A stretch of 41,637 bases of DNA from NCBI GenBank assembly GCA_001801685.1, contig MGYJ01000078.1, forward strand, positions 190,598 to 232,234, written 5' to 3'. This DNA comes from Gammaproteobacteria bacterium RIFCSPHIGHO2_12_FULL_63_22 (GTDB lineage: Bacteria; Pseudomonadota; Gammaproteobacteria; Xanthomonadales; Xanthomonadaceae). A program made the position numbers and the translations under genes. Positions 1 through 41,637 of this stretch are shown piece after piece (within the stretch, counting starts at the first letter, position 1; each line of letters opens with the position of its first letter). The notes under the pieces are model-generated. The model ran no database searches. It was given only the letters and a program-made list of their open reading frames with translations, and had not been told where the DNA came from.

Positions 1-81
1 GCGACCTGCGTTGGCGGGGGTACTGACGAGTGTTGCCCTGACGCTCAGTTGGCCGCAGGTGAGGGAGGGCGAGTGCCGGGT

Positions 82-124
82 ATCATTTTCACCAAGCCGA
101 TTCCGTGTGGCGACTGAAAATGAT
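82..124. repeat. 10-bp perfect inverted repeat at left edge
   Basis: ATCATTTTCA (82-91) and TGAAAATGAT (115-124) are exact reverse complements separated by 23 nt, and GCC/GGC inside the spacer can extend the hairpin. It lies just past the stop codon of efpL in the minus-strand direction. There is no clear U-tract, so it could be an operator or a weak transcript end. The first 175 bases otherwise show no gene I can support. Confidence 0.4.
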
Positions 125-175
125 GCGCGGCAATCGCCGCACCCAGAACCAACGGATTTGCTTCAGCCGCGTGAC

Positions 176-739
176 TCAGGCGCGGCCGCCAAACTCGCCA
201 GTGACAGTGCTGACCCAGATCTTTTCGCCGTTGCTGATGTACTCGGGTACCTGGATCTCGATGCCCGTATTCAATCGCGCAGGCTTCGGCCGCTTGGTGG
301 CCGTACCGCCCTTGAGTTCCGGCGGCGTCTCGACTACTTGCAGCACCACGCTGGCCGGCAACAGCACGGCTACCGGCTGGTCGTCGATGATCTGCACGTA
401 GCAGCCTTCCAGGCCGTCGGTGATGTAGCCGGCGTTCTCGCCGATCACGTCTGCGTCCAGCTGGTAGGGCGTGTAGTCATCCTTGTCCAGGAAGACGAAG
501 GCTTCGCCGTCCTTGTACGAAAAGGTCGCTTCTCGGCGGATCAATTCGACTTCCTTCAGTTCGTCTTCCGAGCGCAGGCTCAGGTCGAACTTGCTGCCGC
601 CGGGCACGCTGTACATGATGAAGCGGAACGTGACGTTGCCGCTGCGGCCCTGTGCTGCGCTGCGCTCGATGTCGCGGATCTGGTAAACGGTGCCGTTGTG
701 CTCGACCACGTTGCCTTTCTTTACTTCAGACGCTTTCAT
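176..739 (-). CDS. efpL: Elongation factor P-like protein EfpL (YeiP)
   Basis: This 187-aa protein has the three-domain EF-P fold: an N-terminal KOW-like domain, then two OB domains. It carries the family stretches [15 protein letters not shown] and [15 protein letters not shown]. Known family role: EfpL binds stalled ribosomes near the E site and relieves arrest at proline-containing motifs. The residue at the tip of the domain I loop (R32, in SAAQGRSG) aligns with Arg33 of E. coli EfpL, not with the modified Lys34 of EF-P, so I call EfpL rather than EF-P. It is the last gene of the leftward operon, 38 nt after the SDR gene. Its place behind leucine-catabolism genes is unusual for a translation factor and may only reflect read-through. 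Confidence 0.93.
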
Positions 740-777
740 GTTGGATACCCGGATGGATTAAGTGCTTGCTTGCGAAT

Positions 778-1548
778 TCACTTGGGAGCGAGGCGGACGG
801 CGCCATCGAGACGAATGGTTTCGCCATTGAGGTAGCGGTTGCCTAGGATGAAGGCGACCGTTTCGGCAAACTCGCCTGGCTGCCCCAAGCGCGACGGGAA
901 GGGGATGGAGGCCGACAGCGATTCCTGCACCTGCTGCGGCATCATGTCCACCATCGGCGTCCAGAAGATGCCCGGGGCAATCGTCATCACGCGTACGCCG
1001 ATCCGCGCGAATTCGCGCGCCATCGGCAGGGTCATCGCAACCACGCCGCCCTTGGATGCCGAATACGCGGCTTGCCCGATCTGTCCTTCGTAGGCGGCAA
1101 CCGAGGCGGTGTTGATGATGACGCCGCGTTCGCCGTCTTCGCCGGCCTCGTTGTGCTGCATCAGGTCGGCCGCGCCCTTGGCAACGTTGAAGCTGCCAAC
1201 CAGGTTCACCATGACGGTGGTCGAGAACTGGCGCAGCGGCATCGGGCCTTCGCGGCCCAGCACGCGGCCCGCGCCCAGGATGCCGGCGCAGTTCATCGCG
1301 ACGTTCAAGCCGCCCAGGAAGTCGCGCGCCGTGGCGAGGTTCGCCTGCACGGCGGCTTCATCGGTCACATCGGTGCGCAGGTAGATCGCGTTGCCCGCGC
1401 CCAGCGCATCGATGGCTTCGGCGCCCTTGTCGTCGTTCACATCGAACAGCGCAACCTTGCCGCCGTTGCGCACGATATGTTCGGCCACGGCAAAGCCCAG
1501 GCCGGAAACACCGCCCGTGATGACGGCAAGGGAATCTTTCAGCTGCAT
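778..1548 (-). CDS. SDR family 3-hydroxyacyl-CoA dehydrogenase (HSD10-like)
   Basis: This 256-aa short-chain dehydrogenase has the NAD-binding glycine motif TGGVSGLG (residues 11-18), an Asp after beta-2 (FDVND) that suggests NAD(H) preference, NCAG, and the catalytic YSASK (Tyr about 162, Lys about 166). The overall sequence resembles type II 3-hydroxyacyl-CoA dehydrogenases (HSD17B10 family), which oxidise short and branched 3-hydroxyacyl-CoAs, including 2-methyl-3-hydroxybutyryl-CoA from isoleucine. It lies 61 nt after the GNAT gene in the liu operon, which supports a role in branched-chain acyl-CoA oxidation. The exact substrate is inferred. Confidence 0.88.
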   Translation of the reverse strand: MQLKDSLAVITGGVSGLGFAVAEHIVRNGGKVALFDVNDDKGAEAIDALGAGNAIYLRTDVTDEAAVQANLATARDFLGGLNVAMNCAGILGAGRVLGREGPMPLRQFSTTVMVNLVGSFNVAKGAADLMQHNEAGEDGERGVIINTASVAAYEGQIGQAAYSASKGGVVAMTLPMAREFARIGVRVMTIAPGIFWTPMVDMMPQQVQESLSASIPFPSRLGQPGEFAETVAFILGNRYLNGETIRLDGAVRLAPK

Positions 1549-1609
1549 GTTGGTTCCAGAAGGTGCAAAACGGGGATTTTACGGCAGATCGAGGCCCGGC
1601 CGCGACCGG

Positions 1610-2095
1610 CTACAGGTCCATCAGGTAGAAGGTATTGCAGCCGCCATGGCCGGTGGCGCCCATCGGACCGCCGATCTTGTGGAAGCCGCTGCGCTCGTAA
1701 AGCCGCATCGCCGCATCCATGCCGCGCAAGGTCTCCAGGTAGCAGCGCTTGAAACCAATCCCGCGCGCGGCGGCAAGACAGTGGGTCATCATCGCGGCGC
1801 CTGCGCCCATGCCTCGCACCTCGGGCAGGAAATACATCTTGCGCAGCTCGCACACATCCGGTTCGCCGCCCGTCAGCGGTGCGACGCCGCCGCCACCCAT
1901 CACTTCGCCATTGCGCTCGATCACGAAATACGCGCAGCGCGGTTCCGAGTAGGCGCGGCTCATCCAGTCCACTTCCGGATCGCTGATGGCAAAGCCACTG
2001 CCGACGGCGCCGAACTCCGGCATCACCGTGCGGATAACCGTTGCCACGGCGGCATCGTCGCGGGGTGCGATCGGTCGAATCACGTAGTCACTCAT
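1610..2095 (-). CDS. GNAT family N-acetyltransferase
   Basis: This 161-aa single-domain GNAT protein has the acetyl-CoA pyrophosphate-binding loop [10 protein letters not shown] (motif A, about residues 94-103) after beta-4 LRKMYFLPE, and a C-terminal [10 protein letters not shown] typical of the fold. The substrate cannot be told from sequence. The start codon overlaps the stop of liuE by 4 nt (ATGA at 2092-2095), so it is translationally coupled to leucine catabolism. It might acetylate a pathway enzyme or a small molecule; neither is shown by the sequence. Confidence 0.85.
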
Positions 2096-2985
2096 GCATT
2101 GTCGCTCGCTATCGTTACCTTGCTGCCGCTGGCGCGCCCGAGCAGGGCGGACAGCCAGCGTCCCGTGTCAATGAGTTGCGCAAGGTCCACGCCGGTGTCC
2201 ATGCCCATGCCCTCCAGCATGTACACCACATCCTCGGTCGCAACATTACCGCTGGCGCCGTGCGCATACGGGCAGCCACCGGTACCCGACACGGCGGAGT
2301 CCACCACCCGCACGCCTTCTTCCAGGCAGGCGAGGATGTTGGCCAGCGCCTGGCCGCGCGTGTCGTGGAAGTGCACCGCCAACGCCGACATCGGCACCGC
2401 ATCGGCCACTGCGCGCAGCATGTCGCGTGCCTTCACCGGCGTACCGATGCCGATCGTGTCGCCAAGCGAAATCTCGTAGCAGCCCAGGTCGTGCATGCGC
2501 CGCGCCACCCGCACGACGTCCGCCACCGGCACGTCGCCCTGGTAGGGGCAGCCGAGCACCGTTGACACGTAGCCGCGCACTTTCACGCCTGATGACGCTG
2601 CGCGCAGCAGGATGGGCTTGAAGCGCTCGATGCTCTCATCGATGGACGCATTGATATTCTTCTTGTTGAAAGCCTCCGACGCCGCGGAGAAAACCGCAAC
2701 CTCGGTGGCGCCCGCTGCCAGCGCGCGGTCAAAGCCCTGTTCGTTGGGTACCAGCACCGGGTAGGAAACGCCCGGCTTGCGGGTGATGCCCGCAAAAACT
2801 TCGGCCGCGTCGGCCAGCTGCGGAATCCATTTCGGGCTGACGAAGCTGGTGGCCTCGATGCACGCCAGTCCCGTTTCCGACAGGCGGTTGATCAGTTCTA
2901 TCTTGTCGCGGGCGGCAATAATCGACTTTTCGTTCTGCAGGCCGTCTCGCGGCCCGACTTCGACAATGCGGACGTGCTCGGTCAT
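2092..2985 (-). CDS. liuE: Hydroxymethylglutaryl-CoA lyase
   Basis: This 297-aa HMG-CoA lyase of the DRE-TIM metallolyase family cleaves HMG-CoA to acetoacetate and acetyl-CoA, the last step of the leucine branch. N-terminal [12 protein letters not shown] carries the Arg-Asp pair (R13, D14) of the active site. HFHDTRGQ supplies metal-binding histidines. [15 protein letters not shown] holds the mobile catalytic Cys (about residue 238). Length is normal for bacterial MvaB/LiuE. It starts inside the stop of the upstream lipoprotein gene (ATGA, 2982-2985) and ends inside the start of the GNAT gene. Confidence 0.96.
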
Positions 2986-3581
2986 GGCTTGCCGTTACCG
3001 TCGTCGCGGCGGAAGCGCCCGAATTCGGCACTGAATACGCCGGGCAGGGTGAGGACTTCAGGTCGGGCCGGTCCGGTGATTCGGTTCAGCAGCCGGTCGT
3101 CCTCGTAATCCACCGTGCCCGGAATCTTGCCGTCGATGATCAGGTGCGCGACGGCCTTGTCGTCCATGTCGTTGAAGAGGAGTTCGCCCTGGTCCCAGGA
3201 ATAGCGCATCAGGAAGACGTCGCCCGGATGGGCGGCCAGGTCAGCGAAGTCGAATCGTTTTGCGGTCCAGCCGGCGTCCACCCACATGAATCCGTTAGCA
3301 CCCGATTGCGCAACATGGACCTGGGTTGGATCACCTTCGCGGAGATTTCCGTTCGATCGATCGGTCACGTCCAACTGGCAGTCAGCCGAGAACACCAGCA
3401 CCATTTCGCCGTCGGGCCTGCCGTCTTCATTGATGGAGATCCAGCGGCCGGACAATCCGGGGTCGCATGCGCCGGCGGCCAGTGGCGGCGTCTGGAATGT
3501 CGTGCCCTGGCAGGCGCAGAGCAGGGCGAGTCCGGCGATGCCGGCCAACAGTCGCAGGTGACGAATCAAGCCGTCCATCAT
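2982..3581 (-). CDS. Putative lipoprotein of unknown function
   Basis: This 199-aa protein begins with a basic, hydrophobic signal sequence ending in the lipobox LLCAC, so it should be lipidated at Cys24. I do not recognise the remaining domain. It opens with a GLSGRWISI-type motif, which loosely recalls beta-barrel lipocalin-like folds, and it is rich in Asp and Gly. It sits between liuD and liuE with 4-nt overlaps on both sides, an odd place for an envelope lipoprotein among cytoplasmic CoA enzymes. It could be a sensor or scavenging factor for the pathway, or an unrelated insertion that kept the coupling. Confidence 0.85.
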
Positions 3582-5590
3582 GCCTCCAGGCGAATCAGCA
3601 AGGCGTCGCCGTCAACGAAGTCTCCGGTGGCCACGCGCACGTCGGCGATCACGCCGGCGCGTGGCGCCCGCAGCGCCAGTTCCATCTTCATCGCTTCCAT
3701 CACACCCAGTTCCTGGCCTTCTTCAACCACGTCGCCAATCAACACGCGCACCAATACGATACGCCCGGGCATCGGCGCCAGCACGCGGTCGCCTCCACCG
3801 GCGGCATCGCCGGCATCCAGGCGGAAGGCCGGCAGTCGCGACAGGGTCAGGCGTTGTTCGCCGTCGTGCAGGAACACGGACGAAGCATCCACGCGACAAC
3901 GCAGCCGACGCGATTGTCCGGCGACCTTCAAGGACAGCCAGCGCCCGTCGATCGCGGCGTCGGAGACGTCAAAGTGTTCGCCGGAAACCTGCAACCGATA
4001 ATCGCCATCGGCGCCGTGCGAGCTGGCGTCCAGACGCAATTCACGCCAGCCGAAGCAAAGCCGGGTTTGTCCGGCATGGCCCAGCCGCCAGCTATCGGCG
4101 CGCGCCCAGGGCGAATGCGGATCCGGCGACAGTTTCGCTGCCGCCAGCGTGGCGGCCTCGTCGTGCACCAGGCAGGCGGCGCTGGCGACGGCGACCCACG
4201 ACGCATCCGGTCCGACTGCCGTGGGCAACACCTCTTCCAGGTGCCGGTCGAGATAGCCGGTGTCGATCGTGCCATCCACGACGACCGGATGGCGAATGAG
4301 CTTTTCCAGGAATTCGACGTTCGACTTCGGGCCCGTCACTTCGCAATCGGCCAATGCGTCGCGCAGTCGCGCCAGGGCGCGCGGGCGATCGGTGTCCCAG
4401 GCGATCAGCTTGGCGATCATCGGGTCATAGAAGATGGTGACCGTGTCGCCTTCCACCACGCCGCCATCGAGCCGGATGTTTTCGGACGGCGTCGGCAGGA
4501 TCAGTCGCGCAAGGCGACCGGAACCTGGCAGGAAATTCTTCTCGGGGTCTTCCGCATACAGGCGCACTTCGATGGCGTGGCCGTGGCTGCGAATTTCCGA
4601 TTGCGACAGGGGCAGCGGTTCGCCCGCGGCCACGCGGATCTGCCACTCCACCAGGTCCAGCCCTGTCACCATTTCGGTGACGGGATGCTCGACCTGCAGG
4701 CGCGTGTTGATTTCCATGAAATAGAAATCGCCTTCCGGCCCGACGATGAATTCAACGGTGCCTGCATTGAGGTAATCGATCGCGCGGGCAGCCTCTACCG
4801 CGGCCTTTCCCATCGCTGCGCGACGCTCGGCGTTGAGGAAAGGCGAGGGCGATTCCTCGATGACCTTCTGGTAGCGGCGCTGTGCCGAACACTCGCGCTC
4901 GCCCAGATGGATGGTGTTGCCCGCGCGGTCGGCAAACACCTGGAATTCGATGTGCCGTGGTTGGCCGATGTAGCGCTCGAGCAAGACGCGATCGCGGCCG
5001 AAGGCGTTGCGCGATTCGCGCTGGCATGATTCCAGCGCGGCGGCGAACTCCTTGCTGGCATGGACGATGCGCATGCCCTTGCCGCCGCCGCCGTGCGCGG
5101 CCTTGATCATCAGCGGATAACCGATGCGGTCGGCTTCGGCATGCAGCGTGGCGACATCCTGGTCGGCGCCGGTGTAACCGGGCACCACAGGCACGCCATT
5201 CGCCGCCATCAGGTCCTTGGCGCCGGCCTTGCTCCCCATCTTTCGCATCGAGGCTGCGTCGGGCCCCACGAAAACCATTCCGGCCTCGGCCACGGCCTCG
5301 GCGAAATCGGCATTCTCGGAAAGGAATCCGTAACCGGGATGGATCGCCTGTACGCCGGCGCGCAGGGCCGTTTCAATGATCACTTCACCGCGCAGGTAAC
5401 TGTCCTGCGGCCTGGGTCCGCCGATCAGGTAGGCCTCGTCGGCCATCAGTACGTGTTGCGCATTCGCATCCGCTTCGGAATACACGGCGACCGACGTGAT
5501 GCCGAGGCGGCGGCAAGTGCGCATGATGCGGCAGGCAATTTCGCCGCGATTGGCGACCAGCAATTTCTGGAACGTCGGGTGGGCGCTCAC
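3578..5590 (-). CDS. liuD: 3-methylcrotonyl-CoA carboxylase biotin-containing (alpha) subunit
   Basis: This 670-aa protein starts at the GTG at 5588-5590. That start is chosen because it overlaps the liuC stop (GTGA, 5587-5590) and gives the family N-terminus SAHPTFQKLLVANRGEIACRI. The N-terminal ATP-grasp biotin carboxylase domain is shown by HPGYGFLSENADFA, KAAHGGGGKGM and NTRLQVEHPVTE. A central biotin-carboxyl-transferase-interacting domain follows, then a C-terminal BCCP domain with EAMKM, the biotinylated Lys at about residue 634. It partners with LiuB (encoded at 14.2-15.9 kb) to make 3-methylglutaconyl-CoA. Related subunits for acetyl-, propionyl- or geranyl-CoA carboxylase look alike; the neighbouring liuC and liuE decide for MCC. 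Confidence 0.95.
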   Translation of the reverse strand: MSAHPTFQKLLVANRGEIACRIMRTCRRLGITSVAVYSEADANAQHVLMADEAYLIGGPRPQDSYLRGEVIIETALRAGVQAIHPGYGFLSENADFAEAVAEAGMVFVGPDAASMRKMGSKAGAKDLMAANGVPVVPGYTGADQDVATLHAEADRIGYPLMIKAAHGGGGKGMRIVHASKEFAAALESCQRESRNAFGRDRVLLERYIGQPRHIEFQVFADRAGNTIHLGERECSAQRRYQKVIEESPSPFLNAERRAAMGKAAVEAARAIDYLNAGTVEFIVGPEGDFYFMEINTRLQVEHPVTEMVTGLDLVEWQIRVAAGEPLPLSQSEIRSHGHAIEVRLYAEDPEKNFLPGSGRLARLILPTPSENIRLDGGVVEGDTVTIFYDPMIAKLIAWDTDRPRALARLRDALADCEVTGPKSNVEFLEKLIRHPVVVDGTIDTGYLDRHLEEVLPTAVGPDASWVAVASAACLVHDEAATLAAAKLSPDPHSPWARADSWRLGHAGQTRLCFGWRELRLDASSHGADGDYRLQVSGEHFDVSDAAIDGRWLSLKVAGQSRRLRCRVDASSVFLHDGEQRLTLSRLPAFRLDAGDAAGGGDRVLAPMPGRIVLVRVLIGDVVEEGQELGVMEAMKMELALRAPRAGVIADVRVATGDFVDGDALLIRLEA

Positions 5591-6408
5591 TCGCCGCGGC
5601 TCCAGGTCGGCGCACGTTTGTCCAGGAAGGCGCCAAGGCCTTCCTGTCCTTCCGGCGAAACCCGAAGTGCTGCGATCAGTACTGCATTTTCCAGGTCGAT
5701 CCGCAGCGCCCGTTCCTTGTCCATGCCGGTCATGCGCAAGGCCAGCAACTTGGCTTCGCGTTGTGCGATGGGCCCACCCTTGCCGATCCAGTGCAGGGTA
5801 CGTGCCACCGCGGCATCCAGGTCGAGCGGCGTCACGCATTCATGCAAGAGACCCATGCGGTGCGCTTCGCGGGCTTCGAACACTTCGGCCCCAACGAACA
5901 TGCGGCGGGCCTGACGCGCGCCGACGGCGGCGACGACATAGGGAGAAATGACCGCAGGCACGAGGCCCAGCTTCACTTCACTGAGGGAAAATTTTGCGCC
6001 TTCCACGCCGATGGCGATGTCGCAACAGGCGATCAGCCCGATACCACCGCCATAGGCCGAGCCGTTGACGCGCGCCACGGTGGGCTTACCCAGGAAATTG
6101 AGCGTGCGCATCAGCGTGGCGAGCCGCATCGAGTCTTCGATGTTTTCCGACTCGCTCGCGGCGGCCATGCCGCGCATCCAGTTCAGGTCGGCACCGGCCG
6201 AGAAGGTGGAGCCAGCGCCAGTCAGTACGACGGCCCGAACGGCCGGGTCGAGGTCGAGTTCCTGCAAGGCGTCGTTCAATTCGCCGATCAGCGTGGCATC
6301 GAAGGCGTTGTGCACCTCCGGGCGCTGCATCCGGACGGTGGCGACACCGCCCTGGTAGTCAACGCTCAGGGTTTGCCACGGGGCAGGTTTCCTGGAAGCA
6401 GGGGACAT
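5587..6408 (-). CDS. liuC: Methylglutaconyl-CoA hydratase (enoyl-CoA hydratase family)
   Basis: This 273-aa crotonase-fold protein should hydrate 3-methylglutaconyl-CoA to HMG-CoA. Crotonase markers are RPEVHNAFD, the oxyanion-hole stretches FSAGADLNWM and GSAYGGGIGLIACCDIAI, and FSLSEVKLGLVPAVISPYV, which carries the catalytic-loop Glu of the AUH/LiuC subgroup. It is the first gene of the leftward operon, diverging from the iron permease gene. A -10-like TATATA lies at 6424-6429, only about 15 nt before the ATG, so the leader would be very short. Function is assigned from subgroup motifs plus linkage to liuD and liuE. Confidence 0.92.
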   Translation of the reverse strand: MSPASRKPAPWQTLSVDYQGGVATVRMQRPEVHNAFDATLIGELNDALQELDLDPAVRAVVLTGAGSTFSAGADLNWMRGMAAASESENIEDSMRLATLMRTLNFLGKPTVARVNGSAYGGGIGLIACCDIAIGVEGAKFSLSEVKLGLVPAVISPYVVAAVGARQARRMFVGAEVFEAREAHRMGLLHECVTPLDLDAAVARTLHWIGKGGPIAQREAKLLALRMTGMDKERALRIDLENAVLIAALRVSPEGQEGLGAFLDKRAPTWSRGE

Positions 6409-6423
6409 TCGGCGCCGGCACCT

Positions 6424-6429
6424 TATATA
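6424..6429 (-). promoter_or_regulatory. Possible -10 element of the liuCDE operon
   Basis: TATATA on the minus strand is the only AT-rich hexamer in the GC-rich stretch upstream of liuC. No good -35 lies 16-18 nt further out, so an activator or another sigma factor may be needed. Transcription would start about 10 nt before the ATG. Confidence 0.35.
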
Positions 6430-6486
6430 GAGACCCGCAATCTTAACCGCCGGGCCGCCCGGACGGGGTTCAGGGCCCCGGGACCC

Positions 6487-6515
6487 TTGTTTTACAAATA
6501 AGAACCATTATCATT
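6487..6515 (+). promoter_or_regulatory. Fur box overlapping the FTR1 promoter
   Basis: AATAAGAACCATTATCATT (6497-6515) resembles the Fur operator; read on the other strand, ATGATAATGGTTCTT matches 11 of 15 positions of the consensus core. A sigma-70-like promoter TTGTTT (6487-6492), 16 nt, TATCAT (6509-6514) has its -10 inside the box, so iron-loaded Fur would block polymerase. A GGAGA ribosome-binding site (6528-6532) follows before the ATG at 6539. Confidence 0.75.
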
Positions 6516-6538
6516 GAGACATATCCCGGAGACGTCCC

Positions 6539-7384
6539 ATGCTTGGAAACCTGCTACTGGTCTTTCGTGAGGTCCTCGAGGCCGCCCTGATCATCAGCAT
6601 CGTCGCAGCGGCAACGCGCGGCGTGCCGACCCGCGGCCTCTGGATCGGCGCCGGTATCGCGCTGGGCCTGGTCGGAGCCGCAGTTGTGGCAGCCTTCGCC
6701 GGCGCGATCGGCGACTCCATGAGCGGCATGGGCCAGGAATGGTTCAACGCGGGCGTGCTGCTGGCAGCCGTGGTGATGATCAGCTGGCACGTGGTCTGGA
6801 TGGCGCGCCACTCGCGCGAACTGTCCATGCAGATGAAGGCCGTGGGTACGGCCGTATCGCAGGGCAGCCGGCCGATGACGGCCTTGCTGGTAGTGGTGGC
6901 GCTGGCGGTACTGCGCGAAGGTTCGGAAGTGGTGCTGTTCGGCTACGGCCTGATGGCAAGCGGCGCGTCGATGGCTTCGCTGGTGGGTGGCGGCCTGATC
7001 GGCCTGGCGCTGGGCGTGGCAGTCGGCCTGGCCCTTTATTTCGGTTTGCTGAAGATTCCGGTTCGCCATTTCTTCTCGGCCACCAATGCCTTGCTGGTGT
7101 TGCTGGCGGCTGGCCTGGCCAGTTCGGCGGCCGGCAAGCTGGTGCAGGCTGACGTGCTGCCGACCCTGGTGGACCCGTTGTGGGACAGCTCCTGGCTGCT
7201 TACCGACGAGTCGGTGGTCGGCAACATGATGCATGTGCTGGTGGGTTACACCGCCCAGCCCAGCGGCATGCAACTGGTGTTCTATGCGGCAACGGTGGTG
7301 CTGCTGTTGATCGGGATGCGCCTGTCAGGCGCACCGGCGCCGGCCAAAGCTGCCCAATCCCCGGCGCCCCGCGCGCTGGCCTGA
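6539..7384 (+). CDS. FTR1 family iron permease (EfeU-like)
   Basis: This 281-aa inner-membrane protein has about seven hydrophobic helices. It carries the two iron-binding REXXE motifs of the family: REVLE at residues 10-14 in the first helix and REGSE near 126-130. Fungal Ftr1 and bacterial EfeU/FtrC use these in iron translocation. Length matches E. coli EfeU (276 aa). The Fur-box promoter and the cupredoxin gene 32 nt downstream point to ferrous or oxidised iron uptake across the inner membrane. No EfeB peroxidase, P19 or FtrD ferredoxin gene is present here, so this is a two-gene version. Confidence 0.93.
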   Translation: MLGNLLLVFREVLEAALIISIVAAATRGVPTRGLWIGAGIALGLVGAAVVAAFAGAIGDSMSGMGQEWFNAGVLLAAVVMISWHVVWMARHSRELSMQMKAVGTAVSQGSRPMTALLVVVALAVLREGSEVVLFGYGLMASGASMASLVGGGLIGLALGVAVGLALYFGLLKIPVRHFFSATNALLVLLAAGLASSAAGKLVQADVLPTLVDPLWDSSWLLTDESVVGNMMHVLVGYTAQPSGMQLVFYAATVVLLLIGMRLSGAPAPAKAAQSPAPRALA

Positions 7385-7416
7385 TCAAGTCTTGTAGCTT
7401 TCCAATGGAGTCCCGA

Positions 7417-7755
7417 ATGCGCCGTTTCCTGTTGCCGGCCCTGCTCGCCCTTGCCTTGCCCGCCATCGCCGTGCCCGCGTTGGCCGCCGATGCCAAGGAA
7501 TACACCCTTACGCTTCGCAAGAATCGCTTCGTGCCCGCGCAGCTGACCGTTCCTGCCAACACCAAGGTCAAGCTGATCATCGTCAACGAAGACAGCACGC
7601 CGGAAGAGTTCGAGAGCCACGAGCTCAATCGCGAAAAGATCGTGATGGGCAAGGGCAAGATCACGGTTTGGGTCGGCCCGCTGAAGCCGGGGCGCTATCC
7701 GTTCTTCGGCGAGTTCCACATGGACACCGCGCAGGGCGTGCTGATCGCCAAGTAA
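7417..7755 (+). CDS. Periplasmic cupredoxin-domain protein, partner of the iron permease
   Basis: This 112-aa protein starts at the ATG at 7417, preceded by GGAG at 7407-7410 with 6-nt spacing. An N-terminal Sec signal ends at ALA-ADAKEYTL. The mature part is one cupredoxin fold: RKNRFVPAQLTVPANTKVKLIIVNED at the N-terminus and GRYPFFGEFHMDTAQGVLIAK at the C-terminus. His and Met of FHMD and Glu/His of EFESHE are candidate metal ligands; the classic blue-copper Cys is absent. It resembles the cupredoxin domain of EfeO and FtrB, which bind or oxidise iron for the permease. A bidirectional terminator follows. Confidence 0.88.
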   Translation: MRRFLLPALLALALPAIAVPALAADAKEYTLTLRKNRFVPAQLTVPANTKVKLIIVNEDSTPEEFESHELNREKIVMGKGKITVWVGPLKPGRYPFFGEFHMDTAQGVLIAK

Positions 7756-7777
7756 CCCGATCCATGGCACCGGCGAA

Positions 7778-7806
7778 AAAAAACCCCGCGAGATGCGGGG
7801 TTTTTT
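7778..7806. terminator. Bidirectional intrinsic terminator
   Basis: The stem CCCCGC (7784-7789)/GCGGGG (7795-7800) has a GAGAT loop, with an A-run before and a T-run after (7801-7806). It can end transcripts of the FTR1-cupredoxin pair on the plus strand and of the giant gene on the minus strand. Confidence 0.92.
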
Positions 7807-7827
7807 CTTGCCGGGCTTTCGCCGGGT

Positions 7828-10800
7828 TTACTTGATGTCGAAGTACATCACCACCGGGTCGTGGTCGGAAACGCGCATCGGCACACCGGCGTCGGCGAAG
7901 TTGTCTTCACCGAAGTCGGCGTTGATGCGGGCCACCTCGGCGCGGGCGGCCGGGCTGGTGCGCAGCAGCGCGTTGTTGACCAGGATGTGGTCCACGGCCT
8001 GGGCATTGCCCTGGCGGATCACGGTGTACCGCTGTGCAGCGGGCAGGCGCGTGGTGAGGTTGGTCAGGGCATCGGTGACCGGGCTGGCCACGTAACCCAG
8101 GACCTGGGCGCGTGGGGCGGTGCGACCGCTCACGATGCCCATCAAGTCGTTGCGGCCGTCGTTGAACTGCGCGGCCTCGAAGTCACCCAGCATCACCAGC
8201 TTCGCTTCCGGGCGGGCGCTCTGCAGCGACTGCACCAAGGATGCGAGGTAAGCAGCCTGCGCTGCGCGACGTGCACGCAGGTAGGCGCCGCGGGTGGACC
8301 AGCCATGCGTGCCGTTGGCGGACAGGTTGCCGTCGAGCGCGCTCAACTGGGCGCTGATGACCGTCACGGTGGTGCTGCTGCCGTTGGCGGCGTTGATGCG
8401 GGCTTCCATCACCAGCGGCGCCTGCACGTGCAGGGACTCGCTGCTGCCGTCGCGCTGGCGGAACTTGCTGGCCGCGCCAGACTGGGTCACCGACAACACT
8501 TCAACGCGTGCCACGCCAGGACGAACCTGGGCGGTGTTGACCAGGAAGCCGAGCTTGCCGGTGGCAGCGGCCGGCGTGGTCGCGCGGTACGCGGCCTGGC
8601 TTGCGCAGCTACCCGGGAACAGCACGTTGCCGTCCTTCGCATTCACGGCGGCGGCGATGTCGCCGAGCACGTTGCGGTTCTCGACTTCGGCCAGGCCCAG
8701 GATGTCGGGTGTCTTGGCGAAGGCGCAGATTGCGTTGGCAGTCTTGGCGAGGCGGGTGGCATAGGCCGTCGCGCCCAGCACCGGCTCGGAACCCGTGCGC
8801 GAATCGTCGAGGAAGCGGCGCAGGTTGAAGCTGGCGATGGTCGCTTCGTTCAAGCTGGCGGCGGTCACGGCCTTCGGCGCGGCACCGGATGCCACTTCAA
8901 TATTGGCCGACGGGTCGGGCAGCAGGCGATAGGCGCCCTGACCGTAGCCCAGCACGCCAACCAGGCCGCGCACATTGTCGCCGGCATCGGCCGACAGGGC
9001 GGAGGCGCCGCGCTGGCCGAGCGAGTCGATCAACAGGCGTTCCGGATTGGTATCGAACACCTGCGGGCTGACGCCGGCAGCGCTCGCGCGATCCAGGGCA
9101 TTCAGGCCGGCCTCGAGGAAGGGACGGGCGACGCCGCGCAGCACGCCGTAGAACTTGCCGTCGCCACGTACGCGGTTGCTGGCTTCGTCGATGCGGCCGC
9201 CGGTCGGTCCGACCACGGTCAGCTTCGGCACCGCAACGCGCATGCCTTCGAAACGCTCCAGGCTGGTGATCGACGGATCCGATCCGATCACCGTGGCGTC
9301 GAGCTCGATGGCGCGCGGCAGCGCTTGCGCGTTGGCCAGCACGGTCACCTTGCTGGACGCGATCTGGGTCTGGGTCAGCTGGTTGGCTTCGTCGCCGACC
9401 ACGGCTTCGATGACGCGGCCGGACACTTCCACGCGGTTGCCAACGGCAATCGTCGCATCCGGTTTGCCGGCCACGTACAGGCCTTCGGCAGTCAGCGCAT
9501 TGCCGTCTTGCTCGCCGTCGGCTGACTGCAGGTAGAAGCCATCGGCATCCACGGCGGTCACGATACCGGTGGTGCTGACTTCCTTGCCTTCGATCGGCGA
9601 CAGCTGGGCGACGCCCTGGATTTCAGCGATGGTGGCCGTGGCGGAGTCGTCGTTGGTGATGGTGCCGGTGCCGCTGGAGGTGGAGATGCCGGCACCGCTG
9701 ACGGCGTTGATCGAAACGTTGAAGGTTTCGTTGTTCTCGACGGTCGTGTCACCGAAGACTTTTACTTCGAAGACGTAGCGGGTACGGCCGGCGTCGATCA
9801 CCGCGCCGTTCACGGTGCGGGACTCGTAGTCGCTGTTCTGGTTGGCCGTGCCGTTGCTGGTGGAGATGTTGAAGCTGACGGGCGAAGGCATCGGGGTGGA
9901 CAGCGTCACCAGGAAGGTGGCGGTGCCGAAGCCGCTGTTACCTTCCACGATGGTCGTCGGGTTGACCGTCAGCATCGCAGAGTCGTCGTTGGTGATGGTG
10001 CCCAGGCCCTGGCCGTCGATGACGCTCGCGCCGGACACGTTGTTGAGGTTGATGGTGAAGGTTTCGTTGGCCTCGACCGCAGTGTCGCCGTTGACGTTGA
10101 CCGAGAAGGTCTTGCTGGTCTGGCCGGCCGCGATCGACTGGCCCGGCATGTTGAGCTCGACGTAGTCCACGCCTGCGGCGGCGGTGCCGTTGCTGGTCCA
10201 GATGTCGAAGTTGACCGCGCCTGTGGCCGCGGCGCTCAGGCTGACGGTAAAGGTCATCAGCTTGGTACCGGCGTTGCCCTCGCTGGTGGACGCGTTGGAG
10301 ACGGAAACCTGCGGCGGGGTGCCGGCAGCCGTATCGTCGTTGAGGATGTTGCCGGTCGCCGAACCGTCGGAGACGGTCGCGCCGCTGACGTTGCTGACGT
10401 TGACCGTGAAGGTCTCGTCGGCTTCCACCGCCGTGTCGCCATTGATCGTGACGGCGAAGTTCTTGCTGGTCTGGCCGGCGGCCAGGGTCTGGCCGGACAG
10501 CGCGAGAGCGACGTAGTCGCTGCCGGCGGTAGCGGAACCGTTGGCGGTCGCGATGTCGAAGCTCACCGCGCTGGCCGGGATGGCGTTCAATTGCACGGTG
10601 AAGGTGGCCGTGCTGGTGCCGGCGTTGCCTTCCGACACTGACACATTGGCGATCGACAGGGCCGGCAGCACCACGCTGTCGTCATTGAGGATCGTGCCCA
10701 CGCCCTGGCTGTCGGCGATGGTGGCGCCGGTGACGCTGGTCACGTTGAGGTTGAAGGTTTCGTTGGCTTCGACCGCAGTGTCGCCGTTGATGGTGACCGA

Positions 10801-13800
10801 GAAGGTCTTGTTGCTCATGCCGGCCGGGATGGACTGGCCGGTCAGGTTGAGCGCGACATAATCGGTGCCCGACGAGGCGGTGACGTTGGAGGTCACCACG
10901 TTGAAACCGACGTTGGCTTGCGCAACGGCGCTCAGGCTGACAGTGAAGGTGGCGAGCGAGGTGCCGGCGTTGCCTTCCGTCACGCTGACGTCGCTGACCG
11001 AAATCGCCGGCAGCGGGGCGCTGTCGTCGTTGTTGATGTTGCCGGTGGCCGTGCCGTCGGCGATGCTCGCGCCGACCGCATTGCTCAGGTTGACGAAGAA
11101 GGTCTCGTTCGGCTCGGTGATCGTGTCGCCGATGATGGACACGGTGAAGGTGCGGGTGGTGCTGCCCGCGGCGATCGACAGGTTGGTCGCGCTGTTGGCC
11201 GTGTAGTCGCTGCCGGCAATGGCGCTGCCGTTGGCAGTGGCGATGTTGAAGGTAACCGGGCTGGTGCTGGTCGAGGACAAGGTGACCGTGAAGGTGGCGT
11301 TGGTCGCGCCCGAATTGCCTTCAGTCACCGAGACGTCGGCGACGCTCAGCGACAGCGGGGCAACGGCGTCGTCATTGACGATCGTGGCCACGCCCTGGCC
11401 GTCGCCGATCAGCGCGCCGGTGACGGCGCTCAGGTTCACGAACACGGTCTCGTCGGCTTCAACCGTGGTGTCGCCATTGATCGTGACGTTGAAGGTCTTG
11501 CTGGTGGTGCCGGCCGGGATGCTCTGGCCGGTCAGGCTCATCACCACGTAGTCGTTGCCCGCGGTGGCGGTGCCGCCGCCGGTCGCGATGTTGAAGCCAA
11601 CGGCGTTGGTCAGCACCTTCGACAGCGACACGGTGAAGGTGGCGACGCTGGTGCCGCTGTTGCCCTCGGCGATGGCGACGTTGTTGATGGAAAGCGTGGC
11701 TTCGCTGGCCGAGGAGACGCGGGAGATGAAGGCGTCCTGCGAGCCCTTGTTGGTGCCCTGCGCCGCGGCGAGCACCGGGAAGTTGGCGGATGCGCTGTAA
11801 CCGACGATGTAGGCGTCGCCGGCGGCGTCCACGTCCACTTCAGTGCCGTAGTCGTCGCCGCTGCCGCCCAGGAAGGTGCCGTAGACGAAGGCGCTGCCGG
11901 ACGCGGCCAGCTTCACCAGGAAGCCGTCGTACAGGCCGGCGTTGCTGGCCTGGATGGAGTTGCTGATCGGGAAGCCCGTGGTCGAGTTGGACTGGCCGGC
12001 GATATAGGCGTTGCCGGCGCTGTCCACCGCGATGCCATTCGCCGCTTCGCCGCCGCTGCCGCCGATGAAAGTGCTGTACACCCAAGCGTTGCCGGTCGGG
12101 CTGACTTTGGTGACGAAGCCGTCGGTGTTCGAACCGCCGAGGCCGGCATTGAAAGACTGTGCCGGAGTGACGACCGGGAAGTTGGCCGACGCCGTCACGC
12201 CGGCGACATAGGCGTTGCCCGCGCCGTCGACGACCAGGCTGTAGCCCAGGTCCTGGCCGACGCCGCCGAGGAACGTGCTGTAGACCAGTGAGTTGCCGGC
12301 CGCAGACAGCTTCGCGATGAACGCATCGCCGTTGCCGCTATTGTTGACCTGCTTCGGCGACTTGGTGGGAAAGTTTGCCGACGTGCTCGTACCGGTGACG
12401 TAGGCACTGCCGCTGCCATCGATTGCGATTGCGTAGGCTTCGTCGTATTCCGTGCCGCCGAGATAGGTGCTGTAGATCAGGCTGGTGCCCGAGGCGCTGA
12501 ACTTGCTGACGAAGGCTTCCGAACGTGCGCACTTGTTGACGTCAACGGTGGCGTCGCAGCCGGCAGGCGCGGCCGAGCGGTTGGCCTGGAACGCATTGAC
12601 GGTCGGGAAATTCGTGGAGGCGGTCCAGCCGGCGACGTAAGCGCTGCCACTGCTGTCCACCGCGACGCCGTAGCCGTACTCACCGGTGGCGCCGACGTAG
12701 GTGGTGTTGGCATTGCCGCCCAGGAACGTGCTGTAGACCAGGGCGTTGCCGCTTGCGTTCAACTTGGTCAGGAACGCATCCTGGGTGCCGCCGAGCGCGG
12801 TCTGGTAGGCGCTGACCACCGGGTAGTTGAGCGAAGTGGTGCGGCCGGTGACGTAGGCGTTGCCGGCGGAGTCGATGGCGATGCCGGCAGCTTCATCCGT
12901 GCCCTGGCCGCCGATGTAGGTGCTATAGACCAGCGCGCCAGCCGAGCTGAGCTTGGTGACGAACACTTCGCCTGCGCCGGCGCTGGAGGCCTGGTAAGCA
13001 TTCTTGGTCGGGAAGTTGGTCGTCGAATTCGCGAAGCCGGTGATGTAGGCGTTCTGCGCCGCATCGACCTTGATGTCGAGCGCGCGATCGCCGAGGTTGC
13101 CGCCGATGTAGGTGCTGTAGACCAGGATCGGATCGATCACCAGTTGCGCGGTCTTGTCGTAGGCGCCGAGGTTGAAGCCGACGCGGCCGTTGGCGAGCAT
13201 CGCGTAGCTGGCATCCACGTGGCGGCGCGCGCCGTTGACCTGCTGGTAGGCGATCGGGGCGTGCTGGACGATATCGCCCTGGTTCGTGCCGAGCACCAGG
13301 TTGCCTTGCGCATCAAGCTTGAGCGATTTCGCGCCGTCGATGTTCAGTGCGATCTGGCTCGGGTCGGCGCCCGGTGCGACCAGGAAGTCGTACTCGAGCT
13401 GCAACTGGTTGCCGTAGTACACGAGGTCGACGCCCGGGTACACGCCGGTGTACTTCACGCGGGCGAAGTTGGCCAGGTCGCGCTGCCACTTGGCGGAATC
13501 ATTGCCGACGAAGTAGTTGGTCTTGCTCGCCTGCTGGTCGATGGCCTGCATCGCGGGATTGCGGTTGCCGCCTTCCAGGGACAGGCGAACCACGGCGGTG
13601 TCGCTGTTTTCTTCGGCCGACGCCTTCAGGCTCAACACGGCTTCGGTCGGGGTCAGGAACAGGCTGAAGCCAGCGCTGCGCGAGAGATAGCGAACTTCCG
13701 CGTCGGTCTGGCCGCGGTTTGCTTCGAAGCTGATCGGCAATTTGCCGTAGTTGCCGCGCGCCTGTGCGTCTGCCTGCGGTGCACCGTTTGCCGAGGGGGT

Positions 13801-13896
13801 CGGAAGCGAAGCTGCGGGGGCAGGCTGGCTCAGGGTTGTGGCGATGATCGCCGCAGTGGCCAGGAGGGGGAGGCAGGAGAGGCGGGGCTGGCTCAA
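7828..13896 (-). CDS. Exported SBBP-propeller/Calx-beta/ExeM-like nuclease fusion
   Basis: This 2022-aa protein starts at a TTG (13894-13896), with AGGGA 7 nt upstream as ribosome-binding site, and has a Sec signal ending near PAPAA. Domain order: an N-terminal DUF7948-like region (LPISFEANRGQTDAEVRYLSR, to about residue 250); seven SBBP beta-propeller repeats (YSTYIGG...DSAGNAYVTG type, about 255-735); six Calx-beta domains, each ending in (V/N/L/T)NDD (about 735-1425); an OB-fold domain like that of ExeM/NucH nucleases (IAEIQGVAQLSPIEGKEV, VEVSGRV); and a C-terminal endonuclease/exonuclease/phosphatase domain with GLAEVEN (catalytic Glu), MLGDFEAAQ and SDHDPVV. Family knowledge predicts a secreted, metal-dependent nuclease. 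GDFN is GDFE here, and no GlyGly-CTERM or other sorting tail is visible. Confidence 0.9.
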   Translation of the reverse strand: MSQPRLSCLPLLATAAIIATTLSQPAPAASLPTPSANGAPQADAQARGNYGKLPISFEANRGQTDAEVRYLSRSAGFSLFLTPTEAVLSLKASAEENSDTAVVRLSLEGGNRNPAMQAIDQQASKTNYFVGNDSAKWQRDLANFARVKYTGVYPGVDLVYYGNQLQLEYDFLVAPGADPSQIALNIDGAKSLKLDAQGNLVLGTNQGDIVQHAPIAYQQVNGARRHVDASYAMLANGRVGFNLGAYDKTAQLVIDPILVYSTYIGGNLGDRALDIKVDAAQNAYITGFANSTTNFPTKNAYQASSAGAGEVFVTKLSSAGALVYSTYIGGQGTDEAAGIAIDSAGNAYVTGRTTSLNYPVVSAYQTALGGTQDAFLTKLNASGNALVYSTFLGGNANTTYVGATGEYGYGVAVDSSGSAYVAGWTASTNFPTVNAFQANRSAAPAGCDATVDVNKCARSEAFVSKFSASGTSLIYSTYLGGTEYDEAYAIAIDGSGSAYVTGTSTSANFPTKSPKQVNNSGNGDAFIAKLSAAGNSLVYSTFLGGVGQDLGYSLVVDGAGNAYVAGVTASANFPVVTPAQSFNAGLGGSNTDGFVTKVSPTGNAWVYSTFIGGSGGEAANGIAVDSAGNAYIAGQSNSTTGFPISNSIQASNAGLYDGFLVKLAASGSAFVYGTFLGGSGDDYGTEVDVDAAGDAYIVGYSASANFPVLAAAQGTNKGSQDAFISRVSSASEATLSINNVAIAEGNSGTSVATFTVSLSKVLTNAVGFNIATGGGTATAGNDYVVMSLTGQSIPAGTTSKTFNVTINGDTTVEADETVFVNLSAVTGALIGDGQGVATIVNDDAVAPLSLSVADVSVTEGNSGATNATFTVTLSSTSTSPVTFNIATANGSAIAGSDYTANSATNLSIAAGSTTRTFTVSIIGDTITEPNETFFVNLSNAVGASIADGTATGNINNDDSAPLPAISVSDVSVTEGNAGTSLATFTVSLSAVAQANVGFNVVTSNVTASSGTDYVALNLTGQSIPAGMSNKTFSVTINGDTAVEANETFNLNVTSVTGATIADSQGVGTILNDDSVVLPALSIANVSVSEGNAGTSTATFTVQLNAIPASAVSFDIATANGSATAGSDYVALALSGQTLAAGQTSKNFAVTINGDTAVEADETFTVNVSNVSGATVSDGSATGNILNDDTAAGTPPQVSVSNASTSEGNAGTKLMTFTVSLSAAATGAVNFDIWTSNGTAAAGVDYVELNMPGQSIAAGQTSKTFSVNVNGDTAVEANETFTINLNNVSGASVIDGQGLGTITNDDSAMLTVNPTTIVEGNSGFGTATFLVTLSTPMPSPVSFNISTSNGTANQNSDYESRTVNGAVIDAGRTRYVFEVKVFGDTTVENNETFNVSINAVSGAGISTSSGTGTITNDDSATATIAEIQGVAQLSPIEGKEVSTTGIVTAVDADGFYLQSADGEQDGNALTAEGLYVAGKPDATIAVGNRVEVSGRVIEAVVGDEANQLTQTQIASSKVTVLANAQALPRAIELDATVIGSDPSITSLERFEGMRVAVPKLTVVGPTGGRIDEASNRVRGDGKFYGVLRGVARPFLEAGLNALDRASAAGVSPQVFDTNPERLLIDSLGQRGASALSADAGDNVRGLVGVLGYGQGAYRLLPDPSANIEVASGAAPKAVTAASLNEATIASFNLRRFLDDSRTGSEPVLGATAYATRLAKTANAICAFAKTPDILGLAEVENRNVLGDIAAAVNAKDGNVLFPGSCASQAAYRATTPAAATGKLGFLVNTAQVRPGVARVEVLSVTQSGAASKFRQRDGSSESLHVQAPLVMEARINAANGSSTTVTVISAQLSALDGNLSANGTHGWSTRGAYLRARRAAQAAYLASLVQSLQSARPEAKLVMLGDFEAAQFNDGRNDLMGIVSGRTAPRAQVLGYVASPVTDALTNLTTRLPAAQRYTVIRQGNAQAVDHILVNNALLRTSPAARAEVARINADFGEDNFADAGVPMRVSDHDPVVMYFDIK
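9640..11700 (-). repeat. Six tandem Calx-beta domain-coding repeats
   Basis: The NDD-coding ends recur at about 9648, 9982, 10331, 10680, 11025 and 11370, a period of 334-349 nt (about 113 residues). Each unit encodes (S/T)EGN(S/A)G...ATFTVSLS, then GDT(T/A)VE(A/P)(D/N)ETF, the calcium-binding acidic signature of Calx-beta. DNA identity between units is high enough to allow slippage or recombination. Confidence 0.9.
11690..13130 (-). repeat. Seven SBBP propeller-blade-coding repeats
   Basis: Y(S/G)T(Y/F)(I/L)GG motifs are encoded near 13110, 12910, 12720, 12465, 12270, 12060 and 11875, with spacing of about 190-260 nt. Seven blades are enough to close one beta-propeller. The third blade is longest and contains two cysteines (AGCDATVDVNKCAR) that could form a disulphide in the periplasm or outside the cell. 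Confidence 0.88.
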
Positions 13897-13936
13897 GCTT
13901 GAATCCCTGTGACGAGGCTGCGGGGGCGGCCGTTTA

Positions 13937-13981
13937 GGTAGTTTGTACTACCGGGATACCGACCCATTCAGGGGGTGTCAA
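13937..13981 (-). promoter_or_regulatory. Predicted sigma-70 promoter with palindrome over the start site
   Basis: On the minus strand TTGACA (13976-13981), 17 nt, TATCCC (13953-13958) has a perfect -35 and a weak -10. Directly downstream, GGTAGT-4 nt-ACTACC (13937-13952) is a perfect 6-bp inverted repeat covering the expected transcription start about 50 nt before the TTG start codon. Its position suits a repressor operator. The rest of 13897-14245 holds a 7-bp hairpin (14151-14168) and no gene I can support. Confidence 0.6.
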
Positions 13982-14150
13982 GACGTAAAATGCTTATGCA
14001 ACAAGCACATTCAGGATGTGTGCGCGACATCATCATTGGGCACATCGAATGTGTGATGCGCGTCTGATTTCAGGGCATTTGCCCAAAACGGAACTGCGTC
14101 GCGGAAATCCAAAACTGCGCAGCCACTTTGATGCGCTGCAACGTGGCGCA

Positions 14151-14168
14151 AGCCTTTGTCCAAAGGCT
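14151..14168 (-). terminator. Weak hairpin downstream of liuB
   Basis: AGCCTTT-GTCC-AAAGGCT forms a 7-bp stem about 80 nt after the liuB stop. It has no U-tract, so it is at best a weak or Rho-assisted transcript end. Confidence 0.3.
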
Positions 14169-14245
14169 GTCGGGCCTTTTCGGGAAGTGGCTCGGAGGGG
14201 GTGGCGAAAATTTCGGCAGGGCGTTTCAACGCCGCCGTAATTCCG

Positions 14246-15853
14246 CTACATCCGGAAGACGCCGAAGCGTTCCTTTACGATCGGGGCGTTGAAAGACGCC
14301 GACAAAGCCATGCCGAGAACGCGTCGCGTGTCGACCGGATCGATGATGCCGTCGTCCCACAAACGGGCGCTCGCGTAGTACGGATGTCCCTGTCGCTCGT
14401 ACTGGTCGCGAATGGGCGCTTTGTACGCTTCTTCGTCCGCAGCGGACCATTCCTGTCCCGTTGCTTCCATGCCGTCGCGCTTCACGGTGGCCAATACCGA
14501 GGCGGCTTGCTCGCCGCCCATCACCGAAATGCGGGCATTCGGCCACAGCCACAGGAATCGGCCGCCGTAGGCGCGCCCGCACATCGCGTAGTTGCCGGCG
14601 CCGAAGCTGCCGCCGATGACCACGGTGAACTTGGGAACGTGCGAACAGGCCACGGCGGTCACCATCTTGGCCCCGTCCTTGGCGATGCCGGCGTTCTCGT
14701 ACTTCTTGCCGACCATGAAGCCGGTGATGTTCTGCAGGAACACCAGGGGAATGTCGCGCTGGTTGCACAACTCGATGAAATGGGCGCCCTTGAGCGCGCT
14801 TTCGGCGAACAGGATGCCGTTGTTGGCGACGATGCCGACCGGATAGCCGTGGATGTGGGCGAAGCCGGTAACCAGGGTCTTGCCGTAGCGCGCCTTGAAT
14901 TCCTGGAACTCCGAGCCGTCCACGACCCGGGCGATGATCTCGCGGATGTCGAAACTCTTGCGGGTGTCCTTCGGGATCACGCCGTACAACTCCTCGGCGG
15001 GATACAGCGGATCCACCGGCGCCTGCACCGCGACTGGCAACTGCTTCTTGCGATTGAGATGCACCAGGATGTCGCGGGCGATCGCCAGGGCATGGCCGTC
15101 GTTTTCAGCCAGGTGGTCGGCGACGCCCGAGATGCCGGTGTGCACCTCGGCGCCACCCAGGGATTCGGCATCCACCACTTCGCCGGTGGCGGCCTTCACC
15201 AGCGGCGGGCCGCCCAGGAAGATCGTGCCCTGGTTGCGCACGATGATGCTTTCGTCGCACATCGCCGGCACATACGCGCCGCCCGCGGTGCAACTTCCCA
15301 TCACCACCGCGATCTGCGGGATGTTCTTTGCCGACAGCCGCGCCTGGTTGTAGAAGATGCGGCCGAAATGTTCCTTGTCCGGGAAGACCTCGTCCTGCAG
15401 CGGCAGGAAGGCGCCACCGGAATCGACCAGATAGACGCAGGGCAGGCAGTTCTCCAGCGCGATCTCCTGCGCACGCAGGTGCTTCTTCACCGTCATCGGG
15501 AAATACGTACCGCCCTTTACGGTAGCGTCGTTGGCTACCACCACCACTTCCTGGCCGTGCACGCGACCGATGCCGGTGATGATGCCGGCGCAGGGCGACT
15601 GGTCCTCGTACATGCCGTCGGCAGCAAGTGCGGAAAACTCAAGGAAAGGTGAGCCCGGGTCCAGCAGGGCGCTGACCCGCTCACGCGGCAGCAGCTTGTC
15701 GCGCGCGGTGTGCTTGGCGCGGGCCTTTTCACCGCCACCCAGGGCGATGCGCTCGAGTTTGGCGTCCAGGTTGGCGACCTGCGCCCGGAGGGAGGCGACG
15801 TTTTCCTGGAAGTCCGGGCTTTGCTTGTCGATCTGGGACTTTAGCGATGGCAT
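14246..15853 (-). CDS. liuB: 3-methylcrotonyl-CoA carboxylase carboxyltransferase (beta) subunit
   Basis: This 535-aa protein starts at ATG 15851-15853 ([10 protein letters not shown]), the usual family start; an in-frame extension to 15928 is possible but not needed. It has the two crotonase-like halves of acyl-CoA carboxyltransferases: [52 protein letters not shown] and [13 protein letters not shown] in the first half, and [29 protein letters not shown] and [16 protein letters not shown] in the second. These are typical of the MCC beta subgroup. It should transfer CO2 from the biotin of LiuD to 3-methylcrotonyl-CoA. It is unusual that liuB lies 8.7 kb from liuD, separated by the giant exported protein and the iron-uptake genes. 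Confidence 0.95.
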
Positions 15854-15901
15854 GCGCAGTGCACTCGGCGATTGACCGCTGGAGTTTACGGGGCCACGGC
15901 C

Positions 15902-15935
15902 AAAAAGAGAAAGGGCGTGCCGAAGCACGCCCTTT
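15902..15935 (-). terminator. Intrinsic terminator with UUCG loop
   Basis: The 11-bp perfect stem (15910-15920 with 15925-15935) is closed, on the minus strand, by the extra-stable C(UUCG)G tetraloop and followed by TCTCTTTTT. It ends the transcript of the first Ala-rich lipoprotein gene (stop at 15985), just before liuB, so liuB needs its own promoter in the short gap. Confidence 0.9.
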
Positions 15936-15984
15936 CCTGTATCGACTGCCGGAACGCTTCAGGGTCGTTCTGGAGTTTTGTTAC

Positions 15985-16395
15985 TTAGTTCTTGCCAGCA
16001 TCGGCAGCGCGGGCTGCGTCATCACGCGCCTGCTCAGCTGCATTTTCAGCGGAGTCGGCAACGTCTTCTGCAACTTCAGCAGCGTCGGCCTTCATGTCGG
16101 CCGCTTCGCCGCTGCCGGCAGCAGCGGCTTCGGCAGCAGCCTGGTCGGCAACAGCAGCGGCGTCGGTCGCGGTGCCAGCAGCAGAGGCGGCGGCATCGGC
16201 AGCCATCGCAGCGGCGTCACCGGTTGCGCTACCCGAAGCGTCCATGGCGGAAGCATTCGCGTCGGCAGCAGCCTGGGTTGCATCGGCAGCGGATTCGCTG
16301 GCGTCGGCAGCAGCGTCGGCAGCCTGGTCCTTGTTGGTGCAGGCGGTCAGGGCGAGGCCCAGTGCGAGGGCGAGCATGGTTTTGGTCAGGGACAT
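15985..16395 (-). CDS. Ala/Asp-rich small lipoprotein, paralogue 1
   Basis: This 136-aa protein begins MSLTKTMLALALGLALTAC, a lipoprotein signal with lipobox LTAC. The mature part is about half Ala with Asp, Glu, Ser and Thr and almost no aromatic residues. It should be a long, acidic, helical or coiled-coil rod anchored in a membrane, loosely like Lpp. No known domain is recognised. AAGGA lies 8 nt before the ATG. Its signal peptide is nearly identical to that of the lipoprotein at 16678-17016, so the two arose by duplication. It has its own promoter and terminator. Confidence 0.8.
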   Translation of the reverse strand: MSLTKTMLALALGLALTACTNKDQAADAAADASESAADATQAAADANASAMDASGSATGDAAAMAADAAASAAGTATDAAAVADQAAAEAAAAGSGEAADMKADAAEVAEDVADSAENAAEQARDDAARAADAGKN

Positions 16396-16458
16396 GTTTG
16401 ATTTCCTTGTCTAGGCGATTGAATGGTCGCGACACGCAACGTGTCTCGAGCCGCGGCC

Positions 16459-16487
16459 AGCATATTTATCGGGTCGCGCATTGCCAA
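16459..16487 (-). promoter_or_regulatory. Predicted sigma-70 promoter of Ala-rich lipoprotein 1
   Basis: TTGGCA (16482-16487), 17 nt, TATGCT (16459-16464) on the minus strand matches 5/6 and 4/6 consensus bases. The leader of about 55 nt begins with a hairpin GACACG-3 nt-CGTGTC (16431-16445) that may protect the mRNA 5' end. Confidence 0.6.
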
Positions 16488-16614
16488 GTGCACGCGCGTT
16501 CGCCGACAGGTAACCATTCAGGCTTTGATGACGAGGCATTCAGTTGTACGAAAATAATTTCGTGCAGAACAAAAATCGATCGTGCAATTTGCGGATTCAA
16601 AAAACTTTCGCGCA

Positions 16615-16645
16615 ATAAAAAACCGCCGGCTTTCGCCGGCGGTTT
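16615..16645 (-). terminator. Intrinsic terminator of Ala-rich lipoprotein 2
   Basis: The 11-bp stem (16620-16630 with 16635-16645) has a 4-nt loop and, read leftwards, is followed by a run of six T. It lies 33 nt after the stop at 16678. Confidence 0.9.
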
Positions 16646-16677
16646 CAGTTTTCTGCAAAAGAGCAGTAAGCAGTTGC

Positions 16678-17016
16678 TTACTTGGTCTCTTCAGCCGACA
16701 TGTCAGCAGCAGCGGCGTCGGTGGCAGCGGCGTCAGCCGAAGCAGCGGCGTCAGCAGCAGCGTCGGTCGCGGTGGCAGCGGCGTCGGTCGCGGTGGCGGC
16801 AGCGTCGGTGGCCATTGCGTCGGTGGCAGCAGCGGCGTCAGCAGCAGCGGCGTCGGCGGTGGCAGCGGCGTCAGCGGCGGTGTCAGCAGCGTCGGTAGCG
16901 GTGGCAGCAGCGTCGGTCGCGGTGGCAGCGGCGTCGGTTGCGGCGTCGTCTTGCTTCGAGCACGCCGTCAGGGCGAGGCCGAGAGCCAGGGCAAGCAGGG
17001 TTTTGTTCAGGGACAT
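16678..17016 (-). CDS. Ala/Thr/Asp-rich small lipoprotein, paralogue 2
   Basis: This 112-aa protein begins MSLNKTLLALALGLALTACSKQDD: a lipoprotein signal with lipobox LTAC followed by an acidic start. The mature part is built of degenerate AATATDAA-type units, about 60 per cent Ala, with no Gly or Pro and no aromatic residues after the signal. A continuous helix is expected. The repeated units make the DNA low-complexity at about 16706-16940. GAGGA lies 8 nt before the ATG. Function is unknown; the composition suggests an envelope spacer or a periplasmic stress lipoprotein. Paralogue of the gene at 15985-16395. Confidence 0.78.
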   Translation of the reverse strand: MSLNKTLLALALGLALTACSKQDDAATDAAATATDAAATATDAADTAADAAATADAAAADAAAATDAMATDAAATATDAAATATDAAADAAASADAAATDAAAADMSAEETK

Positions 17017-17058
17017 GGTTAATTCCTCAGTCTAGACGTTAACGAATTGTTTACTTCG

Positions 17059-17075
17059 ATTTGTTTCAAACAAAT
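17059..17075. promoter_or_regulatory. AT-rich palindrome upstream of Ala-rich lipoprotein 2
   Basis: ATTTGTTT-C-AAACAAAT is a perfect 17-nt palindrome 43-59 nt upstream of the ATG at 17016. It is AT-rich in a GC-rich setting. It could be an operator or part of the promoter, but no good -35/-10 pair is seen. Confidence 0.4.
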
Positions 17076-17096
17076 ACGTGCGCCCGGGGCGCACGT
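17076..17096 (-). terminator. Probable thiolase terminator
   Basis: ACGTGCGC-5 nt-GCGCACGT forms an 8-bp stem, followed on the minus strand by the T-rich ATTTGTTTG. It lies about 80 nt after the thiolase stop. The tail is imperfect, so termination may be partial. Confidence 0.55.
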
Positions 17097-17177
17097 GGCC
17101 CGAATCATGACAAAAACTGGCCCAGAGTCAAGCGGTTTGGTCGGGGTTCAGCGCAATTTGCACGATGGATGGCTGTT

Positions 17178-18353
17178 TCAAGCCATTTCGATGGCGATGG
17201 CAGTTGCCTCGCCGCCGCCAATGCACAGGCTTGCTACGCCGCGGCGGCCGCCACTGCGCTGGAGTGCGTGGATCAGGGTGACGATCAGGCGGGCGCCGCT
17301 GGCTCCGATCGGGTGGCCCAGGGCACACGCGCCGCCGTTGACGTTGAGCTTGGCGTGGTCAATGCCCAGTTCGCGGATCGGGGCCATGGCCACGGTCGCG
17401 AATGCCTCGTTCACTTCGAACAGGTCCACGTCGGCAATCGACCAGCCAGCCTTGTCCAGGACCTTCTGGATGGCCGCGACCGGCGCAGTGGTGAACCACT
17501 CCGGCGCCTGCGAGTGCGTGGCGTGCGCGACGATGCGCGCCAGCGGCGCAAGTCCGCGGCTCGTGCAATTGTCGTCGCTCATCAATACCAGCGCGGCGGC
17601 ACCATCGTTGATGCTGGACGAGCTGGCGGCGGTGATGGTGCCGTCTTTCTTGAAGGCGGGCTTCAGCGTGGGGATTTTTGCGATGTCGCACTTGCCGGGC
17701 TGCTCGTCGGTATCGACGATGACATCACCCTTGCGACCGCTCACCGTCACCGGTGCGATCTCGGCCTTGAACGTGCCATTGGCAACAGCGGCCTGCGCAC
17801 GGCGCACGGATTCGGCGGCGAAGGCATCCTGTTCTTCGCGGGTGAAGTTGTACTTGCCGGCGCACAGTTCACCGAAGCCGCCCATCGGCTGCTTGTCGTA
17901 GGGATTGGTCAGGCCGTCCCAGGCCATGTGGTCGAGCATTTCGGTGCTGCCGAAACGGATACCCGTGCGCGAACCCATCAACAGGTGCGGCGCGTTGGTC
18001 ATGCTTTCCATGCCGCCGGCGACCACGATGTCGGCCGATCCGGCCTTGATCAGGTCATGCCCCAGCATCACTGCCTTCATGCCCGAGCCGCAGACTTTGT
18101 TGACGGTGGTCGCACCGGCCGACGTCGGAATGCCCGCGCCAATCGCCGCCTGGCGCGCAGGCGCCTGGCCGAGGCCGGCCGGCAGTACGCAACCCATCAA
18201 CACTTCCGATACATCCTCGGCGGCAACACCGGATTGCTCGAGTGCAGCACGCATGGCGGTCGCGCCCAACTGGGTGGCGGGCACGCCGGTGAACTGGCCG
18301 AGCAGGGCACCAAGGGCGGTGCGCTTGGCGCCGACGATCACGACATTGGACAT
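17178..18353 (-). CDS. Acetyl-CoA C-acetyltransferase (thiolase)
   Basis: This 391-aa thiolase starts at ATG 18351-18353 (MSNVVIVGAKRTALGALLGQF); ten further in-frame codons upstream are not family-like. Active-site residues are visible: nucleophilic Cys in VNKVCGSGMKAV, His in CALGHPIGASGAR and the second Cys in CIGGGEA near the C-terminus. Length and motifs fit the biosynthetic/degradative acetoacetyl-CoA thiolase group (AtoB/PhaA). Placed among liu genes, it probably splits acetoacetyl-CoA made from the acetoacetate released by LiuE, or 2-methylacetoacetyl-CoA from isoleucine. Confidence 0.95.
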   Translation of the reverse strand: MSNVVIVGAKRTALGALLGQFTGVPATQLGATAMRAALEQSGVAAEDVSEVLMGCVLPAGLGQAPARQAAIGAGIPTSAGATTVNKVCGSGMKAVMLGHDLIKAGSADIVVAGGMESMTNAPHLLMGSRTGIRFGSTEMLDHMAWDGLTNPYDKQPMGGFGELCAGKYNFTREEQDAFAAESVRRAQAAVANGTFKAEIAPVTVSGRKGDVIVDTDEQPGKCDIAKIPTLKPAFKKDGTITAASSSSINDGAAALVLMSDDNCTSRGLAPLARIVAHATHSQAPEWFTTAPVAAIQKVLDKAGWSIADVDLFEVNEAFATVAMAPIRELGIDHAKLNVNGGACALGHPIGASGARLIVTLIHALQRSGGRRGVASLCIGGGEATAIAIEMA

Positions 18354-18504
18354 GGTTTTGGCTCCGGATTTCTCAATCCGCAATTATCCCATGTCTGCCT
18401 GTTGTGGGTAGTGGCCAATCGGCCAATGCTGTCGGAAACGCCTTGACGTTCATGTCTCGGGCTTCGAAGCCCCGCGGTGCGGCAAGCGCGGCCCGATGCC
18501 GGTT

Positions 18505-18572
18505 CGCGGGACCCGCCGCAAGTACGTCCATGTAGGCTCATCGGCGGGGTCCCTCCCGCCGATGGTCCCGCG
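18505..18572 (+). repeat. Structured repeat, copy A
   Basis: The outer stem CGCGGGAC (18505-18512)/GTCCCGCG (18565-18572) encloses a 26-nt one-sided segment that contains AAGTACGTCCATGTAGGCT. A 10-bp hairpin follows (18539-18548 with 18555-18564, loop GTCCCT). Copy B at 18852-18925 has the same layout in the opposite orientation. The 625-nt stretch 18354-18978 has no gene I can support. Confidence 0.85.
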
Positions 18573-18851
18573 ACCCGACCCCAGTCCGCACTCGCCACAC
18601 CGTGGGGCGGCGAGGCGAGCGCAGGGATTCAGGCGAGGGCCGACCGCGTTGCGTGATCCCAAAGCCGCAAGCCGCAAGCTGAGGGATGAAACGCGCAATC
18701 CGCAATCCGAAGAAAAATGGCGATGCGCAGGCGCCGAGTCGGAAGGCGCGCAGCAAGTTCGTCTTCCCAACCACCAGTGAGGTTCGAGAAGCTGCTCCGT
18801 TCTTGCAAGGGCGAGCCCGCGACGCCTGCCGCAGACAGGATGCCGGGGTGG

Positions 18852-18925
18852 TTTTTCGTGACCATCGGCGGCAGGGACGCCGCCGATGAGCCTACATGGA
18901 CGTACTTGCGGCGAGTCACGAAAAA
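18852..18925 (-). repeat. Structured repeat, copy B (inverted)
   Basis: The outer stem TTTTTCGTGAC (18852-18862)/GTCACGAAAAA (18915-18925) differs in sequence from copy A but is again perfectly paired. The inner 10-bp hairpin (18863-18872 with 18879-18888) has its closing pair swapped relative to copy A, C-G for G-C. The 26-nt one-sided segment is 25/26 identical to copy A. Confidence 0.85.
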
Positions 18926-18978
18926 TCGCACCGGCAGCCGGTCTTTGCCTCAGCGATGCGTACCGCTCTTACAAAGCT

Positions 18979-20133
18979 TCAGGGCGAATCAAACAACTCA
19001 CGCCCGATCAGCATTCTGCGAATTTCGTTTGTACCTGCGCCAATGGCGTAGAGCTTTGCGTCGCGCAGCAATCGGCCGGTGGCGTATTCGTTGATGTAGC
19101 CGTTGCCGCCGAGCGACTGGATGGCTTCAAGGGTTACCTGCACTGCCGATTCCGACGCGTGCAGCAGGCAGCTGGCGGGATCGGTGCGCGAGCTGTGGCC
19201 GGCGTCGAAGTCGCGCGCGACCTGGTAGGCGAAGGCGCGCGAAGACTGCAGTGCGGTGTACATGTCGGCGATCTTGCCCTGCATCAGGCCGAAGGTGCCG
19301 ATGGCGGCGTCGAACTGGCGGCGCTCGCGGACGTAGGGCAGGGTGATGTCGAGTGCGGCCTGCATCAGGCCGATCGGACCGCCGCTCAACACCAGGCGTT
19401 CGGTATTCAGGCCGGACATCAAGACCTTCACGCCCTGGTTTACTTCGCCCAGTACGTTTTCTTCCGGGATTTCGCAGTCTTCGAACACAAGTTCGCAGGT
19501 GTTGGATCCGCGCATGCCCAGCTTGTCGAGTTTCTGCGCGGTGGAAAAACCTTTCATGCCGCGTTCGACGATGAAGGCCGTCATGCAGCGCGAGCCGGCT
19601 TCCTTGCCTGCGGTGCGCATGTACACCACCAGCACGTCCGCTTCGGGGCCGTTGGTGATCCACATCTTGCTGCCGTTGGCGACCCACGCATTGCCGCGTT
19701 TCTCGGCGCGGCAACTCATCGAGCCGACGACATCGGAACCGGCGCCGGCCTCGCTCATCGCGAGCGCGCCCTTGAAGGTGCCGTCGCACAGGCCCGGCAA
19801 ATACTTCCGGCGCTGCGCTTCGTTGCCGTTGACGTAAAGATTCTGCGTGCACAGGTTGGAGTGCGCGCCGTAGCTCAGGCCGATCGAACCGGAAGCGCGG
19901 GAGATTTCCTCCATCGCCACCACATGCGCCAGGTAACCCATGCCCGAGCCGCCGTATTCGGTCGGGATGGTGATGCCCAGCAGGCCCATTTCGCCCAGCT
20001 TCGGCCACAGGTCGGGCGGGAAGAGATTGTCGTGGTCGATCCGTGCTGCGCGCGGCGCAATCTCGCCGTCGGCGAAGTTGCGCACGGCATCGCGCAAAGC
20101 ATCGAGTTCTTCGCCCAACGGAAAGGTGCGCAT
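18979..20133 (-). CDS. liuA: Isovaleryl-CoA dehydrogenase
   Basis: This 384-aa acyl-CoA dehydrogenase has the FAD-enzyme signatures [18 protein letters not shown] and the C-terminal [55 protein letters not shown] places the catalytic base Glu on helix G, as in isovaleryl-CoA dehydrogenase, not at the usual C-terminal position; the equivalent C-terminal residue is Gly (GAGTNE). It oxidises isovaleryl-CoA to 3-methylcrotonyl-CoA, passing electrons to ETF. It begins 4 nt after the leucine dehydrogenase stop, so the two form an operon supplying the first and third steps of leucine breakdown. Confidence 0.94.
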
Positions 20134-20137
20134 CGGG

Positions 20138-21238
20138 TCAGCGGCCGCTACGGCCCTGGAACCTCGGCGCGGTCGCGCCCAGGTGTGGCAGGCGCAGCTT
20201 GCCGATGGCGCTGATGCGTTCTTCGGCCATGCGGTCCGCGGCCTTGTAGGTCGGGATGTTGTCGCGCTTGGCGATTTCGAAGATGCGACCCAGGTTGAAG
20301 TAGATGGTGCGCAGCATGCGCATGGCGCGCTCGCGGTTGTAGCCGTCGATCTCCAGCGACACGTTCATCAGGCCGCCGGCGTTCACCGCGTAATCGGGGG
20401 CGTACAGGATGCCGAGGCGTTCCACTTCATCGCCGATCTCGTCATTGGCCAACTGGTTGTTGGCGGCGCCGCAGATCACCTTGCACTTCAGGCGGGGCAG
20501 GGTATTGGCATTGACCGTGCCGCCCAGGGCGCAGGGCGAATACACGTCCATGTCCACGTCGTAGATCTGGTCGGGGGCAACCGCTTCGGCGCCGTGGTCG
20601 TCCACTGCACGCTGCACGAGTTCCTTGTTGATGTCGGTCACGAACACTTTCGCGCCGCGCTCGCGCAGCAGCTTCACGAATTCCATGCCGACATGGCCGA
20701 CGCCTTGCACGGCGTAGGAATAGTTGCCCACTTCTTCATTGCCGTACTTCACCTGCAACGCGGCCATCAGGCCCTGCAGCGTGCCGTAGGCAGTGAACGG
20801 AGACGGATCGCCCGAGCCGCCATGCACCTGGTGCACGCCGGTAACGAAGGGGGTCTCGCGGAAGACATATTCCATGTCGTTGACATCGATGCCGACGTCT
20901 TCGGCGGTGATGTAACGACCGTTCAAGGAATTGACGAAACGGCCGAACGAACGGAACAGCGCCTCGGACTTGTCCTTGTTCGGATCGCCGATGATCACGC
21001 CCTTGCCGCCGCCCAGGTTCAGGCCCGACACCGCCGCCTTGTAAGTCATGCCCCGGCTCAGGCGCAGCACGTCATTCAGCGCGTCCTGTTCGGTGGCATA
21101 GGGCCACATGCGCAGGCCGCCGAGGGCCGGGCCGAGCACCGAGTTGTGGATGGCGATGATCGCCTTCAGGCCTGCATCCTTGTTGTGGCAAAAGATGACT
21201 TCTTCGTGGCCAGTCTGGGCGAGGGTTTCAAAAATCAT
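20138..21238 (-). CDS. Leucine (branched-chain amino acid) dehydrogenase
   Basis: This 366-aa Glu/Leu/Phe/Val dehydrogenase family protein has the substrate-binding [20 protein letters not shown] with the catalytic Lys at about residue 78, the catalytic Asp in [14 protein letters not shown], and the Rossmann motif [11 protein letters not shown]. It deaminates leucine, valine or isoleucine to the 2-oxo acids with NAD. GGAG sits about 5 nt before the ATG. It heads the leftward operon with liuA. Substrate choice among branched-chain amino acids cannot be fixed from sequence; the neighbouring liuA favours leucine. Confidence 0.93.
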
Positions 21239-21420
21239 GGGAACTCCGGGGCGATTTGCGCAGGTGCAGGGCCGGGGCGATGCTCGGCATGTCCTGAAGC
21301 GGTGCGGCTAAGTCGCTGTAAATTAAGGAAAAGGAAGGGTCCGGTGCGCAGCTGCCGGGGCGCTTGGCGCGGCGTAGTGTAAAGCAATCGCTCTAAACAG
21401 GACCGTCGAAGCGATCCCAC

Positions 21421-21600
21421 GGGTCGTCAAAGCGAACCCATTGGCCGGGCATCGGCGCTGGAACCGCTTCCAGCCTTGTCCGGTTTGTTCATACAGCTGC
21501 GTTCACATAATTGCCTTGCCGCTTTGTCTCTCCCCGGAAAGCGGCGGCACAAACCCTTGAGCAGGGATTGGGCGACCGCACTCCGGTCGCCTTTTTTTTT
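21421..21600 (+). ncRNA. Structured leader or sRNA candidate ending in a terminator, upstream of acnD
   Basis: No ORF fits, but the plus strand can form a chain of hairpins: GCTGGAA-CCGC-TTCCAGC (21457-21474), an 8-bp stem 21518-21525/21538-21545 with a 12-nt C-rich loop GTCTCTCCCCGG, a small CCCT/AGGG stem (21554-21566), and GGCGACCG/CGGTCGCC (21571-21591) followed by nine T. No plus-strand gene lies upstream for this terminator to serve. It either ends a small RNA or is an attenuator in the acnD leader. The class is not recognised. The rest of 21239-21420 shows only the leucine dehydrogenase leader. Confidence 0.5.
21571..21600 (+). terminator. Intrinsic terminator before acnD
   Basis: The stem GGCGACCG/CGGTCGCC has loop CACTC and a T9 tail (21592-21600). 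It lies 43 nt upstream of the acnD start codon. Confidence 0.9.
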
Positions 21601-21611
21601 GGCAAGCGGCG

Positions 21612-21638
21612 GATAATAGAGGGCTTCCTGCACGAGGA
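21612..21638 (+). promoter_or_regulatory. Possible acnD -10 and ribosome-binding site
   Basis: GATAAT (21612-21617) matches 5/6 of the -10 consensus, and GAGGA (21634-21638) lies 5 nt before the acnD ATG. The -35 position falls in the T-run of the terminator and is not consensus, so it is uncertain whether acnD starts here or reads through from upstream. Confidence 0.4.
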
Positions 21639-21643
21639 CGCCC

Positions 21644-24253
21644 ATGAACTCCCAGCATCGCAAGCCGCTGCCCGGCACCCGCCTGGACTACTTCGACGCC
21701 CGCGCCGCGGTGGATGCGCTGCAACCCGGCGCCTGGGATGGCCTGCCGTACACCTCGCGCGTCCTCGCTGAAAACCTGGTGCGGCGCTGCGAGCCGGCCA
21801 TGCTGGACGCTTCGCTGCGGCAACTGGTCGATCGCCGGCGCGATTTGGACTTCCCCTGGTTTCCGGCCCGCGTGGTCTGCCACGACATCCTGGGCCAGAC
21901 CGCGCTGGTGGACCTGGCCGGCCTGCGCGACGCCATTGCCGACCAGGGCGGCGACCCGGCGCAAGTCAATCCCGTGGTGCCCGTGCAACTGATCGTGGAC
22001 CACTCGCTGGCTGTTGAATGCGGCGGCTACGACCCGGATGCCTTCACCAAGAATCGCGCCATCGAGGACCGCCGCAACGAAGACCGCTTCCACTTCATCG
22101 ACTGGACCAAGCGCGCGTTTCGCAACGTGGACGTGATCCCGCCGGGCAACGGAATCATGCATCAGATCAATCTCGAGAAAATGAGCCCCGTGGTCTATGT
22201 GCAGGACGGCGTGGCATTTCCGGATACCTGCGTCGGCACCGACAGCCACACGCCGCACGTGGATGCACTCGGCGTCGTCGCCATCGGCGTCGGCGGCCTT
22301 GAAGCGGAAAGCGTGATGCTGGGCCGCGCGTCGTGGATGCGACTGCCCGACATCATCGGCGTCGAGCTCGGCGGCCGCCCGCAACCGGGCATCACTGCCA
22401 CCGACATCGTGCTCGCGCTCACCGAATTCCTGCGCGCGCAAAAGGTCGTCGGCGCCTGGCTCGAATTCCGCGGTGAAGGCGCCGCAGCGCTGACCCTCGG
22501 CGATCGCGCCACCATTTCCAACATGGCGCCCGAGTACGGCGCCACCGCGGCGATGTTCTTCATTGACGACAACACGCTCGACTACCTGCGGCTGACCGGC
22601 CGCGCCGACGAGCAAGTAGCGCTGGTGGAAAACTACGCCCGTATCGCCGGCCTATGGGCCGATGCCCTCGCCACCGCGAAGTACGAGCGCACGCTGCACT
22701 TCGACCTGTCGTCGGTGGGCCGCAACATGGCCGGCCCGTCGAACCCGCATGCACGCGTGTCCACCAGCGACCTTGCCGCCAAGGGCATCGCCGGCAACCT
22801 CGATGCCGCACGTGCGCAGGAGGCCGAAGGCCTGCTACCCGATGGCGCGGTGATCATCGCTGCCATCACCAGCTGCACCAATACCTCCAACCCGCGCAAC
22901 GTGATTGCCGCAGGCCTTCTGGCGCGCAATGCAAACCGCGCCGGCCTGCTGCGCAAGCCGTGGGTAAAGAGTTCGCTCGCGCCCGGGTCCAAGACCGTCG
23001 AGTTGTACCTGGAAGCCGCCGGCCTGAAGCAGGAACTCGAGCAGCTGGGCTTCGGCATCGTCGCCTTCGCCTGCACCACCTGCAATGGCATGAGCGGCGC
23101 GCTCGATCCGAAGATCCAGCAGGAAATCATCGAGCGCGACCTGTACGCCACCGCGGTGCTGTCGGGCAATCGCAATTTCGACGGCCGCATCCATCCCTAC
23201 GCCAAGCAAGCCTTCCTCGCTTCGCCGCCGCTGGTCGTCGCCTATGCCATCGCCGGCACGATTCGTTTCGACATCGAGAAGGACGTGCTTGGCAATGACG
23301 TTGGCGGCAAGCCGGTGCGCCTGAAGGACCTGTGGCCCAGCGACGCCGAGATCGACGCCATCGTGAAGTCGGCGGTCAAGCCCGAACAATTCCGCCAGGT
23401 GTACGAGCCCATGTTCCGCATCGCCGTCGAATCCGGTGCGCGGGTCAGCCCGCTGTACGACTGGCGTCCAATGAGCACCTACATCCGTCGCCCGCCGTAT
23501 TGGGAAGGCGCGCTGGCCGCGCCGCGCACGCTTACCGGCATGCGGCCGCTGGCCTTGCTCGGCGACAACATCACCACCGACCACCTGTCGCCGTCGAACG
23601 CGATCATGGCCAACAGCGCGGCCGGTGAGTACCTGGCGAAGATGGGCGTGCCGGAAGAAGACTTCAATTCCTACGCGACCCATCGCGGCGACCACCTGAC
23701 TGCCTTGCGCGCGACCTTCGCCAATCCCACGCTGACCAATGAAATGGCGGTGGTGGACGGCATGGTGAAAAGAGGATCGCTGGCGCGCGTGGAACCGGAA
23801 GGCCAGGTGATGCGCATGTGGGAAGCGATCGAAACCTATCTCGATCGCGGCCAGCCGCTGATCATCATTGCCGGCGCGGATTACGGCCAGGGCAGCTCGC
23901 GTGACTGGGCGGCCAAGGGCGTGCGACTCGCTGGTGTGGAAGCGATTGCGGCGGAAGGCTTCGAGCGCATCCATCGCACCAATTTGATCGGCATGGGCGT
24001 ATTGCCGCTGGAGTTCCTGCCAGGCACGACGCGCAAGACGCTCGGGCTCGACGGTACTGAAACCTATAGCGTGCTTGGCGAACGCAGCCCGCGCGCGGCA
24101 CTGACCCTGGTGGTGGAGCGTCGCAATGGCGAACGCCTCGAGGTGCCGGTGAAATGCCGGCTCGACACCGCCGAAGAACTGTCTATCTACGAAGCCGGCG
24201 GCGTGCTGCAGCGCTTTGCCCAGGACTTCCTCGCTTCCACCAAGGCAGCCTGA
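21644..24253 (+). CDS. acnD: Fe/S-dependent 2-methylcitrate dehydratase AcnD
   Basis: This 869-aa aconitase-superfamily protein has the three [4Fe-4S] cysteines: ITSCTNTSNPRNV (Cys about 411) and ACTTCNGMSG (about 477 and 480). It also carries GTDSHTPHVDALGVVAIGVGGLEAE and the swivelling-domain motif GADYGQGSSRDWAAKG. It is distinguished from AcnA by the AcnD-type active-site stretches and by the prpF gene 3 nt downstream. With PrpF it converts 2-methylcitrate, made from propionyl-CoA plus oxaloacetate, to 2-methyl-cis-aconitate. Propionyl-CoA from valine and isoleucine would link it to the left half of the window. prpC and prpB are not in the window. Confidence 0.95.
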   Translation: MNSQHRKPLPGTRLDYFDARAAVDALQPGAWDGLPYTSRVLAENLVRRCEPAMLDASLRQLVDRRRDLDFPWFPARVVCHDILGQTALVDLAGLRDAIADQGGDPAQVNPVVPVQLIVDHSLAVECGGYDPDAFTKNRAIEDRRNEDRFHFIDWTKRAFRNVDVIPPGNGIMHQINLEKMSPVVYVQDGVAFPDTCVGTDSHTPHVDALGVVAIGVGGLEAESVMLGRASWMRLPDIIGVELGGRPQPGITATDIVLALTEFLRAQKVVGAWLEFRGEGAAALTLGDRATISNMAPEYGATAAMFFIDDNTLDYLRLTGRADEQVALVENYARIAGLWADALATAKYERTLHFDLSSVGRNMAGPSNPHARVSTSDLAAKGIAGNLDAARAQEAEGLLPDGAVIIAAITSCTNTSNPRNVIAAGLLARNANRAGLLRKPWVKSSLAPGSKTVELYLEAAGLKQELEQLGFGIVAFACTTCNGMSGALDPKIQQEIIERDLYATAVLSGNRNFDGRIHPYAKQAFLASPPLVVAYAIAGTIRFDIEKDVLGNDVGGKPVRLKDLWPSDAEIDAIVKSAVKPEQFRQVYEPMFRIAVESGARVSPLYDWRPMSTYIRRPPYWEGALAAPRTLTGMRPLALLGDNITTDHLSPSNAIMANSAAGEYLAKMGVPEEDFNSYATHRGDHLTALRATFANPTLTNEMAVVDGMVKRGSLARVEPEGQVMRMWEAIETYLDRGQPLIIIAGADYGQGSSRDWAAKGVRLAGVEAIAAEGFERIHRTNLIGMGVLPLEFLPGTTRKTLGLDGTETYSVLGERSPRAALTLVVERRNGERLEVPVKCRLDTAEELSIYEAGGVLQRFAQDFLASTKAA

Positions 24254-24256
24254 ACC

Positions 24257-25441
24257 ATGGCGCATCGTCCGCAGATCCGCATTGCCGCCACCTACATGCG
24301 CGGTGGCACGTCGAAGGGCGTGTTTTTCCGCTTGCAGGACTTGCCCACAGCAGCGCAGGCGCCGGGCGCGGCCCGCGATGCGCTGATGCTGCGCGTGATC
24401 GGTTCGCCGGATCCTTATGGCAAGCACACCGACGGCATGGGCGGCGCGACATCCAGCACCAGCAAGTGCGTGATCATTTCCGCCAGCACACAAGCGGGCC
24501 ACGATGTGGATTATCTGTACGGCCAGGTGTCGATCGATAGCGCCTTCGTCGATTGGAGCGGCAACTGCGGAAACCTCAGCACCGCCGTGGGCCCCTTCGC
24601 CATCTCGAACGGATTCATCAACGCATCGCGCCTGCCGAAGGACGGCATGTTCGAAGTGCGCGTGTGGCAGGCAAACATCGGCAAGACGATCATTGTCCAT
24701 GTGCCGATCTCCGACGGGCAGGTGCAGGAGACCGGTGATTTCGAACTCGATGGCGTGACCTTTCCAGCCGCCGAGATCGTGCTCGAGTTCATCGATCCCG
24801 CCGACGAAGGCGAGGGCGACGCCGGTGGCGCAATTTTCCCGACCGGGCAACTTGTCGACACGCTGCAGGTGCCGGGCGTCGGGGATCTGCAAGTGACGAT
24901 GATCAACGCCGGCATCCCGACCATCTTCGTGAATGCGAAGGACATCGGCTACACCGGCGCCGAGTTGCAGGGCGACATCAATGGCGATGCCAAGGCGCTG
25001 GCGATGTTCGAAGCCATTCGCGCGCACGGCGCCGTGCGCATGGGCCTGATACCGGACATCGCTGCGGCGGCGACGCGCCAGCACACGCCCAAGGTGGCCT
25101 TCGTGGCGCCACCGGCCGACTACACATCCAGCAGCGGCAAGCGGATTGCCGCCGGCGACATCGACCTGCTTGCGCGGGCCCTGTCGATGGGCAAGCTGCA
25201 CCACGCCATGATGGGCACCGCAGCCGTGGCGATCGCTACGGCGGCATCGATTCCAGGCACGCTGGTCAACCTGGCGGCGGGTGGTGGAGATCGCGCGGCG
25301 GTGCGCTTCGGCCACCCCAGCGGCACCTTGCGCGTGGGTGCCGAAGCGGCACTCATTGACGGCCGCTGGCAGGTCCGCAAGGCGGTGATGAGCCGAAGTG
25401 CGCGGGTGCTGATGGAAGGCTTCGTGCGGGTGCCGGGCTAG
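24257..25441 (+). CDS. prpF: 2-methylaconitate isomerase PrpF
   Basis: This 394-aa protein has the diaminopimelate-epimerase-like double fold. PrpF motifs are RIAATYMRGGTSKGVFFR at the N-terminus, DGMGGATSSTSKCVI, WSGNCGNLSTAVGPFAI and, in the second half, FPTGQLVDTL and GHPSGTLRVGAE. It isomerises the trans-type 2-methylaconitate product of AcnD to the cis form used by the AcnB-type hydratase. It starts 3 nt after the acnD stop, so the pair is cotranscribed. Length is as expected. Confidence 0.95.
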   Translation: MAHRPQIRIAATYMRGGTSKGVFFRLQDLPTAAQAPGAARDALMLRVIGSPDPYGKHTDGMGGATSSTSKCVIISASTQAGHDVDYLYGQVSIDSAFVDWSGNCGNLSTAVGPFAISNGFINASRLPKDGMFEVRVWQANIGKTIIVHVPISDGQVQETGDFELDGVTFPAAEIVLEFIDPADEGEGDAGGAIFPTGQLVDTLQVPGVGDLQVTMINAGIPTIFVNAKDIGYTGAELQGDINGDAKALAMFEAIRAHGAVRMGLIPDIAAAATRQHTPKVAFVAPPADYTSSSGKRIAAGDIDLLARALSMGKLHHAMMGTAAVAIATAASIPGTLVNLAAGGGDRAAVRFGHPSGTLRVGAEAALIDGRWQVRKAVMSRSARVLMEGFVRVPG

Positions 25442-25557
25442 CAGGAGCCCCGCGCCATCCTGAGGGGGTCTCGACCCCTTCTGATCCACGTCAAAGCATC
25501 GCCCGGCCAAGCGTCTATATTCGGCACTGGCAATCCTGCCGCTGCCCGGGCCCAGCC

Positions 25558-26712
25558 ATGGATCTCAACCATTACCTGCAGATGCTTGCCGACCGTTCGG
25601 CGTCCGACTTGTTCCTCAGCCCGGGCGCGCCGCCCAACATCAAGATCGAGGGCCTGACCCGACACGTTGGCACCAAGCTGCTGACCGCGCTGGACGTGCG
25701 CGACATGGCCTATTCGGTGATGAACGAGCGCCAGCAGGCGCAGTTCGAGGATGAGTGGGAAATGAACCTGGCGCTGGCCATGGGCGACATCGGCCGCTTC
25801 CGCATCAACGTCTATCGGCAGCGCGGCGACATCGCGATGGCGGTGCGCTATGTCACCAACAAGATTCCTTCCATCGAGGAACTGAATCTTCCGACCTTGC
25901 TCAAGGACCTGATCATGCTGCCGCGTGGGCTGATCCTGTTCGTGGGCGCGGCCGGTTCGGGCAAGTCCACCACCATGGCCTCGATGATCGATTACCGCAA
26001 CCAGAATCGCACCGGCCACATCCTCACCGTGGAAGAGCCGATCGAATACATGCATTCGCACAAGCAGTCGGTGGTGGACCAGCGTGAAGTGGGCCTGGAC
26101 ACACGCACCTATGCCACCGCCCTGAAGAATGCGATGCGCGAGGCGCCGGACGTGATCATGATCGGCGAAATCCGCGATCGCGAAACCATGCAGCAGGCCA
26201 TCACCTACGCCGAAACCGGCCACCTGTGCCTGTCCACCCTGCATGCCAACAACGCCAACCAGACGCTCGACCGCATCATCAACTTCTTCCCGGAAACCGC
26301 GCGCACCCAGGTCCTGCTGGACATGTCGCTCAACCTGAAGGCGGTCATTTCGCAGCGACTGCTGAAGAGCGTGCACGCCAACGTGCGGCGCGTGCCGGCG
26401 GTGGAAGTGCTGCTGTCGTCGCCCTACGTGTCCGACCTGATCATCAAGGGCGAGATCGGCGCCATCAAGGAAGCGATGAAGCACAGCACCGAAATCGGCA
26501 TGCAGACCTTCGACGAGTCCTTGTTCCGCCTTTTCGCAGCGGGCCAGATCAGTTACCAGGACGCCATCGAAGTGGCCGACTCGCGTACCGACCTGGCGCT
26601 GCGGATTCGCCTGCAAGGGCTTGCGCCCGAGGGCGTGGTGGACAACGAGATGGCGATGGAGGAAATGCCACCGCCGAAGGACGAGGCGCGCGGCGGTCGC
26701 ATCGGCGGCTGA
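25558..26712 (+). CDS. pilU: Type IV pilus retraction ATPase PilU
   Basis: This 384-aa PilT/PilU family ATPase has Walker A GAAGSGKSTT (about 131-140), the Asp box ILTVEEPIEYMH, Walker B VIMIGEIRDRETM (about 198-210) and the His box LSTLHANNANQTLDRIINFFP. N-terminal MDLNHYLQMLADRSASDLFL aligns with P. aeruginosa PilU, supporting this start although no Shine-Dalgarno is visible. The long acidic/Pro tail after the core fits PilU, not PilT. PilU drives pilus retraction together with PilT, which is normally adjacent but is missing here. TATATT at 25516-25521 is a possible -10. Confidence 0.93.
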   Translation: MDLNHYLQMLADRSASDLFLSPGAPPNIKIEGLTRHVGTKLLTALDVRDMAYSVMNERQQAQFEDEWEMNLALAMGDIGRFRINVYRQRGDIAMAVRYVTNKIPSIEELNLPTLLKDLIMLPRGLILFVGAAGSGKSTTMASMIDYRNQNRTGHILTVEEPIEYMHSHKQSVVDQREVGLDTRTYATALKNAMREAPDVIMIGEIRDRETMQQAITYAETGHLCLSTLHANNANQTLDRIINFFPETARTQVLLDMSLNLKAVISQRLLKSVHANVRRVPAVEVLLSSPYVSDLIIKGEIGAIKEAMKHSTEIGMQTFDESLFRLFAAGQISYQDAIEVADSRTDLALRIRLQGLAPEGVVDNEMAMEEMPPPKDEARGGRIGG

Positions 26713-26754
26713 TGCGGTTTTCGCGCGCGGCGTATTTTCGGCTATCTTTCGCGC

Positions 26755-27372
26755 ATGCATGCACAGCCCGGCACGGGCCTCCACGACGATGATGAAACCG
26801 GGCAGGCCGAGCTGCAGGCCGTGCTGTCGCGCATCGCCGATCGTGATGAACAGGCGCTCGGCCGCTTCTACGACCTGACCCTGTCGCGCATCTACGGCCT
26901 GATCCTGCGGGTGGTGCGCAATCCGGCGGATGCGGAAGAGGTGGTAGGGGATGTCTACCTGCAGGTGTGGGAAAAAGCCTGCGACTTCCGGTCCGAGCGG
27001 GGCTGCGTGCTGGCCTGGCTGAAGACCCTGGCCTGGAGCCGGGCCGTGGACCGCCAGCGCCGGGGCCGGAAATACGCCATGGAGGTCGAACTGCATCCAG
27101 AGGGCACGGAACCCGCGTATACGGAATGTGAAGGCCACGATGCCGAAGCCGCGCTGATGGCCTGGTCGTCGGCCGATGCCGTCGCCAAAGCCTTCCAGGT
27201 CCTGTCCGATGTACAAAAACAAATCCTTACCCTGGCCTTCCAGCAAGACATGAGCCACCAAGACATCGCCCAACAGACCGGCCTGCCCCTGGGCACGGTG
27301 AAGTCGCACGCGCGCCGCGGCCTGGCGGCGTTGCGCACGGCGCTGGGCGGAGGGAGCAGCGACGATGTCTGA
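26755..27372 (+). CDS. ECF RNA polymerase sigma factor (partner of ChrR-like cupin)
   Basis: This 205-aa sigma factor has region 2 (LSRIYGLILRVVRNPADAEEVVGDVYLQVWEKA, then AWLKTLAWSRAVDRQRR) and region 4 (LSDVQKQILTLAFQQDMSHQDIAQQTGLPLGTVKSHARRGLAALR). There is no sigma region 1 or 3. It overlaps the cupin gene by 8 nt (ATGTCTGA, 27365-27372), the usual sigma/anti-sigma coupling. Three copies of TGCATCCAGA-N14-CGTA nearby are its likely targets, one of them inside this gene. ChrR-linked group IV sigma factors use a similar -35 (TGATCC) and respond to singlet oxygen or organic peroxides. No copy of the motif lies upstream of this gene itself. Confidence 0.92.
   Translation: MHAQPGTGLHDDDETGQAELQAVLSRIADRDEQALGRFYDLTLSRIYGLILRVVRNPADAEEVVGDVYLQVWEKACDFRSERGCVLAWLKTLAWSRAVDRQRRGRKYAMEVELHPEGTEPAYTECEGHDAEAALMAWSSADAVAKAFQVLSDVQKQILTLAFQQDMSHQDIAQQTGLPLGTVKSHARRGLAALRTALGGGSSDDV
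27092..27121 (+). promoter_or_regulatory. Predicted ECF promoter P3 inside the sigma gene
   Basis: TGCATCC (27092-27098), 17 nt, CGTATA (27116-27121). It shares the block GAACTGCATCCAGA with promoter P1 at 30 kb although it lies within coding sequence. It points at the cupin anti-sigma gene, 237 nt beyond the expected start, and would give the sigma factor a feedback brake. Confidence 0.65.
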
Positions 27373-27832
27373 GCACGACGACGCCCTGCTGCTGGCCGCA
27401 CTGGCGGGCCTGGTGCCGGACGCCGAACCCGCTGCCGACGCGCGCGGCCGCATGCGCGCCGCGCTGATGGCGAAGGTGTCGAAGCCGGCGCCGACCACGC
27501 ATGTGCTGCGGGCCGACGAAGGCGAGTGGAAGCCGCTGCTGCCGGGTATCCACATCAAGACCCTGCGCATCGACCGCGAGAAGGGCACGCAGACGACGTT
27601 GTGGCGCGTGGATCCGGGCGCTCGCGTGCCGCCGCATCCGCATTCGCACGAAGAAGAGTGCCTGGTGATCGAAGGTTCGATCATCCAGAACGGCATCGAA
27701 TACTTGCCGGGTGATTACCTGCTGGCCGACGCGGGTGAAAAACACGCGCCCTTCGATTCCCCGCGCGGCGCGCTGTTCCTGATCCGCGGCGAATTGGTGC
27801 CCGATGTGTCAGTGCTGAAGCGGCTCGGGTAG
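27365..27832 (+). CDS. ChrR-like cupin protein, probable anti-sigma factor
   Basis: This 155-aa protein has a helical N-terminus (DDALLLAALAGLVPDAEPAADARGRMRAALMAKV) followed by one cupin barrel. Cupin motif 1 is HPHSHEEECLVIEGS, with a His/His/Glu metal site; motif 2 is PGDYLLADAGEKHAP. ChrR proteins bind sigma-E through an N-terminal zinc domain (His, CxxC) and sense through the C-terminal cupin. Here that zinc motif is missing and the helical part is short, so sigma binding may use another surface. Coupled to the sigma gene by an 8-nt overlap. Its last 24 nt overlap the 3' end of the TPR gene on the other strand. Confidence 0.85.
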   Translation: MSEHDDALLLAALAGLVPDAEPAADARGRMRAALMAKVSKPAPTTHVLRADEGEWKPLLPGIHIKTLRIDREKGTQTTLWRVDPGARVPPHPHSHEEECLVIEGSIIQNGIEYLPGDYLLADAGEKHAPFDSPRGALFLIRGELVPDVSVLKRLG

Positions 27833-29095
27833 GCGGCTGGCGAAGACCGCGGGGCAGGACGTCGCCAGCGAGGCCAGGTCTTCCATTTCCGGCGGCTGCA
27901 GTCCGCTGCCCATCGCCAATTGCCGGGCCGCGCACGCTTCCGCGCGGGATCCTGCCGCCTCTGCCGCAAGCGCAAGCAGGATGTAGCTGCCTACGTCCTG
28001 GCGCAGCTTGCTGTTCTGCTGCGCCAAGGCAAGTGCACGCGCCGGTTCGCCGCGATCCAGGTAAAACCCGATTGCGTGTTGCGCGAAAGCGGCGGGGTAT
28101 TTCGCGACCAGCCGCGACCAGCCTTCGCTCGCGCGCGCATCGAGCCGTGCGGCGAGCGAAGCATTGCCCGCGTCGCGTTCCAGGCCGGCCAGCGCGCCGA
28201 TGAATTCCGGGCTGCCGGTGTCGGCGATCACGCGCGCATAGAGTTCGCGCGCCACCGCGAAACTTCGTAATTGCGTCTGGGTTTCGGCCAGATGTTCGGT
28301 GGCCAGGGTGAAACCCGGCAAACGGTCGTGCGCCGCCTTGAAGAACAGCGCGGCATCGGCATGCCGGCCATGGCGGAGCAGGGCGATGCCCTGTTGCACG
28401 TGCAGCCAGGCCAGCGGCATGGGGCTCGAGTCGGTGAACAACGCTTGCGCGCGCCGGAACTGGGCGCTTGCGCCGGCCAGGTCGCCCTTCTGCAGTAGCA
28501 GGTTGCCGCGGAATGCGATCTCGTAGAAACCTCCCTGCGGATCCGTGCTGCGCGAAAAATCCTCGCGCAACAAGTCGTAACGGCCGGTGGCCAAGGAGAT
28601 TTCCCGACGCGCTTCCGCCAGGGCACCCGCCTTGGCAGGATTTGCGCTTGCGACGGCATCGAGGTCGGCGGCAGCTGCGGTGAAGCGATGGAAGCCGGCC
28701 AACACGGTCGCGCGCAAAGCCAGTGCTTCGGCATTACGCGGCGATTGGGCGAGTGCCGCGTCCAGAAGTCCGAGTGCGTGCTCCGCATCCGCCAGCTTGC
28801 CGCGAATCCGATAGCGGTGGTACAGCGCGCCCGCCTGCGAAACCTGCAGGTCGGCGCGTGCATTACGACGATTTGCGGCAGCGAGTGCATCGATGCGCGC
28901 GTCCAGGTTGCCCAGGTAGATGTCGCCCGACGTGGTCTGGATATCATCCAGTCCTGCCGGCCAATTCTGGGCCCGGGCCGGGACGGGCGTTACGCCCGCC
29001 GCGGAGTTAGCAGTCGCGCGCGCTTCGTTCGCAATTCCAAAGCCCGTTATCAGCAGCGGCGAAACCAGTAAAACAATGCGAACGAAGCGGCGCAT
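27809..29095 (-). CDS. Exported TPR-repeat protein
   Basis: This 428-aa protein has an N-terminal signal sequence (RRFVRIVLLVSPLLITGFGIANEARA) and then helical repeats throughout. TPR-like units include LADAEHALGLLDAALAQSPRNAEALALRA, GDLAGASAQFRRAQALFTDSSPMPLAWLH and GRHADAALFFKAAHDRLPGFTLATEHLAETQTQL. It should be a periplasmic protein-binding scaffold. It begins 9 nt after the DUF4331 gene, so the two are one operon under promoter P1. Specific function is unknown. Its 3' end overlaps the convergent cupin gene by 24 nt. Confidence 0.82.
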   Translation of the reverse strand: MRRFVRIVLLVSPLLITGFGIANEARATANSAAGVTPVPARAQNWPAGLDDIQTTSGDIYLGNLDARIDALAAANRRNARADLQVSQAGALYHRYRIRGKLADAEHALGLLDAALAQSPRNAEALALRATVLAGFHRFTAAAADLDAVASANPAKAGALAEARREISLATGRYDLLREDFSRSTDPQGGFYEIAFRGNLLLQKGDLAGASAQFRRAQALFTDSSPMPLAWLHVQQGIALLRHGRHADAALFFKAAHDRLPGFTLATEHLAETQTQLRSFAVARELYARVIADTGSPEFIGALAGLERDAGNASLAARLDARASEGWSRLVAKYPAAFAQHAIGFYLDRGEPARALALAQQNSKLRQDVGSYILLALAAEAAGSRAEACAARQLAMGSGLQPPEMEDLASLATSCPAVFASRLPEPLQH

Positions 29096-29104
29096 GGTCA
29101 GTCC

Positions 29105-30163
29105 TCAGTTCGGGTTGCCAAGGAAGGGGAAGTCCGACAGGAAGAGGCTGTCGTTGGCGACGAAATCACTGACGCCCGGGCCGACCACGGCGCCCAGGGT
29201 GTCATCCATCACGTCGCGCGCCAGGGTACGGCCACCGCATTGGCCGGCCACGCCGAGCTCAACCGCAAGGTAGGCGTCGCAGGCGGCAACCTGCGTATCA
29301 ATCTGCAGGCGGTCGTCCACCAGGATCGAAGCCAGCACACCCGAGGGCGCCAATGCGTTGCCGGTGACGCCGTCCAGCGTGTCCAGCGCGGCGAGGTTGC
29401 CGGCCATCTCGGCCTGGAACTCACCCGCCCAATTCGCCGGCGAGGCCGAGGCGTTGTAGGCGTCCTTCTTGCCAGTGCTGGCCAGCAGGTCGATCAAGGC
29501 CGTGTTGATGGCCGGACGGCCCATGCGGTCGATCTGCGTGCTGGTGCCGAGGCGTTCGTCGTCCACGCGCGCCGTGGAGGCATAGACCTTCAGTACCGGC
29601 GCGGCGCCTTTGGCAGTCACGCGCTCGCTGCGAATGCCCAGCACGATGGCCATGCCGTTCAAGCCGTTGAAGAAATTGAGGCCCGGGTTGGTGAAGGAGG
29701 GCGTCAGCGTATCGCGAGTGGTGTTGAAGGCCGCCAGGTCGAAGAAGAATGGGTCGTCGCGCAAGCCGGCGAACACACGCAGGTGCTGGCCGCCGACGAT
29801 GGCGCCTTGCGCGCCCTTCGCGGCGAGGCCGTTGTTACCGACGCATTGCACTTCGCCCACCTTCTTGAAACGGCAGGTGATGAGGGTTTCATCGCCGGTG
29901 ATGCCGTTGTCGATGTGGAAGCGATAGGCCACCGAGTTCGAGAATTGGGTCGCGCTGGTGGCCAGCGGGATCAGCGTCGCGGCGACGATCAGTTCGCCCG
30001 AATCGTTGGGGTTGATGAAGGTATAGACGTCGTTGATGTCGGCGGCCGGGTCGGTCTTCACCGTCGGCGAGTCGAGGTGGTCGGCGGCGTTCGCCGTCGG
30101 CGCGATGGAAGCGAGCGCTGCTGCAAGCGCCAGTGCAATGCTTGTCGAAGTGAGTTTTGACAT
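29105..30163 (-). CDS. DUF4331 family exported protein
   Basis: This 352-aa protein has a clear Sec signal (SIALALAAALASIAPTANAADHLDSP). The mature part has the DUF4331 opening ADHLDSPTVKTDPAADINDVYTFINP, then FNGLNGMAIVLGI and a RPAINTALI stretch late in the domain. The family is periplasmic or extracellular and often lies near ECF sigma genes, but its biochemical role is not known. A strong GGAGAGGA ribosome-binding site precedes the ATG. It is the first gene of the P1 operon, followed by the TPR gene, and divergent from the COG4315-DUF3034-globin operon. Confidence 0.9.
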   Translation of the reverse strand: MSKLTSTSIALALAAALASIAPTANAADHLDSPTVKTDPAADINDVYTFINPNDSGELIVAATLIPLATSATQFSNSVAYRFHIDNGITGDETLITCRFKKVGEVQCVGNNGLAAKGAQGAIVGGQHLRVFAGLRDDPFFFDLAAFNTTRDTLTPSFTNPGLNFFNGLNGMAIVLGIRSERVTAKGAAPVLKVYASTARVDDERLGTSTQIDRMGRPAINTALIDLLASTGKKDAYNASASPANWAGEFQAEMAGNLAALDTLDGVTGNALAPSGVLASILVDDRLQIDTQVAACDAYLAVELGVAGQCGGRTLARDVMDDTLGAVVGPGVSDFVANDSLFLSDFPFLGNPN

Positions 30164-30210
30164 GAGTCCTCTCCGTTGGGGGGGCAGCCGTGAATGCGAC
30201 TGTCAGCAGC

Positions 30211-30240
30211 CTTACGCGAGCCCCTTCGAATCTGGATGCA
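30211..30240 (-). promoter_or_regulatory. Predicted ECF promoter P1 (DUF4331-TPR operon)
   Basis: On the minus strand TGCATCC (complement of 30234-30240), 17 nt, CGTAAG (complement of 30211-30216). The full -35 block is TGCATCCAGA, the same as in P2 and P3. The leader to the DUF4331 ATG would be about 40 nt. Confidence 0.8.
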
Positions 30241-30344
30241 GTTCACGAAAACACCTTCACGCATGCATCACGCCGCGGTCCATGTTGCAGCGCGGGAGAT
30301 TCCTTCACGCCGATTTGCCGCCTGTCGGCACACCGTGAATCCGC

Positions 30345-30374
30345 TGCATCCAGAAGCGCACCAGCGCTCGTATA
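30345..30374 (+). promoter_or_regulatory. Predicted ECF promoter P2 (COG4315-DUF3034-globin operon)
   Basis: TGCATCC (30345-30351), 17 nt, CGTATA (30369-30374). It has the same 10-nt -35 block and spacing as P1, divergently oriented and about 105 nt away. The leader to the ATG at 30419 would be about 38 nt. GGGGAGCGAC supplies the ribosome-binding site. Confidence 0.8.
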
Positions 30375-30418
30375 GGCAGTGACGTGGCGATGGCCGCGGC
30401 CAATTCCAGGGGAGCGAC

Positions 30419-30895
30419 ATGATCAAATCCATATTGTTGGCCTGCGCACTGTCGTGCGCGGCTGATTCGGCCTTGGCGCAGGACGCCACCGCAACGGCGC
30501 CATCCAGCGATCCTCCGATTCGCAAGCTCAACGGCATGCTGGTGGATATCAAGGGCCGCGGGCTTTACACCTACGACAAGGACAAGACGCCGGGCAAGAG
30601 TGACTGCGACAACCAATGCCGTTTCCTGTGGCCGCCCTTGAAGGCTGATCCAGGCGCCGTGCCGAAGGGGCCCTTCACGCTGGCCGTGCGCAGCGACGGC
30701 AGCAAGCAATGGGCCTTGCGCGGCAAGCCGCTCTATCGCTGGGCGTCCGACAAGAAATACGGCGACGGCGGCGGCGATGGCGTCAGCGATGTCTGGCGCC
30801 TGGTGCGCGTTGCACCACCGAAACCTGCCGCATCCGCCGCTGCGCCGGCTTCCGCCGCGCCCGCGCCCGTTGCTGCCAAGCCTGCCTCCAACTAA
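30419..30895 (+). CDS. COG4315-type secreted-repeat protein (PF03640-like)
   Basis: This 158-aa protein has a signal peptide ending at SALA-QDAT. The mature part carries the lipoprotein_15/secreted-repeat pattern: LVDIKGRGLYTYDKDK, then SDCDNQCRFLWPPL with a Cys pair, and KPLYRWASDKKYGDGGGDGVSDVW. The C-terminus is a Pro/Ala-rich tail. Function is unknown; homologues are found with ECF regulons and electron-transfer or oxidative-stress genes, and the conserved Trp/Tyr/Asp residues suggest ligand or metal binding. First gene of the P2 operon; the DUF3034 gene starts 3 nt after its stop. Confidence 0.85.
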   Translation: MIKSILLACALSCAADSALAQDATATAPSSDPPIRKLNGMLVDIKGRGLYTYDKDKTPGKSDCDNQCRFLWPPLKADPGAVPKGPFTLAVRSDGSKQWALRGKPLYRWASDKKYGDGGGDGVSDVWRLVRVAPPKPAASAAAPASAAPAPVAAKPASN

Positions 30896-30898
30896 ACC

Positions 30899-31822
30899 AT
30901 GGACACCAACATGATCGATTCGAATGACCTTGCGCGCCCGCGCCGCGCTGCCTTGTTCCTCGCCATCGCGATGGCAGCTCCCGCTGCACTCGCGCAAGAC
31001 AGCAGTGACGACAGCGACTTCGATACCGGCGGCAAGTTGTTGCTGACCGGCGGCGTCACGCAACTCGAAGGTGCCGCCGGTGGCGGCCTGACGCCGTGGG
31101 CCGTGATCGGCGGCTACGGCTCGCGCGAACAGATCGGCGCCAATGCCTTCTACACCCGCGTGAATGTCGGCGACTACCACCTCGACGATGCCGGCGTGCT
31201 GATCGGTTTCTACGACCGCGTCGAACTGAGTTACGCGCAACAGCGCTTCGATACCGAACAGGTGGGCGCAGCGCTGGGGCTGGGCGAGGGCTTCACCTTC
31301 AAGCAGGACGTGATTGGCCTGAAGGTGCGCGTGGCCGGTGACGCAGTGCTCGATTCCGACAGCGCCATGCCGCAGATCGCGGTCGGCCTGCAATACAAGA
31401 AGAACAACCAGGGCGCCGTGCTCGACTTCATCGGCGCGAAGGATGATTCGGGCGTTGACGTTTACGTGACCGCGACCAAGTTGTTCCTGGCCCAGGGTGT
31501 GCTGTTGAATGGCACCGTGCGATTCACCAAGGCCAACCAGATCGGCATCCTGGGTTTCGGCGGCGACAAGAATGACAGCTACAAGCCGCAGTTCGAATTC
31601 TCGGCGGCGTATCTGTTGACGCGCAAACTCGCCATCGGCGCCGAATACCGCATGAAGCCCGACAACCTCGGCATCGCCCGCGAGGACGACTGGTTCGATG
31701 TGTTCGTCGCCTACGCGCCCACCCGCAATGTGTCGGTCACCCTGGCTTACGCGGACCTCGGCAACATCGTCATCAAGGACAACCAGCGCGGCCTGTATGC
31801 GTCGCTGCAGGTTGGCTTCTAA
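30899..31822 (+). CDS. DUF3034 family outer-membrane protein
   Basis: This 307-aa protein has a signal peptide (RRAALFLAIAMAAPAALA). The mature part opens with GGKLLLTGGVTQLEGAAGGGLTPWAVIGGYG, the DUF3034 hallmark, and alternates short amphipathic strands up to LYASLQVGF. The terminal Phe is the usual signal for BAM-assembled beta-barrels, so an outer-membrane barrel is likely. Substrate is unknown. The start at 30899 lies 3 nt after the preceding stop; an alternative ATG at 30911 is possible. Middle gene of the P2 operon. Confidence 0.88.
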   Translation: MDTNMIDSNDLARPRRAALFLAIAMAAPAALAQDSSDDSDFDTGGKLLLTGGVTQLEGAAGGGLTPWAVIGGYGSREQIGANAFYTRVNVGDYHLDDAGVLIGFYDRVELSYAQQRFDTEQVGAALGLGEGFTFKQDVIGLKVRVAGDAVLDSDSAMPQIAVGLQYKKNNQGAVLDFIGAKDDSGVDVYVTATKLFLAQGVLLNGTVRFTKANQIGILGFGGDKNDSYKPQFEFSAAYLLTRKLAIGAEYRMKPDNLGIAREDDWFDVFVAYAPTRNVSVTLAYADLGNIVIKDNQRGLYASLQVGF

Positions 31823-31843
31823 CTCGCGTCACGGAGAACACTC

Positions 31844-32476
31844 ATGATCATTTCGAAAAATACGTGCCTATCGTTCGCCCTGGCCGCGTTGCTGATCGCG
31901 GTCGCGCCCGGCGCGATGGCGCAGCAGGCGCCCACGCCGACGACCGAGGCTGCGCCGACGGAGACCGCGACCGCGGAAGCCACCGACGACCTGGACATCG
32001 CCGAAGCCGACGCAGCGCCGCCCGCCGATGCCACCGCCGCTGCGAAGGAAGCCACTGGTGAAACTGCCAGCACGGAACGCGACCCCACCGCCGCCAACCC
32101 CGCGCCGGCCGATCCGTCGTTGCTGCCGGTCTACAAGGAATTCGGCGAGATGGCCGGGCTCACCGCCTTGATGGACGACTTCATGGTCATCCTGCTGGCC
32201 GACGAGCGCACGCGTCCGTTCTTCCAGGACGCCGACCAGCCGAAGATCAAGAAGCTGCTGGCCGAACAATTCTGCGTCATTTTGGGCGGACCGTGCACGT
32301 ACAGCGGTCGCGACATGAAGTCCTCGCACAAGGGCCTGGACATCGGCCGCGGCCACTTCAACGCGCTGGTGGAAGATTTGCAGATTGCGATGGACAAGCG
32401 CGGCATTCCGTTCCGCGCGCAGAACAAGCTGCTGGCCAAGCTCGCCCCGATGCATCGGGAAGTCGAAACCAGGTAG
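31844..32476 (+). CDS. Exported group 1 truncated haemoglobin-like protein
   Basis: This 210-aa protein has an N-terminal signal (SFALAALLIAVAPGAMA-QQ), then an 80-residue Ala/Thr/Pro/Glu-rich linker, then a globin of about 110 residues (PVYKEFGEMAGLTALMDDF ... FRAQNKLLAKLAPMHREVETR). His162 in SSHKGLDIGRGHFNALVEDL is the expected proximal haem ligand. At the B10 position the usual Tyr of group 1 globins (DFY) is Met (DFM), so the distal pocket should differ in O2/NO handling. A globin exported to the periplasm on a linker is unusual. Last gene of the P2 operon. Confidence 0.87.
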   Translation: MIISKNTCLSFALAALLIAVAPGAMAQQAPTPTTEAAPTETATAEATDDLDIAEADAAPPADATAAAKEATGETASTERDPTAANPAPADPSLLPVYKEFGEMAGLTALMDDFMVILLADERTRPFFQDADQPKIKKLLAEQFCVILGGPCTYSGRDMKSSHKGLDIGRGHFNALVEDLQIAMDKRGIPFRAQNKLLAKLAPMHREVETR

Positions 32477-32488
32477 TCGATCAAGCCG

Positions 32489-35400
32489 TCAGTAATGTTC
32501 GGAGCCGGCGGCTTCGACGCGATTCTTGCCGCCGGCCTTTGCCCGATATAGCGCGGCATCCGCTGCCGCAATCAACAGCTCCGCGCTGAACCCAGCGCGG
32601 GGCACCATCGCCGCCACGCCCACGCTGATGGTCACCACGCCCTGCGGCGTGGCCGGGTGCGACAGGTTGGCGCTTTCGACCGCATGGCGGATGCGCTCGC
32701 CTTGTTCGACCGCCTGTTCCAGGTTCAGGCCCGGCATCACCACGCCGAATTCCTCGCCGCCGTAGCGGCCGGCGGTGGCGTCTTCGTCGGGCAATTCGGC
32801 GTCGATGCGGCGGCCTATCTCGCGCAGGCAATCGTCGCCGGCCAGGTGGCCGCGCTGGTCGTTGTAGGCCTTGAACTGGTCCAGGTCGAACAACACGAAA
32901 GCCAGCGACGTGCCGCGCGCCTGCGCCAGTTCCCATTCGCCGTGCAGGCGCTCGAGCAACATGCGCCGGTTGGCCAGGTCGGTGAGTGGGTCGTGGTAGG
33001 ACAGGCGGGTAAGCTCTTCGTTGATGCGGCGCAATTCGAGGCCGCGCGTTTCCAGCTCCAGCGTGCGTTGCCGCACCAGGCCGACCAGCTGGCGCTCGCG
33101 CCGGCGCTGCTGGCTCTCGCGCAGGCGCAGCAGCACGTACAGCACCAACAAGCCCACGACAATCAACGTGAGCAGCGCGGGCGGGGTGCGCCAGAACGGC
33201 ATCGGGATCGCGATGGCGAGTTCGATGGGCTTGGCCAAAACACCCTCGGCATCTCGCGCCTCCAGTCGCAGGCGATAGTCGCCAGGCGGCAGCGCAGTGA
33301 AGCTGCGCGTATTTTCGGCGGTCCAGTCGGTGGGTACCTTTTCAAGGCCGAGCATCTGGCTGCGATAGCGGATCTCGCCTTCGCGCTCGCCGGTGCGCAA
33401 GGCCATCTCAACCATCACATCGTGGCGGCCGGTGCCCAGCTCGATCGGCCGCGACCAGCGGGAGGGCATGATCCAGCGCTGGTCCACGCTGACCCGTTCC
33501 AGCGCGAGCGGCGCAGCTGGCAGCGGGCCCGCAGCTACGGGTTGTGGCGTAAAGACGCCCAGGCCACCCAGCGTGCCCAGCCAGATGCGACGCATCGCAT
33601 CCACTTGCAGCGCACCGTAATTGTTTTCGTCGTGCGGCATGCCATCGGCGCGGTGGAAATTGGTGGCCGAAAAGCTGCCGTCCGATTTTGGCTGCCAGAG
33701 CGATGACCCGTAATTGGTGCTGACGAATAGATTGCCGCGCCCGTCCGGCACCACTTCATAAACGAAGGGATCGGTTGGCGTCGGCAATTTCGGAGCGGAC
33801 ACGAAGCGTGGTCGATCCGGATCGGTCACGTCCACGCGCACCGCACCGGCGCGCAGGCTGCCGGCCCACAGAATCGAGCGGCCGTCGGCTTGCGGAACCA
33901 GGCTCAGGCCGTAATAGCTCTTGTCGGGCAGGCCTTGTTCGACGCTGAAATATTTCCAGCCCTTGCCATCGATGCGGGCGAGTCCGCGCGTGTTGGTGCT
34001 GGCCCACAACGCACCGCCCACGCGCTGCAAATCGTAGATACGGCTCGGATAGCCTTGCGCCGGAGAGAACAAGGTCCACGCGCCGTCCTTCAATCGCGCC
34101 AGGCCCGATTCGCGCAGCAGGAACCAGGTGCTGCCATCGCCATCGAACAGGATCAGCGTGACGGCCTCATGGTCGGACTTCGGCCAGGGCGTTGCCATCG
34201 TGACGAAGCGATCGCCTTGCAAACGGCTGATCTCGCCGCCCCAGGTGCTTACCAGCAGGTCCTTCGATCGGGGGTCGCGCGCGATGCTGCGCACCATGTC
34301 GCTGGGCAGGCCATCGCTGGTGTGGAAGCTGCGCCAACCGTCCGGCGAATGAAACGCCAGGCCGTCGCCATCACTGCCCAGCCACAATTGTTCGCGGCCG
34401 TGGCGGATCTCATGCAGCACGGACCACACGCCATTGCCGCGCCGGCCGACGCGGCTGATGGTGCGCCACGCGCCCACCAGCGGCAATCGCGCCGCGCCCT
34501 GGTCGGAGCCGATCCATATCTGCGGTGCGCCGCGTGCATTGCGGCCGGCAGCCAGCGCCTTTACCGTGCTGCCGTCGAAGCGCCCTTGCTGGTCCAGCGG
34601 TACCCAGCGGTCGCCGATCAGGTGCGCCGCGCCCGTGCGCGTCCCCACCCACAGATGCGGCGCCTGGCCGGGCGGGGTGTGCACCAGCAGGCGCTGCAGG
34701 AAATTGCTTTGCAGCCCGTCGTCGGATGCCAGCAAGCGCTGCCACTCGCCGTGCTGCAGGCGCGCGAGCCCACCGCCATAACTTGCCACCCACAGGATGT
34801 CGCTGCCATCGCGTGAATCCGTCCAGTGTTCCAGCGACGTGATCTCGTTGAAGCGCGGGCCCGCTGCCGTCATCGGCACGGGTTCGCAAGCGGCGCTGCC
34901 GATGCAACGCCACAGCCCCTTGCCAAAACTCGCAAGCCACACCACGTCTTCCTCGGTGGTGCTGCCAGGCTGCAGCAACACATCGAAGATTTCTGTATTC
35001 GACAGCGCCCCGGGCATGTCCCGCGGCTTCCAGGTCCGGCCATCCCATTCGTGCAGCGTGCCGCGGCCGGTACTGAACAGGCGATAGGCCGGCTGCGTGC
35101 CGAAACTGCGCAGCCGCACGCCCGATTCCGCGGGCAGGCCCATGGCGCGGCCGACGTCGTGCCAGATGCCCTGGTCGCGCATGTACAGGCCATGGCCCGG
35201 CACCGACACCCACACTTTTCCATCCGGCGTGGACGCCAGGTCGCCGATGGCATTCGACAACACACCGTTGGGGCCCGATTCGGGAATGAAGCGGCGACTG
35301 TTGTAGCGGGCCAGGCCGCGCATCGTGCCCAGCCACACCTGGCCCTGCGGCGTTACCGCGGCAGCGACCACGCTGACGGCGGGCAGGCCGTCGCCAACGT

Positions 35401-35533
35401 CGAAGGATTCGGCGGGCAGGTAACCGATGTCTTCCAGCGACGTGCGGTTGGGCGCAGCGTGCACGGCGCTGCACATCGCCCAGCAAAGGACGACGAGGCT
35501 GCCGATGATCCGCAAGCCAGGACTGCTACGCAT
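32489..35533 (-). CDS. Periplasmic-propeller diguanylate cyclase (Reg_prop-YYY-GGDEF)
   Basis: This 1014-aa protein begins with a signal/TM segment. A long periplasmic part follows, of two-component-regulator propeller repeats (VWLGTMRGLARY, LWVGTRTGAAHL, IWIGSDQGAARL and others; about residues 30-650). Then come a Y_Y_Y domain (IRYRSQMLGLEKVPTDWTAENTRSFTALPPGDYRLRLEARDAEG), one TM helix (about 775-800), a coiled coil and a C-terminal GGDEF domain. The active-site loop is GGEEF (about residue 924), so c-di-GMP synthesis is likely. No RxxD I-site precedes it, so product inhibition is not expected. It converges on the globin gene with 12 nt between. The ligand is unknown; related propellers sense oligosaccharides. 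Confidence 0.92.
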   Translation of the reverse strand: MRSSPGLRIIGSLVVLCWAMCSAVHAAPNRTSLEDIGYLPAESFDVGDGLPAVSVVAAAVTPQGQVWLGTMRGLARYNSRRFIPESGPNGVLSNAIGDLASTPDGKVWVSVPGHGLYMRDQGIWHDVGRAMGLPAESGVRLRSFGTQPAYRLFSTGRGTLHEWDGRTWKPRDMPGALSNTEIFDVLLQPGSTTEEDVVWLASFGKGLWRCIGSAACEPVPMTAAGPRFNEITSLEHWTDSRDGSDILWVASYGGGLARLQHGEWQRLLASDDGLQSNFLQRLLVHTPPGQAPHLWVGTRTGAAHLIGDRWVPLDQQGRFDGSTVKALAAGRNARGAPQIWIGSDQGAARLPLVGAWRTISRVGRRGNGVWSVLHEIRHGREQLWLGSDGDGLAFHSPDGWRSFHTSDGLPSDMVRSIARDPRSKDLLVSTWGGEISRLQGDRFVTMATPWPKSDHEAVTLILFDGDGSTWFLLRESGLARLKDGAWTLFSPAQGYPSRIYDLQRVGGALWASTNTRGLARIDGKGWKYFSVEQGLPDKSYYGLSLVPQADGRSILWAGSLRAGAVRVDVTDPDRPRFVSAPKLPTPTDPFVYEVVPDGRGNLFVSTNYGSSLWQPKSDGSFSATNFHRADGMPHDENNYGALQVDAMRRIWLGTLGGLGVFTPQPVAAGPLPAAPLALERVSVDQRWIMPSRWSRPIELGTGRHDVMVEMALRTGEREGEIRYRSQMLGLEKVPTDWTAENTRSFTALPPGDYRLRLEARDAEGVLAKPIELAIAIPMPFWRTPPALLTLIVVGLLVLYVLLRLRESQQRRRERQLVGLVRQRTLELETRGLELRRINEELTRLSYHDPLTDLANRRMLLERLHGEWELAQARGTSLAFVLFDLDQFKAYNDQRGHLAGDDCLREIGRRIDAELPDEDATAGRYGGEEFGVVMPGLNLEQAVEQGERIRHAVESANLSHPATPQGVVTISVGVAAMVPRAGFSAELLIAAADAALYRAKAGGKNRVEAAGSEHY

Positions 35534-35582
35534 TAGTGTTTCCCCCGGGCCAAAGATAACCGAGGCCGGGGGCGGAGGCGAA

Positions 35583-36245
35583 TCAGGCGCGGGCGGGCCC
35601 TATCCAGCCGAACAGGCGCTTGCCCAGGGCAAGGCTGGCCAGCGACAACAGCGCCACGACGCCTACGTGCCACAGCAGCACCATCAGGCTGGTCTCGCCC
35701 TCGTGCACCAGGCTGACGCCGGCCGAGGCCATGGCCGCCGCGCTCAGCGCCGCCAGCATCGCGGTGGGCGCGGGCTTCACGGCGCCGGCGTGGCGCACCA
35801 TCACCAGCAGCGTGATGCCCAGCGGGATGCTGATGGCCGTGATGGCGCGCGCGCACTCGCCGCTATGCGTTTGCCAGGCGAAGGCGGCCCAGCCCATGTT
35901 GTTGAAATCAGCCAGGCAACCCCAGCCGATGCTGGCCAGCCACACCGCCAGCGGCAAGGCCGGCAGCCAGGCCCAGGACGGCGAACGACCGGGCACGCTG
36001 ATCTGGAACACGGCATACGCGGCCAGCAGGCCAGTCAACAAACTGGCGATCCACTCGGCCAGCTTCGGCGCCTGCGCCATTTGCGTGGACAGGCCCGGAT
36101 GCATGCCCATGCTTGCCGCGACCAGCGCAACCAACGCGGCAGCGGCGACCGCCCACGCGAGCGTGCGCAGCATCGGCGATGCAAGCGGACGCACGGGCTT
36201 CGCGCGTTTCGCCAGTTGGTCTATCAGGGAGTCGGTGTCATTCAT
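35583..36245 (-). CDS. nrsF: NrsF family (DUF1109) membrane anti-sigma factor
   Basis: This 220-aa protein has six predicted membrane helices after a short cytoplasmic N-terminus (NDTDSLIDQLAKRAKPVRPL). NrsF/DUF1109 features include SVPGRSPSWAWLPALPLAVWL and WGCLADFNN plus HSGECARAI; the two Cys stand in periplasmic or membrane-edge loops. NrsF holds ECF sigma SigF at the membrane in Caulobacter and releases it under copper or oxidant stress. It overlaps the sigma gene by 8 nt (ATGAATGA, 36238-36245). With the bufferin genes upstream, a metal-stress switch is likely. Confidence 0.9.
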   Translation of the reverse strand: MNDTDSLIDQLAKRAKPVRPLASPMLRTLAWAVAAAALVALVAASMGMHPGLSTQMAQAPKLAEWIASLLTGLLAAYAVFQISVPGRSPSWAWLPALPLAVWLASIGWGCLADFNNMGWAAFAWQTHSGECARAITAISIPLGITLLVMVRHAGAVKPAPTAMLAALSAAAMASAGVSLVHEGETSLMVLLWHVGVVALLSLASLALGKRLFGWIGPARA

Positions 36246-36948
36246 GGCTCAAATCCTTTCCGTCCAACGCGCGCTTCAATGATTTCAGGGCCCGGTGGCA
36301 GGCAACTTTCAGCGAACCGATGCTCTGGTCGCTCTGGGCGGCAGCTTCGCACAGCGACAGTTCGCTGATGCGCAGCAGCCGGATGGCTTCGCGTTGCCGC
36401 GCCGGCAACTGGCTGACCGCGGCGCCCAAGGCCAAGCCTTGCTGGCTGCGATCGAGCGCCTGGTCGGGCGTGGCGTCGGTGGCGGCGACGTGCAGATGGT
36501 CCGATTCCTGCGCGAGTTCGTGTTGCAGGCGACGCGTGCGCTTGCGCAGCAGATCGATGCAGCGACGCGTCGCGATCGTCTTCAGCCAGGGCTTGAACGG
36601 ACGATGCGGTTCGTAGGTGTGGCGGATGTCGTGCACGACGATCAGTATTTCCTGCACGGCATCTTCGGCATCGCTCTCGTTGCCGACGAAGCGACGAGAC
36701 AAGGCGCGCAGGTAGGGAACGATGTCCTTCAACAGTTGATGGTAGGCAGCGCGATCCCCAGCCTGCGCGCAGGCCATCCACTGGCCCCAGCGCACGCCCA
36801 CATCGGTGTCGTCGTCGGAAATTGAATCCAGCGGCGCGGGCGAACTCTGCGGCTGCATGGCATGGACGCGACCTGATTCCGGAAATGGAATGATCCGAGC
36901 CATCGTCTTACTTTCCGGCCCGGATTCCAAGTCGCGCGGCATGGCCAT
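36238..36948 (-). CDS. ECF sigma factor of the bufferin operon (SigF-like)
   Basis: The product is 236 aa from the ATG that shares its A with the doxX stop (TGATG, 36946-36950). An alternative ATG at 36903 (MARIIPF, 221 aa) has a weak GGAAAG upstream. Region 2 is YHQLLKDIVPYLRALSRRFVGNESDAEDAVQEILIVVHDIRHTYEPHRPFKPWLKTIATRRCIDLLRKR; region 4 is LPARQREAIRLLRISELSLCEAAAQSDQSIGSLKVACHRALKSLKRAL. It is of the SigF type that pairs with NrsF. The GTAAC(C/T)-N16-CGAA promoters before bufA and doxX match the published SigF-type consensus as I recall it, implying autoregulation. Confidence 0.9.
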   Translation of the reverse strand: MAMPRDLESGPESKTMARIIPFPESGRVHAMQPQSSPAPLDSISDDDTDVGVRWGQWMACAQAGDRAAYHQLLKDIVPYLRALSRRFVGNESDAEDAVQEILIVVHDIRHTYEPHRPFKPWLKTIATRRCIDLLRKRTRRLQHELAQESDHLHVAATDATPDQALDRSQQGLALGAAVSQLPARQREAIRLLRISELSLCEAAAQSDQSIGSLKVACHRALKSLKRALDGKDLSHE

Positions 36949-37433
36949 CACCGTTTGCGGCGCGTAATCAGGTGATCGAGCGAGAAGCGGCCCGGCCCAC
37001 GCGCCGCGATGTACAGCAGCAACGCCGCCCAGATGCCGTGGGTCGGCCACGCGTCCGGATAGACGAACACCTGGATCACCATCGTCATGCCCAGCAGCGC
37101 CAGCGCCGACAAGCGCGAGGCCAGGCCGATCACCAGCAGGAAGGGGAAGATGTGTTCCGCCGTCGCGGCCATCGTCGCGGCGAATTCCGGCGGCAGCACC
37201 GGCAGCGCGTATTCGTAGGTGAAGAGTTCGATCGCGCCTTCGCTGACTTTGGGCCAACCCAGTTGCGCTTCCAGTCCGATCGGATTCAGCACGAAGCCTT
37301 CGATCTTCGACTGGCCCGACACCCAGAAGGTCGCGCCCATGCACAAGCGCGCCAGGAAGGCGATGGCGTCGTGCGGGATCTTTTCGAGGTTCTTGGTCAG
37401 GAAAGTCTGGCCGGGCAGGTTGATGGCGTTCAA
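36948..37433 (-). CDS. DoxX family membrane protein
   Basis: This 161-aa protein starts at TTG (37431-37433), with AAGGA (37441-37445) 7 nt upstream. No ATG or GTG gives a complete domain, so the TTG is preferred. It has four hydrophobic helices: HDAIAFLARLCMGATFWVSGQSKIEGF, a central stretch PPEFAATMAATAEHIFPFLLVIGLASRLSALALLGMTMVIQVF, and a C-terminal helix. This is the DoxX/HvfD-type protein of bufferin and related MNIO operons, where it may support disulphide or redox chemistry in the membrane. It has its own predicted promoter at 37467-37492. Confidence 0.88.
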   Translation of the reverse strand: MNAINLPGQTFLTKNLEKIPHDAIAFLARLCMGATFWVSGQSKIEGFVLNPIGLEAQLGWPKVSEGAIELFTYEYALPVLPPEFAATMAATAEHIFPFLLVIGLASRLSALALLGMTMVIQVFVYPDAWPTHGIWAALLLYIAARGPGRFSLDHLITRRKR

Positions 37434-37466
37434 CGGGGTGTCCTTGAAGGTGGGGCTTGGTGTGGA

Positions 37467-37492
37467 TTCGAATGGTGGGCGGGAAAAGTTAC
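37467..37492 (-). promoter_or_regulatory. Predicted SigF-type promoter before doxX-sigma-nrsF
   Basis: On the minus strand GTAACT (37487-37492), 16 nt, CGAA (37467-37470), in the context TGCGTAACTTTTCC. It overlaps the 3' end of the DUF2063 gene region and gives a leader of about 27 nt to the doxX TTG. Confidence 0.72.
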
Positions 37493-37509
37493 GCAGCCGC
37501 CCGGAATAA

Positions 37510-38301
37510 TCACGCCGTAGTCCACGAAACGACCCAGCCGTCGCTGCACCACTGGCCCAGGAAACCCAGCGCCTGCGCCGGCACCTCGTCCGCGGGCAAC
37601 CACTGCAACAGCAATTCGCAGCAGGCAGCGAAGTCACCACCGGCGCGGAAATGATCGAGCGCCGCGGCCTCGGCTTCGGACAGAGATCGGAAATGGGTAA
37701 TCAGGTCTGCGTCGCGCCAGATGGCCCAGTGCGCGCGATGCACGCCGACGGGGCGTCGATTGCGCGGCAACGGCTGGCCGGATTTCGCAGCCATCCAGAC
37801 TTGCACGGCGTTGGTGCGGGTGGACTGCCGCCGCAGGCTGGGCTGGAAACTGGGGCAAAGGGTCGGCCAGCACTCTTCCGGCAGCGCCAACAAAGCTTGC
37901 CATTCGGCCCGTGGCGCATCGGCGGCGTCGAAGCTGTCGAGCAGCGCGCGTTCGAAGGCAGCGAGTTCGGCGACGCGTGGATTCGCCTGGTGCGAGGAAT
38001 GGCGGCGAAGGAAGGTGGGCAGGTGGTTGCCGAAATTGCGCAGCGACCGATGTTGCGACGGGTACAGCGCGATGTAGTCGTTGCAGGTGCGCAGCCAGCG
38101 CTCGTCGCCCAGGTACCAGGCCAAGGCCGCGTGGTCGCTTTTCAGCGCCTCGCGCAGCCGCGCGGCGTAAGCATGCGTGTAGATCTGCAGGCCAAGACCC
38201 GGCGCGATGCCCTGGCTGCCATCGAGTTGCGACGCGACCGGCGTGCCCGCGCCGCTGATGCAACGCAGGAAATCCGATTGCAGTTGGGCGAGGGCGCTCA
38301 T
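37510..38301 (-). CDS. bufC: DUF2063 protein, MNIO partner (BufC/HvfC-like)
   Basis: This 263-aa protein starts at ATG 38299-38301, overlapping the MNIO stop by 4 nt (ATGA). N-terminal ALAQLQSDFLRCISG ... GLQIYTHAYAARLREALKSDHAALAWYLGDERW is the DUF2063 DNA-binding-like/partner domain. The C-terminal half (FERALLDSFDAADAP ... HFRAGGDFAACCELLLQWLPADEVP) contacts the precursor in known MNIO systems (TglI/HvfC type). It should deliver the Cys-rich precursor to BufB. Cytoplasmic; no signal peptide. Confidence 0.9.
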   Translation of the reverse strand: MSALAQLQSDFLRCISGAGTPVASQLDGSQGIAPGLGLQIYTHAYAARLREALKSDHAALAWYLGDERWLRTCNDYIALYPSQHRSLRNFGNHLPTFLRRHSSHQANPRVAELAAFERALLDSFDAADAPRAEWQALLALPEECWPTLCPSFQPSLRRQSTRTNAVQVWMAAKSGQPLPRNRRPVGVHRAHWAIWRDADLITHFRSLSEAEAAALDHFRAGGDFAACCELLLQWLPADEVPAQALGFLGQWCSDGWVVSWTTA

Positions 38302-39227
38302 GCGGCGACCGTGTCTTGCGATGGCGACGCGGCCTGCGGGGCGTCGGCTGGCTGCGCCGTGGCTGCGGCGAAATGCCGACGCGCCTGGTCGAGCTCGGCA
38401 ATCAACTCGGGCAGTGGCGGAATGTGGTCGTCGCGCTCGATCATGGTGCTGATCGGGCCGAAGCGCCTTATCGCCGATTCGTACAGCGACCACACCGCAT
38501 CGGGCACGGCATGGTCGTGGGTATCAATCACGTGCGTGCCGTAGTCGCTGTGCCCGGCCAGGTGGATCTGCCAGATGTGCGGTGCTGGCAATCCCGCCAG
38601 GAAATCGTCGCTGTCGTAACCGTGGTTGCGCGCGCTGACCACCACGTTGTTGATGTCCAGCAACAGGCGGCAACCGCTGCGCGTGGCGATTTCGCGCAGG
38701 AATTCCCATTCGGTCATCGTGGATGTGCTGAAGCGCACGTAGCTGCTGAGGTTTTCGAGCACCAGCTCGCGGCCCAGGAAATCCTGCACCTGCTGCACGC
38801 GGTCCACCACGTGCGCCACGGCTTCGTCGCTGTAGGGCAGGGGCAGCAGGTCGTGGCTGTTGATGCCGTTGGCGCCGGTCCAGCACAGGTGGTCGGACAC
38901 CCAGGCCGGTTGCACGTCGCTGGCGAGTTGCCTGAGTGCGCGCAGGTAGTCGAAGTCCAGCGGGTCGCTGCCGCCGATGTTCATGGACACGCCATGCATC
39001 ACGATGGGATAGCGCTGGCGGAAGGCTTCCAGGTAGCGACGCGGCTTGCCGCCGGCGACCATGAAGTTTTCCGAATTGATCTCGAGCCAATCGACGGCGG
39101 GATTGGTTTCAAGCAGGTCGTTGAAGTGCTCGGTGCGCAGCCCGAGGCCGAAGCCGAGCCACGGTCGCGGCCCCGGGGCTTGCACCCCAGGGTCGCGATC
39201 GGCCGGCACGATACCGGCGTTGCACAT
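38298..39227 (-). CDS. bufB: Multinuclear iron-dependent oxidase (MNIO, DUF692)
   Basis: The 309-aa product starts at ATG 39225-39227, which shares its A with the precursor stop (TGATG). It is a TIM-barrel DUF692 enzyme with iron-ligand motifs HGVSMNIGG, VSDHLCWTG, LENLSSY, LLDINNVVVSARNHG, IHLAGHSDYG and DTHDHAVPD. MNIOs modify peptide cysteines; in bufferins they make copper-binding thiooxazoles. The N-terminal extension before GFGLGLRTEHF is about 25 residues, and the C-terminus has an Ala/Pro/Gln tail. Its substrate is almost certainly the product of the gene just upstream. Confidence 0.94.
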   Translation of the reverse strand: MCNAGIVPADRDPGVQAPGPRPWLGFGLGLRTEHFNDLLETNPAVDWLEINSENFMVAGGKPRRYLEAFRQRYPIVMHGVSMNIGGSDPLDFDYLRALRQLASDVQPAWVSDHLCWTGANGINSHDLLPLPYSDEAVAHVVDRVQQVQDFLGRELVLENLSSYVRFSTSTMTEWEFLREIATRSGCRLLLDINNVVVSARNHGYDSDDFLAGLPAPHIWQIHLAGHSDYGTHVIDTHDHAVPDAVWSLYESAIRRFGPISTMIERDDHIPPLPELIAELDQARRHFAAATAQPADAPQAASPSQDTVAA

Positions 39228-39694
39228 CAGCCCGCCGTGCCGCCGAAGTTGCTGCAGGTGGATGCCGGCAAGGCGATGAAGCCCTGGCCCTTGCACGAAC
39301 CCTGGCCCTTGCAGGCATTGGTCGCGGTCTTGCAATCGTTGTGGCCCTTGCAGACATTGGCGCCCATGCAATGCACGAAGGTCTTGGGGTCCACGGCCAC
39401 GCTCATGCCTTCGTCAATCACCTTGCCGCCGGCATTGCCGCAGGCTTCGGCCGTGGCGACGGAAAAGCCCTCGCCCTTGCACGAGCCCTGGCCCTTGCAG
39501 GCATTGGTCGCGGTCTTGCAGTCGTTGTGGCCTTTACAGACATTGAGGCCGGCGCAATGGATCAAGTCCACCGTGCCCGCGGTTGCCTTGGCAGTGGTGC
39601 CCTTGGCCTGGGCCTGGCCCATGCTGCCTGCCATGCCGGCGGCGATAACGGCCAGGGCCATGCCCGAAAAGCGGGTGAGGTTCTGCGATTCCAT
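39227..39694 (-). CDS. bufA: Bufferin-type Cys-rich metallophore precursor with duplicated core
   Basis: This 155-aa protein starts at ATG 39692-39694, with AGGAG 6 nt upstream. The signal peptide ends near MGQAQA. The mature part has 12 Cys in two copies of one pattern: Cys 47, 53, 59, 66, 72, 85 and Cys 109, 115, 121, 128, 134, 147, with identical spacings and a 62-residue offset. Twenty-four residues around NVCKGHNDCK are identical between the copies. BufA2-type precursors bind copper after MNIO modification in the cytoplasm and export. A usual precursor is about 100 aa with one core, so this looks like an internal tandem duplication. Confidence 0.9.
   Translation of the reverse strand: MESQNLTRFSGMALAVIAAGMAGSMGQAQAKGTTAKATAGTVDLIHCAGLNVCKGHNDCKTATNACKGQGSCKGEGFSVATAEACGNAGGKVIDEGMSVAVDPKTFVHCMGANVCKGHNDCKTATNACKGQGSCKGQGFIALPASTCSNFGGTAG
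39254..39559 (-). repeat. Direct repeat coding the two bufferin cores
   Basis: Copies at about 39440-39559 and 39254-39373 are offset by 186 nt (62 codons) and nearly identical at DNA level over the Cys-rich part, for example GCAGGCATTGGTCGCGGTC in both. The high DNA identity suggests a recent duplication or ongoing gene conversion. Confidence 0.9.
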
Positions 39695-39746
39695 GTGTTG
39701 CTCCTGAAGGGGAAGTCGGTCGGGACCGGCTGGCCCCACTGAACGG

Positions 39747-39772
39747 TTCGCTTCAGGAAGTGGAAAGGTTAC
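39747..39772 (-). promoter_or_regulatory. Predicted SigF-type promoter of the bufferin operon
   Basis: On the minus strand GTAACC (39767-39772), 16 nt, CGAA (39747-39750), in the context TGCGTAACCTTTCC, shared with the doxX promoter. It gives a leader of about 45 nt to the bufA ATG. Confidence 0.82.
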
Positions 39773-39805
39773 GCAGTCCGCGTACGGGGCCGGGACGCAC
39801 CGGCT

Positions 39806-41637
39806 TCAGTTCGCGGTCGTGCGCCTCTGGCCGATATGGGTATCCAGGAAACGCAGCAGGCGCGCATAGAAGTCCTTCCGGTGCCGATCGAGCATCAACC
39901 CATGGCCGGTGTTGGAGTACTCGATGTACTCCACCTTCTGCTTGCGCTTGGACAGCTGGGACTTCATCTCGTGCGCGTGGCGCACATCGACACGCGCGTC
40001 GCGATAGCCATGTGCCAGCAGCACCGGCACACCGATCTCCGCGGCGTGCTTCGCCGGGGACCGGGCCGCGAGTTCCACTTTGTCGGTGCCCAACGCGCGG
40101 TTGAGGTATTTCTTGCCAAGGTTGGTACTGCGAATGCTGCCCCACTTGAAACTTGTTTCCAGGTTGGTCGGCGCAGCGAATGCGGCAACACATTTGTACA
40201 GGCCCGGCTCGCGTATCGGCCCCATCAGCGCCGCATAACCGCCATAGCTGCTGCCGAAGATGCAGATCCGGCCGGGGTCGGCGATGCCCTCGGCTATGGC
40301 CCAACGAGTTGCATCGGTCACGTCGTCCTGCATGGCCCGACCCCACTCGCGCATGCCCTTCTCGATGAATTGCCAGCCGTAGCCGCCGGAGCCGCGGAAG
40401 TTGACCTGCAGCACCGCGTAGCCGTGCTGCCCCAGTATCTGCACTTCCGGATCGTGGCCCCAGACATCGCGAATCCAGTAAGGTCCGCCGTGCGGTAGCA
40501 CCACCAGCGGCAGGTTCTTGCCGCTCGAGCCCGGCGGAATCGTCAGCAAGCCATGCAACACGAGGCCGTCGCGCGCCTTGAGGGTGAACGGCTTCATCGT
40601 CGCCTGCTTGGATGGATCAAGCCACGGCGATTCGCGCGTGATGATCGATGCCTTGAGCGCTTTCCGGTCGAACAGGTACCAGGCGCCCGGATCGCGGTCG
40701 CTGGAGATGTAAAGCACCAGGATGTTGCGGTCCTTGCTGGCGCTGGCGATGGAGACGTACTTGCCCGGGAATGCCGCTTGCAGGTCAATCCGCACCTGCG
40801 CATCGGGATGGTCGGGCAGCCAAAGACGCAACTGCGGGGAAGTCGACTCGTAATATGCGCCCAGGATTTCGAGCCCGTCCATCGAGTACACGCTACGCAG
40901 CGGATTGGACGAAGGATCGGCATACAGTGGCTTACGTTCGCCGGTCGCGAAGTCGTAGCGCTCGATCATGTCCGGACCTTCCTTGCGCTGGCTCTGCAGG
41001 AATCCGGTCGAGCCGTCGCGCGAAACCCCGATCGGCTGTACTTCCAGCTTGGTCACTGCCGCGTCATTTATCAGGCTCCAGGTCTTGTCCTTGGGGTGGT
41101 ATACGAAGGTGCGGCCAGTTTCGTCCTCCTTGTCGATCTTCAGCGCGAAGCCGGTGGTGGCGTCCGGGTTGACGTAAATGGTCGCGCCCGGCGGCCCCTG
41201 GATCAGCAACTCGCCCTTGCCCGGCTTCTTGATCGTGTTTCGCAGGATCTGCTGTTCGCAGCCGTCCTTCGACTTGCCTTCGCTACTGCAGTCATAGACC
41301 AGGATGTGATCGTGGTCGTCGGGAATGGCGCGCCAGAAGTCGCCGGGCAGCACGGTCGGCGGCGAACCGTCCAGCGTGGCGATCAACATCACCGGATCCA
41401 CGATGGCGTAGCCGTCGCGGGTGCTGGTGCGGGTAGCGCCGACCAGCAGCCGCTGGTCGTCGAGCCAGCGCAGTTCCGACACGACGCCGTTGTTGCCTGA
41501 GTCGAAGGTGATGAGCGGCTTCAGCCCGACCCGTTCGTGCACGGTGACCGAGGTGGTCGTGCCGATGCGCCGGGCAATGGCCAGCCGGTTGCCGTCTGGC
41601 GACACCGAGATTTGCTGGAACTCGCTCTCGCGAAGCA
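39806..41637 (-). CDS. S9 family peptidase (prolyl oligopeptidase-like), N-terminus outside window
   Basis: About 610 residues are visible; the frame stays open to the right edge (LRESEFQQISVSPDGNRLAIA), so the gene starts beyond it. The N-terminal part is a beta-propeller of the peptidase S9 type (ISVSPDGNRL, LRWLDDQRLLVGA, YSMDGLEILGAYYE). The C-terminal alpha/beta-hydrolase domain has the catalytic Ser in FGSSYGGYAALMG, Asp in GYRDARVDVRHAHEM and His in YSNTGHGLML. It should cleave short peptides or acylated ones. The stop lies about 110 nt before bufA with no clear terminator between, but the SigF-type promoter in the gap separates the units. Confidence 0.92.
   Translation of the reverse strand, partial: LRESEFQQISVSPDGNRLAIARRIGTTTSVTVHERVGLKPLITFDSGNNGVVSELRWLDDQRLLVGATRTSTRDGYAIVDPVMLIATLDGSPPTVLPGDFWRAIPDDHDHILVYDCSSEGKSKDGCEQQILRNTIKKPGKGELLIQGPPGATIYVNPDATTGFALKIDKEDETGRTFVYHPKDKTWSLINDAAVTKLEVQPIGVSRDGSTGFLQSQRKEGPDMIERYDFATGERKPLYADPSSNPLRSVYSMDGLEILGAYYESTSPQLRLWLPDHPDAQVRIDLQAAFPGKYVSIASASKDRNILVLYISSDRDPGAWYLFDRKALKASIITRESPWLDPSKQATMKPFTLKARDGLVLHGLLTIPPGSSGKNLPLVVLPHGGPYWIRDVWGHDPEVQILGQHGYAVLQVNFRGSGGYGWQFIEKGMREWGRAMQDDVTDATRWAIAEGIADPGRICIFGSSYGGYAALMGPIREPGLYKCVAAFAAPTNLETSFKWGSIRSTNLGKKYLNRALGTDKVELAARSPAKHAAEIGVPVLLAHGYRDARVDVRHAHEMKSQLSKRKQKVEYIEYSNTGHGLMLDRHRKDFYARLLRFLDTHIGQRRTTAN

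Follow-up and report, generated by a model that had tools for sequence, protein, structure and literature searches.

Signalling through ECF sigma factors is very common in bacteria, and many of these factors raise their own synthesis. Shewanella RpoE2 is one such case (PMC4336711). The locus described below raises a question about this layout: what would a promoter-like site do that lies inside the reading frame of an ECF sigma gene, ahead of the gene for its putative anti-sigma factor, and is it kept there as DNA or for the peptide that it encodes? The locus lies in a 41,637-nt stretch, hereafter the window, from Gammaproteobacteria bacterium RIFCSPHIGHO2_12_FULL_63_22 (GCA_001801685.1, MGYJ01000078.1, positions 190,598-232,234).

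Three promoter-like sites at one sigma/cupin locus

The genes and sites of the locus, in window positions, are as follows.

26755..27372, plus strand: ECF sigma factor gene, 205 aa, with regions 2 and 4 (PF04542, PF08281)
27092..27119, plus strand: promoter-like TGCATCC-N17-CGTA within the sigma gene, at the linker that joins regions 2 and 4; in-frame peptide LHPEGTEPAY
27365..27832, plus strand: cupin with a ChrR cupin-like domain (PF12973, 70.9 bits), putative anti-sigma factor; its start overlaps the sigma stop codon
27809..29095, minus strand: TPR-like protein, second gene of the DUF4331 operon (weak TPR matches under the Pfam cut-offs)
29105..30163, minus strand: DUF4331 protein (PF14224, E 4.6e-34)
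30213..30240, minus strand: promoter-like site ahead of the DUF4331-TPR operon, its CGTA ending 50 nt before the ATG
30345..30372, plus strand: promoter-like site ahead of the Lipoprotein_15-DUF3034-globin operon, its CGTA ending 47 nt before the ATG
30419..30895, plus strand: Lipoprotein_15 secreted-repeat protein (PF03640)
30899..31822, plus strand: DUF3034 protein (PF11231, E 1e-110)
31844..32476, plus strand: bacterial-like globin with a long N-terminal extension (PF01152, residues 96-207)

A scan of the whole window for TGCATCC-N{15,19}-CGTA returned three matches in total, 27092-27119 (+), 30213-30240 (-) and 30345-30372 (+), against 0.05 expected by chance; three were reached in 0 of 100 dinucleotide shuffles. 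All three lie at this one ECF sigma/cupin locus, all read TGCATCCAGA, and the gap between TGCATCC and CGTA is 17 nt in each. Two are placed in the stretch between the divergent operons (30164-30418); the third falls within sigma, with the cupin ATG about 245 nt further on. A preceding sequence-only reading had described just this arrangement, with a constant 17-nt gap, two copies at divergent operons and one inside the ECF sigma gene ahead of the cupin, and had found other TGCATCC sites to lack CGTA at the right distance; the scan bears it out on each point. The 14 nt that it held to be common to two copies can be read directly as GAACTGCATCCAGA at 27092 and 30240.

In the 4.26-Mb genome, the 14 fixed bases of TGCATCCAGA-N14-CGTA matched four times and the reversed-pattern control not at all. 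The fourth match (C7:5250, minus strand) lies within a hemD-looking frame, about 80 nt ahead of a divergent ORF, and is probably due to chance. The looser pattern TGCATCC-N15..19-CGTA was not enriched genome-wide (8 matches vs 7 for its reversed control); what stands out in this genome is that three N17 copies cluster and carry the AGA extension.

The sigma protein carries PF04542 and PF08281/PF04545 above cut-off and scores 70.9 against TIGR02937 (cut-off 42.9), as an ECF sigma factor would. Its nearest solved structure by sequence is SigK (4nqw, E 4e-29), followed by RpoE (2q1z, E 1.7e-18), and SigK is also its top NCBIfam model; however, the score of 154.4 against NF007228 is below the cut-off of 226, and the partner is a cupin and not RskA, a membrane protein, so that the pair differs from SigK-RskA (ECF19).

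The cupin belongs to the ChrR cupin-like family, its barrel matching PF12973 from residue 46. The predicted structure (mean pLDDT 79.3) places two N-terminal helices, for which the confidence is lower, before the barrel, and a Foldseek search with this model gave other cupins on top and ChrR (2q1z) at rank 8. His91, His93, Glu97 and His127 are invariant in 20 aligned sequences, as a cupin metal site would lead one to expect; they correspond to the ChrR ligands. The score against the ChrR family model TIGR02451 was 37.4, far below the cut-off of 124.5. Because two helices precede the barrel and the protein has no Cys before residue 99, nor a ZAS-type zinc motif, it does not qualify as a ZAS anti-sigma factor. 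From the gene pairing and by analogy, we infer that the cupin acts as the anti-sigma factor of this sigma.

The pair resembles RpoE-ChrR (ECF11) in that the cupin partner overlaps the sigma stop codon and in that TGATCC-N16-CGTA, the sequence of the Shewanella RpoE2 promoters, two of them with mapped starts, is near TGCATCC-N17-CGTA (PMC4336711), as the sequence-only reading had remarked of the -35 of ChrR-linked sigma-E. In contrast, ChrR has a ZAS domain (PMC8999054), and the window partner has the cupin-like domain without ZAS. The promoter of Shewanella rpoE2, which has a mapped start, reads TGATCC-N16-CGTATT and indicates autoregulation, stands in front of the sigma gene, unlike the window site, which is inside it and has N17; the RpoE2 regulon (photolyase, cfa, pgpD) also differs from the window operons (PMC4336711). 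A role of the window regulon against oxidative stress would be a guess, prompted by the likeness to ChrR.

Our main reading, to which we give a probability of roughly 0.7, is that the ECF sigma factor recognises TGCATCC-N17-CGTA as a promoter and would drive three units from it: the two operons DUF4331-TPR and Lipoprotein_15-DUF3034-globin, and the downstream cupin gene, for which the promoter lies inside the sigma reading frame. Sigma released by the cupin would then yield more cupin and no more sigma, and the response would be limited by a negative-only loop; sigma itself would be supplied by another, sigma-independent promoter or by read-through, and the linker peptide LHP(E/D)...(A/S/T/P)Y would be mostly a by-product of promoter retention. 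This reading starts from where the sites occur and how they are spaced and conserved, from the codon constraint and from the lack of a copy of at least 10/11 in front of the sigma gene (38 close genes, 300 nt); beyond these, we infer the use of the sites as promoters by this sigma, the anti-sigma role of the cupin, the source of sigma itself, and the loop.

Recurrence of the site in relatives

The cupin was found in 23 of 395 genomes drawn from the family (E <= 1e-18), 38 of 299 from the order (E <= 1e-10) and 53 of 369 from the class (profile, E <= 1e-12); among 398 genomes drawn from the phylum (E <= 1e-18), only the window's own cupin was recovered (1/398). These draws share some genomes. 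A contig scan with the bare window sigma protein gave 55 loci, with two close relatives (L080, L081). In relatives' loci the motif recurs in the region 2-4 linker of the sigma gene and also outside that gene: it is ahead of Lipoprotein_15 or DUF3034 in many relatives, and ahead of the DUF4331 gene in two (L065, L076), in which DUF4331 and the TPR-like gene also adjoin. Within 6 kb of sigma, 29 further copies were present in 25 of 32 internal-type loci, several of which are short fragments.

The sequence-only reading had proposed that genomes holding the sigma-cupin pair be searched for enrichment of the motif. Across 61 whole genomes, TGCATCC-N17-CGTAT matched 23 times, 13 within family sigma genes, 2 at the adjacent operon and 8 elsewhere; the reversed pattern matched 15 times. 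Since 15 of the 23 matches are at the locus and the other 8 fall under the reversed control, the enrichment stands for this locus only, and the expectation fails beyond it. The 14-base pattern also matched in three genomes (G038, G046, G055), at none of their cupin loci. A regulon scattered over the genome, considered as a separate candidate, was not supported by the same counts (8 off-locus matches, not above 15) or by those of the window's own genome. A local regulon of three sites, in which the sequence-only reading had the sigma factor drive both operons and its anti-sigma gene, is thus supported at the level of sequence, and its reading by the sigma factor is predicted.

Position of the site inside or in front of sigma genes

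We scored 71 sigma genes for their best 11-base match (TGCATCC plus CGTA, spacer 16 or 17), searching the gene itself and 300 nt upstream of it, and grouped them by the profile score of the partner cupin with a line at 130 bits. The profile was built from 20 cupins that accompany site-bearing sigma genes (one with a degraded site) and the line was set after the data had been viewed, so that the split into close and distant relatives is partly dependent on the motif. Duplicates from the same genomes (L149, L150 and L145, equal to L080, L081 and L207) were left out of the counts, as were a sigma gene with no cupin found (L092), second, weak sigma ORFs, four cupins with no close sigma under the distance rule (L063, L066, L078, L079) and two loci with sigma outside the fetched stretch (L225, L227); a sigma gene split by a frameshift (L059) was scored here and left off the tree.

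Where the cupin scored at least 130 bits, the internal site reached at least 10/11 in 34 of 38 genes and 9/11 in three (L074, L188, L224), in which the -35 is degraded, and it was lacking in one (L226). The internal sites of these 37 genes are at the same place, with N17 and CGTA intact throughout. None of the 38 had a copy of at least 10/11 in the 300 nt upstream of sigma; a 9/11 upstream match occurred in two, L052, besides its internal site, and L226, which has no internal site. With cupins below 130 bits, an internal site was present in one of 27 genes (L070, which groups with L061 on the tree), and an upstream site reached at least 10/11 in 9 and at least 9/11 in 16; 11 of the 27 had no upstream site within 300 nt even at 9/11. 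Shuffled upstream DNA gave 10/11 in 0 to 0.6% of trials. Six sigma genes without a cupin under the distance rule included two with an internal and one with an upstream site (at least 10/11). A later search in the family added eight evaluable sigma genes with strong cupins, of which six have the internal N17 site, one has it degraded (L224) and one lacks it (L226), and a ninth gene, with a weak cupin (L229), which has the site in front of sigma. At one locus (L210), sigma and cupin form one open frame and the internal site is retained (10/11); from there it could give free cupin.

Upstream of the window sigma, the best TGCATCC-N16/17-CGTA match within 300 nt was only 7/11, and a core scan for ATCC-N15..19-CGTA, which covers the TGATCC form, found none within 400 nt. 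Immediately ahead of the gene there is a weak, off-spacing TGATGC-N15-CGTAT, given which some sigma autoregulation may occur. By sequence comparison, the internal copy takes the place of a site that is often upstream of sigma in more distant relatives. The spacer of these upstream sites, ATCC-N16/17-CGTA, is usually N16 in Gammaproteobacteria and usually N17 in Acidobacteriota, and because the sites resemble the Shewanella rpoE2 promoter (PMC4336711), the internal site looks like a relocated promoter of the same kind.

An internal site might also act mainly on sigma itself: bound by sigma-RNA polymerase, it would be a roadblock or an interfering start that lowers sigma transcription, with a minor effect on the cupin. 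The site does lie in the path of the polymerase that transcribes sigma, and in Streptomyces coelicolor sigma-E has been reported as a direct repressor at sites of its own, for which a transcription barrier was one proposed possibility (PMC10771440). However, every sigma-internal copy faces the cupin (both strands scanned in L042-L079 and part of the window), and the sole experimental precedent points to the anti-sigma gene: in Corynebacterium glutamicum, a SigH-dependent promoter within sigH drives only rshA, and sigH-rshA is made from housekeeping, sigma-independent promoters (PMC3489674). We consider such a roadblock unlikely as the main function and possible as an extra effect.

The C. glutamicum case indicates that an intragenic-promoter layout works elsewhere, and it shares with the window an ECF sigma gene followed by an anti-sigma gene (putative here) and a promoter (predicted here) within the sigma gene. 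It differs in that its anti-sigma factor is of another type and its promoter is unrelated (GGAATA/GTT type), and the text consulted does not mention deep conservation or a footprint in the linker peptide (PMC3489674).

Codon constraint in the linker

The conserved site could instead reflect a protein-level motif, for example a docking site for the cupin, with the DNA likeness of LHPE......AY as a by-product. ECF linkers are able to contact anti-sigma factors, the peptide pattern [HN][PTL]x6Y is present in 37 of 38 strong-cupin sigma proteins, and it was not seen in the aligned linkers of distant relatives. The codons argue against this. With the 38 genes chosen by cupin score and the place by the protein pattern, the His codon at the site is CAT in 36 genes, AAT in one and CAC in none, and the Tyr codon is TAT in 34 and TAC in three; gene-wide usage in these sigma genes, the site included, is 54% CAT for His and 44% TAT for Tyr. 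The codon before Tyr is NCG in 37 of 37 (GCG 24, ACG 7, TCG 4, CCG 2), and the residue there is A, T, S or P; the two CCG codons come from genes of the later search, in which Pro is new at that place and CG is kept. Synonymous recoding with the genes' own usage expects 15.8 genes with at least 10/11 and 3.8 with 11/11, compared with 34 and 29 observed; neither these numbers nor the codon counts are independent trials, because the sigma sequences share ancestry.

The spacer is constant at 17 nt while the residues between vary, and the identical 11 bases also occur outside sigma genes, in the window in intergenic DNA. The invariant Tyr follows from the in-frame TA of CGTA, which allows only Tyr or a stop; in 17 of the 29 copies outside sigma genes, CGTA is followed by A or G, and the triplet would, in frame, be a stop codon. 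Three further tests are part circular because their genes were picked by the motif: a first recoding test on 30 genes chosen for it (2.1 expected), a log-probability test on 40 genes picked via a relaxed motif, and a codon alignment of 31 genes (30 motif-bearing genes plus L074), in which synonymous conservation, ranked over 159 columns, is highest at the pre-Tyr column, third at His and seventh at Tyr.

The internal copy is thus apparently held at the DNA level, and because codons are fixed where the residue varies and exact matches exceed recoding, LHP(E/D)...(A/S/T/P)Y is probably a translated promoter. A protein motif alone is disfavoured by the codon choice, and we regard the docking-site explanation as very improbable. 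That the internal promoter also yields a shorter product, such as free sigma region 4, as its selected function is scarcely credible: 27 of 40 genes do have an ATG in frame no more than 45 codons past the -10, but 13 have none (ATG starts only), so that such a start is not universal.

Origin of the internal site

When the linker columns are left out, a tree of 61 sigma proteins requires 3 changes of the internal/in-front label, compared with a mean of 20.5 for shuffled labels. The internal type does not form one clean clade on this tree, and constraining it to one clade was not rejected, narrowly (AU p 0.056). A single origin is therefore neither established nor rejected; that the sites agree in place, frame and spacing would speak for one origin followed by losses. 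We lean towards the view that an autoregulatory promoter moved from in front of sigma into its coding sequence, so that a loop which had made both sigma and anti-sigma was redirected to the anti-sigma gene only, and that it was then kept across families of an order so strictly that it dictates ten linker residues.

Discussion

A literature search of titles and abstract openings found no description of this system; the published ECF classification lay outside its reach. The new element is apparently a conserved, DNA-constrained promoter, predicted from sequence comparison, that lies in the sigma coding sequence instead of in front of it.

If the main reading is true, this promoter can be read in the protein sequence, and sigma genes with the site in front and those with the site inside provide natural paired designs in which loop layout can be tested against stress response. 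Our results suggest that what looks like a protein motif in a flexible linker can be the trace of a promoter in the DNA, which is a warning for motif-based protein annotation, and they give a cue to look for similar embedded sites in other sigma/anti-sigma pairs.

The genome to which the window belongs holds a fourth TGCATCCAGA-N14-CGTA site, on the minus strand of its contig C7 (locus L062, 5250-5277); this site lies antisense to a frame that by eye resembles hemD, and approximately 80 nt upstream of a divergent open reading frame, likewise named by eye as thioesterase-like. In the window itself, a weak and off-spacing TGATGC-N15-CGTAT sequence (26710-26735) stands immediately 5' of the ATG of the ECF sigma factor gene; its TGA is the stop codon of the gene upstream, and the sequence is possibly a remnant or a chance occurrence.

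Among the relatives, a frameshift splits the sigma gene of locus L059 (8241-8896), within which the internal promoter-like site, TGCATCC-N17-CGTA, is matched at 10 of 11 bases. At locus L210, a single open frame on the plus strand (576-1893) spans both sigma and the ChrR cupin-like gene, with the internal site retained as CGCATCC-N17-CGTATAC; the two genes are either naturally fused or joined by a sequencing error. Locus L064 carries side by side a pair of convergent genes (9474-10192), both of the window cupin's family.

The globin encoded in the window (31844-32476) has a long N-terminal stretch rich in Ala, Thr and Pro. Because this stretch, judged by eye, begins like a signal peptide, its sequence would suggest that the globin is exported.
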